Assembly (NCBI RefSeq): GCF_001612615.1
Contig: NZ_BDAU01000007.1
Coordinates: 62,001 to 126,000 of the forward strand
Source: Nocardia amikacinitolerans NBRC 108937
Lineage (GTDB): Bacteria > Actinomycetota > Actinomycetes > Mycobacteriales > Mycobacteriaceae
DNA: 64,000 nt
Direction of reading: 5' to 3'
In this document: positions 1 through 64,000 of the stretch, one piece after another
Position numbering within the stretch: position 1 is the stretch's first letter
Layout: each line of letters opens with the position of its first letter
The notes under the pieces: model-generated
The model's database searches: none
What the model saw: only the letters and a program-made list of their open reading frames with translations
Told to the model about the DNA's origin: nothing
Translations under genes and position numbers: made by a program

Positions 1-292
1 TGTACACCCGGGTGCCGTGCTTGCTGCGGGTGATCGAACTGGAGATGATCACGTCGAGATCGGCGGGGGCATACCGTGACCTGGACAGACAGTCCTCGGC
101 GGCCTTGATGGCGAGCGCGAAGGAATCCTCGTAACTTTCCGGACGCGTATCGTGCACCCGGCGTTCCTTGATTCCTGTGATTCGCTCGAGATCGAACGAC
201 GGCGGCACTTTCAGCCGCGCGATCAGCTCCTCGGTGGTGACGACTTTCGAGGGCAGATATGCGCCGATGGATTCGAAGCGAGAATTCGACAC
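1..292 (-). CDS. Ketoacyl-ACP synthase III family protein (5' part only)
   Basis: Only the first 97 codons are inside the window; the gene runs off the left edge. The visible N-terminus has the FabH/KAS III pattern: IGAYLPSKVVTTEEL from about residue 9 and ITGIKERRVHD around residue 40. This thiolase-fold family condenses acyl-CoA with malonyl-ACP or builds related beta-keto products. The catalytic Cys-His-Asn residues lie outside, so the specific reaction cannot be judged. GTG start at 292 is supported by AGGAG five bases upstream. It is transcribed leftwards, away from the monooxygenase gene. Confidence 0.75.
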   Translation of the reverse strand, partial: MSNSRFESIGAYLPSKVVTTEELIARLKVPPSFDLERITGIKERRVHDTRPESYEDSFALAIKAAEDCLSRSRYAPADLDVIISSSITRSKHGTRVY

Positions 293-791
293 GTGAGCTC
301 CTGGGAATCGTTGACAGATACGGTTCCGGATCTTCTCTGATCGTCGGTGCGTCGGAACACTACCGGAGAGTAACTAGAAATGGATAGGCCCGAAAACGGG
401 AATCCTTCTGGGACAGTTGGCCGTTCGAAGTACCTGTTTCGTGCAGTGTCACTAACTGGTCATCGCCCGGCTATGGCAGCTCGCTATGGTGGCCGGTAGG
501 CGGCGCTGCGCCGTTCTGACACCAGTTTTCCGGGCATGCCGCGCGAGCGGGCCGGGTGGCGGCACGGCGCGGGTCCGTTGTGACGGCGAACAATTCGCTA
601 ACCATGGTTCGGAATAGCTGGACGGGTCGGTGCGCGGGCGGTGCGCGGTCCCGTGTGAGTGACTTCACTCGGTGGTGCCCGCGGTTGTGCGGGAGGAACC
701 GGCGACCGATGCGCCGGGTGGCGCCGACTACCCTCGAGGTATCGCGGATGCGGCGCCGCACCCGTCCGCAGGAGACCGGAGGAGCTGTGTG
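293..791. other. Intergenic stretch without a recognised gene
   Basis: About 500 bases between two divergent genes. It should hold both promoters. I see no convincing consensus promoter, hairpin or RNA gene. A 39-codon frame at 380-499 has a ribosome-binding-like GGAGAG but no recognisable product, so I do not call it. Confidence 0.5.
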
Positions 792-2282
792 ATGACGACC
801 GAGACCGAGCACGTCGATGTACTCATCGTCGGGGCCGGGCTGTCCGGTATCGGTGCGGCGTATCACGTGCGGCAGGCGTTTCCCGGGCGTCGGTTCGCCG
901 TCCTAGAAAGCCGCGCGGCCCTCGGCGGCACCTGGGATCTGTTCCGCTATCCCGGAATTCGCTCCGACTCGGACATGTACACCCTCGGCTACCGTTTCCG
1001 TCCCTGGCCGGAAGAGAAGGCGATCGCCGACGGCCACACGATTCTGGACTATCTGCGCGATACCGCGCGCGAGTACGGCATCGACGAACACATCCGTTAC
1101 CACCACCGCGTCGTGCGCGCCGAGTGGTCCTCGGCCGACAATCGGTGGACCGTGCGCGCCGAACGCACCGACACCGGCGAAGTGGTCACGCTGACCACCG
1201 ATTTCCTGTGGTGCTGCTCGGGTTACTACCGCTACGACGAGGGCTACACGCCGGACTTCGCGGGCACCGAGCGCTTCGCCGGTCCGATCATTCATCCGCA
1301 GCACTGGCCGGACGAGCTGGACGTGGCGGACAAGCACGTCGTGCTCATCGGCAGCGGCGCCACCGCGGTGACGCTCGGCCCCGCGCTGACCGAGCAGGGC
1401 GCGCACGTCACCATGCTGCAGCGCTCGCCCAGCTACATCATCTCCGCGCCGGAACGCGACGATCTTGCCCACCGGGCGCGAAAGTGGTTGCCCGCCAAGG
1501 CGGCCTACGCGGTGGCGCGCGCGAAGAACGTGGCCATCGCGACCGCGATCTACCAGCTGAGCCAGCGCTACCCGGATCGGATGCGGGCGCGGATCAAGCA
1601 GTGGCAGCAGCGCTGGCTTCCCCCGGGCTTCGACATCGACACCCACTTCACGCCGAAGTACAACCCGTGGGATCAGCGCCTGTGCCTCGCGCCCAACGGC
1701 GATTTCTTCCGCGCCATCCGCAAGGGGCGACTCGACATCGTCACCGATCGCATCGAGTCCTTCACCGAGCGCGGGCTCGCGCTGACCTCCGGGAAGCACC
1801 TCGACGCCGACATCGTCGTCACAGCAACGGGTTTGAACCTGCTCGCCTTCGGCGGCATGGAGCTCGTCGTGGACGGTACGCCGGTCTCGATGGCCGATCA
1901 TCTGGCCTACAAGGCGATGATGCTGTCGGAGGTGCCGAACTTCGCCTTCGTGATCGGCTACACCAACGCGTCGTGGACCCTCAAGGCGGATCTGGTCAGC
2001 GAGTACGTGGTTCGGCTGCTGCGGCACATGGACGCGCACGGCTACGCCCGCTGCATGCCGGTGCGCGATCCCTCGGTCGGCAAGGCGCCGCTGTTCACCA
2101 ACTTCATGCCCGGCTATGTCCTGCGCGCCGCGACCATGTTCCCGATGCAGGGCGATCGCGCGCCGTGGGCGCTGCGCATGAACTACGTCCGCGACCTGAT
2201 CACGTTGCGCCACGGCGCGATCACCGATGGCGCCATGCGATTCGAGCGCGCTGAGCGGCGGGACCCGGTGCTCGCGGACTAG
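792..2282 (+). CDS. ethA: EthA-like FAD-containing Baeyer-Villiger monooxygenase
   Basis: 496-residue class B flavin monooxygenase that inserts oxygen next to ketones or oxidises sulfur using NADPH and O2. FAD-binding GAGLSG is at residues 14-19, the EthA-type stretch GGTWDLFRYPGIRSDSDMY starts near residue 45, the Baeyer-Villiger fingerprint F-x-G-x3-H-x3-W-P (FAGPIIHPQHWP) is at about 162-173, and the NADP-binding GSGATA is at about 187. Length and sequence follow mycobacterial EthA, the activator of ethionamide, throughout. ATG at 792 is chosen because GGAGGAG lies just upstream and the longer frame has no family homology. Unlike the mycobacterial pair, the nearest TetR gene is convergent, not divergent. 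Physiological substrate unknown; aliphatic ketones are plausible given the ALDH and SDR genes nearby. Confidence 0.9.
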   Translation: MTTETEHVDVLIVGAGLSGIGAAYHVRQAFPGRRFAVLESRAALGGTWDLFRYPGIRSDSDMYTLGYRFRPWPEEKAIADGHTILDYLRDTAREYGIDEHIRYHHRVVRAEWSSADNRWTVRAERTDTGEVVTLTTDFLWCCSGYYRYDEGYTPDFAGTERFAGPIIHPQHWPDELDVADKHVVLIGSGATAVTLGPALTEQGAHVTMLQRSPSYIISAPERDDLAHRARKWLPAKAAYAVARAKNVAIATAIYQLSQRYPDRMRARIKQWQQRWLPPGFDIDTHFTPKYNPWDQRLCLAPNGDFFRAIRKGRLDIVTDRIESFTERGLALTSGKHLDADIVVTATGLNLLAFGGMELVVDGTPVSMADHLAYKAMMLSEVPNFAFVIGYTNASWTLKADLVSEYVVRLLRHMDAHGYARCMPVRDPSVGKAPLFTNFMPGYVLRAATMFPMQGDRAPWALRMNYVRDLITLRHGAITDGAMRFERAERRDPVLAD

Positions 2283-2375
2283 GGCTTACGTCCGCATCCC
2301 TCGGTCACGTTGTGCTCGACGTGCGCACCGCCGCGTTCGCTCCAGCCGTGCGTGGACCGCGGCGGACCGTGCCGA

Positions 2376-3032
2376 TCAGGCGTCCGAAGACCTGACCGGC
2401 GCGATGGCGGTGAGCAGGCGGGCGGCGTGCTCGTCGAACCGTTCGCGCGGGACCTCGATCGTGCCGTCCAGCCACGGCCGGTACAGGTAGGCGAGCGCGC
2501 CGAAGATCGCGTTCGCGTTGAGCACGCTGTCCAGGTGGTCCGGCCCTGGTTCGCGGTAGTCGCCCGCGCCGATGGTCATGGCGATGGGCGCGGTGAACAG
2601 TTCGACGAGTTCGTCGCCGCGCTGGGTGAGCACCGGGGTGGCCTGCGATTCCACGAACATGATCCGGCCGCGGCGCCGATCTTCGGTCAGATAGTCGGTG
2701 AAGGCCGCGACGACGTGGCGGAACATCGCCTCGCGCTCGATCGGCGCCTCGGTCAGCGCGTCGAGCAGGTGGTCGCGGGCCCCGACGACCACGGTCTCCA
2801 GCACGGTGGTGAGCAGCGCGTCCAGGTTCGGAAAGCTCTCGTAGAAGTAGCGCTCGGTCAGCCCGGCCTGTCTGCACACCCCCCGCATCGAGATCTCCGA
2901 GGCGCCGACGGTGGCCATCAGCTCGGTGGCGGCCTCGACGAGTTGTGTTCTGCGCGTGGCGATTCGCTCGGCGGGGGCCAGGCCACGCCAGTTGCGCATT
3001 CGGGCGAAGGATTCGTCGGAATCGGCGACCAT
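2376..3032 (-). CDS. TetR family transcriptional regulator
   Basis: 218 residues with an N-terminal TetR helix-turn-helix at about residues 25-70 (GASEISMRGVCRQAGLTERYFYESF) and a divergent ligand-binding C-terminus. The recognition helix ends in the common Y-F-Y/F pattern. ATG at 3032 is preceded by GAGG at good spacing. It converges on the EthA-like gene and lies 51 bases downstream of a second TetR gene on the same strand, so the two may be co-transcribed. Ligand and targets cannot be read from sequence. Confidence 0.88.
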   Translation of the reverse strand: MVADSDESFARMRNWRGLAPAERIATRRTQLVEAATELMATVGASEISMRGVCRQAGLTERYFYESFPNLDALLTTVLETVVVGARDHLLDALTEAPIEREAMFRHVVAAFTDYLTEDRRRGRIMFVESQATPVLTQRGDELVELFTAPIAMTIGAGDYREPGPDHLDSVLNANAIFGALAYLYRPWLDGTIEVPRERFDEHAARLLTAIAPVRSSDA

Positions 3033-3083
3033 CCCTCGATCCTCTCATGCCCGAATCGGCCTCGGCGGGGTCGATTTCTTGTT

Positions 3084-3773
3084 TCAGGGAGGCGTCGGCG
3101 CTTCGGGGAAGAGGTTCGGGATGTCGAGTGCGTACTCGATGTCGGCGCGGGTGCCGAGGGTGGTCAGCAGGACACGGATCATGGTGAGCCGCGCGGCGTC
3201 GACCGTCTCCGCGTCCGGTTCGGCGCCCGGCGCGGTGCCCGAGGAGATGCGATAGACGACGTATTCGCAGACGTGCAGCGCGGCGTCCAGGTCGAGCGGC
3301 GACGGGACCGGCCTGCCCAGCTCGGTGAACGTCTCGCGGACGGTCGCGCGGATGTCGTCGAGGGCGCGCTCGCGATAGGCGGAGACCGGCGAGGCCGGAT
3401 CGTGCAGTTCGGCGAACAGCGGGCGCAACATCGGGCCGTGGCCGCGGGCCCAGTCCAGGTAGGCGTCGATGAGCCGGATGCCGAGTTCGACGGGCTCGTC
3501 GGTGCCGGTGAGCGCGGCGCGGATCCCGCCGACCAGGCCCTCGTTGGACGCGGTCAGCAAGACGTGCAGCGGTTCGGCGGCGTTGCCGAAGTATCGGTAG
3601 AACGTCGGTCGCGCCAATCCGGCCTGCTCGATGATCTGCGCGACGCTCAGGCCGCGAGAGCCGTTGCGGGTGAACACTTCCGCGGTCGCGAGCACGATCC
3701 TGGCCTTGACCTCCTCGGCTTGCTCCCTGGTCTGCGGCGGGCGGCCACGGCGGGTCGGCGCGTCAGTCGGCAC
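3084..3773 (-). CDS. TetR family transcriptional regulator, divergent from the aldehyde dehydrogenase
   Basis: 229 residues. A basic start (RRGRPPQTREQ) leads into a TetR helix-turn-helix at about 25-70 (GSRGLSVAQIIEQAGLARPTFYRYF), followed by a helical effector domain. GTG start at 3773 with GAGG seven bases upstream. The gene is divergent from the ALDH-SDR pair across 149 bases containing a short palindrome, so control of that pair and of itself is the natural inference. It is a different subfamily from the downstream TetR gene. Confidence 0.88.
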   Translation of the reverse strand: MPTDAPTRRGRPPQTREQAEEVKARIVLATAEVFTRNGSRGLSVAQIIEQAGLARPTFYRYFGNAAEPLHVLLTASNEGLVGGIRAALTGTDEPVELGIRLIDAYLDWARGHGPMLRPLFAELHDPASPVSAYRERALDDIRATVRETFTELGRPVPSPLDLDAALHVCEYVVYRISSGTAPGAEPDAETVDAARLTMIRVLLTTLGTRADIEYALDIPNLFPEAPTPP

Positions 3774-3826
3774 GGTGAGGCCTCACAACCGGATGTCGGG
3801 CATGTCTGTGCTGCACAACGGAGAGC

Positions 3827-3873
3827 TTGACACGGGACACGTCACAAGGATTAATCTAACACCACTGTTCAGT
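3827..3873 (+). promoter_or_regulatory. Candidate promoter and operator upstream of the aldehyde dehydrogenase
   Basis: TTGACA at 3827-3832 matches a sigma-A -35 box. TAATCT at 3852-3857 could be the -10, although the 19-base spacer is long. The palindrome ACTGTTCAGT at 3864-3873 sits just after it, where a repressor would block transcription. The divergent TetR protein is the obvious candidate to bind there. Inference only. Confidence 0.4.
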
Positions 3874-3922
3874 AAATGCTCTGGACGCGCGCATCCGACT
3901 CCGTCCCACGAGAGGGCCGACA

Positions 3923-5494
3923 ATGACGACCGCCCCGAAGCTGGCCGACCCGGCCGCACTGCCCGCCGACCTGGTGCGGCCGCTGCTCGAGCACGCCGTC
4001 GCGGGCGGCGCCCCCGCGGTCGAGGTCTTCGCGCCCGCGACCGGGCGGTTCGTCACCGAGCTGCCGCAGTCCTCCACCGACGACATCGAGCGCGCCTTCG
4101 CCACCGCGCGGGCCGCGCAGCGCGAATGGGCCGCGCGTCCGGTGCGCGAGCGGGCCGCCGTGCTGCGCCGCTTTCACGACATCGTGCTCGCCGAGCAGGA
4201 CGCGATCCTCGACATCGTGCAGACCGAGACCGGCAAGTCCCGCGCGCACGCCTTCGACGAGGTCGGCGACGTCGCGGTGAACGCCAGGTACTACGCCTCG
4301 GTCGCCGAGAAACTGCTGGCGACCCGCAAGCCGCGCGGCGTGCTGCCCGTCCTCACCCAGGTCGACGTGCGGAACCGTCCCAAGGGCGTCGTCGCGGTGA
4401 TCTCGCCGTGGAACTACCCGCTGGCCCTGGCCGCCTCCGACGCGCTGCCCGCCCTCGTCGCGGGCAACGCCGTTGTCGCGCGGCCCGACAACCAGACGGC
4501 ACTGACCGCGCTGTGGGCCATCGACGCCGCCGTGCGCGCCGGACTGCCGCGCGGCCTGTGGCAGGCGGTGCTCGGCCGCGGCTCGGTGATCGGCGGCGAG
4601 GTCATCGCGCGCGCCGACTACGTCGACTACACCGGCTCCAGCGCCACCGGCCGCACCATCGCGCAGCAGGCGGGTGAGCGGCTGATCGGCTACTCGCTGG
4701 AGCTGGGCGGCAAGAACCCGCTGCTGGTGCTGGCCGACGCCGACGTCTCGCGCGCCGCCAAGGTCGCCGTCCGCGCCTGCTTCTCCTCGGCGGGACAACT
4801 GTGCGAATCCATGGAGCGCATCTACGTGCACGAGGCGGTCTACGACCGGTTCGTCACCGAATTCGTCGCCAACGTGCGCTCGATCGAGCTTGGCGCGGAG
4901 CTGAACTACGACAGCGACATGGGTTCGCTGACCTTCCAGCGTCAGCTGGACACCGTGCGCGCGCACGTCGACGACGCGGTGGCCAAGGGCGCGACAGTGC
5001 TCGCGGGCGGTCGCGCGCGACCCGATCTCGGCCCGTTCTTCTACGAGCCGACCGTGCTCGCCGGCGTGCGGCCCGGCATGACGGTCTACCGCGAGGAGAC
5101 CTTCGGCCCGGTGGTCTCGGTCTACCGCGTCGGCAGCGACGAGGAGGCCATCGAGGCGGCCAACGACACCGCCTACGGCCTCAACGCCAGCGTGTGGACC
5201 AAGGACGCGGCGCGCGGCCGCGCGGTGGCCGCCCGCATCGACGCCGGATCGGTGAACGTCAACGAGGGCTTCATCGCCGCGTGGGGCAGCGCCGACGCGC
5301 CGTCCGGCGGACTCGGCATCTCCGGCACCGGACGGCGGCACGGTCCCGAAGGCCTGCTCAAGTACATCGACACCCAGACCATCGCGGTCCAGCGCGTGCT
5401 GCCGATCGCGCCGCTGCCCGGGATGTCGGAGGAGCTGTGGGCCAAGGCCATGACGCTCTACTTCAACGTCATGAAGACGCTGCGCCAGAAGTAG
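3923..5494 (+). CDS. gabD2: NAD(P)-dependent aldehyde dehydrogenase, succinate-semialdehyde dehydrogenase type
   Basis: 523-residue ALDH superfamily enzyme oxidising an aldehyde to the acid. Visible family marks are the cofactor-site motif SPWNYPL, the general-base motif ELGGKNP, the nucleophile region SSAGQLCE carrying the catalytic cysteine, and EETFGPV. Length and sequence most resemble actinobacterial GabD2-type succinate-semialdehyde dehydrogenases, but substrate is not certain. ATG at 3923 has GAGAGGG upstream. An SDR gene follows 98 bases later on the same strand. With the EthA-like monooxygenase nearby, a role in handling aldehydes from ester or ketone breakdown is an alternative. Confidence 0.88.
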   Translation: MTTAPKLADPAALPADLVRPLLEHAVAGGAPAVEVFAPATGRFVTELPQSSTDDIERAFATARAAQREWAARPVRERAAVLRRFHDIVLAEQDAILDIVQTETGKSRAHAFDEVGDVAVNARYYASVAEKLLATRKPRGVLPVLTQVDVRNRPKGVVAVISPWNYPLALAASDALPALVAGNAVVARPDNQTALTALWAIDAAVRAGLPRGLWQAVLGRGSVIGGEVIARADYVDYTGSSATGRTIAQQAGERLIGYSLELGGKNPLLVLADADVSRAAKVAVRACFSSAGQLCESMERIYVHEAVYDRFVTEFVANVRSIELGAELNYDSDMGSLTFQRQLDTVRAHVDDAVAKGATVLAGGRARPDLGPFFYEPTVLAGVRPGMTVYREETFGPVVSVYRVGSDEEAIEAANDTAYGLNASVWTKDAARGRAVAARIDAGSVNVNEGFIAAWGSADAPSGGLGISGTGRRHGPEGLLKYIDTQTIAVQRVLPIAPLPGMSEELWAKAMTLYFNVMKTLRQK

Positions 5495-5592
5495 CGCGGG
5501 TCAGGAGGCGCCGGGTCGGGAGCGAGCGGCACCGAGAAGCAGTCGTCGTCGCATGTGGCGTCGCCGGAAACGAACGCAGGGATAGGGAACGG

Positions 5593-6423
5593 ATGAAGCT
5601 GGACACGGTCGCGGGCAAGAAGGTCCTGGTCACGGGTGCCGCCATGGGGCTCGGCAAGTTGTTCGCCGAGCGCGCGGTGCGCGAAGGCGCCACCGCGGTG
5701 GTGCTGTGGGACATCAACGAGGTCGCGCTGAAGGGCACCGCGGCGGAACTCTCCGGCCGCGGCTCGGAGATCCACCACTACGTGGTCGACGTGTCGGACC
5801 GGGACGCCATCGCCGAGACCGCCACCGCGGTCCGCGAAACGGTCGGCGACATCGACATCCTGGTGAACAACGCGGGCATCGTGCGCGGCAACACCTACTT
5901 CTGGGAGACCGAGAACCGCGCCGACATCGACAAGACGATGGCGATCAACTCGCTGGCGCCGATGTACATCACCCTCGAATTCCTGCCAGCCATGGTGCGC
6001 GGAACCGGCCAGGCGCGGGTGCTGAACATCGCCTCCTCCGCCGGTCTGGTGGCCAATCCGCGCATGTCCGTCTACGCCGCGTCCAAGTGGGCGGCCCTCG
6101 GCTGGTCCGACTCGGTGCGCCTGGAGCTCGAGCAGGCGGGCCACGACCACGTCAAGGTCACCACCGTGTGCCCGACCTACATCGACACCGGAATGTTCGA
6201 CGGCGCCAAGGGTTTCTGGCTCACCCCGATCCTCGAGCAGGACGCGGTCGTCGACACCTCCTGGAAGGAGATGAAGCAGGGCAACGCGCTGGTCGTGCTG
6301 CCATGGACCTCCCGACTCAACCGGGCGCTTTCCGGCATCCTGCCGCTCAAACTGCGCGACTTGTTCCTCGACACCGTCGGCGTCTACCACTCGATGGACG
6401 AATTCACCGGGCGCAAGAAGTAG
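5593..6423 (+). CDS. SDR family NAD(P)-dependent oxidoreductase
   Basis: 276-residue classical short-chain dehydrogenase. Nucleotide-binding TGAAMGLG is at residues 14-21, NNAG at about 92-95, and the catalytic serine (148/149), Y161 and K165 (YAASK) are all present. Such enzymes interconvert alcohols and ketones or aldehydes. The C-terminus is hydrophobic and basic, as in membrane-associated SDRs. ATG at 5593 follows AGGGAACGG. It is downstream of the aldehyde dehydrogenase and is followed by a strong hairpin, so the pair probably forms one transcript. Substrate unknown. Confidence 0.88.
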   Translation: MKLDTVAGKKVLVTGAAMGLGKLFAERAVREGATAVVLWDINEVALKGTAAELSGRGSEIHHYVVDVSDRDAIAETATAVRETVGDIDILVNNAGIVRGNTYFWETENRADIDKTMAINSLAPMYITLEFLPAMVRGTGQARVLNIASSAGLVANPRMSVYAASKWAALGWSDSVRLELEQAGHDHVKVTTVCPTYIDTGMFDGAKGFWLTPILEQDAVVDTSWKEMKQGNALVVLPWTSRLNRALSGILPLKLRDLFLDTVGVYHSMDEFTGRKK

Positions 6424-6437
6424 GCGAGGACGACCGA

Positions 6438-6470
6438 ACGACCGCGCGTTCCAGGGGGACGCGCGGTCGT
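6438..6470 (+). terminator. Strong hairpin after the SDR gene
   Basis: A perfect 12-bp stem, 6438-6449 with 6459-6470, and a 9-base loop lie 15 bases after the SDR stop codon. There is no clear T run, as is common in actinobacteria. The 3' arm resembles the first copy of the tandem array that follows. Confidence 0.65.
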
Positions 6471-6478
6471 CCGTGTTC

Positions 6479-6740
6479 GTGCCGGGGGTGATGCGCGGGC
6501 GTTCGTGTCGTGCCGGGGGTGACGCGCGGGCGTTCGTGTCGTGCCGGGGGTGACGCGCGGGCGTTCGTGTCGTGCCGGGGGTGACGCGCGGGCGTTCGTG
6601 TCGTGCCGGGGGTGACGCGCGGGCGTTCGTGTCGTGCCAGGAGTGACGCGCGGGCCTTCGTGTCGTGCCAAGAGTGAGGCGCGGTCTTGCGCGCTTGCGC
6701 CACGGGTGACGCGCGGTCTTGCGCGCTTGCGCCGAGCCTG
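6479..6740. repeat. 31-bp tandem repeat array, about nine units
   Basis: Copies beginning GTGCC start at 6479, 6510, 6541, 6572, 6603, 6634 and 6665, exactly 31 bases apart. The central copies are identical or nearly so, and the last ones have decayed. Two further variant copies of about 32 bases follow, sharing the segments 6679-6701 and 6711-6733. The array fills the gap between two convergent genes. Because 31 is not a multiple of three it cannot be a stable peptide repeat. There are no unique spacers, so it is not a CRISPR array. Confidence 0.92.
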
Positions 6741-6744
6741 GCGC

Positions 6745-7560
6745 TCAGGGACGAGTGCCGATGACCACGGTGGCGTAGTGCTCCTCGGACTCCGCGACGC
6801 GGGCGAGGAGGCCGCGATCGGTCAGGATCTTCGCGGCGACGACCGCCTGCTCCGGGCTCGATTCGACGAGCAGGTGCCCGCCGGGTGCCAGCCATTCGGG
6901 GGCGTCGGCCACGACGCGCCGGAAGACGTCCAGACCGTCGGCGCCGCCGTCGAGGGCCGTGCGCGGCTCGTGGTCGCGCGCTTCCGGGGGCATGTCCGCG
7001 ATGTGATCCGAGGGCACGTACGGGGTGTTGGCGAGCAGGACGTCGACCCGGCCGCGCAGGTCGTCCGGGAGCGGGGCGAACAGGTCGCCCTGGTAGACGC
7101 TCGCGCCGAGCGGGTCGAGATTGCGGCGGGCGCACTCGACCGCGGCGGGTTCGATATCGGCGGCCGAGAGTGCGACGGTCCGCCCTTCGGCGCGCAGCGC
7201 GGTCGCCAACGCGGCACCCAGGGCGCCGGAGCCGCAGCACAGGTCGACCACCACGGGCGTCGACTCGAGCGCGCCCGCGAGCGCGAGTGCCTCCTCGACC
7301 AGGAAGACCGTGCGCTGCCGCGGCACGAACACCCCAGGCCCGACCGCGATCCGCAACCCGCGGAACTCCGCCCAGCCCAGCAGATACTCCAGCGGCGTTC
7401 CGGACACCCGTTCCGCCACAAGGCCGTTCAGATTACCGCCGGTCTCGGCCGCGGCATCGATCAACAGCCGCGCCTCCTCCTCGGCGAAGACGCACCCCGC
7501 CGCCCGCAACCGCGCCGCCACCTCGGCGACCTCCACTCCAGACACCGGGACATCCTGCAC
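6745..7560 (-). CDS. Putative protein N5-glutamine methyltransferase, PrmC-related
   Basis: 271 residues. It has the HemK/PrmC layout: a helical N-terminal domain (about 1-75), the FRGLRIAVGPGVFVPR segment, then a SAM-binding methyltransferase domain with VDLCCGSGALG. The usual NPPY active-site motif reads NTPY (ANTPYVPSD), typical of the PrmC-related side family of unknown substrate. True PrmC methylates the GGQ glutamine of release factors. The changed motif makes another substrate likely. GTG start at 7560. It ends right at the tandem array and is convergent with the SDR gene. Confidence 0.8.
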   Translation of the reverse strand: MQDVPVSGVEVAEVAARLRAAGCVFAEEEARLLIDAAAETGGNLNGLVAERVSGTPLEYLLGWAEFRGLRIAVGPGVFVPRQRTVFLVEEALALAGALESTPVVVDLCCGSGALGAALATALRAEGRTVALSAADIEPAAVECARRNLDPLGASVYQGDLFAPLPDDLRGRVDVLLANTPYVPSDHIADMPPEARDHEPRTALDGGADGLDVFRRVVADAPEWLAPGGHLLVESSPEQAVVAAKILTDRGLLARVAESEEHYATVVIGTRP

Positions 7561-7774
7561 CAGCGTTCCCGGCCGCGGCCAACGGATATTCGGCGACCAT
7601 CAGTCCGGCAACCCGCCGCACCGCGCCCCGCTGATGCGCAGCGGTGCGGGTCGCCACGCTGCGGGCGGAGACCGGCGCGGGTGGGGAAGCGATGAACGCG
7701 CCACGCGGGGCAGCGACGGACGCGCTGCGGCCCGACCGAGGACGTCTCGATCGGGCCGCCGGGACGCGCGTGGC

Positions 7775-8647
7775 CTAGCGGGAGGTGGCCAGCTGGAAGG
7801 TGCGGGTTGCGTCGAGGTAGATGCCGCGCTGGGCGTGGCGGGCGGGCGGGGGAAGCTGGGAGACCAGCTGCTCGAGCGACGTCATCGCGCCTACGACGTG
7901 GGTGCCCGCGACGATGAAGTCCGCGACCGCGCGGCGAATGTGGTTGGGGGAGGTCACCACGACCGCGCTGGTGGCGCCGACCGCGCGCAGCAGCTGGGTG
8001 CCGTACAGCGCGTTCTGCACCGTCGAAGACGCGCGGTTCTCCACGTGTACCCGCGAGGCCGGGATGCCGCGCTCGACAAGCCAGTTGCGCATGGCCTCGG
8101 CCTCGGTGATCCCGTTCTGCGGATTGCCTCCGGTCACCACGATCGGCGAGAACGGCGACGCGACGGCCTGGATCCACGCCGCGGTCAACCGGTTCACCAA
8201 CTCGGGGCGCAGCGCGCCGTCGGGCAGCAGACCGTAACCGAGCACGACGATCCCGGTCTGCGGGCCGACCAGCGCTGGCAGCGGATTCGGAAGTGTGCCG
8301 ACCGCGGCGCCGATCGCGTGGAGGACGTGGCCGGTGCCCGCGGCCAGCTCGGGATCGGCGATCTGTAGCCGCGCCATGGCGTCGGCCAGGGCGGGCAGAT
8401 CGTTGGCGTAGTGCGACCAGATCGCCTTCAGCGAAAGTGCTTCGGTGTCACCGGGATCGGCGCCGAGCAGCGCCCGCAGATCCGCGAGGCCCGCGCCCTC
8501 GTCGCCGTCGACGAAATGGCGCTGGGCGGAGTTGTAGAGAGCGTCGGTTTCGGGGGACGCCTGGGCGGGCGCGCCCGCCAGGCCGGTGAGGGTGAAGGCC
8601 GCGAACGACGTCGCGACCAGGATTCTCCAATGCCTCGAGATCTTCAC
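7775..8647 (-). CDS. Secreted YdcF/ElyC-type (DUF218) protein
   Basis: 290 residues from the GTG at 8647, chosen because it gives a clean signal peptide (MKISRHWRILVATSFAAF, cleavage near AQA-SP) and has GGAAAGG about 11 bases upstream. The longer upstream frame lacks homology. The C-terminal half is DUF218: GIVVLGYGLLPDG, VVTGGNPQNGITEAEAMRNW and the VENRASSTVQNA stretch. This family is linked to envelope processes (SanA, ElyC, YdcF) but its chemistry is not settled. Residues 35-100 look like a helical repeat region. It is divergent from the FolD-like gene. Confidence 0.82.
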   Translation of the reverse strand: MKISRHWRILVATSFAAFTLTGLAGAPAQASPETDALYNSAQRHFVDGDEGAGLADLRALLGADPGDTEALSLKAIWSHYANDLPALADAMARLQIADPELAAGTGHVLHAIGAAVGTLPNPLPALVGPQTGIVVLGYGLLPDGALRPELVNRLTAAWIQAVASPFSPIVVTGGNPQNGITEAEAMRNWLVERGIPASRVHVENRASSTVQNALYGTQLLRAVGATSAVVVTSPNHIRRAVADFIVAGTHVVGAMTSLEQLVSQLPPPARHAQRGIYLDATRTFQLATSR

Positions 8648-8877
8648 TACAGTCGACACCTTTCCACGCGTGAAACGGGGTTTTCGGTACGTCAGCTGGC
8701 AGTTGGGCCGTGGGCAGAGCAGTCCCCACGATACGACCGGACCCCGGCCGAGCCCGGTAATTGCGTGGCCGAATCGCCCGGTCGATTCGCGTGACCCGGC
8801 CGCCGTCCGAGCTCGACTCGGCCGTGCGCGGGTTGCTGACGGAATGCGTGCGGCCGCGCCCACTAAGCTGTCACCCC

Positions 8878-9729
8878 GTGGACACCCTTTCGCTGACCGG
8901 CAAGGAACTCGCCGCCGCCATCAACGCCGACACCAAGGAGCGCACCGCCGCGCTCGCCGCTGGTATGCACGCCCCGCGGCTCGCCCTGGTCGTTGCCAAC
9001 GACGATCCGGCCAGCGCCTGGTATGTCAACTCGCTGCGCAAGGCCGCCGAGCGGCTCGGAATCGCCTGCGAGCGTATCGATCTGGGCGCCGACGCCACCG
9101 CGGAGCGGATTCGCGAGGAGCTCACCGCGCGCAGCGCCGACACCTCCTACGACGCGATCATGTTGCAGACCCCGCTGCCCGCCGGTGTCTCGCTGGACGA
9201 TGTGAGCTCGGCGATCTCCGCCGACAAGGACGTCGACGGTGTCAGCCCGCTCTCGCTCGGCCTGCTCGCCGCGGGCCTGGACGGTTTCGTGCCCGCCACC
9301 TCCGAGGCCGTGGTGGAACTGCTGAAGCACCACGAGATCCCGCTGCGCGGCAAGCTGGTCGCGGTGGTCGGTCGCTCGAACATCGTCGGCAAGCCGCTCG
9401 CGCAACTGCTGCTCGCCGAGGACGCCACCGTCACCGTCTGCCATTCGCGCACGGCCGACCTCGCGGCCGTGACCGCGACCGCCGACGTGGTGGTCGCCGC
9501 CGCGGGCCGGATCGGGCTGGTCACCGGCAAGCACGTGCGCGAGGGCGCGATCGTCATCGATGTGGGCACCAACGAGGCGCCCGACGGCGGCATCGTGGGC
9601 GACGTGGACGCGGACTCGGTGCGCGGCAAGGCCGCCGGACTCAGCCCCGTCCCCGGCGGCGTCGGCCCAGTGACCACCGCGCTGCTCATGCGGCACGTGG
9701 TCGCGGCGGCCGAGAAGCTGCGCGGCTGA
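8878..9729 (+). CDS. folD: FolD-type methylenetetrahydrofolate dehydrogenase/cyclohydrolase paralogue, catalytic lysine missing
   Basis: 283 residues from GTG 8878. The fold is clearly FolD: LQTPLPAGV, DKDVDG, the nucleotide-binding GRSNIVGKP and PGGVGPVT. Normal FolD oxidises methylene-THF and hydrolyses methenyl-THF, with the YVxxK lysine essential for the cyclohydrolase step. Here that motif reads Y49-V-N-S-L53, so the lysine is leucine. The usual DGFHP and PCTP substrate motifs are also altered to DGVSP and VPAT. By family knowledge such a protein could keep dehydrogenase but lose cyclohydrolase activity, or use another substrate. It is probably a second copy beside a normal FolD elsewhere. 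An FchA-type gene lies 3.5 kb away. Confidence 0.85.
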   Translation: MDTLSLTGKELAAAINADTKERTAALAAGMHAPRLALVVANDDPASAWYVNSLRKAAERLGIACERIDLGADATAERIREELTARSADTSYDAIMLQTPLPAGVSLDDVSSAISADKDVDGVSPLSLGLLAAGLDGFVPATSEAVVELLKHHEIPLRGKLVAVVGRSNIVGKPLAQLLLAEDATVTVCHSRTADLAAVTATADVVVAAAGRIGLVTGKHVREGAIVIDVGTNEAPDGGIVGDVDADSVRGKAAGLSPVPGGVGPVTTALLMRHVVAAAEKLRG

Positions 9730-9828
9730 GCGAGATGAGACGCGCCGCGGTCGAGTAGGGCCGCGGTGAGATCGCCGCAGTGCGGCGGGAGTTGTCGCGG
9801 TTCGGGCAGGGGCGAGGGGTACTTCGGT

Positions 9829-10620
9829 TCAGCCCGCGGCGGCGATGCCCGTGATCAGGGTGCGGTCGCCCGTCCGCGCCACGCTGACCAGCTGGGCGTT
9901 GTAGGTCATCGGGTCGCGGCCCGGCCGGTTCTCGGTGATCACCACGCGGTACTGGCCCGCGAAGGCTCCCGGCGAAATCGCGACGCAGTGCGTGGTGCCC
10001 GCGGGAATGCTGTCGATGCCGTGCTGGATGGCGTCCACCGTCGGAACCGAGGCGTTCGGCGCGACCACGGCGCGCGCCTGTTCGGCGGAACGCGTCACGT
10101 AGTACGCGTACTGGAAGGCGAAGATCGCGTCCGGTCCGGAATCGGTGCCGCCGTCGCCGTTTCCCTGGATCTTGTTGCCGACGCGCTCCGCGGGGCACCG
10201 GGTGGCGGGAGCCACCGGCTCGGCCGTCGGGACGGGGCCGTTGGCGGAGGTGGGCTGCGGTGCGGGATCGCCGCGGAAGTACAGGAACGCCGCGGCCGTC
10301 ATGGCCAGTGCGGCAACGGAAGCGACGAGTGCCGGGGCCCAGCGCCGGATGGGCGGGCGTTTGGGGGACCGGTCGATCATCCGCGCGAAGACGTCTTCCT
10401 CGGGGAAATGCGCTGGCTCCGGGACGAATTCGGCCTCCGGTTCCCACTCGGGCTCGGGCGCCGAGTCGTACGGTCTGCGCGGTACCCAGTCCGCCCATTC
10501 GCCGCGATAGCCGGGTTCGCCCTGATAGTTCCGTTCACCGGGCCACGGCGGCGTCCCGGGTGCGGCGGGCCGCGGCATCATGCCCTGTCCGGGTCGTGTC
10601 GTCATGTCCGGTCGTTCCAT
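9829..10620 (-). CDS. Single-pass membrane protein with proline-rich N-terminus, function unknown
   Basis: 263 residues. Residues 1-90 are rich in Pro, Glu and Arg and probably cytoplasmic. One membrane segment lies at about 95-113 (ALVASVAALAMTAAAFLYF). The extracytoplasmic remainder holds two cysteines (RCPAERVGNK and THCVAISPG) that could form a disulfide. The outer domain resembles uncharacterised mycobacterial and nocardial envelope domains; I do not recognise a function. ATG at 10620 with GAAGG seven bases upstream; a second ATG 15 bases later is possible. An L,D-transpeptidase gene lies upstream on the same strand. Confidence 0.7.
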   Translation of the reverse strand: MERPDMTTRPGQGMMPRPAAPGTPPWPGERNYQGEPGYRGEWADWVPRRPYDSAPEPEWEPEAEFVPEPAHFPEEDVFARMIDRSPKRPPIRRWAPALVASVAALAMTAAAFLYFRGDPAPQPTSANGPVPTAEPVAPATRCPAERVGNKIQGNGDGGTDSGPDAIFAFQYAYYVTRSAEQARAVVAPNASVPTVDAIQHGIDSIPAGTTHCVAISPGAFAGQYRVVITENRPGRDPMTYNAQLVSVARTGDRTLITGIAAAG

Positions 10621-10757
10621 CTCCCCGCCTTCATCAGGTCACGCCGTCGGGTGCATCCCACATCGAAACCAGCTCCCCGGCACGATACTGCCAGGGAACC
10701 GGCTTCCGCGAAACGTCCGGGGCGCGTCGCGAGGGGAGAAGGCCGCCGAACGCGGCC

Positions 10758-11510
10758 TCACCAATGAATGTCGACCGGGTCGCCGATGCCGACCGTCTCG
10801 TAATACCAAGCGGCGTCGTCCGGTCCGAGATTGATGCAGCCGTGGCTGACGTTGGCATAGCCCTGGGAGTCCACCGACCACGGCGCCGAGTGCACGAAAA
10901 CACCGCCCCACGTGAGGCGTTCGGCGTATTCGCCATTGATCAGGTAGCCCTCCGGCGAACTCAGCGGGATGCCGATGGTGCGGGAGTCGAAGACCACCGA
11001 GCGGAACTTCTCCAGCACCGGGTAAGTGCCCGTTGGTGTTTCGAATCCCGGCTTGCCCATGGACGCGGGCATGCTCCGTACGACTTGGCCGCCGATGCTC
11101 ACGGTGAACGTGTGCGCCGACATGTCGGCCTCGGCGTAAACGCCTTCGTTGGTGCGGAATTCGGTGCGGGTGTTGCCGAAGCGCACGGTGATGTCGGAGC
11201 GCGCGGGCAGGAAGCCCGTCGGCGTCCAGGTGAGCTCGCGGTCGTTCGTCCAAGCGAACGTGCCGAGGAGCGGGTCGGCCGAGCTGATGCTCACCAAGCG
11301 CTCGGCGCGAGCGCGATCCGCGACGGGCGCCGCGAACTGGATGGTGACCGGGTGCGCGATGCCGACTTCCTGTCCGGCGGCCGGTGTGATCGCCGTGATC
11401 CGGTCGGCGGACGACGGCCCGATCAGTGTCGCCGCCGCCGCACCGGAGCCGAACGCGGCCAGAGCGACGACCACGACCGCGAGGAACAGGTGGCGAAGTA
11501 CGCTCCTCAT
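10758..11510 (-). CDS. Secreted L,D-transpeptidase (YkuD domain)
   Basis: 250 residues from ATG 11510, which gives a good signal peptide (MRSVLRHLFLAVVVVALAAF) and has AAGGGG eight bases upstream. Residues about 30-110 form an Ig-like domain common in mycobacterial Ldts. The YkuD catalytic domain ends with H207 and the SHGCIN motif carrying C225. The enzyme makes 3-3 cross-links in peptidoglycan or anchors proteins to it, outside the membrane. It is shorter than LdtMt2, lacks an obvious lipobox, and stops shortly after the catalytic motif. Confidence 0.9.
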   Translation of the reverse strand: MRSVLRHLFLAVVVVALAAFGSGAAAATLIGPSSADRITAITPAAGQEVGIAHPVTIQFAAPVADRARAERLVSISSADPLLGTFAWTNDRELTWTPTGFLPARSDITVRFGNTRTEFRTNEGVYAEADMSAHTFTVSIGGQVVRSMPASMGKPGFETPTGTYPVLEKFRSVVFDSRTIGIPLSSPEGYLINGEYAERLTWGGVFVHSAPWSVDSQGYANVSHGCINLGPDDAAWYYETVGIGDPVDIHW

Positions 11511-11672
11511 GGCTCCACCCCTTCGGAGATGGTGTGGTATGCGGAAAACCATTCTACGCCTTCATGATCAACCCGGCTTGCCGAACATGTGAGGCATGAT
11601 TCCGGGGGAATAACCATGAAACCGGTCGGTTTTTAATGCTTCCGCAAGGTGCGGTGCGAAAGGCCTTCTCGC

Positions 11673-12092
11673 TCAGCCGCAGTGCACCGTCTTCCTCGTC
11701 GCGTACCACTCCTGGCCCGCGGGCTCGCCCGCGAGATTCCAGCTCCACGACACCGTGGGTGAGACCGGCAGGTAGAAGCCGGGACCGACCATGCCGATCC
11801 GCTCGACCGGGTCGCCCGCCGTCCCATAGATCCGGATGCCGCGCGCGACGAACGGATCGATGGACACCAGGTCGTCGACGACCAGGGACACCTTGCGATT
11901 CCCGGCCAGCACATTGCGCACCTTGCGGGTACGCAGCACCTGCTCGCCCGCGCCGCAGATCCACAGGCCGGGATTCTCGAACTCGATCGCGACCGGCACC
12001 ACGTCGGGTTGTCCGTCCGGATCCACCGTCGCCAGCCTCGCCAGCGGCTGGGCGCGCAGATAGGTGATCTCTTCCTCGGTGAACGCCGCCAC
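11673..12092 (-). CDS. PPOX-class F420-dependent oxidoreductase
   Basis: 139 residues forming a split beta-barrel flavin/F420-binding domain: TYLRAQPLARLATVDPDG at the start, then a V-P-V-A-I-E-F strand and the conserved TRKVRNVLAGNRKV. Members bind F420, FMN or heme and reduce diverse small molecules. GTG 12092 is chosen because AGGAGG sits five bases before it and the product then has the usual family length. The longer frame upstream is antisense-like. An LLM-class F420 enzyme is encoded 2 kb away. Confidence 0.85.
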   Translation of the reverse strand: MAAFTEEEITYLRAQPLARLATVDPDGQPDVVPVAIEFENPGLWICGAGEQVLRTRKVRNVLAGNRKVSLVVDDLVSIDPFVARGIRIYGTAGDPVERIGMVGPGFYLPVSPTVSWSWNLAGEPAGQEWYATRKTVHCG

Positions 12093-12192
12093 CGCGACCT
12101 CCTCGTTCGTTCGCTGACGGACCGGCCACGGGTACCCCGCATTCACTCCGGCCATGCGCGGGCAGACTACGGACCCTGTCCGACAGCGCCCA

Positions 12193-13107
12193 TCAGGTCG
12201 GCGGCGCGCCGCCCAGTGGACGGATCGGCCGGGATTCCGGCTTGGGCGTGGCGGGCGGCCGGGACATGCGCCCGCCCAGCCGTTCCTGCACCGTGAAACC
12301 GTGCGCGCGGCACCAGCGGGCCAGGGCGGCGATCGCGGCCTCGTCGTCGCGAAAGGTGGGCAGCAGTTGACCGGTGATGTGCAGGCGGTGCGCGTCGGCC
12401 GTGCGGCACAGGTGCACGAGGCCCGCGGTGCCGAGGCCCATGCCGCGCAGTGCGGGCGTGACCGTGATGCCGTCGAGTTCGATTGTGCTGGTGTGGATTT
12501 CGAACGCGATCTCGATCGGCCCCGACCCGCTGCGGCGCAACAGCATGACATCGGAAGGGATCGGGCGCAGTTCGCCGGGCAGGTGATCGACGAGCCGCTG
12601 CCGCGCCGCCTCGGACGGCGCGAGTCGCACGGCCTCCGTCAGCCGATAGGTGAGTTCGTCGACGCAGGTGCGGTCGCCCTCGGCGGCCTGCTCGCGCACG
12701 TAGGGGCAGTCACGCGCGAGGGAGCGCAACTGCCGAACCCACTGCGGTGCGATCATCGCGAAACGCGGCGCGACGGCGGCGATCGTCGCCTCGATACCGA
12801 CCACGCCGCTCAGCGTGGTGGTCTCCCCGCCCGAGAGCACGCCCCACGAGTGCTCGTCCGCGCCGACGCCGTGCTTGCCGAGGTCGCGACGGAGCCGGTC
12901 GAGCCGCCGTTCCGCGCGCTCGTACGGCCCGCCGGGCAACCGGCCGAGCCACGCGGGCCTGCCCCGCACATTGGTGCGGATGCGCAGATCCGCGAGCGCG
13001 ATGCGCGCGGCACGGAAGTTGCTCCAAGCTTGCGCGCGTCGCTCGCGTACCTGTAGCGCCGGATCGCCGGGCGTCGCGGAGGACGGGGGAGCGTCGCTCA
13101 TGACCAT
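12193..13107 (-). CDS. Uncharacterised protein with GNAT-like C-terminal domain
   Basis: 304 residues. The first 190 residues are helical, basic and of no recognised family. From about residue 205 the sequence IELDGITVTPALRGMGLG followed by GLVHLCRTADAHRLHITG has the shape of GNAT motif A, the acetyl-CoA pyrophosphate loop R/Q-x-x-G-x-G, and a motif B helix then ends in RAHGF. A noncanonical acetyltransferase is therefore possible; the fit is partial. ATG 13107 or 13101 could be the start. It lies between F420-type and folate-type enzyme genes on the same strand. Confidence 0.65.
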   Translation of the reverse strand: MVMSDAPPSSATPGDPALQVRERRAQAWSNFRAARIALADLRIRTNVRGRPAWLGRLPGGPYERAERRLDRLRRDLGKHGVGADEHSWGVLSGGETTTLSGVVGIEATIAAVAPRFAMIAPQWVRQLRSLARDCPYVREQAAEGDRTCVDELTYRLTEAVRLAPSEAARQRLVDHLPGELRPIPSDVMLLRRSGSGPIEIAFEIHTSTIELDGITVTPALRGMGLGTAGLVHLCRTADAHRLHITGQLLPTFRDDEAAIAALARWCRAHGFTVQERLGGRMSRPPATPKPESRPIRPLGGAPPT

Positions 13108-13246
13108 CAACCGTAGATCCGGCCATGGTCAGCGGGGAGACCCTTCGGTACGAAGGTTCGCGCATCCGCCGACACGCCGCTGGTCAGGGCCGCCACACCG
13201 GAAAGTTCTCGGCGTGTCTACCTATCGGCGTGTCGCCGATGGCGAT

Positions 13247-13906
13247 TCAGCTGCGGAGGGCGTGCACGACCTCGGCGTGCAGCGCGTCGGCGCGCGCGAT
13301 GATTCCCTCGATGCGCAGCAACGCGGGCGCGAACTTGTCGCCGAGCGCGGCGGGCAGCGAGGCCACGTTGATCTCGATGTTGAGCTGCGAGCTGGTGGCG
13401 GCGGCGCGGGCGGCATCGGCGGCGGCGCCGATGTCGGTGACGACGTTCGGGTTGCCGATCCCCAGCAGCTCCGCGGCAAGGGACAGCACCTCGTCGGCCT
13501 CGTCCACCACCGCTGCGGGCACTCGCGCGGCCTCCACCAGCGCGGCGTTGATCGCCTCGGTGCGTGCGGCGGTCTCCTCGTCGGTGCCCTTCGGCAGCTT
13601 GTACGCGTTGCCGACGGCGGTGAACGCGGCCGCGTCGGCGTCGGCGAGGGCCAGCGCGCGATCACGGGCGGCGTCGGCGGCATCGATGACGCGGTCCACG
13701 ATCGGCTTGTGTTCGGCGTCCTTCGCGCGTGTCGTGTAGCGGGCGACCATGGCGACGAGCGCGGCGCCCTGCGCGGCGTGCAGCGCGGCCACCGCGCCGC
13801 CACCCGGCGCCGGGATCTTGGCGGCCAGATCGGTCAGGTACCGCGCGAGGGTGACCTCACCGAAGGAAGACGCGGTTTCCTGGGACGACGTGCTCGGCTG
13901 CGACAC
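13247..13906 (-). CDS. Cyclodeaminase/cyclohydrolase family protein (FTCD C-terminal/FchA type)
   Basis: 219 residues, all helical. It carries the family's opening motif KIPAPGGGAVAALHAAQGAALVAMV and the VVTDIGAAADAARAAA segment. This family includes formiminotetrahydrofolate cyclodeaminase and FchA, the stand-alone methenyl-tetrahydrofolate cyclohydrolase. No formiminotransferase partner is seen. GTG start at 13906 has GAAAGG upstream. The nearby FolD paralogue lacks its cyclohydrolase lysine, so FchA-like activity would fit, but no direct evidence separates the two reactions. Confidence 0.82.
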   Translation of the reverse strand: MSQPSTSSQETASSFGEVTLARYLTDLAAKIPAPGGGAVAALHAAQGAALVAMVARYTTRAKDAEHKPIVDRVIDAADAARDRALALADADAAAFTAVGNAYKLPKGTDEETAARTEAINAALVEAARVPAAVVDEADEVLSLAAELLGIGNPNVVTDIGAAADAARAAATSSQLNIEINVASLPAALGDKFAPALLRIEGIIARADALHAEVVHALRS

Positions 13907-14038
13907 GGGTGGCCTTTCGTTCTTCGTCGGCGTGAACTAGTGATCACGCTACCGCTTGCCACCGCGCGCATCCTGGCCGGACCGCCGCGTCGGACGGCCG
14001 GTGCGCGGCCCGCGCATACCCGCGGTTATGTTGAGCAC

Positions 14039-15076
14039 ATGCGGATCGGATTGGGCATCAACTACTCGGGCGGTTTCAAGGAAGCGGCGGCGGAAGTGGC
14101 CGACCTGGAACGGGCCGGACTCGACACGGTCTTCGTGCCCGAGGCGTACTCCTTCGACGCGGTCAGCGCGCTGGGATACCTGGCCGCCAAGACCGAACGG
14201 GTGCAGTTGGCCTCCGGCATCCTGCAGATCTACACCCGCACCCCGAGCCTCACGGCGATGACCGCCGCGGGCCTGGACTTCGTCTCCGAGGGCCGGTTCC
14301 TGCTCGGCCTCGGCGCGTCCGGTCCGCAGGTGATCGAGGGCTTCCACGGCGTGCCCTACGACGCGCCGATCGGGCGCACCAGGGAACTGGTGGAGATCTG
14401 CCGCAAGGTGTGGCGGCGGGAGCGGCTCGAATACCAGGGCAAGCACTACCGGATCCCGCTGCCCGAGGGCGAGGGCACCGGTCTCGGCAAGCCGCTCAAG
14501 CTGATCAATCACCCGGTGCGCGAACGCATTCCGGTGCTGCTCGCGGCGCTCGGCCCGAAGAACGTCGAGCTGGCCGCCGAGATCGCCGAGGGCTGGCAGC
14601 CGATCTTCTTCCTGCCGGAGCGGGCCAAGGACGTCTGGGGCGCGTCGCTGGACGCGGGTCTGGCCAAGCGCGATCCGGCCCTCGGTGAGCTGGAGGTGTT
14701 CGCCGGTCCGGCGCTGGCCATCGGCGAGAACGTGACTCCGCTGCTGGAGTTCGTCAAGCCGCACCTGGCGCTCTACATCGGCGGCATGGGCGCCAAGGGC
14801 AAGAACTTCTACCACACCCTCGCCACCAAGTACGGCTACGGCGCCGAGGCGGACCGCATCCAGGAGCTGTACCTGGCGGGCCGGAAGGAAGAGGCGGCCA
14901 AGGTGGTGCCGGACGAGCTGGTCCGCGACATCTCGCTGGTCGGCCCGGCCGGTTTCGTCAAGGAGCGCGTCGCCGCCTTCCGGGAGGCCGGCGTCACCGC
15001 GCTGAACGTGGTGCCGATGGCCGCGACGCCCGCCGAGCGGGTCAAGCTGATCGAGCAGCTGCGCGAGCTGGTCTGA
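14039..15076 (+). CDS. LLM-class F420-dependent oxidoreductase
   Basis: 345-residue luciferase-like TIM-barrel enzyme. Typical marks are the N-terminal MRIGLGINYSGG strand, VFVPEAYSFDAVSALGYLA, QLASGILQIYTRTP and FLLGLGASGPQVIEGFHG. Such enzymes move hydride between F420H2 and carbonyl or ene substrates. ATG 14039 starts exactly at the family's first beta strand. It is divergent from the FchA-like gene and ends in a strong hairpin. The substrate is not predictable. Confidence 0.9.
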   Translation: MRIGLGINYSGGFKEAAAEVADLERAGLDTVFVPEAYSFDAVSALGYLAAKTERVQLASGILQIYTRTPSLTAMTAAGLDFVSEGRFLLGLGASGPQVIEGFHGVPYDAPIGRTRELVEICRKVWRRERLEYQGKHYRIPLPEGEGTGLGKPLKLINHPVRERIPVLLAALGPKNVELAAEIAEGWQPIFFLPERAKDVWGASLDAGLAKRDPALGELEVFAGPALAIGENVTPLLEFVKPHLALYIGGMGAKGKNFYHTLATKYGYGAEADRIQELYLAGRKEEAAKVVPDELVRDISLVGPAGFVKERVAAFREAGVTALNVVPMAATPAERVKLIEQLRELV

Positions 15077-15082
15077 AACGAA

Positions 15083-15119
15083 ACGACGACGTCCCGGCGT
15101 GCTGCCGGGACGTCGTCGT
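15083..15119. terminator. Bidirectional hairpin between convergent genes
   Basis: A perfect 16-bp stem, 15083-15098 with 15104-15119, and a 5-base loop start seven bases after the LLM stop codon. The convergent STAS gene ends at 15180. The symmetry would serve both strands. Confidence 0.85.
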
Positions 15120-15179
15120 GTTCGGGTCTGGTCGAGTCGCCGCTCGGTCGAGTCGCGGTTCGGCTGCGGCGCGGCTGGC

Positions 15180-15530
15180 TCAGTTGGGTCGCAGCGAGGC
15201 CAGCGCCGCTTCGAGCGTCGAGTGCAGCGCGAAGACCTGATCCAGGCTGGTCATCTTGAGCTGACGGCTGGTGGCAGGTCCGTCGGCGACTACCGCGATG
15301 GTCGTCGCCTCCCCGGCCCGCTGATGCGCCGCGACCAGCGCCGCCATCCCCGCGGAGGCGAGGAAGCTGACCGCGGTCAGGTCGATGATCAATGCCGTCG
15401 GTTTGCTCGCCAGGATGCCCTCGATCGCGGTCTCCAGTGCGGGCGCGGTCGCAAGATCGACCTCGCCGGCCACCGTGAGCACGGTCGCACCGTCACGCAC
15501 TGCGACGGAGGTGGTCATCGTGTCCGCCAT
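15180..15530 (-). CDS. STAS-domain anti-sigma factor antagonist (RsbV/SpoIIAA type)
   Basis: 116 residues, a single STAS domain: VLTVAGEVDLATAPALE and ALIIDLTAVSFLASAGMAAL. The serine in LASAG (about S59) is at the place phosphorylated by RsbW-type kinases. Unphosphorylated antagonists bind the kinase and free a sigma factor. ATG 15530 is preferred because GGAGA lies upstream; an upstream GTG at 15560 would add ten residues. No kinase or sigma gene is adjacent. A freestanding partner for the stress-response proteins at 38.7 and 46-51 kb is possible. Confidence 0.82.
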   Translation of the reverse strand: MADTMTTSVAVRDGATVLTVAGEVDLATAPALETAIEGILASKPTALIIDLTAVSFLASAGMAALVAAHQRAGEATTIAVVADGPATSRQLKMTSLDQVFALHSTLEAALASLRPN

Positions 15531-15891
15531 GGGATACGCGTCTCCGGAAGTGTTGGTCACGCAAAACAATCTGCCATGAACCGCCCGATCCTGCCGCATC
15601 GTCCGGCAGATTCCGACGGTTCGCGCCGCTCGGTGGGTGTACCGCGGGCGCTTTCGTACGAGTCGACCCTACAGCAGCGGTGCTACGGCTGATCGGTCGC
15701 GGAGTGCTGCCAGATCCGGCGGCGCGAACTCGCCGCGTAAACGGCTCGGCGCCAGCTTGATTCGCTCCGCGTGAGCCCACGGGGACGTGCCCGCGACGTC
15801 CAGTCGGTATCGACACGACGTGACTTTTCCGCGACCGTTTCGTAATCTATCGGTGATCTTGTCCCCGACACGCTAGCCGGTGATCGACATC
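15531..15891. other. Divergent intergenic region, no recognised element
   Basis: About 360 bases between the STAS gene and the secreted M15-like gene. It should contain both promoters. A TAATCT at about 15843 could be a -10 for the secreted protein. I looked for a c-di-AMP riboswitch, common before actinobacterial wall-enzyme genes, and did not find its conserved core. Confidence 0.4.
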
Positions 15892-16530
15892 ATGCCTGGT
15901 CAACATCGAAAACAGACCGCAGCTTGGAAACTCACTCCTCCGGCTGTGTGCGGCAGTGTGGCGACTGTCGCCGCTGTGCTGGGAGTGGCGATCCAGCTGA
16001 GCTCGGTCGCTCAGCCTGCCGCCGCCGTCGAAACGTCGTCCTCGTCCGCCGTCGAATCCGAATCGGCCACGACCACCGCGCCACCGACAGCTCTGCTCGC
16101 ACCTGCGGCGATGGCGATCGAGCCGCCGCTCCTGGTGGAAAAGGTGGCCATACAGCACCTGCCTCCCCCCATTCCGTGTTCGACGGAACTCTCCGGCACG
16201 CGGCCGCATGTGGCGCAGGTGGGCCACCTGCTCAAGAAGACGTTCGGCGTCGCCGAGGTGGGCGGCGCTGTCGGCCGTTACGACGGCGACCATGGTGCGG
16301 GCCTCGCGCTCGATTTGATGACATCCGATTTCGCGCACGGCGACGCGATCGCCGAATTCGTGCTGGCAAACCGGCAGCGTTTCGGTGTGAACTACGTGAT
16401 CTGGCGGCAGCGGTACAACGACGGCAACGGGTGGTCGTACATGGAGAACCGCGGAAGCCCGACCGCCAATCACTACGACCATGTGCATGTGTCGTTCGAC
16501 AGGGCCGCCCAGGTGGACGTGACCTGCTGA
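15892..16530 (+). CDS. Secreted M15-like protein (ARB_07466-type C-terminal domain)
   Basis: 212 residues. A basic start (MPGQHRKQ) and a hydrophobic stretch (about residues 17-40, ending PAAA) form an export signal. A low-complexity Ser/Thr/Ala linker follows, then a C-terminal domain beginning RPHVAQVGHLLKKTFGV and ending NHYDHVHVSF. HGAGLALDLM and DHVH resemble the metal-binding pattern of M15-like peptidoglycan peptidase folds. Catalytic activity is not proven for this branch. ATG 15892 is preferred over GTG 15880 because similar nocardial exported proteins begin with a short basic stretch. Confidence 0.72.
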   Translation: MPGQHRKQTAAWKLTPPAVCGSVATVAAVLGVAIQLSSVAQPAAAVETSSSSAVESESATTTAPPTALLAPAAMAIEPPLLVEKVAIQHLPPPIPCSTELSGTRPHVAQVGHLLKKTFGVAEVGGAVGRYDGDHGAGLALDLMTSDFAHGDAIAEFVLANRQRFGVNYVIWRQRYNDGNGWSYMENRGSPTANHYDHVHVSFDRAAQVDVTC

Positions 16531-16545
16531 CGTTCCGGCTCGTCG

Positions 16546-16911
16546 CTAGGGCCGCTTCGCGTAGTCGGCGAAGCCTTGCCAGTCGAGCATGACGCATGGT
16601 TCGTCGCCCACGGTCCACGCGTCGTGGCCGGGCGGGACGATCATGAAGTCGCCGGGGCCGTATTCCTGCTGCTCCCCGCTGTCCATGGCCACCACCATGC
16701 GACCTGAGAGGCAGTAGCCGATGTGAGCTGACTGGCAACTGTCGGTCTGGGCTATCGGCTTGACGTGCTCCGACCACCGCCACCCTGGCTCGAAGATCGC
16801 CCGGCCCACCGGCCCTCGGTCCATGTTGACGAGATCGACCCTTCCTTTGTTCTGCTCGAAAGGACGGGTCTCCTCGGGGGATTCGAAACTCTGGCGCACT
16901 AGACCAGCCAT
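16546..16911 (-). CDS. Cupin-domain protein
   Basis: 121-residue single cupin beta-barrel: GRAIFEPGWRWSEHVKP is motif 1 and YGPGDFMIVPPGHDAWTVGDEP is motif 2. Metal-binding residues look partly substituted. Such proteins bind small ligands or act as simple isomerases or dioxygenases. ATG 16911 has a near-ideal AAGGAG seven bases upstream; the much longer open frame upstream is not coding. Function unknown. Confidence 0.82.
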   Translation of the reverse strand: MAGLVRQSFESPEETRPFEQNKGRVDLVNMDRGPVGRAIFEPGWRWSEHVKPIAQTDSCQSAHIGYCLSGRMVVAMDSGEQQEYGPGDFMIVPPGHDAWTVGDEPCVMLDWQGFADYAKRP

Positions 16912-17413
16912 GATTGTTCTCCTTCGACGGCCCCGACGATGCGGCGTGGTTTGTGGTTCTCGATTCGGTCGGAGCGACGGCTGCGGTAGATCGCTCCCTG
17001 AAACGCTCGGCAAATCGCAGTTACCGAGTAGCACTGATGACCGAGGGCAAACTTCCCGCGCCCACTCTGTCGAATGCCCGCACGCCCCCGAGTGCGCGAC
17101 CGACCGTGTGGGCGTCACGCAACGCCTGCTTGGCGCTGCGGCACGGCAAACCGGTGGCTTCGCGTACGAGCGATGGGGTGGGTTCGGCATCCGATGCGTT
17201 TTCTCCCGAGAGTGGGTAAGCCGATAGCGGGTGCGCTGTCGGGCTGGACTTCGGCCGACGTTCTCGATCCTGATGGAGGGCCGAACCGGTGACGCATCCG
17301 CCCAGTGCTGCACACCGGCGAAAAGAACCGGTGTGCAGCCGGGTGGTACCCGGGCACGCGGCGATCGGTGCTGATGTGCGGTCGGTCGAACTACAACGGT
17401 GTGGGAGGTTGTC
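16912..17413. other. 502-base gap with one strong hairpin
   Basis: This divergent gap is longer than its neighbours and has a slightly different base composition. Several short frames cross it, none with recognisable similarity or a good ribosome-binding site. The only clear structure is the hairpin at 17307-17339. Decayed coding sequence is possible but I cannot name a parent gene. Confidence 0.4.
17307..17339 (+). terminator. Perfect hairpin upstream of the DUF2231 gene
   Basis: A 12-bp perfect stem, 17307-17318 with 17328-17339, carries an A-rich 9-base loop. It lies 75 bases before the DUF2231 start. It may be a terminator or a leader structure; no gene that it would terminate is visible on the plus strand. 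Confidence 0.5.
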
Positions 17414-17920
17414 GTGCGCGGTGATTCGCAACAGGCCAAGCAACCTGTCAGCGCGGTCCTCGCGGGGCCGTACGGGCACCCGTTCCATCCGATTCTCGTC
17501 ACGGTCCCCATCGGGGCGTGGGTGGCGAGCCTGATCTTCGACATCGGCTCCCACGTCGTCGACGACCCCGACTTCCTCGCCGAGGGAGCACGCTGGCTGA
17601 TCGCCATCGGCGTGCTCGGCGCCTTGGCCGCCGCCACGATCGGCTTGCTCGATCTGCTGGCGATTCCGACCGGCACCGCCGCGTTCCGCACGGGCTTGGT
17701 GCACATGGGTCTGAACCTCGCCGTGACGGTCGCGTTCGCGGTCGGCTTCCTGTGGCGAGGATCCGATCCGGCGGGAGCTGTGCCCGCCGGTCCGCTGGTG
17801 CTGTCGGTGGTGAGCGTGGCCGCTCTGGGGGTTTCCGGCTGGCTCGGCGGAAGACTCGCCTACCACTACGGCGTCCGGGTGGCCGACGAAGCCACACAAG
17901 CCGCCGGATTCGAACGCTGA
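17414..17920 (+). CDS. DUF2231 membrane protein
   Basis: 168 residues with four hydrophobic helices. It starts with the DUF2231 signature GPYGHPFHPILVTVPIGAW and has paired small-residue helices such as GLLDLLAIPTGT. The family's histidines suggest heme or electron-transfer roles, but its function is unknown. GTG 17414 is chosen because GGGAGG precedes it by five bases. Membrane location is predicted. Confidence 0.82.
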   Translation: MRGDSQQAKQPVSAVLAGPYGHPFHPILVTVPIGAWVASLIFDIGSHVVDDPDFLAEGARWLIAIGVLGALAAATIGLLDLLAIPTGTAAFRTGLVHMGLNLAVTVAFAVGFLWRGSDPAGAVPAGPLVLSVVSVAALGVSGWLGGRLAYHYGVRVADEATQAAGFER

Positions 17921-18062
17921 CGGTGGGGCGCAACGCAATATCGCCACTGTCACGTTGCCGCATCATTGCTGCGACGGTGTTCGCGCATGCCCGCCGGGTG
18001 CGGGGTGAGACCGTAGGGTCGGGTCTGCCCGAGATCGTTCCGCGAGAAGGAGGCGACACGAA

Positions 18063-18386
18063 ATGCCGAAGTACCTGTGGCGGGTCAGCTACTCCGAGGA
18101 TGGGGCACGCGGCCTGCTCGCGCAGGGCGGCACCGCCCGCCGGGCGGCCATCACGGAAATGGTCGAGAGCGTGGGCGGCCATGTGGAGGCCTGCTATTTC
18201 GCTTTCGGCGAGGACGATCTGTTCGTGATCGGTGACGCCCCGGACGAGGTTTCGGCCGCCGCGCTCGCCATCCGCACCGCGGCCTCCGGCGCGGCGATCT
18301 CGCACACCGTGACGTTGCTGACGCCGGAACAGGTCGACGAAGCCGTCGCGCGAAAGGTCACTTATCAACCGCCGGAAGCGTCCTAG
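18063..18386 (+). CDS. GYD-domain protein
   Basis: 107-residue ferredoxin-like alpha/beta protein of the GYD family: MPKYLWRVSYSEDGARGLL, VEACYFAFGEDDLFVIGDAPD and a closing VTLLTPEQ strand. It has an excellent AAGGAGG ribosome-binding site. The family often binds small ligands or forms oligomers; no specific role is established. It is convergent with the DUF4304-like gene 25 bases away. Confidence 0.85.
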   Translation: MPKYLWRVSYSEDGARGLLAQGGTARRAAITEMVESVGGHVEACYFAFGEDDLFVIGDAPDEVSAAALAIRTAASGAAISHTVTLLTPEQVDEAVARKVTYQPPEAS

Positions 18387-18411
18387 GGTCCGGACCTGCC
18401 GCCCGCGTCCG

Positions 18412-19086
18412 CTAGGCGACCGGCCGCTGGTCGACGCGGGTTCGCGCGTAGGCGATGACGTCCTCCACGTAGGTCGCCCCGCCATGGTCCGAGACGCACT
18501 GGCGGAGTTGGCGGATGGCGTCGTCGAGTCGCGGTCCCGGTCCGTGGTCGGTGAGCAGGACGACGATTGCCGCCCAGTCCGGTGTCTGCCGGTCGGGTCT
18601 GGCCAGCAGTTCGTCGAGGTAGCTGTCCGGTTCCAGCAGGCGTAATGCTCTGCGCGCGTAGGCGTGGACCCGGCGGGGGAGTTCGGCGCGGATGGTGTCG
18701 ATGTCGGATCGCAGCGCCTGGCGGCCGCTTCGGTCCGGGTCGAGGCGCAGGGTCCACGACTCGGTCAGTTCGCCGGGTAGGGATTCGGTGCCGATCAGGT
18801 CGGGACCGGTGGCCGCTTCCACGGGGACGGGCGGTAGGCCAAGTCGGGCGTTGCGCCAGTTGCAGTACTCCCACCAGGCGGTGGGCGTGGCGTTCATGGT
18901 CAAGCCGAATCCGAGAACCTGCTGTCCGTCGGTCCATGTGCGGGAGACGCGGGTGCGGCCGACGGAAGCGACTCCGCCCGGCGCGACTCGGGTCCAGGTG
19001 GGCTCGGCGCCGTGAAACCCATACGGCTGTAGCAGTTTTCCTATCTCGAGCAGCAGGCGACGTACTGCCGTATCGGGGCTGACCAT
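18412..19086 (-). CDS. DUF4304-like hypothetical protein
   Basis: 224 residues. The N-terminus (LLLEIGKLLQPYGFHGAEPTWTRV) resembles DUF4304 domains, and residues about 110-180 are Asp/Arg-rich helices. No catalytic motif is evident. ATG 19086 is chosen, although an in-frame GTG at 19116 is possible; neither has a strong ribosome-binding site. The gene stands alone between the GYD gene and the secretion-substrate cassette. Confidence 0.6.
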   Translation of the reverse strand: MVSPDTAVRRLLLEIGKLLQPYGFHGAEPTWTRVAPGGVASVGRTRVSRTWTDGQQVLGFGLTMNATPTAWWEYCNWRNARLGLPPVPVEAATGPDLIGTESLPGELTESWTLRLDPDRSGRQALRSDIDTIRAELPRRVHAYARRALRLLEPDSYLDELLARPDRQTPDWAAIVVLLTDHGPGPRLDDAIRQLRQCVSDHGGATYVEDVIAYARTRVDQRPVA

Positions 19087-19218
19087 GCCAGCGAGATTAG
19101 CGACGAGCCCCGACACGGCCGCACGACCCTGCCAGCTCGCCGCATCCCGACGAGCACGGCCGCCACATGGTTGCGGCCGTGCATTTTCGAAGTGCGACGG
19201 GGCTCGTGCCGAGCGAAC

Positions 19219-20100
19219 TCACGCAGGCTGGGGTTGTTGTGTGTCCAGACCCGAACCGCCGGTCAGGATCGCACCCACCTTGCCGATCGGTTCCATCAAC
19301 GTCTTGACGTCGGTGAAGATCTTCTTCAGGTCGGCCAGCATGTCCGCGAAGGTGAGGCTGTCGCGTGCGATGCGCCGCAGGGCGGCGGGAACGACGTGGG
19401 CGGCGGCGGTGCCGCCCGTCGCGATCAGTTCGATCGTCCAACCGATCATCGCGCCCAGCAGATTGGCGATCAGATCGCGCACCAACGTGCGTACTACGTC
19501 GACGGCCTTCGAGACCGACTCCATGGATTTGCCGAGCGCGGCGGCCATCCCGCTGGCGGCATTGATCTGATCGATCAGACTGGCGGCGGTTCGGCGGTAC
19601 TTCTCACCCGCGGCGCCTTGCCAATCGTCGATATCTTGCTCGACGCTGCCTTTCCATGTGGTGCCGACGCCGGACAACTCGGTGGAGATCTTCGTCCACG
19701 ACTTCGCGTACGCCTCGACAATCTCCGGGTTTCCGGCCAATTCATCCAGGCCCTTGCGCATGAACTCGATGTGGTCGAGCATCCACTTCGCGACCTGGCT
19801 TCCGAGGAAGGCGAACGGGTCCATGACCTTGTATGCCACTTCCATGGCGGTGCCCGCGAGTCCGAGCATGCCCAGCATGGCGGCATCGACCTGGCCGGAG
19901 GCGAAGTTCCCGTAGACGTCCCAGGCGTCGCCTGCGATGGTGCCCTTCAGAATTCCGGGTGTACCCGTTTTGCTGTCACCGTTGAGGCCGACATTCGAGA
20001 GAAACGAGACATCCTCTTGGTTGTAGGCTTTGTTGGAATCCGCCTTGTCGTCGAGCATGGTGTTGTTGCTCGGCGCCTGCGGATCGTCGAAACCAGACAT
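19219..20100 (-). CDS. WXG100/LXG-like protein with hydrophobic C-terminal helices
   Basis: 293 residues. The middle region (about 100-200) is a long alpha-helical hairpin containing WKGSVEQDIDDWQGAAGEKYR, which has WxG features. A hydrophobic segment follows (about 220-255, NLLGAMIGWTIELIATGG), then a basic helix. This is the architecture of actinobacterial type VII secretion targets. No toxin domain is recognised. ATG 20100 lies two bases after the EspC-like stop, so translation is coupled. It is the last gene of a three-gene operon. Confidence 0.7.
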   Translation of the reverse strand: MSGFDDPQAPSNNTMLDDKADSNKAYNQEDVSFLSNVGLNGDSKTGTPGILKGTIAGDAWDVYGNFASGQVDAAMLGMLGLAGTAMEVAYKVMDPFAFLGSQVAKWMLDHIEFMRKGLDELAGNPEIVEAYAKSWTKISTELSGVGTTWKGSVEQDIDDWQGAAGEKYRRTAASLIDQINAASGMAAALGKSMESVSKAVDVVRTLVRDLIANLLGAMIGWTIELIATGGTAAAHVVPAALRRIARDSLTFADMLADLKKIFTDVKTLMEPIGKVGAILTGGSGLDTQQPQPA

Positions 20101-20102
20101 CG

Positions 20103-20444
20103 CTACCCCCCGTTCGATTCCGCGATTTCGGTTTTCAGGTCGGACAAGCTCTTGCTGAACTTCTTGTCCAAGTCCTCGACCGTGGTGGCAACGGTCTGGA
20201 GATTGCCAGGAAGTACCGAGACCGATTCCGCCAGTTTGCGAATGGCGGCGATCGTGGTGCGGTGATCGTCGTCGTAGATCCACTGCACGAACGGGCGTGG
20301 TATGGCGCCGAAACCGTCGTCCGCCGAGCCGAGATAGGTCGCGGCTTCCAGCGCCATGGTCATCTTCGACAGCAGTTCGGTCATTGTGTCCGCGTGAGCG
20401 CGAACTTCTTCCGGGTCGATCGAAAACTCTGCGGGCTCTCCCAT
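20103..20444 (-). CDS. EspC-like type VII secretion-associated small protein
   Basis: 113-residue helical protein of the EspC/WXG100-like group: an N-terminal FSIDPEEVRAHADTMTELL helix and a second long helix from about residue 75 (VLPGNLQTVATTVEDLD). Such proteins usually form dimers with, or chaperone, a neighbouring larger substrate for ESX export. ATG 20444 follows the previous stop by one base. The ESX secretion core (EccB/C/D/E, MycP) is not nearby. Confidence 0.78.
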   Translation of the reverse strand: MGEPAEFSIDPEEVRAHADTMTELLSKMTMALEAATYLGSADDGFGAIPRPFVQWIYDDDHRTTIAAIRKLAESVSVLPGNLQTVATTVEDLDKKFSKSLSDLKTEIAESNGG

Positions 20445-20445
20445 G

Positions 20446-21075
20446 TCAGATCAGCCACGACTTCCGGTTGTAGTACTCGTCGTCCTCGTCGGGTTCATCC
20501 GGGGTGACGACTTGATCGCGGTTCGGTTTGCGGCTCGGCGGCGGAGCGGAGTCCATTGTGGGAGTCGAGGAATAGGAAGGCGGCGGGGCGGACGGCGGTG
20601 CGTACGCCGACGGCGAAGGCGGGGCGGGCGGCGATGAGTAGGTCGACTGCGGAGGCGCGTACGTAGGCGGCGAGCCTGGAGTAGGCGATGTCGTTGCGGC
20701 ATCGGCAGGTTCGGGATCAGGGAAGCGCTCCGCGTAACGACCGACCATGTCCGCCGCAGGCGCGTCGTTACCCACCAGATCGTGGACCAAATCCGTAACA
20801 CGGCCACGAAGCTTCGCCTGCGCGCGATGCAGGCACGACATGATCCCAGCCGACATCGCCGCCGGATCCATCCCTCGAGTGCTTGCCGCCAAGTCGATGG
20901 CGGTGGGCACTCCGTTGCTGTCGACCGTCACGCTGATGCGGCCGTCGCCTGTCGATTCGGTCACCGACAGCGCGGCCATGGACCGCTGCAGGTCGTCGTA
21001 CTTCTTCGCGGTGTTCTCGAGCGATTCCGCGTATCGCCCTAGATCGGCGATCGTCTGGTCGAGTTTGTTGTCCAT
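20446..21075 (-). CDS. YbaB/EbfC-like domain protein with Pro/Ser-rich tail
   Basis: 209 residues from ATG 21075. Residues 1-100 form a YbaB/EbfC-type domain (GRISVTVDSNGVPTAIDLAA) with a helical N-terminus. Residues about 120-185 are Pro/Ser/Tyr-rich low complexity, ending in an acidic patch. YbaB proteins bind DNA, but this version is widespread beside type VII substrates and may have a secretion role. AGGAGGGG nine bases upstream supports the start. First gene of the operon. Confidence 0.78.
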   Translation of the reverse strand: MDNKLDQTIADLGRYAESLENTAKKYDDLQRSMAALSVTESTGDGRISVTVDSNGVPTAIDLAASTRGMDPAAMSAGIMSCLHRAQAKLRGRVTDLVHDLVGNDAPAADMVGRYAERFPDPEPADAATTSPTPGSPPTYAPPQSTYSSPPAPPSPSAYAPPSAPPPSYSSTPTMDSAPPPSRKPNRDQVVTPDEPDEDDEYYNRKSWLI

Positions 21076-21276
21076 CGATGATTCCCCTCCTACCCGCGGC
21101 ACCATTGGGCGGTAGCGGCCACGCTATCACGCGGCAATCGAGGACATCGGACTGAATGTTTCGCCGATCATGTTGCGGGATGCGACCTTCCACTCTGTGT
21201 CGGCCAGCCCATGGCGCCACCGTGATCGAACTGCGGTGTTTCGTCGCGCCTCAGTCGGTGTGGAAGTGTGGGCTTC

Positions 21277-21819
21277 GTGTCGCACCGACTCCGAACCATC
21301 AAGGCCTCCCGGGTGCTTCGCTCGCGCGGCGCGCGAACCGTCGCCGTCCTCGCCGCCGCCGCGCTGGCGATGTCCGGGTGCGGCGAGACGAAATCCGAGT
21401 CGATGAAGGTCGGCGACTGTGGCTATTTCACGCGAGGGAACCAATCGTGGGATTTGGAGCGCCGCGGTTGCGATGACCCCGAGGCCGCGCTGGTCGTCGT
21501 GCGCACAGCCTCGACCGCGCAGTGCCCCGGCCACCCGTTCAGCTGGGCATCCGGCGGGAGGGGCAAGGACTTTTACGTCTGCACCCACCTGAACGCACAG
21601 GTCGGTGACTGCTTCAACGACCCAGCGAAGAACCAGGGTTCGCAACTGTATCGGCTTCGTAAGGTGCCGTGTTCGACACCGGAGGCGTACCAGGTGAACA
21701 CCCGCGTAGAGCGCCACGATTACAGCGTCTGCACCGACGCGGGCAGGTACGAGTGGACGGCGAGGGTGGAGCACAAGGAGCCGCCGGTGTCGTTCTGTCT
21801 GCATCTCGTCGGTACCTGA
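21277..21819 (+). CDS. Putative lipoprotein, LppU-like, cysteine-rich
   Basis: 180 residues. After a basic start and hydrophobic segment comes the lipobox LAMSGC, so the mature protein should be lipid-anchored to the outer face of the membrane. The mature part has seven or eight further cysteines (GDCGYF, RRGCDDP, CPGHPF, VCTHL, GDCFND, VPCSTP, VCTDAG, SFCLHL), suggesting several disulfides. The GDC...C pattern recalls actinobacterial LppU/DUF4333-type proteins. GTG 21277 is preferred with GGAAG ten bases upstream. Function unknown. Confidence 0.75.
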   Translation: MSHRLRTIKASRVLRSRGARTVAVLAAAALAMSGCGETKSESMKVGDCGYFTRGNQSWDLERRGCDDPEAALVVVRTASTAQCPGHPFSWASGGRGKDFYVCTHLNAQVGDCFNDPAKNQGSQLYRLRKVPCSTPEAYQVNTRVERHDYSVCTDAGRYEWTARVEHKEPPVSFCLHLVGT

Positions 21820-22127
21820 CGCGTCGTCGGCGAACGACAACGGCCGAGGGCTCGCATCGACGACGGGTGTCCAGGAGCGCCGTCTCGCGTTCTCGATCGC
21901 GCGGCGCCTCGCCGGTCTCGGGACAGCGCTCGACGTCTGGCAGGCCGGTGGGCCGACCATCCGATCGCGCCCGCTCGTCGGGGTGATGTTGCGGCTGATG
22001 GGATCTGCTCACCGAGGAGGACCATGATCTCGTCGCGCGGGCATGGCGGTCGGCGAGGCGGATGTCGACGCGAATCGACGAGCGGCCGCCGTTCGGTTGA
22101 ACCCGTGCGCGAGGTGGGAAGGCTAAG
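21820..22127. other. 308-base gap, possibly decayed coding sequence
   Basis: No intact gene. A plus-strand frame ending TGA near 22023 reads smoothly for about 50 codons (QERRLAFSIARRLAGLGTAL and onward) but has no start or recognised family. Its position before a permease-tail fragment makes gene decay plausible. Confidence 0.35.
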
Positions 22128-22298
22128 GTGACCGCTGTGGACGCGCCCCTGCTCGAGCTGCGGTCGGTGAGCGAATCCTATGTTTCGGTCGCCGTGCTGA
22201 CGGCCGTCTCGGCGGTGGGGATCTGTCTGGTCGGCGCGCTCGTCCCTGCTATCGGTGCCGCGCGGGCGACGGTCGCGGAAGCATTGGCGGAGCGATAG
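22128..22298 (+). pseudogene. 56-codon fragment resembling an FtsX/ABC permease C-terminus
   Basis: This short frame reads VTAVDAPLLELRS, then a hydrophobic helix SVAVLTAVSAVGICLVGALV, then PAIGAARATVAEALAER. The last part matches the conserved tail of FtsX-type ABC transporter permeases (PAxRAARxxPxEAL). The rest of the permease is absent: a stop codon at 22098-22100 closes the frame upstream. GGAAGG five bases before the GTG could still allow translation as a small membrane peptide. It ends 19 bases before the ABC1 kinase start. Remnant is the simpler reading; a genuine small gene is possible. Confidence 0.55.
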
Positions 22299-22317
22299 TT
22301 TCGGAAAGGGGCTCGTG

Positions 22318-23613
22318 GTGTTCACTCGGATAACGGCGGTCGCGCGTGGCGCCGCCCGCGTTCTGGTCATCGTCCGGGTGCTCGCGCCCGTGCTGACGCG
22401 CGATCTGGTGCGGCGGTGCACCGGCCGCCGGTCGGCGCTGGTCGCGGAGTTGCCCGGCGCGTTCGTCGCGCTCGGGCCGATCTTCGTGAAGTTCGGGCAG
22501 TTCGTCGCGTCCTCGCCGAGCGTTTTCGGGGCGGCGGCCGCGCGGGAGTTCGCTCCGCTGCTCGAACGGGTCGCGCCGGTGGACGCGGCGCTGATCCGAC
22601 GGCGAATCGAGGCGAGCCTGGGCGTCGAGGTCGGCCGATTGTTCGTCGAATTCGACGACGAGCCACTGGCATCCGGTTCCATCGCGCAGGTGCACCGCGC
22701 GGTGACCAGCTCCGGTCATCGCGTCGCGGTGAAGGTGGTCCGGCCGGGCATCGAGCACACCGTCGCCGCCGACGTGATGCTGCTGCGCTGCGCGGGTGTC
22801 GTACTCGGCTGGACCGCCGAGGGACGCCGGTGGAACCTGTCCGGCGTCATCGAGGAATTCACCACGCGGCTGCCCAGGGAACTGGATCTCACGGCGGAGG
22901 CGGACGCGATGCGGCGGTGGGCCGCGGAACTGTCGGCCGCCGGTTTCACCGGGCAGGTTCGGGTGCCCGAGGTCCATCCGGAGTGGTCGTCGCGCTCGGT
23001 GCTCACCATGGAATTGGTCGAGGGGACGACGATCATCGAGTCCGCGCCCGCGGACTCTGAGGCGTTCGACGGCGAGTCGATCATGAGCAGGCTGACTCTC
23101 TCGCTGTTTCACACCGCGCTCAAAGGTGGCTTCTTCCACGGGGATCTGCACGCGGGCAACATCCTGATCGACCGGGACGGCTGGGTCGTGCTGATCGATT
23201 TCGGCATCGTCGGCGAGCTCGACGAGCCGACGCGGCTACAGCTCAAACACTGCATCGCCGCGCTGCTGGTCCTTGGCGATTTCACCGCGGCGGCCCGCGC
23301 GCTGGTGCGCCTTGGTGTGCTCAGCCCCTCCGCGCCGGTCGACCAGTTGGCCGACCGAATCCGCGCGGCCGCCATGCACGCCGACGCACCGGTCGGCACG
23401 CTGCGGCTCGGTGACGTCGGCGCCGAACTGCGCGCGCTCGCCGACGAACACGGCATGACGATCCCGCGCAACCTGGTCCTGGCCGGCAAACAGGTCGTCT
23501 ACCTGGAGCGCTACATGAAGCACGTCGCGCCGGGCTGGAACCCGGTGTCCGACAAGGCATTGAGCCGCTTCTTCGCCGGCGTGCTCGCGGAATCCCTGCG
23601 CGCGACCTCCTGA
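22318..23613 (+). CDS. ABC1/AarF/UbiB-family atypical protein kinase-like protein
   Basis: 431 residues. Signature motifs are in order: VKFGQFVASSP (KxGQ motif), the Ala-rich loop ASGSIAQVH, the lysine in VAVKVVRPG, HGDLHAGNI (catalytic loop) and IDFGIVG (metal-binding DFG). UbiB/ADCK proteins are ATPases or kinases tied to quinone biosynthesis and lipid handling. Actinobacteria make menaquinone, so the exact role is open. No C-terminal membrane helices are evident. GTG 22318 is chosen with GGAAAGGGG six bases upstream. Confidence 0.88.
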   Translation: MFTRITAVARGAARVLVIVRVLAPVLTRDLVRRCTGRRSALVAELPGAFVALGPIFVKFGQFVASSPSVFGAAAAREFAPLLERVAPVDAALIRRRIEASLGVEVGRLFVEFDDEPLASGSIAQVHRAVTSSGHRVAVKVVRPGIEHTVAADVMLLRCAGVVLGWTAEGRRWNLSGVIEEFTTRLPRELDLTAEADAMRRWAAELSAAGFTGQVRVPEVHPEWSSRSVLTMELVEGTTIIESAPADSEAFDGESIMSRLTLSLFHTALKGGFFHGDLHAGNILIDRDGWVVLIDFGIVGELDEPTRLQLKHCIAALLVLGDFTAAARALVRLGVLSPSAPVDQLADRIRAAAMHADAPVGTLRLGDVGAELRALADEHGMTIPRNLVLAGKQVVYLERYMKHVAPGWNPVSDKALSRFFAGVLAESLRATS

Positions 23614-23804
23614 GCCCGGCGGAAATCGTCGGCGCCGGCCGACATTCGAGGGAACCGAACGGGTCGACGCCGCGTCCAACTCAGAAGACGAAACACTGAG
23701 ATTTGCGTAGTGCTTGTTTCGTTGAGCGTCAGCAGAACCAGATCGGGTAGGCCGGGGATCAGATCCGCGACCGCGTAGGCGTGCAGGATCGCAGGAGGGG
23801 TGTC

Positions 23805-24665
23805 GTGGGTAGATATCGGAGTACGTCCACCTTGCCGCTGCCGGCGGATTGGGAACGCAAGGCGTTCGGCGCGTTTCGCTATCTGGTGCTGCCATTCGCG
23901 GTGGCGTTGGCCTTGTGGCCGCCGGTTCTGGTCCTGGCTTGGATAGTCGTGACAGGTCAGGAATCGTTGTTGGACGTACTTCTCGGGCTGGTGCTGTTGG
24001 GCCCCACGGCCGCCACCTTCACCGCCTGGGCATGGTCGGAACTCCCCAGAAAGGCTCCGGTGGCCGCTGAGATTCGTGCCACGGACACCGGTTCCGCGCT
24101 CGTGCTGCCGGTGCCGCGCCCTTCCTCGACCGGCAGCGTGGTATCGATCGCGATCGGCGTGGCCTTGATCGGGGCCGGACTGTGGCAATTCATCGCCTCG
24201 TTGGACGACGAATGGTCGATGGGAGCCGCGTACTTCTTCCTGATTTCCCTGCCCGCTCTGTTCGCGATCCTCCTCGGCCTCGGCACATACAAACCGCGCA
24301 AGGCCATCGACGATGTCGGCATCCTGCTCACGCCCCATCGCATCACGATTGAGTACGGCAATGGCCCGACCGAGATTGCCTGGCAGGATATTTCGGCGGT
24401 CGGCGGCCGCAGCCGTCGCGAAGGATTCAAGTTCGGCAGCGGAACCAACGTGACCACGCTCGTCACCGGCGATGCGGACACCGGCTACGGAACCATCGAC
24501 ATCGGTCACAAGGACCTCGAGACCGACCCGACCAGGGTCTATCACCTGTTCGTGTTCTACGTGCGCAATCCGAGCCTTCGCTCCGAACTGGGGACCGAAC
24601 AGGGGTTGGAGCGCTTTCGGCGCGGCGAATACACGCCGGAGCGGCCGCAGGCGTTCATCGATTGA
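23805..24665 (+). CDS. Membrane protein with PH-like C-terminal domain, unknown
   Basis: 286 residues with four predicted membrane helices in two pairs (about 22-47, 52-75, 110-130 and 140-165). The soluble C-terminal part starts GILLTPHRITIEYGNGPTEIAW, the strand pattern of bacterial PH-like domains, and ends EYTPERPQAFID. No family function is known to me. GTG 23805 has AGGAGGGG four bases upstream. It stands alone and is convergent with the HxlR gene. Confidence 0.7.
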   Translation: MGRYRSTSTLPLPADWERKAFGAFRYLVLPFAVALALWPPVLVLAWIVVTGQESLLDVLLGLVLLGPTAATFTAWAWSELPRKAPVAAEIRATDTGSALVLPVPRPSSTGSVVSIAIGVALIGAGLWQFIASLDDEWSMGAAYFFLISLPALFAILLGLGTYKPRKAIDDVGILLTPHRITIEYGNGPTEIAWQDISAVGGRSRREGFKFGSGTNVTTLVTGDADTGYGTIDIGHKDLETDPTRVYHLFVFYVRNPSLRSELGTEQGLERFRRGEYTPERPQAFID

Positions 24666-24797
24666 GATCCGCGCGACGACAGCGATCCGGCCGGCTCCCA
24701 GGCGCATGCGCGTCCGACCAACATGCCCTGATGGTGGGGCAAGCCGCGGCGCTGAAGGCCGCCGAAAACACCGGCGGCTCAACGTCTCCGAGGCCTG

Positions 24798-25322
24798 TCA
24801 ACCGGATTCGGCGGCCGCTTCGAGGTAGGCGGCGGTCAGTTCCGCGAGCACCCCGTCGGCGGGCGTCGGCGCTCCGTCGAGGTGGGTGGCGCGCAGTTCG
24901 GCCATGAAGCGTTCCCAGAGGGGAGGGCCGCCCGCGGCCAGCAGCTCGGCTCGCACGGTCAATTCCGGCGTCGTGTCCAGCCAGCGTGCGCCCCACGCGC
25001 CGAGCTGTGCCATGACGGGGACGAGTTGGATCGCCGCCTCGGTGAGGCGGTAGTCGACCTTCTGGCGGTGGCTCGGGTCGTCGTGGCGGGTGAGCAGTCC
25101 CGCGTCGACGAGTTTGGCGAGGCGGTTGGCGAGGATGTTCGAGGCGATGCCCTCGATGGACGCGGTGAGCAGCTCCCGGAAGTGGGTGTTGCCGCCGAAC
25201 ATGATGTCGCGCAAGACGATCAAACTCCACCGGTCGCCGAGCAGCTCGACCGTCATGTTGATCGGACAGCCGGACTTGCCCGGGGACACCGGCAGCTTGT
25301 CATGGGCAACTGGTTGCGACAC
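24798..25322 (-). CDS. HxlR family transcriptional regulator
   Basis: 174 residues. A winged-helix HxlR domain lies at about residues 18-105: SGCPINMTVELLGDRWSLIVL with the conserved cysteine, FRELLTASIEGIASNILANRL and VDYRLTEAAIQLVPVM. A C-terminal extension of about 65 residues may sense ligand. HxlR proteins often respond to electrophiles or oxidants. GTG 25322 is divergent from the RibD-like reductase across 60 bases holding two palindromes, so it probably controls that gene and itself. Confidence 0.9.
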   Translation of the reverse strand: MSQPVAHDKLPVSPGKSGCPINMTVELLGDRWSLIVLRDIMFGGNTHFRELLTASIEGIASNILANRLAKLVDAGLLTRHDDPSHRQKVDYRLTEAAIQLVPVMAQLGAWGARWLDTTPELTVRAELLAAGGPPLWERFMAELRATHLDGAPTPADGVLAELTAAYLEAAAESG

Positions 25323-25334
25323 GGGATCAGTCTA

Positions 25335-25365
25335 GGTTAGGTTCCTAACCGATTGCATCTTGCAA
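25335..25365. promoter_or_regulatory. Candidate HxlR operator: two adjacent palindromes
   Basis: GGTTAGGTTCCTAACC at 25335-25350 has perfect 7-bp arms around two bases. TTGCATCTTGCAA at 25353-25365 has perfect 5-bp arms. Both lie between the divergent regulator and reductase starts, the position expected for autoregulated control. Confidence 0.6.
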
Positions 25366-25382
25366 CCAGAAAGGGAGTTCCG

Positions 25383-26027
25383 ATGACACAGTCGGTTCGC
25401 GTGCAGAACTTCATGGTGTCCGCCGACGGATACGGTTCCGGTGAGGGGCAGAGCTTCGAGCGCCCGTTCGGACACGCCGATCCGAGTGCGTTCTTCTCCT
25501 GGGCGGGCGCCACCGCGCACTGGCCGACCAGGACCGAGCCGGGTGGAACCTACGGCCTCGACGACTACATCACTCGCGACTACCGCCACAACATCGGCGC
25601 CGAGATCATGGGGCGCAACAAGTTCGGTCCGCACCGTGGACCGTGGGAGAACTACGACTGGCAGGGCTGGTGGGGTGACGAACCTCCTTTCCGCACACCG
25701 GTTTTCGTCCTCACCCACTACGAGCGACCCTCGATCACGCTGGGGGAAACAACATTCCACTTCCTGGATGCGACTCCGAAGGACGCGCTGGCGCGGGCGT
25801 TCGAGGCCGCCGAGGGCAAGGACGTGCGGATCGGCGGCGGGGTCGCCACGATCCGGGAGTTCCTCGACGCCGACCTGATCGACAGGATGCACTTCGCCGT
25901 CGCACCGGTCGAACTCGGTCGCGGCGAACGACTGTGGACGAGTCCCGACGAACTCGCCGACCGTTTCCACCTGGAGCGGGTCCCGCGCCCGAGCGGGATC
26001 GTGCACCACTTCTTCTGGCGGAAATGA
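25383..26027 (+). CDS. Dihydrofolate reductase-like (RibD C-terminal family) reductase
   Basis: 214 residues: VQNFMVSADGYGSG at the start, EIMGRNKFGPH, then PVFVLTHYERPS and IGGGVATIREFLDADLIDRM, the hallmarks of the RibD_C/DHFR-like fold that binds NADPH. Proteins of this branch are stand-alone and not proven to act in riboflavin or folate synthesis. ATG 25383 with AAGGGAG upstream. Control by the divergent HxlR gene is likely, suggesting induction by a reactive or toxic compound. Confidence 0.87.
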   Translation: MTQSVRVQNFMVSADGYGSGEGQSFERPFGHADPSAFFSWAGATAHWPTRTEPGGTYGLDDYITRDYRHNIGAEIMGRNKFGPHRGPWENYDWQGWWGDEPPFRTPVFVLTHYERPSITLGETTFHFLDATPKDALARAFEAAEGKDVRIGGGVATIREFLDADLIDRMHFAVAPVELGRGERLWTSPDELADRFHLERVPRPSGIVHHFFWRK

Positions 26028-26147
26028 CCTGGGCGAAAACAGAGATCAGCGCCCGTTCGGAGCGCTCGAGGAGGTTGCCCGACCGCGTCGGACGATGAAT
26101 GGAAAGCGTCCCCCGCTCCTTTCCACCTTCAACATATAGCGCACAGG

Positions 26148-26167
26148 GGGGCTTGCGGCAAGGCCCC
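26148..26167 (+). promoter_or_regulatory. Rifampin-associated element (RAE)
   Basis: The sequence GGGGCTTGCGGCAAGGCCC at 26148-26166 equals, as I recall it, the published RAE consensus found upstream of rifamycin-inactivating genes in actinomycetes. It lies 60 bases before the glycosyltransferase start. An AT-rich CATATAGC at about 26133 just before it could be the -10 region. RAE-bearing genes are induced by rifampin. Confidence 0.88.
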
Positions 26168-26225
26168 GTTCGTCACGCACAATTGCCCGCCGAAGCCGGA
26201 ACCTGCGGAAATGGGGTGTTGCGAA

Positions 26226-27458
26226 GTGCGTGTCGTGTTGTCGACGTTCGGGTCGCGTGGGGATGTCGAACCGCTGGTGGGACTCGCGGTGCGGTTGCGG
26301 GAACTCGGCGCGGGGGTGCGGGTGTGCGCGCCGCCGGACGAGGACTTCGCGCGGCGGCTGGCCGGTGTCGGCGTGCCGGTGGTGCCGGTCGGCCGGTCGG
26401 CGCGGGCGATGACGACCGAGGCGCCCGCGTCGCCGAACCTGTCCGAGCGCGCGGCCGAGGTGATCGCGAGCCAGTTCGAGGCGGTCACCGCGGCGGCCGA
26501 GGGATGCGACGCACTGGTGGCCACCGGCATGTTGCCCGCCGCGGCCGGTGCGCTGTCGGTGGCCGAGAAGCTCGGCATCCGGAGCGTGTCCGTGACCTTC
26601 CAGCAGCTCACGCTGCCATCGCCGCACCGCCCACCGCTGGCGTATCGGGGTCGGCCGCTTCCACCGGAGGTGACCGACAACCGAGTGCTGTGGGATCTGG
26701 ACGCCCAGACCATCGACGAGCTCTTCGGTGCGGCGCTCAACACCAACCGGGCCTCGATCGGTCTGCCGCCGGTGGACAACGTCCGCGACTACGTCATCGG
26801 CGAGCGGCCGTGGCTGGCGACGGACCCGACCCTCGACCCGTGGCAGCCGACCGACCTCGACGTCGTGCAGACCGGCGCGTGGGTGCTGCCCGACGACCGC
26901 CCGCTCGCCGACGACCTGCTGGCCTTCCTGGACTCCGGCGCGCCGCCGGTGTACGTGGGGTTCGGCAGCATGCCCATGCACGCGTCGAAGGACGTCGCCG
27001 AGGTGACCCTCGCGGCGGTCCGCGCGCACGGCCGTCGCGCGGTCGTCGCCCGCGGCTGGGCGGACCTGGCCCTGATCGATGACCGCGACGACTGCTTCGC
27101 CGTCGGCGAGGTCAACCACCAGGCGTTGTTCGCCCGGGTCGCCGCGGTCGTGCACCACGGCGGCGCGGGTACCACGACGACGGCCGCCGGTGCCGGTGCG
27201 CCGCAGGTCGTGGTGCCCCAGGCGGCGGACCAGCCGTACTGGGCGGGGCGGGTGGCGCAGCTCGGCATCGGCGCGGCGCACGACGGTCCGGCGCCGACCG
27301 CCGAGTCCCTGTCGGCCGCGCTCGCGACGGCCCTGAGCCCCGAGACCCGAGCGCGAGCGACCTCGGTGGCCGCCGAGGTCCGCACCGACGGGGCTGCGGT
27401 CGCCGCGCGACTGCTGGTCGACGCGCTCGATCGAGAGAGGAGGCCGGCTTCCGCGTGA
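26226..27458 (+). CDS. rgt: GT1 glycosyltransferase, probable rifamycin glycosyltransferase
   Basis: 410-residue GT-B enzyme of the vancomycin/macrolide glycosyltransferase type: MRVVLSTFGSRGDVEPLVGL at the N-terminus, VYVGFGSMP at the start of the second domain and the nucleotide-sugar motif VVHHGGAGTT near residue 310. The specific rifamycin role is inferred from context: an RAE precedes it and a HelR-type helicase is coupled to it. Rgt enzymes glucosylate the ansa-chain C23 hydroxyl and inactivate the drug. GTG 26226 begins at the family's first strand. Its stop overlaps the helR start by four bases. Confidence 0.82.
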   Translation: MRVVLSTFGSRGDVEPLVGLAVRLRELGAGVRVCAPPDEDFARRLAGVGVPVVPVGRSARAMTTEAPASPNLSERAAEVIASQFEAVTAAAEGCDALVATGMLPAAAGALSVAEKLGIRSVSVTFQQLTLPSPHRPPLAYRGRPLPPEVTDNRVLWDLDAQTIDELFGAALNTNRASIGLPPVDNVRDYVIGERPWLATDPTLDPWQPTDLDVVQTGAWVLPDDRPLADDLLAFLDSGAPPVYVGFGSMPMHASKDVAEVTLAAVRAHGRRAVVARGWADLALIDDRDDCFAVGEVNHQALFARVAAVVHHGGAGTTTTAAGAGAPQVVVPQAADQPYWAGRVAQLGIGAAHDGPAPTAESLSAALATALSPETRARATSVAAEVRTDGAAVAARLLVDALDRERRPASA

Positions 27459-29692
27459 ATCCGAGGGATCGTCGAGCCAGGGAAAGCGAGGGGCAAGTGT
27501 CAACCCAGCGGTACGAAGACGAAGTGCGGTCCGAGCGGAGCTATCTGGACGGGCTCTACGCGCGGCTCGACGCCGAGCGCGCGCGAGTGAAGGGCCGCTA
27601 CAGCGCGGCGTTGCGGGGAAACGGTGTGTCACCGATGGAACGGGATTTCGAGGTGCGCGCGCTGGGTAGAGAGATGCGGCGGCTCGACGTGGCCGACAAC
27701 GGGCTGTGCTTCGGCCGGTTGGACTCCGTGTCGGGCGAACGTCTCTACATCGGCCGGATCGGGCTGTTCGACGAGGCGAACGAGTTCGAACCGCTGTTGC
27801 TCGACTGGCGAGCGCCCGCGTCGAGCGCGTTCTACACCGCCACCGCCGCGCATCCGGAGAACATGCGCCGCCGCCGCCAATTCCACACGCGCGGAAGGCG
27901 ATTGGTCGACTTCACCGACGAGGTGCTCGGTCGCCCCCACGGTGGCGAGCGCGGCGACGCGGCCCTGCTCGCGGCGGTCGACGCGCCGCGCGGTGCGGGG
28001 ATGCGCGACATCGTGGCGACGATCCAGGCCGAACAGGATCGGATCATCCGGCTCGATCACCCGGGCGTGCTGGTGATCGAGGGCGGGCCGGGCACCGGCA
28101 AGACGGTCGTGGCGCTGCACCGCGTCGCCTATCTGCTCTACACCCAGCGCGAGCGGATGGAGCGGCACGGTGTGCTCGTGGTCGGGCCCAATCCGGCGTT
28201 CCTGACTCACATCGGCCGGGTCTTGCCGTCGCTCGGCGAATCCAACGTGGTCTTCACGACCACCGGCGATCTCGTGCCGGGTCTGCACGTCACCGCCGAG
28301 GACGCACCGGAAGCCGCGCGGCTCAAGGGCTCGCTGAAGATCCTGGACGTGCTCGCGGCGGCGGTCGCCGATCGCCAGCGGCTGCCGGAGCATCCGGTGT
28401 CGATCGAATTGAAGGACGTCACGGTGCGGATCGACGCGCCGACCGCGGAGTGGGCAAGGGAGGAGGCGCGCGCGAGTGGACTGCCGCACAACGAGGCTCG
28501 TGCGGTGTTCGGCGAGATCGTCACGTACGTCCTCACCGAGCGGGCGATCACCAGGATCGGCCGGGGCTGGTTGACCCGCGACGACCGCGAGGCATGGGAG
28601 CAGCTGCGGGCGGACCTGCTCGCGGAACTCGCGGAGGACGAGAAGTTCACCGCGGCGCTCGACGAACTCTGGCCGATTCTGACGCCGGAAACACTACTGG
28701 CAGAGCTGTATTCGTCCCCGGAGCGGTTGCGTGCGGCGGGCGCCGACCAGTCGCTGTGGCGGGCCGAGGGCGACGTCTGGACGGTGTCGGACGTGCCGCT
28801 GCTCGACGAACTCGTCGACCTGCTCGGTCGCGACAAGTCGGCGGACGGTGACGCCGACCGGGAACGCGAGGACGAGGCCGCGTACGCCGCGGGTGTGCTC
28901 GACCTCCTGGTCGGCCGCGAGGACTCGATGGACGACGAGGACCACCTGTTCGCCCAGGACATGCTCTACGCCGAGGATCTCGCGGAGCGATTCCTCGAAC
29001 GCGACACCCGTGAAGTCGCCGAACGCGCTGCGGCGGACCGGGAGTGGACGTACCGGCACATCGTGGTCGACGAGGCCCAAGAGCTGTCCGAAATGGACTG
29101 GCGGGTGCTGATGCGGCGCTGTCCCGGCCGATCCTTCACGGTGGTCGGCGATCTCGCCCAACGCCGGTCGGCCGCCGGAGCGACCTCGTGGGACGCGATG
29201 CTGGAGCCGTACGTGCCGGGCCGGTGGGTCTACCGGTCGCTGTCGGTGAACTACCGCACCCCGGCGGAGATCATGGCCGTCGCCGCCGCGGTGCTCGCCG
29301 AGTTCGCACCGGGGGTCGAGCCGCCGGAGTCGGTCCGCTCCTGCGGCGTCCAGCCCTGGCGCCGGCAGGTCACCGCGGACGAACTGCCCAGTGCCATCGA
29401 GGAATTCGTCCGCGACGAAGCCGGTCGCGAAGGCACGAGCATCGTGATCGGGCCGCCCGGCGTGCCGGGAACGGTGCCCGCCTCGGAGACGAAAGGACTG
29501 GAATTCGACGCCGTCCTCGTCGTGGAACCGGAACGAATCCTCGCCGACGGCCCCCGCGGCGCTGCCGAACTCTACGTCGCCCTCACCCGCGCCACCCAAC
29601 GCCTCGGCGTCCTCCACCGAGGCCCGCTACCGCGATCCCTCACCGGCCTCACCGGAACCGCACCACCTGTCGCGGCGGGAATCGAGCGGTAG
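27455..29692 (+). CDS. helR: HelD-family RNA polymerase-binding helicase, HelR type
   Basis: 745-residue UvrD-like ATPase. An N-terminal coiled coil (about 15-75, SERSYLDGLYARLDAERARV) enters the polymerase secondary channel. Walker A GGPGTGKTV is at about 211. An acidic, helix-rich insertion (about 455-530) could be the primary-channel arm. VDEAQELS, GDLAQRR, NYRTPAEI, TKGLEFDAVLV and YVALTRATQRL are the later helicase motifs. HelR removes rifampin-blocked RNA polymerase and confers tolerance. GTG 27455 overlaps the rgt stop (GTGA), so translation is coupled; an internal GTG at 27497 with GAGG upstream is an alternative. Confidence 0.87.
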   Translation: MNPRDRRARESEGQVSTQRYEDEVRSERSYLDGLYARLDAERARVKGRYSAALRGNGVSPMERDFEVRALGREMRRLDVADNGLCFGRLDSVSGERLYIGRIGLFDEANEFEPLLLDWRAPASSAFYTATAAHPENMRRRRQFHTRGRRLVDFTDEVLGRPHGGERGDAALLAAVDAPRGAGMRDIVATIQAEQDRIIRLDHPGVLVIEGGPGTGKTVVALHRVAYLLYTQRERMERHGVLVVGPNPAFLTHIGRVLPSLGESNVVFTTTGDLVPGLHVTAEDAPEAARLKGSLKILDVLAAAVADRQRLPEHPVSIELKDVTVRIDAPTAEWAREEARASGLPHNEARAVFGEIVTYVLTERAITRIGRGWLTRDDREAWEQLRADLLAELAEDEKFTAALDELWPILTPETLLAELYSSPERLRAAGADQSLWRAEGDVWTVSDVPLLDELVDLLGRDKSADGDADREREDEAAYAAGVLDLLVGREDSMDDEDHLFAQDMLYAEDLAERFLERDTREVAERAAADREWTYRHIVVDEAQELSEMDWRVLMRRCPGRSFTVVGDLAQRRSAAGATSWDAMLEPYVPGRWVYRSLSVNYRTPAEIMAVAAAVLAEFAPGVEPPESVRSCGVQPWRRQVTADELPSAIEEFVRDEAGREGTSIVIGPPGVPGTVPASETKGLEFDAVLVVEPERILADGPRGAAELYVALTRATQRLGVLHRGPLPRSLTGLTGTAPPVAAGIER

Positions 29693-29710
29693 GCGAACGG
29701 ATTTCGGGCG

Positions 29711-30712
29711 TCAGCGGCTGGGGGAGATGGCGTCGAGCACGCGCAGCGCGTTGCCGCCGAGCAGCAGGTGGATGGTCTCGGCGCTGAGGCCGCGGCGCAG
29801 CAGCGCGTCGGTGAGCAGCGGTAGCTGGGCGGGGCTTTCCAGTCCGCGCGCGGGTCTGATGAATCCGTCCCAGTCCGAGCCGAGCGCGACGGTCTCGCGG
29901 CCGCCGACATCGATGATGTGCAGCAGGTGATCGACGACGGCGTCGAGTTCGCCGCCGAGGTAGGCGGGGGAGAAGATGACCCCGACGACGCCGCCGGTGT
30001 CGGCGATGGCGCGGATCTGTTCGTCGTCGATGTTGCGCCACATGGGCCGGACGCCTGCCACGCCGGTGTGCGAGACGATGACCGGTCCGCGGGCGCGGGC
30101 GATGGCATCGAAGAAACCGGGGCGGTTGATGTGGGCGAGGTCGACCAGCATGCCGAGCTCGGCGCACGCATCGACGACCTCGCACCCGAAGCCGGTCAAC
30201 CCTTCTTCCTTGCTGCGTCCGATACCCATTGCGGGACAACCGATCTCGCTGCGACTGAAGTGCAGCAAGCCCAGGTAGCGCACGCCGCGCCGTGCGAAGG
30301 CGACGAGGTTGCCGAGGTCGCCTTCGAGCGCTTGGCCGCCCTCGATGCCGCGCAGCCCGACGCTGACTCCTTCGGCGCGCGCTCGGCGGATGTCGTCGCC
30401 GGTGGTCGCCAGCCGGAACCGGTCGGGATGGGCGCGCGCGGTGTCGTCGAGCGCGTCGAGTTGGCGGTGGATGTCGGCGGCGGTGCCGCGGCGCGGGTAG
30501 GGGGCCGTCCACATGCCGAACCATTGCGCGGCCAGACCGCCCTCGCGCATGCGGGGCAGGTCGACGTGTCCGACGTAGCGGCTGATCGGCCAGCGCGGTC
30601 GGTGCCGAACGGCGAAGTCGTAGCCGCGGGATATCAGTTTCGGGGTGTCGGCGTGCAGGTCGATGACGGTGGCGCTGTCGTGCACTTGCTTGGCTTCGGT
30701 GGAGACGGCCAT
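29711..30712 (-). CDS. M19 family dipeptidase (membrane dipeptidase type)
   Basis: 333-residue zinc amidohydrolase-fold enzyme: metal ligands in DLHADT (about residue 20), the bridging glutamate in RGIEGG (about 124), LVDLAHIN, VIVSHTG and the GSDWDG motif near the C-terminus. M19 enzymes cleave dipeptides, including ones with a C-terminal D-residue. No signal peptide, so it is cytoplasmic. ATG 30712 has GGAGG five bases upstream. It lies 25 bases after a DadA-like oxidase gene, suggesting joint use of D-amino-acid dipeptides. Confidence 0.9.
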   Translation of the reverse strand: MAVSTEAKQVHDSATVIDLHADTPKLISRGYDFAVRHRPRWPISRYVGHVDLPRMREGGLAAQWFGMWTAPYPRRGTAADIHRQLDALDDTARAHPDRFRLATTGDDIRRARAEGVSVGLRGIEGGQALEGDLGNLVAFARRGVRYLGLLHFSRSEIGCPAMGIGRSKEEGLTGFGCEVVDACAELGMLVDLAHINRPGFFDAIARARGPVIVSHTGVAGVRPMWRNIDDEQIRAIADTGGVVGVIFSPAYLGGELDAVVDHLLHIIDVGGRETVALGSDWDGFIRPARGLESPAQLPLLTDALLRRGLSAETIHLLLGGNALRVLDAISPSR

Positions 30713-30737
30713 GCGTACCTCCGGGCGAGAAGGACGG

Positions 30738-31967
30738 TCAGCGCCGCCGGAATCGGTCGGCGCGAAACGGTGTCAGAACCGGCGGACGGACGCCGTCGAG
30801 GACGTAGCGCGTGAGGGCTTCGGCGGCGGGCGCGGCCAGTGTCATTCCGAGCATGGAAAACCCTGTGACGAGGTAGGTTTCGGCGTGGCCGGGCAGTCGG
30901 TCGATGATGGGCAGCCCGTCCGGTGTCAGTGGTCGTTGCCCGCTCCACTCGCGTTGCCGGTCGGTCCAATCGATCCCGTCCAGCATGACCGACGCGCAGC
31001 GGGCGATGGGGTCGAGACGCCGTGCGCTCAATCTCGCCGAGGGCCCGAAGTCCATGCCCGAGGCGATGCGCAGCCGGTCGCCGAGCGGAGCGCAGGCGAT
31101 GTGGTCGTCCAGCAACAGCACCGATCGGCGCAGCGCGGTGGTGGCGGGGACGTCGAAGCTGTAGCCGCGACCGCCGATGACGGGGAATCGCCTGCCGATC
31201 AGGGCGGTACTGGCTCCGGTCGCGACGATCACCACATCGGCGTGGTGCAGGCCCGCGCTGGTCGCGACCGCGGTGCGGGTAGCCAAGCGGGTGGCGGTGA
31301 CTCCTTCCTCGATGCGCACCCCGATGCCGCGGACATGCGCGGCGAGAGCGGCGACGAACGCGCCAGGATCGATCTGAACGTGATCGCGCAGTTCGACGCC
31401 GTAGCGGGCCAGCGTCGACAGGGCGGGTTCCCGCTCGTGGAGCGAGTCGGCGTCCAAGATGGTCTCCGGCACCGAGAAACCGGCGGCCCGGAACGGTTCG
31501 CGGGCGCGGCGGAACGCCCGCACGGCATCGGCCTCGCGCGCCACGGCCAGCAACCCCGCGTCGACGCGCCGGAATTCGACGCCTTCGTCGGCGAGCTCGT
31601 CCAGCAGCGGGAAGCACCGTTTGCCCAACTCGGCCAGAGCCAGTACGCCGCGCTGGTAGTGGCGGGCGGTGGAGTGACGGGCCAAGGACAGTAGCCAGGG
31701 CAGCAGCCCAGGATAGTCGCGTGCGGCGATGCGGGAGGCCGACTCGGGCGAGCGCAGATGCCTGAGTCCGTCGCGCATCAGTCCGGGCTCCGGGAAGGGG
31801 CCGGTTTGCGCGGGATTCACCCATCCGGCGTTGCCGTGCGAGGCGCCCGCGCCGACGCGCTCGGCTTCCACCACCGTCACGTCTACGCCGTGGTGCGCCA
31901 GCTGGTGGGCCACATTGAGCCCGGCGATGCCTGCGCCGACGACGAGTGCGGTTCGCGGCGTGCTCAT
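30738..31967 (-). CDS. DadA-like FAD-dependent amino acid dehydrogenase/oxidase
   Basis: 409-residue DAO-fold flavoprotein. FAD-binding GAGIAGLNVAHQL is at about residues 12-24, GNAGWVNP and RGYSFDVP match D-amino acid dehydrogenase DadA, and the C-terminal GFSMLGMTLAAPAAE closes the FAD site. Such enzymes oxidise D-amino acids and pass electrons to quinone or O2. ATG 31967 is chosen because the longer frame upstream lacks homology. It precedes the dipeptidase in one unit and is divergent from cytochrome bd genes. Substrate not certain; glycine/sarcosine oxidase-like specificity is an alternative. Confidence 0.83.
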   Translation of the reverse strand: MSTPRTALVVGAGIAGLNVAHQLAHHGVDVTVVEAERVGAGASHGNAGWVNPAQTGPFPEPGLMRDGLRHLRSPESASRIAARDYPGLLPWLLSLARHSTARHYQRGVLALAELGKRCFPLLDELADEGVEFRRVDAGLLAVAREADAVRAFRRAREPFRAAGFSVPETILDADSLHEREPALSTLARYGVELRDHVQIDPGAFVAALAAHVRGIGVRIEEGVTATRLATRTAVATSAGLHHADVVIVATGASTALIGRRFPVIGGRGYSFDVPATTALRRSVLLLDDHIACAPLGDRLRIASGMDFGPSARLSARRLDPIARCASVMLDGIDWTDRQREWSGQRPLTPDGLPIIDRLPGHAETYLVTGFSMLGMTLAAPAAEALTRYVLDGVRPPVLTPFRADRFRRR

Positions 31968-32294
31968 AGCGGCACCCGCTGTGCGCCGCCGGGGACCCGG
32001 CCGGAACTGACGTAGCGCGGCACTGTGCGCCCTTCGTTTCGAACGGCGGAAGCATGTCGACGACCGACCCCCGGAAACGTCCTCGCTGGATTGCCAGAAC
32101 ATTGCCGACAGGTGGGTAGTCGCAGTCTATGCCGGGCCAGGCGACGGTGTCCTCGACGTCGGAGCACTTCGCCGCGACCCGCCGTTTCGTTTGCTCGGAT
32201 CGCGACCGTACGCCAGCCGTTGACCGGTAGATTTGGCCGATCGAACAGACGCCCGACAACTCGCGACAGACCGTGCACGTCGGAAGGGGCTGTG
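31968..32294. promoter_or_regulatory. Divergent promoter region, dadA-like gene and cydA
   Basis: 327 bases without a gene. TTGACC at 32220-32225 may be the cydA -35 box; the -10 is unclear. On the minus strand CATAGACT near 32125 could serve the oxidase gene. No strong palindrome for a redox regulator was seen. Confidence 0.35.
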
Positions 32295-33713
32295 ATGGTG
32301 TCCAGCGCGTTCGCCGAGCTCTACCTGGCGTCGACCGAGGGGCCGCCCGGTTTGCTGCCCGCGCGCCAGCAGATGGCGTTCTCGCTCGGCTGGCACATCG
32401 TGCTGGCCTGCTTCGGCGTCGCGTTTCCCGCGATGATCTATGTCGTGCATCGCCGCGGCATCGTCCGTGCCGATCCGGTCGCCCTCGGCTTGGCGAAGCG
32501 ATGGGCGACGGTGTCGGCGATCCTGTTCGCCATCGGCGCGGTCTCGGGGACGGTGCTCAGTTTCGAGATGGGGCTGCTGTGGCCGGGTTTGATGGGACGC
32601 TACGGTGACGTGCTCGGCCTGCCGTTCGCCTTCGAAGGGCTCTCGTTCTTCATCGAGGCCATCTTCCTCGGCATCTACCTCTACGGGTGGGGACGGATGC
32701 CGCCGCGGCGCCATCTCGCGATGCTCGTCCCGATGGCGGTGGCCGGCGTGGTCGGAACCTTCTGCGTGGTGAGCGTCAACGCGTGGATGAACAATCCGAC
32801 CGGGTTCCGGCTGGTCGACGGCGAGGTCACCGATGTCGACCCGTGGCGGGCAATGTTCAACGACGCCGCCTTCTTGCAGTTCGCGCACATGTGGGTCGGC
32901 GCGTTCATGGTGGTCGGCTTCGTGGTGTCGGGCGTCTACGCCGCGGGACTGTTGCGCGGTCGCCGCGACGAGCACCACCGGCTGGGTTTCACCGTGCCGT
33001 TCGTCTTCGCCACCGTCGCCGCGATCGCGCAACCGCTCATCGGGCATCTGCTCGGGATGCGGGTGCACGACACGCAACCGGCGAAACTGGCGGCGTTCGA
33101 ATTGGCCACCCACACCGAAGGTCCCGCGCCGCTGCGGATGGGCGGACTGCTCATCGACGGAAAGGTCGTGGGAGCGCTCGAGATCCCGCGGCTCGGCTCG
33201 ATCATCGCCCGCAACTCGTTGACCGCGCCGATCCCCGGACTCGACACCGTGCCACCGGAGGATCGGCCGCCGGTCAACATCACCCACCTCGCCTTCCAGA
33301 CCATGGTCGGCATCGGCACCCTGCTCGCGCTGCTGGTGATCGGGTTCTGGTTGGCGCGGTGGCTGCGCCGCGATCCGCTGGCCAACCGCTGGTTCCTGCG
33401 CGTTGCCGTCGCTGCCGGGCCCTTGGCGGTGCTCGCGCTGGAATGCGGTTGGGTCGCCACCGAAGTCGGCCGCCAGCCGTGGACGGTGTGGCGGGTGCTG
33501 CGCACCGCCGACGCGGCGAGCACGAGCACCGGCCTGTGGTGGAGCTACACCGGCGTGCTGCTGGTCTACCTCGGGATGACCGTGGGCGCGATCGTCGTCC
33601 TGCGCTCGATGACCCGCCGCTGGCGCGCGGGGGCCGAGTCCATCGCCAGCCCGTACGGCCCGGGCGCCGGTCCCGTCGACGAGGCGCAGCGCGCCATCCG
33701 CGAAAGGGGATGA
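32295..33713 (+). CDS. cydA: Cytochrome bd-type quinol oxidase subunit I
   Basis: 472 residues with about nine membrane helices. It carries heme-ligand histidines in the first helices (FSLGWHIVLACFGV), FEMGLLWPG, the long FAFEGLSFFIEAIFLGIYLYGW helix and the GRQPW motif of the quinol site. The Q-loop is short, as in the CIO-type branch rather than long-Q-loop E. coli CydA. It oxidises menaquinol and reduces O2. ATG 32295 has GGAAGGGG upstream. cydB follows after three bases; no cydDC is in the window. Confidence 0.93.
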   Translation: MVSSAFAELYLASTEGPPGLLPARQQMAFSLGWHIVLACFGVAFPAMIYVVHRRGIVRADPVALGLAKRWATVSAILFAIGAVSGTVLSFEMGLLWPGLMGRYGDVLGLPFAFEGLSFFIEAIFLGIYLYGWGRMPPRRHLAMLVPMAVAGVVGTFCVVSVNAWMNNPTGFRLVDGEVTDVDPWRAMFNDAAFLQFAHMWVGAFMVVGFVVSGVYAAGLLRGRRDEHHRLGFTVPFVFATVAAIAQPLIGHLLGMRVHDTQPAKLAAFELATHTEGPAPLRMGGLLIDGKVVGALEIPRLGSIIARNSLTAPIPGLDTVPPEDRPPVNITHLAFQTMVGIGTLLALLVIGFWLARWLRRDPLANRWFLRVAVAAGPLAVLALECGWVATEVGRQPWTVWRVLRTADAASTSTGLWWSYTGVLLVYLGMTVGAIVVLRSMTRRWRAGAESIASPYGPGAGPVDEAQRAIRERG

Positions 33714-33716
33714 CCG

Positions 33717-34736
33717 ATGGACCTGTCGGAAGTGGTCGCCACGGCGATGTTCACCGGCGTGGTGCTGTACGGGCTGTTCGGCGGCGCGGACTTCGGCTCC
33801 GGATTCTGGGATCTCACCGCGGGCGGAGCGCGGCGCGGCGGCCGGTTGCGCGTGCTGATCGATCACAGCATCGGGCCGGTGTGGGAGGCCAACCACGTGT
33901 GGCTGATCTACATCCTGGTGTTCCTGTGGACCGCCTACCCCTCGGCGTTCGCCGCCATCATGACCACGCTGTTCGTTCCGATGAGTCTGGCCCTGCTCGG
34001 AATCGTGTTGCGCGGAGCCGACTTCGCGTTCCGCAAGTACTCGGCGACGATCGCCCAGGCTCGGCTGTTCGGTGCGTTGTTCGCGGGGGCGTCACTGATC
34101 ACGCCGTTCTTCTTCGGCACGGTCGTCGGCGCTATCGCCTCGGGACGGGTGCCCGCCGAGGGATACGGTGACCGGGTGGGGTCGTGGGTGAACCCGACCT
34201 CGTTCATCGGGGGCATTCTGGCCGTGGGCACGTGTTCCTTCCTGGCCGGGGTCTTCCTCACCGCCGACGCCGCGCGTTCCGGCGATCCCGCACTCGCCGA
34301 ATACCTGCGGCCACGGACTCTCGCCGTCGGCGTGGTCACCGGTGCGCTCGCCATCGCGGCGATCGCACCGATCCGCCGTGACGCGCCCACTCTCGGTGAC
34401 GGCCTGCTCGGCCGGGCATTGCCGTTGATCGTGGTGTCGGCCGCCGCCGGGGTGAGCACGCTGGTTCTGGTGTACCGCCGCCGGTTCGGGTGGGCGCGGG
34501 TGGCGGCGCTGGTGGCGGTCGCGGCGATCGTCATCGGGTGGGCGGTCGCGCAGACACCGTGGATGCTCGTCGACGAGATGCTCATCGCCGACGCGGCGGG
34601 GGCGCGGTCGACTCTCGTCGCGCTGCTGGTTGTCGTCGCGCTCGCCGCGGTCACCGTGCTACCCGCGCTTGCCTATTTGTTCTGGCTCACCCAGACCGAC
34701 GCGTGGTCGCGCGACGAGACGGCCCACACCGGTTGA
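33717..34736 (+). CDS. cydB: Cytochrome bd-type quinol oxidase subunit II
   Basis: 339 residues, about eight membrane helices. The start VVLYGLFGGADFGSGFWDLTAGG is the CydB signature, followed by IGPVWEANHVWLIYILVFLWTAYP and the RGADFAFRKY segment. The subunit completes the bd oxidase with CydA. ATG 33717 lies four bases after the cydA stop codon, so the two are one transcript. It is convergent with the nucleotidyltransferase gene. Confidence 0.93.
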   Translation: MDLSEVVATAMFTGVVLYGLFGGADFGSGFWDLTAGGARRGGRLRVLIDHSIGPVWEANHVWLIYILVFLWTAYPSAFAAIMTTLFVPMSLALLGIVLRGADFAFRKYSATIAQARLFGALFAGASLITPFFFGTVVGAIASGRVPAEGYGDRVGSWVNPTSFIGGILAVGTCSFLAGVFLTADAARSGDPALAEYLRPRTLAVGVVTGALAIAAIAPIRRDAPTLGDGLLGRALPLIVVSAAAGVSTLVLVYRRRFGWARVAALVAVAAIVIGWAVAQTPWMLVDEMLIADAAGARSTLVALLVVVALAAVTVLPALAYLFWLTQTDAWSRDETAHTG

Positions 34737-34759
34737 ATTGCCTTGGGCGCCGGGATGTC

Positions 34760-35554
34760 TCAGCGGGCGATCGCCTCGGTTTCGACGCGGTCGGCGACCC
34801 AGGACAGGAAGGTGTGCACATCGGCGGCGGGCAGCGGGATCGCCGCGGAGCGCGGCCGCTGGAAACTGTGCAGCGCGTCTTCGATGAGCGGGCGGAACGC
34901 TTCCTCGGTCCGCGCTATCAGCCGCGCCGCCTGCCGTTTCGCCAGCCAGCGGCCGGTGCGGCAGAACGCGACCGAACGGCAGCCGTTGAGGACCTGGTTG
35001 TCGCTCAGGTGACCCGCGCCGTTCGCGTGCGCGCGGACCGAGGCCAGGATCGCGGCGTAGAGGTCCCGGTCATGTGGTGCCGCGACGACCTGGCGTACCG
35101 GACTTCCGTAGAGGAGCCGACCGGACTGGTGGGCGATGGAGCGATCGATGACGTACCAGAACGCCGGGGACAGCTTCGGATCGAAGTCGGCGCGGCTCGG
35201 CAACAGCGGACCGGTGTTCAGGTTCAGCAAGTACCCCGCCGCGACGGACGGCCGCTTGGCGAACTCGGCGTCGTACATCACCAACTCCAGCCCGACGGCG
35301 GGACAGGGCAGCGTGGGATGAGCGAGCACTTCCACCATCTCGCGCACCGACCGCCGGGGAAGGGCCGGGCCGACCACGACCGTCACATCGACGTCGCTGC
35401 GCCCGTGCCGATAGTCCGCGAGCGCGAGAGACCCGACCGCGAACACGCTGACGAGGTGCGATCCGCAGACCGCTCGGGTGCGCCGCACGAGCGCTTCCAG
35501 GTACGGCCGCACCTCGACAGGCAGCGATTCCGGATCCACGAGCGCGGAGGTCAT
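34760..35554 (-). CDS. AadA-like nucleotidyltransferase with DUF4111-type C-terminus
   Basis: 264 residues. The nucleotidyltransferase core is at about 35-65: VSVFAVGSLALADYRHGRSDVDVTVVV, with the GS and DxD metal-binding residues. The rest resembles the DUF4111 helical domain of aminoglycoside 3''-adenylyltransferases. It may adenylate an aminoglycoside or another small molecule; resistance is not shown by sequence alone. ATG 35554 is chosen as the start before the first helix. It stands alone. Confidence 0.78.
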   Translation of the reverse strand: MTSALVDPESLPVEVRPYLEALVRRTRAVCGSHLVSVFAVGSLALADYRHGRSDVDVTVVVGPALPRRSVREMVEVLAHPTLPCPAVGLELVMYDAEFAKRPSVAAGYLLNLNTGPLLPSRADFDPKLSPAFWYVIDRSIAHQSGRLLYGSPVRQVVAAPHDRDLYAAILASVRAHANGAGHLSDNQVLNGCRSVAFCRTGRWLAKRQAARLIARTEEAFRPLIEDALHSFQRPRSAAIPLPAADVHTFLSWVADRVETEAIAR

Positions 35555-35747
35555 GCGATCAGTATCGGCCGTGGACCGGATACCGGCCCTCGGACACGAG
35601 GGCGTAGTCGAAAACCGATGCGCGCTCTGTCGCCTATCCGTTGGGCGGCGGTTCGTCACAGGCGCGTCGCTGGTCGTGCGGCCGCCGTTCTAGTCGGCAG
35701 CCTTGACGGCGTCGGCCCGGCTCCCAGCCCCGGAACTCGCCGATTGG

Positions 35748-36257
35748 CTAAGTGCGGCGCGCGGGCGGAATCGTGTGCAGTTCGACTTCGGTGAGTCGGC
35801 CCGAGGTGACGGTGGCCGTCAGGTAGGTGTGATGGGGCTGGCGGCGTTTGTCGGTGGGGGAGCCGGGGTTGAGCAGGCGGAGGCCGGTGGCGGTGACGGT
35901 GTCCCAGGGGATGTGGCTGTGGCCGAACACCAGGACGTCGGTGTCGGGGAAGTCGCGGGCGCAGCGTTGCTCGCGGCCGGTGGCCTGGCCGGTCTCGTGC
36001 ACGACCGCCAGCCGCAGGCCGTCGAGGTCGGCGCGGGCGATCTCGGGCAGGCGGGCGCGCAGCTCGGGACCGTCGTTGTTGCCGTAGACGCCGATGAGTC
36101 GTTTGCTCCGCGCTTCGAGCCGGTCCAGCAGCGCCACCTCGACCCAGTCACCCGCGTGCACGACCACGTCGGCGGCGTCCACCGCCCGCCAGACGGCTTC
36201 CGGCAGGTCGCGCGCGCGTTTCGGGATGTGGGTGTCGGAGATGATCAGCAACCGCAC
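35748..36257 (-). CDS. YfcE-type metallophosphoesterase
   Basis: 169-residue calcineurin-like phosphodiesterase with complete metal-binding motifs: DTH (ISDTHIPKR), GD (VHAGDWVE), GNND (VYGNNDGPE), H in VVHETG and GHSH (VFGHSHIPW). YfcE enzymes hydrolyse phosphodiesters with Mn; the physiological substrate is unknown. GTG start at 36257. It is cytoplasmic and stands alone on its strand, 33 bases from the DUF6506 gene. Confidence 0.9.
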   Translation of the reverse strand: MRLLIISDTHIPKRARDLPEAVWRAVDAADVVVHAGDWVEVALLDRLEARSKRLIGVYGNNDGPELRARLPEIARADLDGLRLAVVHETGQATGREQRCARDFPDTDVLVFGHSHIPWDTVTATGLRLLNPGSPTDKRRQPHHTYLTATVTSGRLTEVELHTIPPARRT

Positions 36258-36290
36258 GGTCTCCGGTCTACCACCGGCATCGACACTCCG

Positions 36291-36587
36291 TCACGAGAAG
36301 ATCGCGTGCACTTGGTCGACGGCTTCGGCGCCGTAACCCACCGCGCCCACCGGGACAGCGCCGTGCACTGCCTCGATCACCCGGGCCGTCCATACCGGAC
36401 CGAATCCGCCGCACAGTTCGATGAGCTGGGCGCCGCCGTCGACCAGGCGGCGGGCCACGTCGATGGCCTGCTCCGGGTGACCGACGCCGACGAACACCGA
36501 GCGGCAAGCGCCGGTTTCCACGACGGTTTCGTTTCCGGGATCGCTTCCTGCCGCGGTGTAGATGAATCCCCATGCGGTCAGCGCCAT
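36291..36587 (-). CDS. DUF6506-type small protein
   Basis: 98 residues, alpha/beta, with MALTAWGFIYTAAGSDP at the start and LIELCGGFGPVWTARVIEAV in the middle. I place it in DUF6506 from memory; function is unknown. ATG 36587 has GAGAGG upstream. It follows the LysR gene by 33 bases on the same strand, so the two may be co-transcribed. Confidence 0.75.
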   Translation of the reverse strand: MALTAWGFIYTAAGSDPGNETVVETGACRSVFVGVGHPEQAIDVARRLVDGGAQLIELCGGFGPVWTARVIEAVHGAVPVGAVGYGAEAVDQVHAIFS

Positions 36588-36620
36588 GTGCGTGCCTCTC
36601 GACGAGCTTCGGCCGCAGAC

Positions 36621-37562
36621 CTACCGAGGCGCGACCCGATCGGCTTCCAGCGAAACCGACGCCGGGTCGCGCTGTCCACGAGGTAGCACCGCAGGGGCGT
36701 GCGGCCGTTCCGCACGCACCAGGTCGGCGACCATCCGGTGGCGTCGCGTGGCCGCTGAATCGGCCGGATTCCATGCCAGCGCGTAGCGGATGGACGGCGC
36801 GTCGGCGGCGAAAGGCAGCCAGACCAACCCGTCGCCCGGCCGCACATTCCAGGCCGGTCGCACCGCGACGACATCCCCGCCGTGCGCGAGTTCGGCCGCG
36901 AACAGCGCCCGTCGCGGCGCGCTCGTTCGGATCGCCGTTGGCCGCCAGCCCGCTCGAATCCACGAGTCTCGGATCGAGTCGTGATAGCCCGGCGCCGCCG
37001 ATCGCGCGAACCACAACAGCGCGCTGCCGTCCAGATCGGCCCACCGCACCGCGTTGCGCTGGGCAAGCCGATGATCGGCGGAAACGACTACACCCAACTC
37101 CGCCTCGGCGATCACGACATGGTCCAGCCCGGACAGGTCCGCGGGCAAGAGCAGAACTCCCATGTCGAGCGAACCTTCTCGCAGGCCGGAGAGCTGTTCG
37201 GCGGTCTGCGTGTCGAGGAACTCCAGGGTCGGCTCGCCGACCCCGCGCCACAACGCCGAGGCCGACCACGGCGGCGCACCGGGCGTCACGGCGACCCGCG
37301 GAATCCGCTCCTCCCGCACGGACTCTCGTGCTCTGCGTGCCGAATCCAGCACGGCACGAGCATGTTCGGCGAGCCGGGCGCCCGCCCGAGTCGGCGTCAT
37401 TCCGGCGGCGCTCCGCACGAACAACGCCGTGCCGAGCTCACGTTCGAGCGCGATGATCTGCTGACTCAACGATGTCGGTCGGATACCGATCGCCTCCGCC
37501 GCGCGGGTGAGGTTCCGCTCCTCGTCGACCGCGAGGAAATACCGCAACTGTCGCAGTTCCAC
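36621..37562 (-). CDS. LysR family transcriptional regulator
   Basis: 313 residues. The N-terminal winged helix is at 1-60 (MELRQLRYFLAVDEERNLTRA, then PTSLSQQIIALERELGTALF), followed by a linker helix and a periplasmic-binding-like effector domain. GTG 37562. Usually LysR regulators act on a divergent target, but here the upstream gene is on the same strand, so the downstream DUF6506 gene is the nearest candidate. Effector unknown. Confidence 0.9.
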   Translation of the reverse strand: MELRQLRYFLAVDEERNLTRAAEAIGIRPTSLSQQIIALERELGTALFVRSAAGMTPTRAGARLAEHARAVLDSARRARESVREERIPRVAVTPGAPPWSASALWRGVGEPTLEFLDTQTAEQLSGLREGSLDMGVLLLPADLSGLDHVVIAEAELGVVVSADHRLAQRNAVRWADLDGSALLWFARSAAPGYHDSIRDSWIRAGWRPTAIRTSAPRRALFAAELAHGGDVVAVRPAWNVRPGDGLVWLPFAADAPSIRYALAWNPADSAATRRHRMVADLVRAERPHAPAVLPRGQRDPASVSLEADRVAPR

Positions 37563-37587
37563 TCCGCCACGCTAACTCGTGGTTCGG

Positions 37588-37974
37588 TCAGAGAGCCGGT
37601 CGGTTTCTGGTTCCGTAGGTGCCCCATTCGTCGCCGCGGAGATACGCGAGGTGCTGGGCGTCGGCGCGGGCGGAGAGGGCGGCGGCGATCTCGGCGGCGG
37701 TGTTGCGGCGCAATTTCCACAGCACGCCCATGCAGCCCGCGACGATCGCGAAGCCCGCGGCGGCGCCGCCGGGCTCGGCGTCGAAGAGGTTGCCGATGCC
37801 GATGAGCAGGCCGAGTGCCGCGACCGCCCATGTCCACGCGCCGGGATGCCGACGCATCGATTCCCGCACCCTGCCGAAAGCTTGTTTGGTCTTGTCCGGG
37901 TTCTGGAAGCACCAGACGACGAGGTAGAAAGGCCACAGGAACGGAGCCAGCAGCAACAGGACGATGATCTTCAT
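37588..37974 (-). CDS. Small membrane protein, function unknown
   Basis: 128 residues. Two or three hydrophobic stretches: residues 2-23 (IIVLLLLAPFLWPFYLVVWC), 47-62 and 70-88. The C-terminus is charged and soluble (AEIAAALSARADAQHLAYL). ATG 37974 has GAGGAGGG upstream. I do not recognise a family. Confidence 0.65.
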   Translation of the reverse strand: MKIIVLLLLAPFLWPFYLVVWCFQNPDKTKQAFGRVRESMRRHPGAWTWAVAALGLLIGIGNLFDAEPGGAAAGFAIVAGCMGVLWKLRRNTAAEIAAALSARADAQHLAYLRGDEWGTYGTRNRPAL

Positions 37975-38151
37975 GGCCCTCCTCTCACTGGTCCTGGGAT
38001 TGAGGGACTACCCACCCCTTCGAGACCCAGTCCACGTGGTGTTGGTCACCGTGACACCGCGGCAGCTAGAAGGCCGGAAATCCGTGGGGCGGGGACCCGC
38101 TGCCGAGCCGTTCGCGACTTCGGCCGGGGTCGAGCGGGGCAGACTGGTCGG

Positions 38152-38631
38152 ATGATCATCGAGCCGTTGCGCCAGCGCGCGATTCCCGAGGTGATCGCGC
38201 TGATGGAGCTGGGGATGCCCTACATCACCGCGCGCACCTACTCCGACTACTGGCTCTACGCGAACCTGTTCTCCTCGACCTGCCCGGTGGCGATCGTCGA
38301 CGGCCGGATCGCGGGCGCGCTCGTCGCGTTCCGCAGTCAGGACGAACCGGCCGACGTGTACGCGCAGGACTTGATGGTCCATCCCGATTTCCGCCGCAGG
38401 GGCGTCACGCGCGCCCTGATGGACCACCTGCGCGACACCGCGGAGACGATGGGCTGCCACCGGATCTACCTGACCTCGATGCCGGGCAATCACGCGGCCC
38501 ACCGCACCTGGGAAGCGCTCGGATTCCGGAACGTGCCCGGCGACCGGACCATCGACGGCGTCTCGGTCGTCTCCGACTTCAAGGGCCCCGGCAAGGCGCG
38601 TGCGGTCTTCGAGCTGCCGCTGCCCCGATGA
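38152..38631 (+). CDS. GNAT family N-acetyltransferase
   Basis: 159 residues. The acetyl-CoA loop VHPDFRRRGVTRALMDHLRD (about 85-104) has the R/Q-x-x-G-x-G/A pattern, followed by IYLTSMPGNHAAHRTWEALGF (motif B). Substrate unknown; stand-alone small GNATs modify amines of metabolites, antibiotics or proteins. ATG 38152. The gene stands alone, convergent with the sigma factor gene. Confidence 0.85.
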   Translation: MIIEPLRQRAIPEVIALMELGMPYITARTYSDYWLYANLFSSTCPVAIVDGRIAGALVAFRSQDEPADVYAQDLMVHPDFRRRGVTRALMDHLRDTAETMGCHRIYLTSMPGNHAAHRTWEALGFRNVPGDRTIDGVSVVSDFKGPGKARAVFELPLPR

Positions 38632-38700
38632 GCGTCGCGGGCCGAAGCCCTTGGTGCAGCGGAGTTTCCGCGTGCGTGAACTCGGCGGAGCCGCCCCGAC

Positions 38701-39534
38701 TCAGGCCGCGGTGCTCGCGCGGGCGGGCGGCTCGGCGAGTGCCTGTTCGCGCAGGCTGTCGAGGGTGGTGGCGAGGATCCTGGAGACCTGCATCTGCGAG
38801 CAGCCGATCAGACGTCCGATCTCGGCCTGGGTCCGGTTCTCGTAGAACCGCATGATCAGCACTCGACGTTCGCGCTCGGGCAGCGCGGCGATCAGCGGCC
38901 GCACCGCCATCGCGTCCTCGAGCAGGCGATAGCACGGTTCGACGGCGCCGAGGGTTTCCCGGATGGACGACGTCCCGCCTTCCTCCTCGCCGCGTTCGGG
39001 AGTGTCGAGCGAGTCGGCGGTGTAGGCGTTGCGTGCGACGAGCGCCTGGGTGACCTCGGTCAGTTCGACGCCGAGTTCGGCGGCCAGCTCGCGCGCGGTG
39101 GGCATGCGCCCGAGCCGGTGGGTCAGCGCGTCGGTGGCGGGCCCGAGGCGCTGGTGCAGTTCCTTGATGCCGCGCGGCACCCGGACGGCCCAGGTGTGGT
39201 CCCGGAAGTGGCGGCGCACCTCGCCCATGATCGTGGGCACGGCGAAGGCGAGGAACGGCTTGCCCTGGGAGACGTCGAAGCGGTCCACCGCTTGCACCAG
39301 GCCGAGCATCGCGATCTGCTGGAGGTCGTCGAGATCCTGGCCGCGGTTGGCGAAGCGGCGGGCGATATTGCCCGCCAGCGGCAGACACCGGTGCACGATC
39401 TCCTCCCGCAGCGCGCGGCGCTGCGGGTCGTCGGCGTCGAGGGCGGCCAGCTTGTCGAACCAGGGTTCGATGTCGTCATAGCTGTCGCCGGACTTCTTGG
39501 CGCCCGGTCTGCTCTCCGATGCCGAGTTGCTCAT
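38701..39534 (-). CDS. SigB/SigF/SigG-type RNA polymerase sigma factor
   Basis: 277 residues. Region 2 (about 65-125: RFANRGQDLDDLQQIAMLGL, GKPFLAFAVPTIMGEVRRHFRD) contacts the core and the -10. Region 3 includes RVPRGIKELHQRLG. Region 4 ends ERERRVLIMRFYENRTQAE with a helix-turn-helix for the -35 box. This is a group 3 stress sigma factor, not an ECF factor. ATG 39534 has GAGG six bases upstream. A SigF-type promoter lies about 40 bases upstream, so it likely drives its own gene. No anti-sigma gene is adjacent; the stressosome operon 7 to 11 kb away may be its input. Confidence 0.9.
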   Translation of the reverse strand: MSNSASESRPGAKKSGDSYDDIEPWFDKLAALDADDPQRRALREEIVHRCLPLAGNIARRFANRGQDLDDLQQIAMLGLVQAVDRFDVSQGKPFLAFAVPTIMGEVRRHFRDHTWAVRVPRGIKELHQRLGPATDALTHRLGRMPTARELAAELGVELTEVTQALVARNAYTADSLDTPERGEEEGGTSSIRETLGAVEPCYRLLEDAMAVRPLIAALPERERRVLIMRFYENRTQAEIGRLIGCSQMQVSRILATTLDSLREQALAEPPARASTAA

Positions 39535-39572
39535 GGAATACCTCGCTCCCAACCGAATTCGACGTCGGTCAG

Positions 39573-39597
39573 ATACCCGCGCCCGCCGCTCACAAAC
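39573..39597 (-). promoter_or_regulatory. SigF-type promoter of the sigma factor gene
   Basis: On the minus strand GTTT (39597-39594) is followed after 15 bases by GGGTAT (39578-39573), matching the SigB/SigF consensus GTTT-N15-17-GGGTAT. The ATG of the sigma gene is about 39 bases downstream. This implies autoregulation. Confidence 0.75.
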
Positions 39598-39687
39598 GTC
39601 CGTCTACGACCTTCCCGAAGCCGGTTCACGAACGGGCGGTAGGCATTCGCCCCACCCGCTTCCGAGACCCCCGCACCGGCGTCGCGA

Positions 39688-41100
39688 TCAGCGGAGGCGG
39701 CGCAGGGCGCGGTCGGCGGCGTTGGCGCCGCACATGCCGTGCGCGCCGGGGCCGGGCGGGGTGGCGGCGGAACAGAGATAGTGGCCGGGCAGGCCGAGGT
39801 CGTAGGGCTGCAAGGTCTTTCGCGGGCCGAAGACGAGCTGGGGGATGTCCTTGGCACCGGTCATGATGTTGCCGCCGACGTAGTTCGGGTTGTGGGCGGC
39901 GAAATCCGTCGTGGTGCGCACGTCGACGCCGAGGACGCGGTCACGGAAACCGGGGGCGAAGCGTTCGATCTGGGCGATTATCGCCTCGGTGGCGTCGCCG
40001 GTGTAGCCGTGCGGGACGTGCGCGTACGCCCAGATCGGGTGGACGTCGCCGACCGAGCGCCCCGGATCCGCCAGATACTGCTGACCCACCAGCACGAACG
40101 GCCGCTCGGGCATGCGTCCGGCGTGGATGTCGCGCTCGGTCGCGGCGACCTCCGCGTACGTGCCGCCGAGGTGCACGGTGCCGGCCCGGCGGGCGGCTCG
40201 CGCGGTCCACGGAATTCCGTCCTGGACCGCGAAGTCGACCTTGAACGCGCCGGGTCCGTAGCGAAAACGACGGAAGGCTTTGCCGATTCGCGCGGGAAGC
40301 CGGTCGCCGAGGATCTCCGCGACGGCGGTCGGCGCCAGATCCCACAGCACGACTTCCGCCGCGGGCAGGTCGGTCCGGGAACGCACCGGTGTGCCGGTCT
40401 CGATCTTGCCGCCGAGGTCGCCGAGCAGCGCCGCCATCGCGTCGGTGATGCGCTGCGAACCGCCCGCGGCGACGGCCCAGCCGTAGGTGTGGCCCGCGGT
40501 CAGGATGCCGAGGCCGATGCTGGCGCTGAGCGGCCGGTTCAGCGGATGGAAGGCATGCGCGGCGACGCCGCCGAACAGACCGCGCGCCTGCGGGGTGCGC
40601 AAGGCCGCCGCGAGCAGGTCGGCCGAGGCCAGCGCGGGAATTCCGAAGCGCGCCAAGCTGAACGGATGGCGGGGCACGCGCAGCAGCGGCCGCATGATGT
40701 CGGTGCTCATCCGGTCGTAGCGGGCGACGGGGCGTTCGAACAGCAGCCGCCACGCGCGGCCGTCGGCGCCGAGACCGGCGGCCGTGTCGGCGACCGAGCG
40801 GTGCAGCACGCCCGCGCTGCCGTCGTCGAGCGGATGGACGCAGTCGATGTCCGGCCAAGCCCAGGTCAATCCGTAGCGTTCGAGGTCGACCGACCGAAGG
40901 AACGGAGAGCCGACGACCATCGGGTGGATGGCCGAGCACTGGTCGTGCAGCAGGCCGGGGACGATCGCTTCCCTTGTCCGCGTGCCGCCGCCGATCTCGT
41001 CGGCGGCTTCCAGCACGGTGACCTGAAGTCCCGCCCTGGCAAGGACGATCGCCGCCGCGAGACCGTTCGGGCCGCTGCCGACCACAACCGCTGTGCTCAT
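39688..41100 (-). CDS. Phytoene desaturase-like FAD-dependent oxidoreductase
   Basis: 470-residue flavoprotein. It starts with MSTAVVVGSGPNGLAAAIVLARAG (FAD dinucleotide-binding motif, residues about 6-20) and has the carotenoid-desaturase/retinol-saturase-like GGGTRTREAIVPGLLHDQC. The C-terminal FAD-closing segment is YLCSAATPPGPGAHGMCG. It resembles the mycobacterial dehydrogenase next to the DUF3556 membrane protein. Substrate unknown; carotenoid synthesis is not implied. ATG 41100 has GGAG upstream. It is the third gene of a ligase-DUF3556-oxidoreductase unit. Confidence 0.87.
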   Translation of the reverse strand: MSTAVVVGSGPNGLAAAIVLARAGLQVTVLEAADEIGGGTRTREAIVPGLLHDQCSAIHPMVVGSPFLRSVDLERYGLTWAWPDIDCVHPLDDGSAGVLHRSVADTAAGLGADGRAWRLLFERPVARYDRMSTDIMRPLLRVPRHPFSLARFGIPALASADLLAAALRTPQARGLFGGVAAHAFHPLNRPLSASIGLGILTAGHTYGWAVAAGGSQRITDAMAALLGDLGGKIETGTPVRSRTDLPAAEVVLWDLAPTAVAEILGDRLPARIGKAFRRFRYGPGAFKVDFAVQDGIPWTARAARRAGTVHLGGTYAEVAATERDIHAGRMPERPFVLVGQQYLADPGRSVGDVHPIWAYAHVPHGYTGDATEAIIAQIERFAPGFRDRVLGVDVRTTTDFAAHNPNYVGGNIMTGAKDIPQLVFGPRKTLQPYDLGLPGHYLCSAATPPGPGAHGMCGANAADRALRRLR

Positions 41101-41126
41101 ATCGCTCTCCGTTCCGGTGGTCAGGG

Positions 41127-42947
41127 TCAGCCGACGCGCTGCGGCGCGGGTTCGGGTGCGGGCTCGACGGGGAGCGCAGGCACCTCGTAACCCGCCCGTC
41201 GCCAGGTCACCTCGTGCGCGATCGGACCGTCGGGCAGCCACGGCTGCGCCCGCACGGCGTCGCGCACCCGCCATTCTCCGCGCTCCACGACGCCGAGCGC
41301 CGCGTCGATGACCTGGTACCGCTGGGTGCCGCGGTGCATCGGCTGGGACTCCACCCACACGATGATCCACTCACCCGGCGCGAACCCGACGCGCGACTGC
41401 ACCGCGTCGATCAGATCGATGTTGTGCAGGTGCCCGTCGCCGAAGTTGAAGCCGATCAGCGAATTGCAGCCGAACTCGGCCTCGCGCACCGTCCACCGGT
41501 CGAGATCGGGAATGTGCTTGTACAGCAACGAGAACAGGCCGCGACCCTGGCTGTGCATCGACCGCCACGCGATGGTCTGCTGCATGGTGATCTCGGCGAT
41601 AGCCTTCGGGTAGCCCATGGCCTGCAATTGGTCGACCTGGTTCTTGGCGGGCCGGTGCGGCATGGTGTTCAGCTTCTCCTCCGCGCCGGGCGCGAAAGCC
41701 CACAGCGCCGAGGCCCAGTTGCCCGCGTACTGCCGCATCGACGGCAGGAACGACACCAGATCCGGGCGCAGGTTGCCGAGGACCGGGAAGAACACCAGCG
41801 CGGCGGCGATGCCGAGGGTCAGCCACGGCGAGGACATGTCGGTCACCGCGTAGCCGCCCGCCGCGGGGAACCCGAGGAACAGGAACACCGTCAGGTAGGC
41901 GAACAGGATGTTCCACTCCAGCGGCACCGCCAGCGGGAAGGTGGAGGTGATGAACAAGTGGAACACCACCATCATCACCACGCCCGCCAACGTCAGCCAG
42001 TGGTTGGTCGAGAACAGCAACACCAACGGCGTGATGATCTCGACCGTGGTCCCGCCGACGTGCGCCAGGAACGAGGCGACCTTGGACGGGCGCAGATCGC
42101 GCGGGAAGTCGCGGTAGTGCAGGCGCTTGAGCCACCGGAACGGCATGCTGGGGCTGTTGGACACCATCGGCGGAACGACATTCGAGAAGTGGTCGCCGAA
42201 CTTGGACACACCAGCGCCGATCCACACGGCGCAGATCAGCAGCTTCGCCGCGATGATCATGTCGACGAACGGCAGCGCCGCGAAGAAGACCAGCGCGGGC
42301 AGGTACTGCTCACCGCGCGCCGCGAGGAAGATCGTCTTGTCCCGCAGACCGCACAGCACATACAGCACGATCGGCGCGATCAGCAGTGCCGGATTCACCA
42401 GACCCGAGGTGTTGTCGGGCAGTGCCGCGCTAAGCGACGCGCTCGGGACGCCCGGCAGCACGATCGCCAGCAGCAGTGTGCCGAGGAACGACAGGTAGAG
42501 GACGACGTCGACGATCGTGCGGGTGTCGCCGTTCGTGAACGGCACGTGCCGCCACGGCCGCAGCCGAATCGTGCCCGGCCGGGCCCAGAACAGGATGCCG
42601 CCGGTCATCGGTTTGAACTTGCCCGCGAGCGGACCCCAGGATCCGGCCAGGCCGATGGCCTCGAGCAGGACGGTCCAGAGCACCAGCTTCTGGTAGACGA
42701 TCGGTTCGTTCCACCATTCGCCCACCGCCCAGAACGGGCCGACGTCGGAGGTCCAGGTGGCCAGCGCGACGCCGCCGAGGGTGTAGAGCACGAGGAGTTT
42801 CACGATATAGATGGTGTGAATCATTCGCGGGCTGCCGAAGCCGTAATTCACCCAGTGCAGTGCCAGGGCTCGGACGCGCTCGGGTAGCGGCTGGTCGAGG
42901 AATGTGTCCACGTCGACGGGTGGGAAATCGCCCGTTTTGAATCCCAT
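41127..42947 (-). CDS. DUF3556 integral membrane protein
   Basis: 606 residues. The first about 430 residues hold ten or so membrane helices (for example IYIVKLLVLYTLGGVALATW and VVMMVVFHLFITSTFPLAV). The C-terminal about 150 residues are soluble (ITMQQTIAWRSMHSQGRGLF, then FGDGHLHNIDLIDAVQ), the DUF3556 part. Function unknown; conserved in mycolic-acid bacteria. It ends 26 bases before the oxidoreductase and follows the acyl-CoA ligase on the same strand. Confidence 0.88.
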   Translation of the reverse strand: MGFKTGDFPPVDVDTFLDQPLPERVRALALHWVNYGFGSPRMIHTIYIVKLLVLYTLGGVALATWTSDVGPFWAVGEWWNEPIVYQKLVLWTVLLEAIGLAGSWGPLAGKFKPMTGGILFWARPGTIRLRPWRHVPFTNGDTRTIVDVVLYLSFLGTLLLAIVLPGVPSASLSAALPDNTSGLVNPALLIAPIVLYVLCGLRDKTIFLAARGEQYLPALVFFAALPFVDMIIAAKLLICAVWIGAGVSKFGDHFSNVVPPMVSNSPSMPFRWLKRLHYRDFPRDLRPSKVASFLAHVGGTTVEIITPLVLLFSTNHWLTLAGVVMMVVFHLFITSTFPLAVPLEWNILFAYLTVFLFLGFPAAGGYAVTDMSSPWLTLGIAAALVFFPVLGNLRPDLVSFLPSMRQYAGNWASALWAFAPGAEEKLNTMPHRPAKNQVDQLQAMGYPKAIAEITMQQTIAWRSMHSQGRGLFSLLYKHIPDLDRWTVREAEFGCNSLIGFNFGDGHLHNIDLIDAVQSRVGFAPGEWIIVWVESQPMHRGTQRYQVIDAALGVVERGEWRVRDAVRAQPWLPDGPIAHEVTWRRAGYEVPALPVEPAPEPAPQRVG

Positions 42948-43048
42948 TGTTCGAGCCTTTCTCGAGATCGTTTCGGGTGCGCGGCATCGACGTCCGTTCG
43001 CTCATCGATAGGTTCGGACGGCAGCCGGTTCGCTATTGGGGAGCCGAA

Positions 43049-44521
43049 TTACTCCGCGGATCGGGCAGGCGCTGTCAGCGCGCGCAGTTTTCTCTTGTCG
43101 ATCTTGCCCACCGGATTTCTGGGCAGCTCTTCCGTGAGATGAATGGCGACCGGGAGTTTGACGCGGGCCAGCGAAACGCCGCAATGTTCGAGCAAGCTCG
43201 CCGCGGTCGGCTCCGCGCCAGGCATGGCGACCACGTGCGCGACCGGCACCTCGCCGAGCACCTCGTGCGGCGCGCCGATCACGGCCGCCTCCAGCACATC
43301 CGGGTGGGCATGCAGGACGTTCTCGATCTCCTTGGGATAGATGTTCTCGCCGCCGCGGATGATCATGTCCTTGATGCGATCGACCAGGACGAGGTAGCCG
43401 TCCCCGTCGAAGTAGCCGACGTCGCCGGTGTGCAGCCAGCCGTCGACGATGGTCCGCGCGGTCGCTTCGGGCCTGCCGAGATACCCGCGCATCACGTTCG
43501 CGCCCTTGATCACCACTTCGCCGGTCGCGCCCGCGTCGAGAAGATTGCCGTCGACATCCATGATCGCCACCGTCTGACCGGGCAGCGGCACCCCGACCGT
43601 GCCCGGCTTCCTCGGCCCGCGCGGCGGGTTCACCGTCGACGCGCAGGTGCCCTCGGAAAGCCCGTAACCCTCGACGATCGGTACGCCGAAACGGGATTCG
43701 AAGCGGGCGATGAGTTCGGCGGGCATCGGCGCCGCGCCGCACACGACGAGCCGCAACGACGAGGTGTCCGGAGTCCGCTCCGCGGCCTGGGCCACCAGCA
43801 TGGCGTAAATAGCGGGCACGGCGGAGAAGTACGTCGGGCGAACGCGCTCGACCACGTCGAAGAAGGTGGACGCCGAGAACCGTCCGGCGATGGTGGCCCT
43901 GCCGCCTGCCAGCAGCGGCGACAGGACGCTGACCACGATCCCGTTGACGTGGAACAGCGGCAGGATCAGCAGGCTGTGATCGTGCTCGTCGAGGCGGAGC
44001 GTCTCGATGAGCATGGCGCACATCGCGGCGATGTTGGCGTGGTCGAGCACGACGCCCTTCGGCTGTCCCGTGGTGCCGCTGGTGTAGATGATCAGGGCGG
44101 TGGCGTCGTCCTCGATCGGCACCGCGGGCACCGGCGCGTCGATCGCGACGGCGGGGCCCGCCACCTCGGCCACGTCCAGCGTGTCGAGGGCGCGTCCGTC
44201 TTCGGTGATCACGACTTTCGCGGCGCAATCGGAAATCTGATAGCGCGCTTCGTCGAACGTCGAATCCGGCTTGATCGGCGTGACCGCGGCGCCGAGACGC
44301 CAGGCCGCGAAAAGGATGATCACCAATTCCAGACGATTCGACAGCATCACCGCGACAACATCGCCGCGCCGCACTCCGTGCCCATGCAGAATGGTCGCCG
44401 CGGCCCGGACGCGGCGCGCGAAATTCTCGTTGTCGAGTTCTTCGCGATCGTCGGCGAGGCACGGTCCCGTCGGATTCCAGAGCGCCCGAACCTGGGGTAT
44501 TTCGGCTACCTTCTGCACCAT
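43049..44521 (-). CDS. Acyl-CoA synthetase (AMP-forming, FadD-like)
   Basis: 490-residue ANL superfamily adenylate-forming enzyme. The ATP-binding P-loop is ALIIYTSGTTGQPKGVV (about 150), then EGYGLSEGT, GWLHTGDVGYFDGDGYLVLVDR and the catalytic lysine region PRNPVGKIDKRKL near the end. It activates a carboxylic acid to acyl-CoA. ATG 44521 has GAGGA close upstream; the long frame before it is noncoding and overlaps the divergent regulator. First gene of its unit and divergent from the PucR gene. Confidence 0.9.
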   Translation of the reverse strand: MVQKVAEIPQVRALWNPTGPCLADDREELDNENFARRVRAAATILHGHGVRRGDVVAVMLSNRLELVIILFAAWRLGAAVTPIKPDSTFDEARYQISDCAAKVVITEDGRALDTLDVAEVAGPAVAIDAPVPAVPIEDDATALIIYTSGTTGQPKGVVLDHANIAAMCAMLIETLRLDEHDHSLLILPLFHVNGIVVSVLSPLLAGGRATIAGRFSASTFFDVVERVRPTYFSAVPAIYAMLVAQAAERTPDTSSLRLVVCGAAPMPAELIARFESRFGVPIVEGYGLSEGTCASTVNPPRGPRKPGTVGVPLPGQTVAIMDVDGNLLDAGATGEVVIKGANVMRGYLGRPEATARTIVDGWLHTGDVGYFDGDGYLVLVDRIKDMIIRGGENIYPKEIENVLHAHPDVLEAAVIGAPHEVLGEVPVAHVVAMPGAEPTAASLLEHCGVSLARVKLPVAIHLTEELPRNPVGKIDKRKLRALTAPARSAE

Positions 44522-44696
44522 TTCCTCACCATCGAATGCGTACGTGACGTGGATTACATTTCCACGGTAGGTAGCGGGCGGAGGCGGAGCTACGGGCCCG
44601 CGTCCCAGAGTTTCCGGCGCGTGTTGTGCCGGTGGCACAAAAGGTTGGCGTAAGCGCCCGCCGAGGCCGCTGACCTGGCGTATCGTCCCGGACCAA

Positions 44697-46022
44697 ATGA
44701 GCGAACCTGATGGCCGACCGAGAGGCGGGGGCGAGGCGCACCGCGAACCGAGTGGCGGCGCGCACGCGGGCGGGAACGACGACGTCGAGGTGGCGGTCCG
44801 GGCGGTGGCCGACCGCATCAAAGCCGACCTTCCTCGGCTGCTCGCGGACATGACCGCGATGTTCGCCGACATGATCGAGGAGTTCCGGCACGACGACGAG
44901 GTGCGCAGGCTGATGGAAGCCAGCACGGCCGCGAACCTCGCCGCGATCCTCGACCTGCTGACGCTCGGCATCTCGTTCGACGACCTCACCGTGCCGCCCG
45001 CCGCCGCCGAATACGCCCGCCGTTTCGCCCAGCACGGGATGTCGTTGGAGGCGCTGCTGCGCGCGTACCGCCTCGGTGAGCACATGTTCGCCCAGACGGC
45101 GATCACCGTGCTGCGCAGCCTCGACCCCTCGGCCGAGCTGGCGCTGGCGACCACCAGCCGGATCGCGGAACGGATCAACCGCTACATCGACGGGGTGATC
45201 GAGGGCGTCATCGACATCTACGAGAACGAGCGGCGCCGCTGGGACGCCCGCACGGACGCGACGCGCGCCGCGCAGGTCAGAGCGGTCCTCGAGGGGGAGG
45301 ACCTGGATCTGGCTTCGGCGGAGCAGATGCTGGGGACCTCGCTGCGCGGCTGGCACCTGGCGGCGGTCATCTGGACACCGCCCGGCTCCTCGGCCTCCTA
45401 CGACCTGCTGCGCACCGGCGTTGGCATGCTCGCCGCCGCGACCGGCAAGCAGCCGCTGACCATCCTCGTCGACGAACACAATTGCTGGGCTTGGATCTCC
45501 TCGACGGGCAAGCCGTCGCTCGACCCGGCCGTGCTCGACACCGAGCTGCGCAAGCAACCGTCGCTGCGGATGGCGGTCGGCGATCGCGGAGCCGGGCTGG
45601 CCGGGTTCCGGCAGACGTTCCACGACGCGCAATGCGCGCGCGGCGTGGCGGTCGCCGCCGCAAAGACGCGCCAGCTCACCTTGTATCCGCAGGTCGCCTT
45701 GGCAGGTCTGCTGAAGGACAGTCTTTCGGACGTGCGGGTGTGGGCGCGGCGGGTGCTCGGCGATCTGATGCGCGACGACGAATCGACGGCCCGGCTGCGC
45801 GAGACCGCCCAGGTGTACCTGGACGCGCGCGGAAGCCTCACCGACGCGGCCGCCCGCATGCACGTCCACAAGAACACCGTGCACTACCGGATCCGCAAAG
45901 CCGAAGAGCTGCTAGGTCATTCGCTGGGCACCAACCGGCTCGACGTCGAGGTCGCGCTCATGGTGTGCGCGCAATTCGGTCTCACCACACCGGCTTCCGG
46001 GCACTCGGGCACGCCGCGATGA
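44697..46022 (+). CDS. PucR/CdaR-type transcriptional regulator
   Basis: 441 residues. The N-terminus is variable and Gly/Arg-rich, the middle (about 30-290) is a sensory region related to the RsbR/PucR sensory and GGDEF-like folds, and the C-terminus is the PucR helix-turn-helix: LRETAQVYLDARGSLTDAAARM, then HKNTVHYRIRKAEELLG. It is divergent from the acyl-CoA ligase gene across 175 bases and probably controls that operon. Confidence 0.87.
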   Translation: MSEPDGRPRGGGEAHREPSGGAHAGGNDDVEVAVRAVADRIKADLPRLLADMTAMFADMIEEFRHDDEVRRLMEASTAANLAAILDLLTLGISFDDLTVPPAAAEYARRFAQHGMSLEALLRAYRLGEHMFAQTAITVLRSLDPSAELALATTSRIAERINRYIDGVIEGVIDIYENERRRWDARTDATRAAQVRAVLEGEDLDLASAEQMLGTSLRGWHLAAVIWTPPGSSASYDLLRTGVGMLAAATGKQPLTILVDEHNCWAWISSTGKPSLDPAVLDTELRKQPSLRMAVGDRGAGLAGFRQTFHDAQCARGVAVAAAKTRQLTLYPQVALAGLLKDSLSDVRVWARRVLGDLMRDDESTARLRETAQVYLDARGSLTDAAARMHVHKNTVHYRIRKAEELLGHSLGTNRLDVEVALMVCAQFGLTTPASGHSGTPR

Positions 46023-46047
46023 CCGTCGCGGCGCAGCGCCGGGCGCG

Positions 46048-48462
46048 TCACCCCGCGATGCGGCGGTTGGCGCCGCGCAGCGGGTTCGCCACGGGCGATT
46101 TGATCGCGGGCAGGGTGATGGACATGCGGACGCGGGTGCCGGGTCCGTCGTGGTCGATCTCCAATTCCTCGGTGAGCGCGCGCATCATGTCGATGCCGCG
46201 GCCGCGGTGGCCGGGATCGGCGGAGCGCGGCTTCCAGCTTCCGGTGTCGGTGACCTCGATGACCACCCGCTCGGTGTCGCATTCCGCGCTCAACAGGACC
46301 CGTTCGGTCTCGGCCGCGCCGTTGCGGTAGGCGTGCTCGATGCTGTTGCTGCACGCCTCGTTCGCCGCGGCGACCAGGTCGGAGGCCAGATCGTGCGGCA
46401 CGGCCGCGGCGGCGAACCAGGCCTTGAGCCTGCGGCGCATGCCGGAGAGTTCGTCGGCGTCGGCGGGCACGTCCAAACGCAGCGGCGCGGGCGGCTGGCG
46501 GTACACCACCATCGCGACGTCGTCGTCGTAGCCGGCGGCCGGACGCAACCGGGAGAGCACCGCGTCGGCCACCTCGCGCGGCAGCTTGCCCGCGGTGTCG
46601 GCCAGCACGGCCGCGATCTTGGCGAAACCGTCGTCGATGTCGACGCCGCGCTGCTCGACCAGCCCATCGGTGAACAGCACCAGCGTCGAGCCGGGCGTCA
46701 GCGCGGTGGTGGCCTCGGGGCGGCGCGGCATGTCGAAGGTGGCCAGGGGCACCGAGCGACCGCCCTCCAGCATCCTGCCCGGCTTGTCGACGTCGGCGAG
46801 GATCGGCGGCATGTGGCCCGCGCTGCTGTAGCGGACCAATCCGCGCACCGGATCGAGCACGGCCGCGCACACCGTGGTGCACATCGCGCCGGGAATCCGG
46901 CTCGCCACCGTGTCGAGTTCGGCGAGCAGCTGCGCCGGTCCTGCCCCGCGTAGCAGCAAAGCCCTTCCCGCCGAACGCAATTGGCCCATCACCACGGCCG
47001 CCGACAGGCCTCGGCCGACGCAGTCGCCGACCACGACGCCGATGGTTCCGTCGCGCAGCGGCACCACGTCGTACCAGTCGCCGCCGATCTCCAGCGGCGG
47101 CAATGCCGGTTCGTAGTGCACCGAGAATCGCGGCGGCAGTTCGATGGGACCGAGCATGGCGCGCTGCAAGGTGAGCGAGGTGGCGCGGGCCTGATCGAAG
47201 TTGCGTGCCCGCTGTACCGCGAGGCTCAGGTGCCCGATCAGCAGCGAGAACAGCGTCCAGTCCGCGGCGCTGATCGCGCGCGGCGCGGCGAAGCGCAACC
47301 ACAGTGCGGCGTCGCCGGTTTCGCCGAGCGGGGCGACGATCCCCTCGGAGCTCTCCGCACCTTCCGGAATCGCGAACAGGCTGCGCGGCGGCCTGCGCCT
47401 GGCGCGTTCGAGCAGGGCGCGCGCGGAGTGGTCGAGCGCGGCGGGGTCGGTCTCGACTCCCGTATCGCTCGGCTGCTCGACGGACCCCGAGACGTAGACC
47501 TCGGGATCGGCATTGCGGCTCGGCCACACGGTGACGACCGCCGACTCGGCGCCGACCGTGCGCCGCAGTTCGTCGAGGCCGACCGCGAGCACCTCGACAA
47601 CGCTGGTCGCCGCGCCCACCGCGGTGGCCAGCCGGGAGGCGGCCTGGTCGCGGGCCTGCGCGTCGTGCTCTGCGGTGACGTCGCGGATGGTGCCGACGTA
47701 GATCAGCTCGTTGTTCTCCGGCTTGACCAGCGCGCTGGTGCTCACCGCCAGCCACAGCTGCCGCCCGTCGCGGTGCCGGATCGGCAGCACGAAACGCAGT
47801 GCCTCGGTGCCCAGATCGGGATAGCGCGGTCCGGCGGGCAGCGACCACGGGTGTGGCACCGGGTAGGGCACGTCGGCGGGACCGTAGCCGGTGAGCGCGC
47901 CGAAGGCGGAGTTGACCTCGACGATGGTGCCGCGCGCGTCGGCGACGAAGAATCCGTCCTGCAGCGATTCGACGAGCGCGGTGCGGAAGGCATCGCGGCC
48001 CGCGAGATCGTCGGCGCGCGAACGCTGTTGCTCGTAGCGGCGAGTGCCGTCGAGGTAGCCGCGGGTGGCGATGTCCAGCGCGGCGAGGGTTTGCAGCAGG
48101 AATTCGAGTGCGGTCTCGGCGATTCGCGGCTCGGCCGTGGTGCCGATCGGCGAATCCGCCGCGGTGTCGATTCGCGGTTCGGCCGCGGTGTCGATCCGCG
48201 GCTCCGCCGCGGTGCCGATCGGCGACTCCGCCGCGGTGTCGATTCGCGACTCGGCCGCGGTGCCGGTCTCGCGTTCGGTCAGTTCGGCCTCGGTGGCCAG
48301 CCGGAAGTGGTTCTCGGTGAGGTCGAGCAGGCTGATGCTCTCGACCAGCGCGCGCCTGCCGAGGTCGTAGCCCTCGGACAGGCTGTCCTGACTCGGGGCG
48401 GCCAAGTGGCGGCGCAGCGCGTCGGCGTAGGCGTCCAGGAATTCGGCGAGCACGGTGCTCAT
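46048..48462 (-). CDS. RsbU-like multidomain regulator: PAS, GAF, PP2C phosphatase and ATPase
   Basis: About 804 residues from ATG 48462. Order: N-terminal RsbU-type KaiA-like domain (1-60, EFLDAYADALRRHLAAP), a 24-bp-repeat-coded linker, PAS (about 165-280, FFVADARGTIVEVNSAFGAL), GAF-like (about 290-410), SpoIIE/PP2C phosphatase (about 425-645; GGDWYDVV, GDCVGRG, TDGLVEQ, DDDVAMVV) and a GHKL ATPase (about 660-795; AANEACSNSIEHAYRN and GRGIDMM). This is phosphatase plus kinase-like domain in one chain, reminiscent of mycobacterial Rv1364c. RsbT activates the phosphatase in other systems. Its terminus lies 49 bases downstream of the RsbX-like gene. Confidence 0.87.
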   Translation of the reverse strand: MSTVLAEFLDAYADALRRHLAAPSQDSLSEGYDLGRRALVESISLLDLTENHFRLATEAELTERETGTAAESRIDTAAESPIGTAAEPRIDTAAEPRIDTAADSPIGTTAEPRIAETALEFLLQTLAALDIATRGYLDGTRRYEQQRSRADDLAGRDAFRTALVESLQDGFFVADARGTIVEVNSAFGALTGYGPADVPYPVPHPWSLPAGPRYPDLGTEALRFVLPIRHRDGRQLWLAVSTSALVKPENNELIYVGTIRDVTAEHDAQARDQAASRLATAVGAATSVVEVLAVGLDELRRTVGAESAVVTVWPSRNADPEVYVSGSVEQPSDTGVETDPAALDHSARALLERARRRPPRSLFAIPEGAESSEGIVAPLGETGDAALWLRFAAPRAISAADWTLFSLLIGHLSLAVQRARNFDQARATSLTLQRAMLGPIELPPRFSVHYEPALPPLEIGGDWYDVVPLRDGTIGVVVGDCVGRGLSAAVVMGQLRSAGRALLLRGAGPAQLLAELDTVASRIPGAMCTTVCAAVLDPVRGLVRYSSAGHMPPILADVDKPGRMLEGGRSVPLATFDMPRRPEATTALTPGSTLVLFTDGLVEQRGVDIDDGFAKIAAVLADTAGKLPREVADAVLSRLRPAAGYDDDVAMVVYRQPPAPLRLDVPADADELSGMRRRLKAWFAAAAVPHDLASDLVAAANEACSNSIEHAYRNGAAETERVLLSAECDTERVVIEVTDTGSWKPRSADPGHRGRGIDMMRALTEELEIDHDGPGTRVRMSITLPAIKSPVANPLRGANRRIAG
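48121..48264. repeat. Six 24-bp in-frame repeats inside the RsbU-like gene
   Basis: Six direct copies of 24 bases, differing at a few sites, encode an 8-residue repeat of the form TAAEPRID/TAAESPIG. They make a flexible linker between the N-terminal RsbU-like domain and the rest. Copy number changes would preserve the frame. Confidence 0.85.
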
Positions 48463-48511
48463 CGGCGACCGCCGATCACGGCTCCGCCTCGTGCGCACCC
48501 CGCTGCATCGG

Positions 48512-49147
48512 TCATGACGCCCCGTTCGTCGTCCCGCCGCGGTGCCGGGCGGCCAGCACCAAAGCGTCGTCGGTGTCCTTGGCGTGCCGGGACAGGATCT
48601 CGGAGGTGATCTCCGCCGTGGACCTGGAAAGGTCGATGCCCTCGGCGGATTCGGTGACGATGCCGTCGGTGGTCATCAGCAGCAGGTCGCCCGCGCGCAC
48701 CTGCACGGTCTGCGGTTGCAGGTTCTGCGGTAACCGATAGCCCACGATCCCTCCGGTCAGCAGGACCGCGGCGCGCACGGCAAGCCCGGCCGGGCTCGCG
48801 GAGAGCACCCGGCAATCGACATTGCCGACGCCGAGCCAGCGGATGATGTCGGTGTCGTCGAACAGCGCCAGCGACACCGCAGCGCCGCGGGTGTCGGCCA
48901 TGGCCCGATGACACAGCACCATCAGCACGTCCAGTGGCTCGGAACGATTCTCGGCGAGCACCTGGGCGGCGCGGTCGGCCGCGTCCGCGGCGGCGGCGCC
49001 GTGGCCGAGCCCGTCGAGCACCGCGAACAGCACCGTGCCGCCGCCCGCGTCCAGGACGACACAGCGATCACCCGAGATGTGCTGGCCGGGTAAGGCGCGA
49101 CCGGCCACCGCCCACTCGATTCGGCCGATGAACCCGTCTTCATGCAC
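48512..49147 (-). CDS. rsbX: RsbX-like PP2C family phosphatase
   Basis: 211-residue single PP2C/SpoIIE-like domain: GDRCVVLDAGGGTVLFAVLDGLGHG, LGVGNVDCRVL and LLMTTDGIVTE contain the metal-binding aspartates. In Bacillus RsbX resets the stressosome by dephosphorylating RsbR/RsbS. GTG 49147 overlaps the end of rsbT by 8 bases (GTGCATGA), so translation is coupled. The gene order rsbR-rsbS-rsbT-rsbX supports the name. Confidence 0.84.
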   Translation of the reverse strand: MHEDGFIGRIEWAVAGRALPGQHISGDRCVVLDAGGGTVLFAVLDGLGHGAAAADAADRAAQVLAENRSEPLDVLMVLCHRAMADTRGAAVSLALFDDTDIIRWLGVGNVDCRVLSASPAGLAVRAAVLLTGGIVGYRLPQNLQPQTVQVRAGDLLLMTTDGIVTESAEGIDLSRSTAEITSEILSRHAKDTDDALVLAARHRGGTTNGAS

Positions 49148-49559
49148 CGTTGGGTACCCACTTCCACATTTCCACCAACGTGCCGCGACCGGGCGCGGAG
49201 TCGATCGTGAGCCGATCCATCAGCCGTCGCGCGCCGGGTAATCCGAGGCCGAGACCGCGGCCGGTCGAATAGCCGTCCTCCAGCGCGCGAGGAATGTCGC
49301 GGATGCCCGGCCCTTGGTCGCGCGCCTGGACCACGAGAGCCTGGCGGCCCTCGCGATCGTCGACGGAGAGGTGGATTTCACCGGTGCCCGCGTAACTGGT
49401 GATGTTGCGGGCGATTTCGGAGATGGCCGTAGAGATCATGGTGCAGTCGGTCAGGGAGAAGCCGAGCTTCGCTGCCAATTCCCGTCCTGCTTGTCGTGCT
49501 GTCACGATGTCGCTGGACAGCTTGACCGCGATCACCACGTTCTCAGCGGCCACTGTCAC
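49140..49559 (-). CDS. rsbT: RsbT-like serine kinase (GHKL ATPase)
   Basis: 139 residues. N-box ISTAISEIARNITSYA, G1 ARDQGPGI and G2 GRGLGLGLPGARRLMDRL are visible. RsbT phosphorylates RsbS and RsbR in the stressosome; released RsbT then switches on the RsbU-type phosphatase. GTG 49559 overlaps the rsbS end by 17 bases. The lid and ATP-binding residues look intact, so it should be active. Confidence 0.92.
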   Translation of the reverse strand: MTVAAENVVIAVKLSSDIVTARQAGRELAAKLGFSLTDCTMISTAISEIARNITSYAGTGEIHLSVDDREGRQALVVQARDQGPGIRDIPRALEDGYSTGRGLGLGLPGARRLMDRLTIDSAPGRGTLVEMWKWVPNGA

Positions 49560-49932
49560 GACCGTCTCGCTGGCGGCGTACGGAAGACTTTCGGTCCAGC
49601 CATGCCAGCCCTTCTTCGAGGTCGAGGGCGGTGTGCATGTCCTCGAAGGTGAGTCCGAGCTGCACCATGGCGAACGCGACCTCGGGTTGCAGTCCGACGA
49701 TGACGGTCTCCGCCCCGCGCAACTGCGTCATGTGCGCGATGGTGCGCAGCGATCTCGCGGCGAAGGAGTCCATCACGTCGATCGCCGTCACGTCGACGAT
49801 GATGCCGTGCGCTCGGTATCTGCTGACCTGTTTCATCAGGTCGTCCTGCAGGCGCTCGGTGTCGGCGTCGGTCAGTGCGGACTGAACCGACGCGATGAGA
49901 TAGGTGCCCTGCTTGAGAATCGGTACCGGCAT
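49543..49932 (-). CDS. rsbS: RsbS-like stressosome scaffold (STAS)
   Basis: 129 residues, one STAS domain. The phosphorylated serine of Bacillus RsbS corresponds to S56 in IDVMDSFAARSL. RsbS forms the stressosome core with RsbR. ATG 49932 lies 13 bases after the rsbR stop. The C-terminal tail of about 15 residues (SSVRRQRDGRDSGR) is basic and may be flexible. Confidence 0.92.
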   Translation of the reverse strand: MPVPILKQGTYLIASVQSALTDADTERLQDDLMKQVSRYRAHGIIVDVTAIDVMDSFAARSLRTIAHMTQLRGAETVIVGLQPEVAFAMVQLGLTFEDMHTALDLEEGLAWLDRKSSVRRQRDGRDSGR

Positions 49933-49945
49933 CGGAGGAGCTCGA

Positions 49946-50851
49946 TCAGCGTCCGTCGCGTTCGGAGACCCGATCGGTCACCCGGGTCACCTCGTAGCCG
50001 AGCAGGCGTTCGGCCTCCTCGATACCGCCCTGGAGGTCGCCGACCGCGTTCATCTTCGACAGGTCGAGGCCGATGGTGACCAGGGTGAGCGCGATCTCCG
50101 AGGACAGGCCGGTGATGATCACGCTGGCGCCCATCAGGCCGGAGGCGTCGACGGTCTGGACCAGGTGGTTGGCGACGGTGGAGTCGATCGTCGGCACACC
50201 GGTGATGTCGATGACGACGACCTTGGCGCGGTTGTGCCGGATGGCGCGTAGCAGCTGTTCGGTGAGCTGGCGGGCGCGTTGGCTGTCCAGCACGCCGATG
50301 ATCGGCAGGATCAGCAGCTGCTCGCGCACCTGGAGCACCGGGGTGGAGAGTTCCCGGATGGCTTCCTGCTGCTGGCGGATGACGCGCTCGCGCTCCTGCA
50401 CGAACGAGATGGCCACGGTGCTCGCGATGCGGTTGGCGGCCGGTTCGTAGGCGTCGAGCGCGTGGTTGAGCAGGTCGAAGTTGGACTGGTATTTCTCGAA
50501 CAGCGAGCGCGCCAGCACATCTCGCAGCAAGAGGACGATGCCGAGGACCTCGTCGGTCTCGACTCCTCTCGGGATGATGCGCTCGGACAGGTCGCGCGCG
50601 TAGGCCTGCAGCGCTTCGACGCTACCGGTCTCGAGCACCTCGACGTAGTTGTCGTAGATGGAGGTGGCCTCGGAGAAGATCTCCTCCGGGGTCATCGCGG
50701 TCAGCAGCTGGGCGTCGGTGATGCGGCGCGCCCATTCCTCGCGCAGCGCGGTGCGGTTCTGGCGCAGGTGCTCGACCAGCTGCGGAAGCAGGTTGTCGAC
50801 CGGTCCCGCGGCCAGCGAATCCGCCGAAAGGCTCATGGACACCTCGGACAT
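49946..50851 (-). CDS. rsbR: RsbR-like stressosome sensor
   Basis: 301 residues. The N-terminal about 160 residues are a non-heme globin-like sensor (HLRQNRTALREEWARRITDA) and a linker helix; the C-terminal about 130 residues are STAS. Phosphorylation sites seem conserved: T170 in RELSTPV and S224/T225 in VPTIDSTVANHL. It senses stress and releases RsbT. ATG 50851; an alternative ATG 15 bases later has its own GAGG. A SigF-type promoter about 75 bases upstream suggests feedback from the stress sigma factor. Confidence 0.9.
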   Translation of the reverse strand: MSEVSMSLSADSLAAGPVDNLLPQLVEHLRQNRTALREEWARRITDAQLLTAMTPEEIFSEATSIYDNYVEVLETGSVEALQAYARDLSERIIPRGVETDEVLGIVLLLRDVLARSLFEKYQSNFDLLNHALDAYEPAANRIASTVAISFVQERERVIRQQQEAIRELSTPVLQVREQLLILPIIGVLDSQRARQLTEQLLRAIRHNRAKVVVIDITGVPTIDSTVANHLVQTVDASGLMGASVIITGLSSEIALTLVTIGLDLSKMNAVGDLQGGIEEAERLLGYEVTRVTDRVSERDGR

Positions 50852-50926
50852 GGAAATTCCAGCCCCTTTCGACGGGTAGGTCGGTAATCGTCGTGCGCTC
50901 GGCCGTGGCCGAGTCCGAGCCTAGTC

Positions 50927-50953
50927 ATACCCCATCCCGATCGCCGCCGAAAC
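50927..50953 (-). promoter_or_regulatory. SigF-type promoter of the stressosome operon
   Basis: On the minus strand GTTT (50953-50950, within GGTTT) and GGGTAT (50932-50927) are separated by 17 bases, matching GTTT-N15-17-GGGTAT. The same type of site precedes the sigma factor gene at 39.6 kb. Confidence 0.72.
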
Positions 50954-50975
50954 CTACGGGTTGCTCGTGCGCAAT

Positions 50976-51569
50976 TCACGTGCGCGTCACGAATCCGCGT
51001 TCCAGTGCGAGCAGGGCCTCGTCCAGGTACACGGTGAGATCGGCGTCCGCCCGGCGCAACCAGGCGTCGAACGCCGCGCGCGCCGCCGCGAGGGTGGTGC
51101 GGCCGACGGCCATCGGGATCAGCGCGTCCTCGGGTTCGCCGAGTCGTCGCCCGGCGAAGGCGCTCACCGCCCGCTCCCAGGCGTCGTAGTGCGCGCCCGC
51201 GGTGGCGGCGAGCGCGGGCACGGTGGCCACCAGGTGCATCCGATTGCGCAACTCGGGCACGTCCTCGGCGCGATATCGGTTGGCGTTCACCACGACTCGG
51301 CGCACGGCGGTCATCATCGGCACGTCGTCGGGCACCGTCGCGAAGTCCGCGCGCAGCGCGGCGACCTCGTCGTCGAACTGGTGCCAGAGCACCTCGGCCT
51401 TGGTGGGGAAGTAGCGGAAGAAGGTGCGTCCGCTGATGCCAGCGGCGGCGGCGATCTGATCGACGGTGGTGTCATCGAAGCCCTGCTCGGTGAACAGGCG
51501 CATGGCGATGACCTCGAGCTCGCGCTTGGTGGTGCCGCGGGGTCGGCCCCGGGTGGTCCGCGTCGTCAC
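50976..51569 (-). CDS. mftR: Mycofactocin system regulator MftR (TetR family)
   Basis: 197-residue TetR regulator. The helix-turn-helix (GFDDTTVDQIAAAAGISGRTFF) and the following RYFPTKAEVLWHQFDDEVAALR match the MftR subfamily from memory of mycobacterial Rv0691c. MftR represses mycofactocin genes and is relieved by acyl-CoAs in mycobacteria. It is divergent from mftE across 85 bases with two short palindromes. Start codon at 51569 is a GTG. Confidence 0.86.
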   Translation of the reverse strand: MTTRTTRGRPRGTTKRELEVIAMRLFTEQGFDDTTVDQIAAAAGISGRTFFRYFPTKAEVLWHQFDDEVAALRADFATVPDDVPMMTAVRRVVVNANRYRAEDVPELRNRMHLVATVPALAATAGAHYDAWERAVSAFAGRRLGEPEDALIPMAVGRTTLAAARAAFDAWLRRADADLTVYLDEALLALERGFVTRT

Positions 51570-51602
51570 GCAGTCATTATGTCCGCTGCGGGTCGAATTT
51601 TG

Positions 51603-51639
51603 TCAGTCACTGAAAGTATTGATTTTGTCAGCGTGTGAC
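51603..51639. promoter_or_regulatory. Candidate MftR operator pair
   Basis: TCAGTCACTGA at 51603-51613 (5-bp arms) and GTCAGCGTGTGAC at 51627-51639 (4-bp arms) lie in the 85-base mftR/mftE gap. Both sit inside direct copies of TTTTGTCAG. TetR-type operators are usually such palindromes. Confidence 0.45.
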
Positions 51640-51654
51640 GTTAATCTCGCCGAC

Positions 51655-52362
51655 ATGGGCACCATGGCGGATCTCACATGGCCGGAGGTGGGCGAACGCG
51701 CCGCCGCCGGCGCGATCCTCGCCGTGCCGGTGGGCGCGACCGAGCAGCACGGGCCGCACCTGCCGCTGTCCACCGACACCGACATCGCCGCCGCGCTCTG
51801 CGCGCGGTTGGCCGCGGTGCGCGCGGATGTGCTTGTGGCGCCCGCGATTCCGTACGGATCCAGCGGCGAGCACGCGGGTTTCGCGGGCACCCTGTCCATC
51901 GGGCAGGCCGCGCTGGAGCTGCTGATCGTGGAGCTGTGCCGCTCGGCCACCGACACCTTCGACCGCGTCCTCGTGGTGAGCGGACACGGCGGCAACCTGG
52001 AACCGCTGCGCCGCGCCGAGGACCTGCTGCGCCGCGAATCGCGTGACGTCCGGGTTCATCTGCCCAGTTATCGGGGCGGTCTGCACGCGGGCCGCGCCGA
52101 GACCGCGCTGCAGCTTGCGCTGCGCCCCGACGCGGTGCGGGCGGACCGCGCGGAGAAGGGCGACACCCGCTCGCTCGCCGAGTTGCTTCCGCTGCTGCGC
52201 GCCGGGGGAGTGCGCGCGGTGAGTCCGAACGGCGTGCTCGGCGATCCCGCGGGCGCGCATGCCGAGGAGGGGCGCGCACTGCTCGCCCAGCTGACCGACG
52301 ACCTGATCGAGAGAACCCGGCACTGGTGGCCGGTGGCCGCCCCGAAAGGACTTTGCTCATGA
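51655..52362 (+). CDS. mftE: Mycofactocin peptidase MftE (creatininase family)
   Basis: 235-residue creatininase-like metallohydrolase: VPVGATEQHGPHLPLSTDTD supplies metal ligands Glu, His and Asp; YGSSGEHAGFAGTLS and VVSGHGGN follow. MftE cuts the modified C-terminal Val-Tyr from MftA to release the mycofactocin core. ATG 51655. The stop overlaps the mftD start (ATGA). Upstream mftA, mftB and mftC, usual in this locus, are not between mftR and mftE. Confidence 0.87.
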   Translation: MGTMADLTWPEVGERAAAGAILAVPVGATEQHGPHLPLSTDTDIAAALCARLAAVRADVLVAPAIPYGSSGEHAGFAGTLSIGQAALELLIVELCRSATDTFDRVLVVSGHGGNLEPLRRAEDLLRRESRDVRVHLPSYRGGLHAGRAETALQLALRPDAVRADRAEKGDTRSLAELLPLLRAGGVRAVSPNGVLGDPAGAHAEEGRALLAQLTDDLIERTRHWWPVAAPKGLCS

Positions 52363-53567
52363 ATCCCTGGTTCGAAACCGTCGCCGAGGCGCAGCGTCGC
52401 GCGAAGAAGCGGCTGCCGAAATCGGTGTACGGCGCGCTGATCGCCGGTTCCGAGCGCGGCCAGACCATCGACGAGAACCAGAAGGTCTTCACCGAACTCG
52501 GTTTCGCGCCGCACTGCGCCGGTCCGATCGGCGAGCGCGACCAGTCGACGTCGGTGCTCGGCCAGCAGCTGTCGATGCCGGTGCTGATCTCGCCGACCGG
52601 CGTGCAGGCCGTGCACCCCGACGGTGAGGTGGCCGTGGCGCGTGCCGCCGCCGCGCGCGGTATCGCCATGGGACTCAGCTCGTTCGCCAGCAAGCCGATC
52701 GAGGAAGTGATCGCGGCGAACCCGGCCACCTTCTTCCAGCTCTACTGGTGCGGCGGCAAGGACGAGATCCTGCAGCGCATGGCGCGGGCCAAGGCCGCGG
52801 GCGCGGTCGGGCTCATCCTGACGCTGGACTGGTCGTTCTCGCACGGCCGCGACTGGGGCAGCCCGGTGATTCCGGAGAAGCTGGATCTGCGCACGATGCT
52901 GAAGTTCGCGCCGCAGACCCTTGCCCGGCCGCGCTGGCTGGCTACCTACGTCCGTTCCGGGCACATTCCCGATCTGACCGCGCCCAACATGGCGGTGGGC
53001 GACGCCCCGGCGCCCGGCTTCTTCGGCGCCTATGGCGAGTGGATGGGCACGCCCGCGCCGGACTGGGACGACGTGCGCTGGATCGTCGAGCAGTGGGACG
53101 GCCCGGTGATGCTCAAGGGCGTGATGCGGGTCGACGACGCGCGGCGCGCGGTCGACGTGGGCGTCGCCGCCATCTCGGTCTCCAACCACGGCGGCAACAA
53201 CCTGGACGGCACCCCGGCCGCCATTCGCGCGCTGCCGGTCATCGCGGACGCCGTCGGCGGCCAGATCGAAGTCGTGCTCGACGGCGGCATCCGGCGCGGC
53301 AGCGACGTGGTCAAGGCGGTGGCGCTCGGCGCACGCGCGGTGATGATCGGCCGCGCCTACCTGTGGGGCCTCGCCGCCAACGGGCAGGCGGGCGTGGAGA
53401 ACGTGCTCGACATCCTGCGCGGCGGCATCGACTCCGCGCTGCTTGGCCTGCGCAAGACGGCGGTCACCGACTTGGACCGTGGCGATCTTGTGGTGCCCGA
53501 CGGTTTCCAACGGGCGCTCGGTGTTTCCGCGCGTTCGACGGCGAAGGTGGTGCCCGCCACGGCGTGA
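52359..53567 (+). CDS. mftD: Mycofactocin flavoprotein MftD
   Basis: 402-residue FMN-dependent alpha-hydroxy-acid oxidase fold. ISPTGVQAVHPDGEVAVARA, SHGRDWGSP, LKGVMRVDDARRAVD, VSNHGGNNLDGTPAAIRAL and GGIRRGSDVVKAVALGARA closely follow mycobacterial Rv0694. MftD deaminates the AHDP intermediate to give the redox-active PMFT in mycofactocin synthesis. Catalytic histidine in SNHGG and the FMN phosphate site are present. ATG overlaps the mftE stop. Confidence 0.9.
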   Translation: MNPWFETVAEAQRRAKKRLPKSVYGALIAGSERGQTIDENQKVFTELGFAPHCAGPIGERDQSTSVLGQQLSMPVLISPTGVQAVHPDGEVAVARAAAARGIAMGLSSFASKPIEEVIAANPATFFQLYWCGGKDEILQRMARAKAAGAVGLILTLDWSFSHGRDWGSPVIPEKLDLRTMLKFAPQTLARPRWLATYVRSGHIPDLTAPNMAVGDAPAPGFFGAYGEWMGTPAPDWDDVRWIVEQWDGPVMLKGVMRVDDARRAVDVGVAAISVSNHGGNNLDGTPAAIRALPVIADAVGGQIEVVLDGGIRRGSDVVKAVALGARAVMIGRAYLWGLAANGQAGVENVLDILRGGIDSALLGLRKTAVTDLDRGDLVVPDGFQRALGVSARSTAKVVPATA

Positions 53568-53618
53568 GCGAGCCGCGCGCCGGGGACGAGCGCGGGCGAG
53601 GTGCTGGTCCTCGGCCGC

Positions 53619-54113
53619 TCAGCTCGGCGGTTGCCGCCGGTGGTGCGCGAGCAGCGTGTCGTAGATGTCGGCCAGCGCGCTGAGCTGCTCGCGGTCCAGC
53701 GCGTTGATCATGTGCCTGCGCACGCTGCGCACGTGCGCGGGCGCGGCGGTGCCGAGCACGTCGGCGCCGCGCGGGGTGAGTCGCGCGGCGGTGCGGCGGG
53801 CGTCGTCGGGAATCGGCTCGCGCACCACGAGCCCGCGCTTCTCCATCCGGGTGATCTGGTGGGAGAGCCTGCTCTGCGACCACTCCAGCGCCTCGGCCAG
53901 ATCGGCGAAGGTGAGCCGGTGGTCGTCGGAGCCCGCGAGGTTGGCGAGCACCGAGTACTCGACGTAGGTGAGGTTCGACTCCCGCGACGAGTCGCGCCCC
54001 ACGGCGGCCGCGATGAGGTCGCGCGTGCGCACGAATCCCAGCCAGGCTCGCATTTCCACATCGTCGAGCCACTGCGGATCGGTCACGACAGCCTCCAAAC
54101 TCTGACGTGTCAT
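53619..54113 (-). CDS. MarR family transcriptional regulator
   Basis: 164-residue winged-helix protein: LTYVEYSVLANLAGSDDHRL, FADLAEALEWSQSRLSHQIT and GLVVREPIPDDARRTAARLT (the wing). It is divergent from the fumarase gene and has an imperfect TTG-N6-CAA palindrome in the shared promoter region. Ligand unknown. Confidence 0.9.
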   Translation of the reverse strand: MTRQSLEAVVTDPQWLDDVEMRAWLGFVRTRDLIAAAVGRDSSRESNLTYVEYSVLANLAGSDDHRLTFADLAEALEWSQSRLSHQITRMEKRGLVVREPIPDDARRTAARLTPRGADVLGTAAPAHVRSVRRHMINALDREQLSALADIYDTLLAHHRRQPPS

Positions 54114-54180
54114 CTACATTGCCTCGCTGTGGTCGTGTCGAGCGCGACAAATCGTCGGATCTGACAGGTAGCACCCCCGG

Positions 54181-54196
54181 GGTTGAACGTGCAACC
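54181..54196. promoter_or_regulatory. Candidate MarR operator
   Basis: GGTTGAACGTGCAACC has 5-bp perfect arms around six bases and contains the MarR-type core TTG-N6-CAA. It lies about 70 bases upstream of the marR start. Confidence 0.5.
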
Positions 54197-54283
54197 TTTT
54201 GTGCTGCTTACCAATTTGCGGCCGGTGGGCTCGCGTACCGGCGCCGAGGAGACGAGCGTGGGTCGCTGTGTCCGCCAGCACAA

Positions 54284-54302
54284 TTAGGTTTGCCTAACCC
54301 TC
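54284..54302 (+). promoter_or_regulatory. IdeR/DtxR-like iron box upstream of the fumarase gene
   Basis: TTAGGTTTGCCTAACCCTC agrees with the IdeR consensus TTAGGTTAGGCTAACCTAA at 14 of 19 positions and contains TTAGG-N4-CCTAA. It lies about 113 bases upstream of the GTG start. Iron control of an Fe-S fumarase would be sensible. Confidence 0.6.
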
Positions 54303-54414
54303 GGCCGCTCGTTGGCCGCTGGATAGGCTCCCTGTGCTTGTGACCAGCCCGGCTCAGGCCGCCTGTGGCCGCTGGTCCGCTCGAGCCCCAGCCTCACCCG
54401 AAGGAGTGCGATCC

Positions 54415-56091
<1,677 letters not shown>

Positions 56092-56255
56092 CACGCGCGG
56101 TTTCGCCTGCTCACCGGCGGTGCGCGGCGGTCGGCGGACCGCGTCGCGCGCCGTGCGGACATGGCGATGTCACCATGATCACCGGTGTGGCATCGCCGCC
56201 CTCCCGAGGCACCCTTAGCGGGGTAGGTCGAAGAAATTTCGAGTCGAGGAGGGCA

Positions 56256-56651
56256 ATGAGTACGTCGTTTCGCGTCTCGGAATCGGCCGGGCGACGGCTT
56301 GTCGCGCGCGCCGCGCAGGAGGGAACCAGTTCGACCGCACTGCTGAACAGGTTGATCCGGGAGGGGGTCGACCAGTTGGAGCACCCGGGGATCGTGTTCC
56401 GTGGGCCGATCCACGACCGGCGCGCCGCACTGGCCGCCGGACCGGAGATCTGGGAGGTTGTCGCCCGGCTGCTCGAGCTGGAGGGGCCGGTCGAGCAACG
56501 GATCACCGTGCTGAGCGGGCAATCCGATCTGCAGTCACGGAAGATCCGCGCCGCGCTCGCCTACGCGCGGGAGTACGGGGTGGAGATCGGTGCGAGGATC
56601 GGTCGCAATCGTCAAGCCGCCGAAGCGATTCAGCGGGGCGAGCCGATCTAG
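56256..56651 (+). CDS. RHH-like N-terminus plus DUF433-like protein, possible orphan antitoxin
   Basis: 131 residues. Residues 1-43 (MSTSFRVSESAGRRLVARAA, LLNRLIREGVDQ) look like a ribbon-helix-helix DNA-binding unit. Residues 45-131 (HPGIVFRGPIHDRRAALAAG, and VEQRITVLSGQSDLQSRKIR) resemble DUF433, common in VapB-like antitoxins. No PIN or other toxin gene follows. ATG 56256 has GAGGAGGG upstream and an intrinsic terminator downstream, so it is transcribed alone. Confidence 0.72.
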   Translation: MSTSFRVSESAGRRLVARAAQEGTSSTALLNRLIREGVDQLEHPGIVFRGPIHDRRAALAAGPEIWEVVARLLELEGPVEQRITVLSGQSDLQSRKIRAALAYAREYGVEIGARIGRNRQAAEAIQRGEPI

Positions 56652-56676
56652 CCCGAAAGCCGACCGGTTGGTCGCT

Positions 56677-56710
56677 GCGCCGAGGCCGTTCGCCGGCCTC
56701 GGCGCTTCTT
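56677..56710 (+). terminator. Intrinsic terminator after the RHH-DUF433 gene
   Basis: A perfect 12-bp stem, 56677-56688 with 56694-56705, a 5-base loop and then TTCTT. It starts 26 bases after the stop codon. Confidence 0.85.
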
Positions 56711-56793
56711 CGTCTCGGGGGTGCGAAAAGGGCTCGAGGCGCGGATGATTCGGACAAATCGCTCTTGCCCATCCGGCGCGTAAGGTCGGTCCG

Positions 56794-56982
56794 ATGTGGG
56801 CGATCGTGCAGACCTGGATTCCGGATTCCGACGGCGGCTTCGGCGAAGTGATCACCGAGACCTGTGAACGTGTCGCGGTGCGAGATGTCCTGGTGGAGGC
56901 CGACGTTCCGGTCGGTGTGGGCGACCGTGTCCGGCTGGAGTACGTCGACGGCGAGTTGGTGCGTGTCGTCCGGGCGCAGTAG
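56794..56982 (+). CDS. Small hypothetical protein
   Basis: 62 residues, mostly beta strand (MWAIVQTWIPDSDGGFGEVI, VGVGDRVRLEYVDGELVRVV). It has a plausible AAGGTCGG ribosome-binding site and normal codon use for the window. I do not recognise the family; a small OB- or SH3-like barrel is possible. Confidence 0.55.
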   Translation: MWAIVQTWIPDSDGGFGEVITETCERVAVRDVLVEADVPVGVGDRVRLEYVDGELVRVVRAQ

Positions 56983-57010
56983 GGGATTGGTAGCAGTGCC
57001 CGCCCGAGTG

Positions 57011-57200
57011 TGATCCACAGCACTGGATAACTATGTGGACAGCGGTCTTTCCTGTGGATAGTGGGGTTGGCAGGCAAGCGGTTTGGGGATCGGATGGGTC
57101 GATCTGGGGCCGGGATGTAGCCGTTAGCTATCACGGCTGGTTATCCACACGCCTGTGGATTCGTAGGGCTGAGTGTTTGCTAGCCGGTCTTCTCTCCACA
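57011..57200. promoter_or_regulatory. Cluster of DnaA-box-like sites
   Basis: TTATCCACA at 57141-57149 is a perfect DnaA box. One-mismatch or two-mismatch versions are TGATCCACA (57011-57019), TGTGGACAG (57034-57042), TGTGGATAG (57053-57061), TGTGGATTC (57154-57162) and CTCTCCACA (57192-57200). No dnaA or dnaN gene is present, so this is not the usual oriC. It might titrate DnaA, or be fortuitous. Confidence 0.5.
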
Positions 57201-57363
57201 GGTAATACACACGAAATCGCTGGTGTGAGCCGAAAGTTGGCATCGAGTGCTGATTTCCTGTGGGTATGCCGACGTGGCATCGGCGCTGCTCCGCGGGTGC
57301 GCTCGAAAGGACCGTCCAGTATCGGCCCGGCCGCCCCGTGCAACCCGCCGCCGCACTGCCGAG

Positions 57364-57434
57364 CGGAGAGAAGTGGTTTCGACGGAAGAGAAACGCGTGG
57401 CCGAATATCCTTGTCGGGCAACCACTTCTCTCCG
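57364..57434. repeat. 15-bp perfect inverted repeat with 41-base spacer
   Basis: CGGAGAGAAGTGGTT at 57364-57378 is the exact reverse complement of 57420-57434. A further four outer bases pair if one base bulges. It could fold as a long hairpin in RNA or be the footprint of a small inserted element. Confidence 0.7.
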
Positions 57435-57659
57435 TCGGTTCGCGGGAACCGGCCGCTGCGCGGGTGTCAGTGGCCGACTGGGGGTTGCCGAACCCCACGG
57501 TGTGCCAAGAGGGAGACCGGCTGGAACGATGTGGTGTCGTGCGCCGGACGGGACCGGTGTCGAAAGTGCTGCGCCACAATCGGCGCCGGGTGTGGTGTCG
57601 ATCCCCCGAGCGGTTCGGGCCGGGAGACCGGGGAGTGGGCCGCCGTTACTATGGCGCCC

Positions 57660-58169
57660 ATGCTGACGAGCGAGGGTATCGGGAAGCGGATGGCGGTCGG
57701 CGTCCTGGCGGCGGCCGCGATCGGGGGCGCCGCCGCACCGCAGGCGCTGGCCGCGCCGACCGGACAATGGGAGGTCGTCGGTTCGGCCGCGGGCACCGAG
57801 GGACTCGATCCGGTGCTCGCGGTGGCGTACACCCTCGCCGAGAACGCGGCGCACGCCGAAGACGTTCCGCTGTGGATCAACTCGGGCCACCGCAGCTACG
57901 CCGAGCAACAGGCCATGTGGGAGGACGGCATCGCCACCTACGGCAGCCCCGAGGAGGCGCGCCGCTGGGTGCTGCCACCCGAGGAGTCGACCCACGTCGC
58001 GGGCCGCGCCGTCGACGTCGGCCCGCAGGAGGGTGCGCAGTGGCTCGCACAGAACGGGAACCGCTGGGGCATCTGCCAGACCTACGCGAACGAATGGTGG
58101 CACTTCGAAGTCGCCACCGTCCCCGGCGGCGCCTGCCCGCCGCCCCGCGCGGACGCCAGCGAGCGCTAA
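57660..58169 (+). CDS. Secreted VanY-like D-alanyl-D-alanine carboxypeptidase (M15)
   Basis: 169 residues. A signal peptide (MLTSEGIGKRMAVGVLAAAA, cleavage near ALA-AP) and a single M15B/VanY domain: INSGHRSYAEQQAMWEDG, the zinc motif ESTHVAGRAVDVGP (SxHxxGxAxD) and EWWHFE (ExxHxE). It would trim the terminal D-Ala from peptidoglycan stem peptides outside the membrane. ATG 57660 is chosen over ATG 57651 because both give the same signal and neither has a clear ribosome-binding site. There is no van resistance cluster here. Confidence 0.85.
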   Translation: MLTSEGIGKRMAVGVLAAAAIGGAAAPQALAAPTGQWEVVGSAAGTEGLDPVLAVAYTLAENAAHAEDVPLWINSGHRSYAEQQAMWEDGIATYGSPEEARRWVLPPEESTHVAGRAVDVGPQEGAQWLAQNGNRWGICQTYANEWWHFEVATVPGGACPPPRADASER

Positions 58170-58232
58170 GCGGCGCCGCGCCACGGATGTCGGCGGGCCT
58201 AGGCGTTGCGCCACGGACGCCAGCGAGCGCTA
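58150..58232. repeat. 19-bp direct repeat over the VanY stop codon
   Basis: The 19 bases at 58150-58168, reaching into the VanY stop codon, recur at 58214-58232, 64 bases downstream. GCGCCACGG occurs at 58178-58186 and is repeated close to the second copy. This looks like a short local duplication. Confidence 0.7.
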
Positions 58233-58462
58233 GGAGAGGCGCGCCCCGGACGTCGGGCAGAGGTCGGAACGCGGGCGAGCGCCGGAACGGGACGATGCGG
58301 GCCCGGGTTCGGTGGCCTCAGGAGTGCGCTCTTGGCGCGCTCCGAGAGGGTTTCGAGCCGGTCACCCGGACTGCGCTGCTGGTGCACGGCGAGATGCGTG
58401 CGAGCCCCGCTCCTTCGGTGCGCACCGCTGCGCGCGCGCTCGGAAGGTCCCAGCGGGTCACC

Positions 58463-58690
58463 TCAAGAGTGGGTCGGTGGTGTGGGTGCCCGGCCGAGGA
58501 CTTCGGTCGGCACGATGCGTTGGGCGCCGAGGACCTCGAAGCCGAGGAGGGTGCCGGACGCGCTGAAGTCCAGCACCACGGTTCCGCCCTCGACCGGGGT
58601 GACGATCTGGCGGGTCGCCTCGCCGGGGGCCACTTCGTCGGCGATGGTGAAGTAGGCGGCGTCGGCGGCCGGGTCGTAGGTCATGTGCAT
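58463..58690 (-). CDS. DUF2283 small protein
   Basis: 75 residues: MHMTYDPAADAAYFTIADEV, then GGTVVLDFSASGTLLGFEVL, the DUF2283 pattern. The family is small, often beside toxin-antitoxin or mobile genes, without a known role. ATG 58690 has GGAGG eight bases upstream. It lies just downstream of the transporter gene on the same strand. Confidence 0.82.
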   Translation of the reverse strand: MHMTYDPAADAAYFTIADEVAPGEATRQIVTPVEGGTVVLDFSASGTLLGFEVLGAQRIVPTEVLGRAPTPPTHS

Positions 58691-58785
58691 GTCCGGGTCC
58701 TCCGTCGCATCGCCGTGCGGTCCTGAGCACTTCACGGTAACTCCGATCCGGCTGGGCCGCCGACACGCGAGCCGTATACCGGTGG

Positions 58786-60138
58786 TCAGCGCACCGGCGC
58801 GGGCTCGGCCTCGGGTTCGGCCGACGCCGGTCGAGCTCCTGCGTGGCTCGCGCGCCGCGGCAACACCCAGAACAGGACAAACGTGCAGGTCAGGCTGATC
58901 GCGCAGACCGCGACGACATACCAGGCGACCGCACCGGAACCGGCACCCGCGGTCCACAGCGCCGTAGCGATCAGCGGCGCGAGCCCGCCGCCGAGAATCA
59001 CGGAGATCTGAACGATCAGCGATGTTCCCGAGTACCGCACCGCGGCGGGGAACAGGTCGGCGATGATGATGCCGCCCACGCTGTGGCTGATCGGCAGGAC
59101 AACGCCCATCCCGAGCAGCGCGAGAAACACCACGACCCGATCGCCGGTGTTCAGCAGCGGGAAGTAGACCGCGCACCACGCCAGCAGCGCCGCGGTGCCC
59201 GCGAGGAAGACCCGCGCGGTGCCGACCCGATCGCCGAGCGCGCCCCACAGCGGCATGGTGGCGCACCAGACGACCGCGGCCACGATGACGCCCGTCAGCA
59301 GAAAGTCCCTGCTGAACCCGAGCGTCTTGGTGCCGTAGGTGAGCGTGAAGACCATGAAGATGTACACCACGGCCGAGGTCGCCACCGCCGCCAGCAGGAT
59401 CAGCGTCAGCCGCGGCAACCCGACCCGCAGCGCGTCGCGCAGCGGAAACGCCGACACCTCGCCGCGCCGCACCAGCCCCGCGTACTCCTCGGATTCGGTG
59501 ATCCGCAGCCGCACCACCAGCCCGACCACCACGAGAATCACGCTGAGCAGGAACGGAATCCGCCATCCCCAGGACAGGAAGGCCGAATCCGGAAGCAGCG
59601 CACTCGTACCGAGGAACATCGCGTTGGCCAAAATCAACCCCGCGGGCGTTCCCATCTGCGGGAAACTCGCATACCGGTTGAGCCGCCCCGGCGGCGCGTG
59701 CTCGATGGACAGCACGGTCGCGCCCGCGCCCTCACCGCCGAGACCGACACCCTGCGCCAGCCGCAAGACGACCAGCAGCACCGGCGCCCAGAAGCCGATG
59801 CTCGCGTAGGTGGGCAGCAGCCCGATCAGCGTCGAACTCACGCCCATCAGGATCAGCGAAACCACCAGCGTGGTGCGCCGCCCGAACCGGTCGCCGAAGT
59901 GCCCGAACAGCAATCCGCCGATGGGTCGCGCGCCGAAACCGACGGCGAACGTGCTGAATGCCGCGAGGGTGCCCGCGGCCGGGCTCAGCGACGGAAAGAA
60001 CTGCTTGCCGAAGATCAACGCCGACGCCGTGCCGTACAGCATGAAGTCGTACCACTCGAGCGTGGTGCCGACCAGGGTCGCCGCGGCGACCCGGCGCGGC
60101 GCGGACGCGGCGGTGGAGCGGGGTGGAACAGAAATCAC
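58786..60138 (-). CDS. MHS-family metabolite:H+ symporter (MFS)
   Basis: 450 residues, 12 membrane helices. MHS marks are TLEWYDFMLYGTASALIFGK at helix 1, GHFGDRFGRRTTLV between helices 2 and 3, and GVGLGGEGAGATVLSIEHAP near helix 4. The family imports organic acids such as dicarboxylates, shikimate or betaine with protons. GTG 60138 starts 11 bases after the JetC-like stop. A longer frame on this strand fuses it with antisense of the neighbour; that is not real. Substrate unknown. Confidence 0.88.
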   Translation of the reverse strand: MISVPPRSTAASAPRRVAAATLVGTTLEWYDFMLYGTASALIFGKQFFPSLSPAAGTLAAFSTFAVGFGARPIGGLLFGHFGDRFGRRTTLVVSLILMGVSSTLIGLLPTYASIGFWAPVLLVVLRLAQGVGLGGEGAGATVLSIEHAPPGRLNRYASFPQMGTPAGLILANAMFLGTSALLPDSAFLSWGWRIPFLLSVILVVVGLVVRLRITESEEYAGLVRRGEVSAFPLRDALRVGLPRLTLILLAAVATSAVVYIFMVFTLTYGTKTLGFSRDFLLTGVIVAAVVWCATMPLWGALGDRVGTARVFLAGTAALLAWCAVYFPLLNTGDRVVVFLALLGMGVVLPISHSVGGIIIADLFPAAVRYSGTSLIVQISVILGGGLAPLIATALWTAGAGSGAVAWYVVAVCAISLTCTFVLFWVLPRRASHAGARPASAEPEAEPAPVR

Positions 60139-60149
60139 TGCGATCCGTT

Positions 60150-63100
60150 TCAGCCGACGGGCGCGGGTGCGCCCGGCATGTCGTCGAGGGTCAGCCCGCC
60201 CTCGATGGTGGTGGGCACCCGGCGGCGGTTGGGTGAGCCGAGCGCGGTGGTCAGGTCGCTGCCGTCGTGTTCGGCGAGCAGGTCGCCGCTGTCCCACACC
60301 AGCAGCGTCGCGCTCACCGTGTTCTCGGCGGTGGAATGCGCCAGGTCGTAGTGCGCGCAGCCCGGCACGTGCGGGTAGGTGATCCACAGGTCGTAGCCGG
60401 TCATGAACAGGTCGAGGTCGAATTGCACGCTCAGGCCGAGCAATTCGCTGCGGCCGTTGTCGTCGACGCCCGCGAACGCCTCGTCCAACGCCAGCAGGCG
60501 CGGCGCCTGCGGATCGGCGGAGTCGAGCATGACGTGCGCCGCCGCGAACAACGGCAGGTGCAGCGACACCGACTGCTCGCCGCCGGACAGCGCGCTGTGC
60601 CTGGCGACGGTGAGCTTGTCCTCGCTGCCGTCGCCGGAGATCAGCGTGAACGAGAACACCCGCCACGTGCGGTAATCGAGGGTGGCGGCGAGGATCTCGG
60701 GGTAGGAGCGTTCCGGGTGCGCGGCGCGCGCGGCGCGAATCTCGGCGGCGAAGTGGGCGCGGATCGCGGCGAGATCGTCGGAACTCAGGGTGGTGGCGTC
60801 GCGGTCGAGGAGCTTGCACATCGCCCGCGCGGCGTCGGAGAGATTGTCGGCGAGCACCCAGTGCACGCCGATGGTGTTGCCCGAGGACATCCGCCGCTGC
60901 TTCATCTCCGCGCCCATCTTGGCGATGAGTTCGCGTGCGTCGCTGGTGCGTTCGTGGATCTGCTGGGCGAGCCCGGTGAGCAGCGCGTCCTCCAGGATGC
61001 GGCGCTCGGCGTCGGTGAGCAGCAGTTCCTGGTCGTGCCGGGCCTGGTCGATGCGTCCGGCGAAGTCGGCTAGCGCGGCGACGCCGTGCTCGTCCTGCAC
61101 TTGCACCACGGTCAACCCGTCGGCCGCGTCCCACTGCAAGCGGTAGTCGCGGCCCGAGGCGGCCAGCGCGGCGTCGAACTCCTGAAGCGCCGAGGTCACC
61201 GCGCTGCGGGTGGACTTGCGCGCCGCCTCGCCCGCGCGCACCGACGCGGTTGCCGAGGCGAGGCTTTCGAAGAGCTCGGCCACTTCGTCGGGCAGCACCC
61301 GCGGTTCGGATTCCGGACCCGCCTGGGTGATGCGATAGAGCAGCTGTTCTGGCGTCGACCACGCCGCGTCGCTGCTCGGCCACCGGCACTCGGGCGCGGC
61401 GCCGAGCAGCGACAGCAGATCCGGCTGGGCGTACGGGGCAAGGCTTTTCACATCGGCGAGCACCTCGGTGAGCGCGGTGCCCAGCGATTCGTGCGCGGTG
61501 CGGTAGGCGGCTTCCGCGTCGCCGACCGCCTCGATGGCCGCGTTGGCGGCCTTGCGCGCGGCCTTCTGTTCGGCCCTCGTCGCCTCGATGCGCTGCCTGG
61601 CCTGCTCTAGTTCGCGGTCGATGTCGGCCGCGCCGGCGCCGAGCGCCTCGCGCAGCGTCTCCAGTTTGCGCAGCTGCTCCTGGTAGCCGGCCTGGGCGGC
61701 CTCGGCCTCCTCGGCGAACGCCTCGGCGAGGTCGCGCGCCTCGTCGTGCCGGTCGGCGCTCTCGCGTTCGCGTTCGCGCTCGCGCTCGTGGTCGGCGCGC
61801 AGCCGGAGCAGCCCGGTGCCGGTGTTCTCGAAATGCCGGATGGCGGCGGCGAGCGCGTCCAGTTCGCGCGGGTCGCGCGGCGCGCGGTGCGCGACGGCGG
61901 CTGCCCGCAGCTTCTTCTCGATGGCCGCGACCTCGGTGACCGCATGGTCCAAATCCTTCTCGGCCTGCGCGGCGGCCTCCGAGCGGGAACGCATGACGCC
62001 CGCGTTCTCCGACACCGCGCGCAGCGCGGCCGTGACCGCGGCCGGGCGCGGAAGAGCCTTGGCGGCGGCCGTGATTCGGGCCAGTTCCGTGTGCGCCGCG
62101 TCCGCTTCCTCCCGCGCGACGCGCTGCGCCTCGGCGGCCGCGTCCAGCGCGTTCGCCAACTCGGCGAGCCGAAGCTCCCGGCGGCGGGCTCGCGCCGTCG
62201 CGCCGATGAACTCGGCGTCGGTCTTGTGATGCCTGCCCACCTGCACGCCCTGCCGGAACCCGCCCGCGCCGCTGATCGCCACGCCCGCGGCGCCGTCGAG
62301 GTCGTCGAGCAGGGCGATCGAGGCAAGCACGTCGGCGACGACCTGCCGCGGGACGGTCAGGCCGTCGGTGTCGTCCTCCACCACGAGCACGTCCGCGAGG
62401 GTGCGCCCGGCGGGCCGCTGCTGCGCTGGCAGGGGGACGAGGAACTGATCGCAATAGTCCTCGGGCTGTTCGTCCTCCGCGCAGACCCACGCGTCCAGCA
62501 GACCGGCGGCGTGCAGCGCGGCCTCGATGCCCGCGGCGGTCTCTGGCGACACGCCGTCGGCGAAGCGGACCAACCGCCACAGCGGGGCGCCGGGACGACT
62601 CGACCGGTCCTCGCTGCGCGCCATGGGGTTTCGCGGCGCGTCGTCGCGCTGCGCGCCGACCCGGTCGCGCTCGGCGGTGAGCTCGGCGATCTGTTCGGTC
62701 GCCGCCGCGGCGCGCGCCTTGGCCGCCACCCGACGGTCGCGCAACTCGTCGAGCAGCGGTTCGGCGCGTTCGGCAAGCACCTCCGCCACGCCAGCCGCGT
62801 CATCCGATCCGACCTTCGCCAGCGCCGCGTCGAGGGCGTCGAACAGACCGCCGCCGAGCGGGAGGTAACAGTCGCGGTGCGCGTCCCACCAGGCGCGCAG
62901 TGCCGCCGCGGCCTCGGTGCGAGCCAAGGTCACCGCGGCCTCGGCGTGTGCCACCTCGGCGGCGGCAGCCTCGCGCGCTTGGACCGCGCGCTCGGCAAGT
63001 CGTTCCGCCCTGGTCCGCTCGGCGGCGGCGGAGTCCATGAGCACCAACGCTTTACGCACCGCGCGCACGTCGGCGTCGCGCTCCTCGGCCCGCGCCCGCA

Positions 63101-64000
63101 CGGTCGCGGTGAGCTGATCGCCGCGGGCGTCGTCCGACAGCGCGGTCCACGCGATGCCCGCCTCCTCGGCGGCGGCGCGCAACTCGTCCTCGCCGCGGGA
63201 CAGCGCGGCGGCGGCCCGCTGGACCGCGGCGCGCGCCCGCTCGGCCTCCTCGGCCCGCTGATCCAGGGTCTGACGCGCCTTGAGCGCCTTGTCGCGGTGC
63301 ACCGCCGCCGAGGTCTCCAGCCTGCGCACCGCGTCGGCGAGGTCGTCGAGCTGCTGTTTGCCCTCGTAGGCGCTGGAGCGTTGCAGGGTCTCGCGATCGG
63401 TGAGGGCCTGCTCGTAGGCGCGGTCGGCGTCGTCGGCGCGGGCCTCCGCCGCGGTGCGCTCGGCCTCGCGGCGCTCGCGCAGCGCGGTCGCGGCGAACAG
63501 GGCGGTGCTGGCGTGGGTGACCGCGTCCAGCCTGGCGCGCACCTGGTCGACATCGGTCTTCGCCTGTACCGCGAGGTATTTCCGGTACACGCCGACGAAC
63601 GCGCGGGTGGCGGTGTCGGCGTGCACCAGGCCCTCGAGCGTGCGGCCGACCTCCTCCATATCGCTGAAAGAGCGCGCCGCGTCCAGGATCAGCTGTTCGT
63701 CCAGCGGGCGCAGGCCGTCGGTGAGCGCCTGGGACAGTCCGCGCGGGTCCAGGTTCTTGGCCAGCTGCGGACGGCGCAGCGTCAGAATGAGATTGATGAG
63801 CTGGTCGTAGCGCTGCTGGCCGAGCCCGAACATGCGGGCGTCGATGGCGGCCCGGTACTCGACCGGCCGGTCCACGATGGAGTCGGTGCCGATCTGTTCG
63901 GCCAGCTGCTTGCGGGTGAACGGGCGATCGTCGGGCCCGATCAGCGAGAAGTCCACACCCACCCGGCCGTCGGCGACGAAATACCAGCGCGTGACCTTGT
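60150..64000 (-). CDS. jetC: SMC/SbcC-like ATPase, Wadjet JetC family (TIGR02680), 5' end missing
   Basis: 1283 codons are visible; the 5' part runs off the right edge, and family proteins exceed 1400 residues. Most of the sequence is an alpha-helical, Ala/Glu/Arg-rich coiled coil in two arms, with a central hinge-like globular section around 62.2-62.6 kb (RLVRFADGVSPETAAGIEAA). The C-terminal head has the ABC signature SALSGGEQSVSLHLPLFAAA and Walker B RLLALDEAFAGVDDNGRSEL. Walker A must lie outside. JetC is the motor of Wadjet, which recognises and cleaves circular plasmids. JetD-type nuclease genes are not downstream. Confidence 0.85.
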   Translation of the reverse strand, partial: KVTRWYFVADGRVGVDFSLIGPDDRPFTRKQLAEQIGTDSIVDRPVEYRAAIDARMFGLGQQRYDQLINLILTLRRPQLAKNLDPRGLSQALTDGLRPLDEQLILDAARSFSDMEEVGRTLEGLVHADTATRAFVGVYRKYLAVQAKTDVDQVRARLDAVTHASTALFAATALRERREAERTAAEARADDADRAYEQALTDRETLQRSSAYEGKQQLDDLADAVRRLETSAAVHRDKALKARQTLDQRAEEAERARAAVQRAAAALSRGEDELRAAAEEAGIAWTALSDDARGDQLTATVRARAEERDADVRAVRKALVLMDSAAAERTRAERLAERAVQAREAAAAEVAHAEAAVTLARTEAAAALRAWWDAHRDCYLPLGGGLFDALDAALAKVGSDDAAGVAEVLAERAEPLLDELRDRRVAAKARAAAATEQIAELTAERDRVGAQRDDAPRNPMARSEDRSSRPGAPLWRLVRFADGVSPETAAGIEAALHAAGLLDAWVCAEDEQPEDYCDQFLVPLPAQQRPAGRTLADVLVVEDDTDGLTVPRQVVADVLASIALLDDLDGAAGVAISGAGGFRQGVQVGRHHKTDAEFIGATARARRRELRLAELANALDAAAEAQRVAREEADAAHTELARITAAAKALPRPAAVTAALRAVSENAGVMRSRSEAAAQAEKDLDHAVTEVAAIEKKLRAAAVAHRAPRDPRELDALAAAIRHFENTGTGLLRLRADHERERERERESADRHDEARDLAEAFAEEAEAAQAGYQEQLRKLETLREALGAGAADIDRELEQARQRIEATRAEQKAARKAANAAIEAVGDAEAAYRTAHESLGTALTEVLADVKSLAPYAQPDLLSLLGAAPECRWPSSDAAWSTPEQLLYRITQAGPESEPRVLPDEVAELFESLASATASVRAGEAARKSTRSAVTSALQEFDAALAASGRDYRLQWDAADGLTVVQVQDEHGVAALADFAGRIDQARHDQELLLTDAERRILEDALLTGLAQQIHERTSDARELIAKMGAEMKQRRMSSGNTIGVHWVLADNLSDAARAMCKLLDRDATTLSSDDLAAIRAHFAAEIRAARAAHPERSYPEILAATLDYRTWRVFSFTLISGDGSEDKLTVARHSALSGGEQSVSLHLPLFAAAHVMLDSADPQAPRLLALDEAFAGVDDNGRSELLGLSVQFDLDLFMTGYDLWITYPHVPGCAHYDLAHSTAENTVSATLLVWDSGDLLAEHDGSDLTTALGSPNRRRVPTTIEGGLTLDDMPGAPAPVG

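What the first reader, a model, noticed from the sequence alone, without database searches (positions are those of the whole stretch)
26148..29692. RAE-rgt-helR: one inducible rifamycin unit that both inactivates the drug and rescues RNA polymerase
An exact copy of the rifampin-associated element lies 60 bases before a GT1 glycosyltransferase, whose stop overlaps the start of a HelD/HelR-type helicase. The sequence shows the element, the motifs and the GTGA overlap. Known biology says RAE genes respond to rifampin, Rgt glycosylates it, and HelR displaces stalled polymerase. That the two steps are joined by translational coupling in this host is an inference. The glycosyltransferase class alone does not prove rifamycin specificity.
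Basis: partly seen in the sequence, partly recalled or inferred. Interest (0 to 1): 0.85.

Follow-up and report, generated by a model that had tools for sequence, protein, structure and literature searches.

The report
Rifamycin-responsive rgt-helR resistance operon
A Nocardia chromosome carries the rifampin-associated element directly followed by two resistance-type genes, one predicted to inactivate rifamycin antibiotics and one predicted to free the RNA polymerase they block, and comparison with relatives shows that the element lies inside a much longer, symmetric sequence that would work as a two-way promoter.

Summary
An exact RAE (26148-26166) lies 59 nt before a GT1 gene (26226-27458), followed by helR. 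HelR membership is firm: NF041258 1404 bits, cut-off 1100, PCh-loop aspartate kept. The GT is Rgt-like but scores 490.7 against the Rgt model's cut-off of 800, so drug specificity is inferred. The GTGA overlap exists, but helR most likely starts at GTG 27497, 38 nt after the rgt stop, with its own ribosome site; coupling through the overlap is not supported. No other RAE precedes helR here, so its induction would come through rgt. Of 105 Nocardia helR loci examined, 9 are RAE-rgt-helR and 94 RAE-helR; 12 of the 94 keep rgt debris between RAE and helR, so there rgt was lost. Two HelR lineages follow RAE-rgt units. Beyond the finding: RAE is the centre of a symmetric block. In 166 of 169 sites, and 56 of 57 further sites, -10-like hexamers lie on both sides at the same distance (21) from the dyad centre, and the upstream-facing one leads into a conserved inverted repeat. 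RAE may be a back-to-back promoter pair that RNA polymerase itself reads.

The parts
26100..26125 (.). Inverted repeat (7-bp arms, 12-nt loop) at the predicted 5' end of the upstream-facing RNA
   Evidence: stem of at least 6 bp at this place in 100 of 169 RAE sites against 30 and 18 of 169 in two control stretches. In this window no T-run follows it on the minus strand.
26131..26136 (-). Upstream-facing -10-like hexamer TATGTT (minus strand), 21 positions from the RAE dyad centre
   Evidence.A...T at this place in 167 of 169 sites. Predicted +1 at 26124 (G on the minus strand).
26148..26166 (+). Rifampin-associated element (RAE), exact 19-bp copy; holds TTGCGG (26153-26158, +) and TTGCCG (26156-26161, -) as back-to-back -35-like hexamers
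26178..26183 (+). Sense -10-like hexamer CACAAT, 19 bp after TTGCGG
   Evidence.A...T at this place in 168 of 169 sites.
26226..27458 (+). rgt-like GT1 glycosyltransferase, 410 aa, GTG start
   Evidence: NF000354 490.7 bits (cut-off 800), PF06722, PF03033; best solved relative GtfB 1iir, 483.9 bits; conserved start in relatives.
27455..27458 (+). GTGA: rgt stop overlapping an in-frame GTG of the helR frame (probably not the helR start)
27459..27496 (+). Spacer with the helR ribosome site GAGGGG (27488-27493); resembles the leader of solo helR genes
   Evidence: 7 of 5000 shuffles score as high; 98 of 5000 without the last 12 nt.
   Evidence: NF041258 1404.3 bits (cut-off 1100), NF041465 1467.6 (cut-off 1051); 1219.5 bits to M. 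smegmatis HelD 6yxu, residues 1-722 of 736; Walker motif, DWR, PCh-loop Asp482.

Best explanation
Window 26100-29692 holds an exact RAE followed on one strand by an rgt-like glycosyltransferase gene and a helR gene, which are likely transcribed together as one rifamycin-induced operon whose first product is predicted to glycosylate the drug and whose second is predicted to free stalled RNA polymerase. Shown by sequence: the element, both genes, their order and strand, HelR class membership with the rifamycin-clashing PCh-loop aspartate, and no second RAE before helR. Inferred: co-transcription; helR translation from its own ribosome site at GTG 27497 rather than through the GTGA overlap; rifamycin as the acceptor. 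In at least the 12 Nocardia loci that keep rgt debris, the common form RAE-helR arose from RAE-rgt-helR by deletion of rgt; that the longer form is ancestral for the genus is likely but not shown. The RAE is the centre of a symmetric block that looks like two promoters facing away from each other.
For: RAE exact. Only two places in the genome match the RAE pattern with at most 1 mismatch. HelR above both curated cut-offs. The second HelD (770 bits) has no RAE in its 1.5-kb flanks. No promoter-like site at the scan's threshold and no terminator-like site between the genes. RAE (at most 4 mismatches) 56-112 nt before the GT start in 75 of 81 relatives. helR follows on the same strand in 50 of 80 loci: type A 5, type B 44, other 1 (as corrected; 44 also). 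rgt debris in 12 of 94 Nocardia RAE-helR leaders with score 33 or more, reached by 0 of 100 shuffles; control pieces from the middle of rgt gave 0 and 2 of 94. Intact, debris-bearing and bare loci are interleaved on the HelR tree.
Against: The GT fails the Rgt cut-off (490.7 against 800). In an unbiased class sample only 12 of 21 GT loci have a RAE and 4 of 21 a helR (two of the 21 loci gave the same GT, so 12 of 20 distinct ones). In Nocardia the arrangement is a minority: 9 of 105 helR loci, and in a family sample 1 of 29. The closest relative by HelR (94%) has RAE-helR without rgt and no visible debris. The RTGA overlap in the helR frame recurs in 9 of 12 type-A rgt-linked loci, so translation through it is not excluded. 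No expression data.
Confidence: 0.75

Rival explanations
1. The two genes are translationally coupled: ribosomes ending rgt at GTGA start helR at GTG 27455, giving the 745-residue protein.
For: AGGAGG lies 11 nt before GTG 27455. RTGA in the helR frame recurs in 9 of 12 type-A rgt-linked loci, with spacers of 29, 38, 41 and 53 nt, all 2 modulo 3 and free of in-frame stops.
Against: The HelD_MYCSM profile and the solved M. smegmatis HelD begin at the 27497 start. A ribosome site before that start is the feature shared with solo helR (67 of 94), and in 6 of 28 solo loci an in-frame stop lies 9 to 51 nt upstream. Three of the 12 loci have no overlap.
Confidence: 0.15
2. The GT acts on another acceptor (a glycopeptide or other antibiotic), and the RAE merely makes it rifamycin-inducible.
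For: Best solved relative is glycosyltransferase GtfB, 483.9 bits, about equal to the Rgt model score of 490.7. Many database copies carry the name vancomycin aglycone glucosyltransferase.
Against: 75 of 81 relatives sit behind a RAE. The cut-off of 800 was met in 0 of 148 Nocardia and 0 of 296 class genomes, so it seems to mark near-copies only. The gene families that recur in at least 6 of 81 neighbourhoods are HelR and a FAD monooxygenase (6 loci), not glycopeptide genes; the other clusters are frame shadows.
Confidence: 0.2
3. The RAE is bound by an unknown regulator dimer, and the flanking symmetric hexamers are outer contacts of that regulator or one real promoter plus a chance mirror.
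For: The GGG and CCC arms of RAE are nearly invariant, which -35 recognition does not explain. A review and a paper suppose an unknown factor.
Against: No regulator gene recurs in 6 or more of 81 neighbourhoods of about 6 kb each side (rarer links would be missed). The invariant flank positions are those that matter in a -10 element (second and sixth; on the upstream side also the first), the third is free, and the expected start base is G in 165 of 169.
Confidence: 0.5
4. helR is expressed from a promoter inside rgt and not from the RAE.
For: Not excluded by sequence scans.
Against: No promoter-like site at the scan's threshold in 25900-30000 (the scan also misses the 19-bp RAE promoter). Of 96 Nocardia helR loci without intact rgt, 94 have a RAE 49-720 nt before helR (one of the other two is cut by a contig end), so RAE control is the rule for this gene.
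Confidence: 0.1

Closest known systems
RAE-rgt (rifampin-inactivating glycosyltransferase; recalled: Streptomyces WAC1438 Rgt1438)
   Same: RAE upstream, GT1 of about 410 aa, NF000354 matched over its full length
   Different: 490.7 bits against the cut-off of 800; here followed by helR; a second rgt-like gene (66.7% identical, 659.7 bits) stands behind the genome's other RAE without helR beside it
RAE-helR of mycobacteria and Streptomyces (M. abscessus MAB_3189c, S. venezuelae SVEN_6029)
   Same: HelR class II, RAE control
   Different: helR is second in the unit, its only RAE lies before rgt
Bacillus subtilis helD convergent-promoter rifampicin sensor (PMC12802891, abstract and passages)
   Same: Two opposed promoter-like elements, 19-bp spacers, helD and a drug-modifying enzyme as targets
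   Different: There the promoters face each other; here the -10-like elements face away and the -35-like hexamers overlap in the palindrome
GtfB-type glycosyltransferases
   Same: Closest solved structures (1iir, 3h4i, 1rrv)
   Different: Behind a RAE; no glycopeptide gene family recurs beside the relatives

Membership tests
Rifampin-associated element | 19-bp GGGGCTTGCGGCAAGGCCC-type palindrome (letters recalled) | tested here: met
   Exact
Rifampin-associated element | Induction by rifampin | not testable with these tools
   No expression data
Rgt (NF000354) | Curated score cut-off of 800 bits | tested here: not met
   490.7 bits; met in 0 of 148 Nocardia and 0 of 296 class genomes
Rgt (NF000354) | Full-length GT1 match and RAE upstream | tested here: met
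   Profile 1-410 of 411; RAE
Rgt (NF000354) | Glycosylates rifampin | not testable with these tools
   Enzyme assay needed
HelR, class II (NF041258, NF041465) | Curated score cut-offs | tested here: met
   1404.3 over 1100 and 1467.6 over 1051
HelR, class II (NF041258, NF041465) | PCh-loop with the rifamycin-clashing Asp (M. smegmatis D485), DWR and Walker motifs | tested here: met
   Asp482, DWR103, GGPGTGKT196; role of D485 from PMC11464796 passages
HelR, class II (NF041258, NF041465) | Rescues RNA polymerase from rifamycin | not testable with these tools
   In vitro transcription needed
Stop-start translational coupling | Overlapping start is the real, conserved start | tested here: not met
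   Shared start is 38 nt downstream; but RTGA recurs in 9 of 12 loci
Convergent two-promoter rifampicin sensor | Sense and antisense promoters face each other | tested here: not met
   -10-like hexamers lie outside the shared -35-like hexamers and face away

The most novel reading that the evidence does not exclude
The RAE is not just a regulator's binding site: it is two back-to-back promoters whose -35 elements overlap to form the palindrome. RNA polymerase itself reads it in two mutually exclusive directions, making either resistance mRNA or a tiny upstream hairpin RNA, and rifamycin tips the balance. The drug's target would then be the drug's sensor across Actinobacteria.
Probability: 0.22. 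Interest if true: 0.88.

Novelty: new variant of a known kind. Interest (0 to 1): 0.6.

Why it matters
RAE genes are induced by rifamycins through an unknown route; PMC12802891 and PMC10719064 (passages) leave the factor and mechanism open. The symmetric architecture gives a concrete, directly testable candidate: map starts on both strands and test RNA polymerase alone. The operon also shows drug modification and target protection held under one switch, two HelR lineages joined to the same kind of GT unit, and loci where rgt was lost while RAE-helR stayed, which suggests that target protection is the part more Nocardia lineages keep.

Tried and rejected
Linked regulator: clustering of open frames within about 6 kb in 81 loci gave, among families in at least 6 loci, only rgt, HelR, a FAD monooxygenase (6 loci) and clusters whose place marks them as frame shadows. 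RAE as an RNA hairpin: positions 4 and 16 can pair in only 39 of 169 sites, so the palindrome is more likely read as DNA. Natural rgt-helR fusion: suggested for L078 and L091 by the count; one search showed ordinary stops at 405 and 403 aa, so it was dropped and those two loci were moved to 'helR present'. Rfam: no match in 25900-30000 at E up to 0.1. Arr (PF12120): none in the genome. Rox (NF033145): best 445.9 bits, below its cut-off of 800. Consensus promoter scan of 25900-30000: 0 found; its 16-18 nt spacer cannot see the 19-bp arrangement. A terminator-like site at 26066-26048 on the minus strand is no more than chance predicts (1 found, 1.2 expected). Literature (open-licence library only): searches listed no paper that I could see to describe an rgt-helR operon or a two-way RAE promoter. 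The 2014 RAE paper and the M. abscessus HelR paper are not held. Surette 2022 was not looked up and is known to me only from reference lists and memory.
Full report
Host and layout. The window lies in a 7.6-Mb, 108-contig genome. The GT is 97-99% identical to proteins named Nocardia amikacinitolerans, so the host is Nocardia, probably that species. An exact RAE (26148-26166) is followed after 59 nt by a GT1 gene (26226-27458) and then by a HelD/HelR gene on the same strand. The gene beyond helR (29711-30712) runs the other way.

The proteins. The helicase scores 1404.3 bits on NF041258 (HelR; cut-off 1100) and 1467.6 on NF041465 (cut-off 1051), and matches M. smegmatis HelD 6yxu over residues 1-722 of 736 (1219.5 bits). 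Its clamp arm (102 aligned residues, 73 identical) keeps the aspartate that in M. smegmatis (D485) clashes with rifampicin (role of D485 from PMC11464796, passages). The genome's other HelD scores 770 bits and has no RAE in its 1.5-kb flanks, so the HelR label is firm. The GT matches the Rgt model over its full length but at 490.7 bits against a cut-off of 800, and scores 483.9 against GtfB. That cut-off was met in 0 of 148 Nocardia and 0 of 296 class genomes, so it seems to separate near-copies only. I call the gene rgt-like; its acceptor is inferred. The genome has a second rgt-like gene behind its only other RAE (1 mismatch), 66.7% identical, 659.7 bits, without helR beside it.

The helR start. 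The GTGA overlap is literally present. But profile position 1 of HelD_MYCSM falls on residue 15 of the 745-residue reading, and M. smegmatis HelD begins at the same place, that is GTG 27497. In front of it stands GAGGGG. A like site lies within 14 nt of the corresponding start in 8 of 8 rgt-linked Nocardia loci tested and 67 of 94 solo helR loci. The window's 38-nt spacer fits the solo-leader profile better than chance (7 of 5000 shuffles as high), but weakly once its last 12 nt are left out (98 of 5000). Across 12 type-A rgt-linked loci the spacer is 29 (four), 38 (three), 41, 53, 72, 121 or 1489 nt (L027 is the same locus as L170 and is counted once; L169 has a truncated helR and is left out). 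Against me: an RTGA in the helR frame recurs in 9 of these 12, so some start or re-initiation there is not excluded.

How common is the unit? 27 have none and 3 contigs end (in which L078 and L091 stood under 'none' until; 44 type B also). The five type-A and four of the type-B proteins were tested and belong to different curated HelR models, NF041258 and NF041254. Counting the window genome's second copy L019, 75 of 81 loci have a RAE with at most 4 mismatches, 56-112 nt before the GT start. An unbiased class sample is weaker: of 21 GT loci, 12 have a RAE and 4 a helR (L244 and L262 are neighbours and gave the same GT; the window genome's two copies and one Nocardia locus without RAE are left out). 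Nine GTs of a more distant Nocardia group have none. In a family sample, 25 of 29 HelR loci have a RAE and one has an intact rgt between (these are 29 of the 55 genomes over the cut-off, two of them Nocardia already counted).

Loss of rgt. Of 148 Nocardia genomes, 103 have a HelR over the cut-off; with two partial ones I examined 105 loci. Nine are RAE-rgt-helR. 94 are RAE-helR without an intact rgt (RAE with 0 to 4 mismatches, 49-720 nt before helR). Two show no RAE: L156, and L231 where the contig ends. tblastn alone finds rgt pieces in three leaders, with three different footprints: L136 (residues 349-410), L146 (1-28 and 348-410), L232 (1-51 and 230-404). At DNA level, 12 of 94 leaders hold a piece of the rgt coding start or end with score 33 or more that 0 of 100 shuffles reach; two more reach 0 of 100 with weaker scores (L152, L176), about what two tests on 94 loci would give by chance. 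Middle pieces as controls gave 0 and 2 of 94, the two being L154 and L232, which carry other debris. On a HelR tree of 40 rows, intact, debris-bearing and bare loci are interleaved: the debris label needs 7 changes (at least 6 forced by starred branches) and intact against absent needs 5 within Nocardia (quick tree, SH-aLRT only; labels count what is still visible, not deletions). So RAE-helR derives from RAE-rgt-helR in the debris-bearing loci, very likely more than once; for the other 82 the origin is open. The window's nearest relative by HelR (94%, L137) is bare, with no visible debris. On the GT tree, type-A-linked GTs fall in at least 4 places by starred branches, so GT and HelR partners have been exchanged.

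The element is larger than 19 bp. Over 169 sites (75 before rgt, 94 before Nocardia helR) conservation extends from about -30 to +45. Inside RAE, TTG (6-8) and CAA (12-14) are invariant. At exactly 21 positions from the dyad centre on both sides lie hexamers with A at position 2 and T at position 6: sense 168, upstream-facing 167, both 166 of 169. The third position is free on both sides. At other distances from 10 to 44 the same pattern is met in at most 47 sites (sense side) and 107 (upstream side, at distance 27). In 57 further sites from other genera, a second GT group and three RAEs before FAD-monooxygenase-like genes, 56 have both (these were picked from 73 loci by intact CTTG and CAAG arms and at most 5 mismatches, so their arms are conserved by choice, the flanks are not). 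The sites are related by descent, so the counts are not independent events. Read as promoters, each has a TTG hexamer with a 19-bp spacer, and the two -35 hexamers overlap in the palindrome. The expected first base of the upstream-facing RNA is G in 165 of 169.

Upstream hairpin. Around -49 to -23 lies an inverted repeat: stem of at least 6 in 100 of 169 sites against 30 and 18 in two control stretches. The folding z-score is below -2 in 72 of 169 on the minus strand and 66 on the plus strand, against 5 to 8 of 169 in controls. In the rgt set paired cells are 81% against 74% mean and 77% maximum when arms are permuted, and double substitutions 59 against a maximum of 41; in the helR set the fixed register gives 58% against 57% permuted, no clear excess. 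Ten bases on its far side are A-rich on the plus strand (4.5 of 10 against 2.0), so T-rich on the minus strand, as an intrinsic terminator facing upstream would need; but the near side is also T-rich on the plus strand (3.0 against 1.6), so the direction is not settled. In the window itself the T-run is missing.

Mechanism. Most likely: rifamycin raises transcription from the RAE promoter, one RNA carries rgt and helR, Rgt would modify the drug and HelR would clear stalled polymerase. No second RAE lies before helR, so its induction would depend on read-through of rgt (inference). How the drug is sensed is open. FEMS review PMC10719064 (passages) places the RAE over the -35 of a sense promoter and describes a second sense start about 20 bp upstream, in M. 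smegmatis. NAR paper PMC12802891 (abstract and passages) reports that B. subtilis senses rifampicin by two convergent promoters. The two-way RAE proposed here would be another arrangement. Against it: the sense -10 begins with C, both spacers are long, the GGG and CCC arms and the bases next to them are more conserved than a promoter needs, and a regulator dimer would explain the arms better. I give the polymerase-only reading 0.22.

Novelty. RAE-rgt, RAE-helR and HelR function are known; PMC8655204 (passages) reports RAE-linked helR in two actinobacterial sub-branches. I saw no paper on the joint unit, the rgt debris, or the symmetric flanks in the searches, but key subscription papers were not read.

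Noticed in passing
L019 (G000:C11), RAE 4739-4757, GT from 4818: Second RAE-headed rgt-like gene in the same genome, 66.7% identical, NF000354 659.7 bits, with no helR beside it.
   Followed up: yes
window 34763-35659 (-): Protein with an aminoglycoside adenylyltransferase C-terminal domain (PF13427, 30.5 bits), no NCBIfam match at E up to 0.001; of interest in a species named for amikacin tolerance.
   Followed up: partly
window 24798-26027: Divergent HxlR-type regulator (-) and RibD_C reductase (+) directly upstream of the RAE; not among the families recurring beside other RAE-rgt units.
   Followed up: partly
window 32025-34736 (+): Cytochrome bd oxidase subunits I and II (PF01654, PF02322).
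   Followed up: no
L169 (G134), L241 (G060), L240 (G072): helR genes whose match lacks the N-terminal part (profile from 220, 206 and 114): helR itself may decay in some Nocardia.
   Followed up: no
plasmids collection, 12 records: Relatives of this GT (59-79% identical) lie on plasmids of Streptomyces and related genera, and one on a Microvirga plasmid.
   Followed up: no
G022, G036, G012, G068, G111: A HelD copy of intermediate score (925-960 bits) in some Nocardia, between HelR (over 1100) and housekeeping HelD (about 760).
   Followed up: no
L040 RAE 10522, L051 RAE 3848 (-), L058 RAE 11077 (-): A second RAE near the rgt unit precedes a gene that begins like a FAD monooxygenase (perhaps Rox; not tested); the monooxygenase family recurs in 6 of 81 neighbourhoods.
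   Followed up: partly
JGI-named proteins: Many rgt-like proteins are named 'vancomycin aglycone glucosyltransferase' in databases, perhaps a misnomer.
   Followed up: partly
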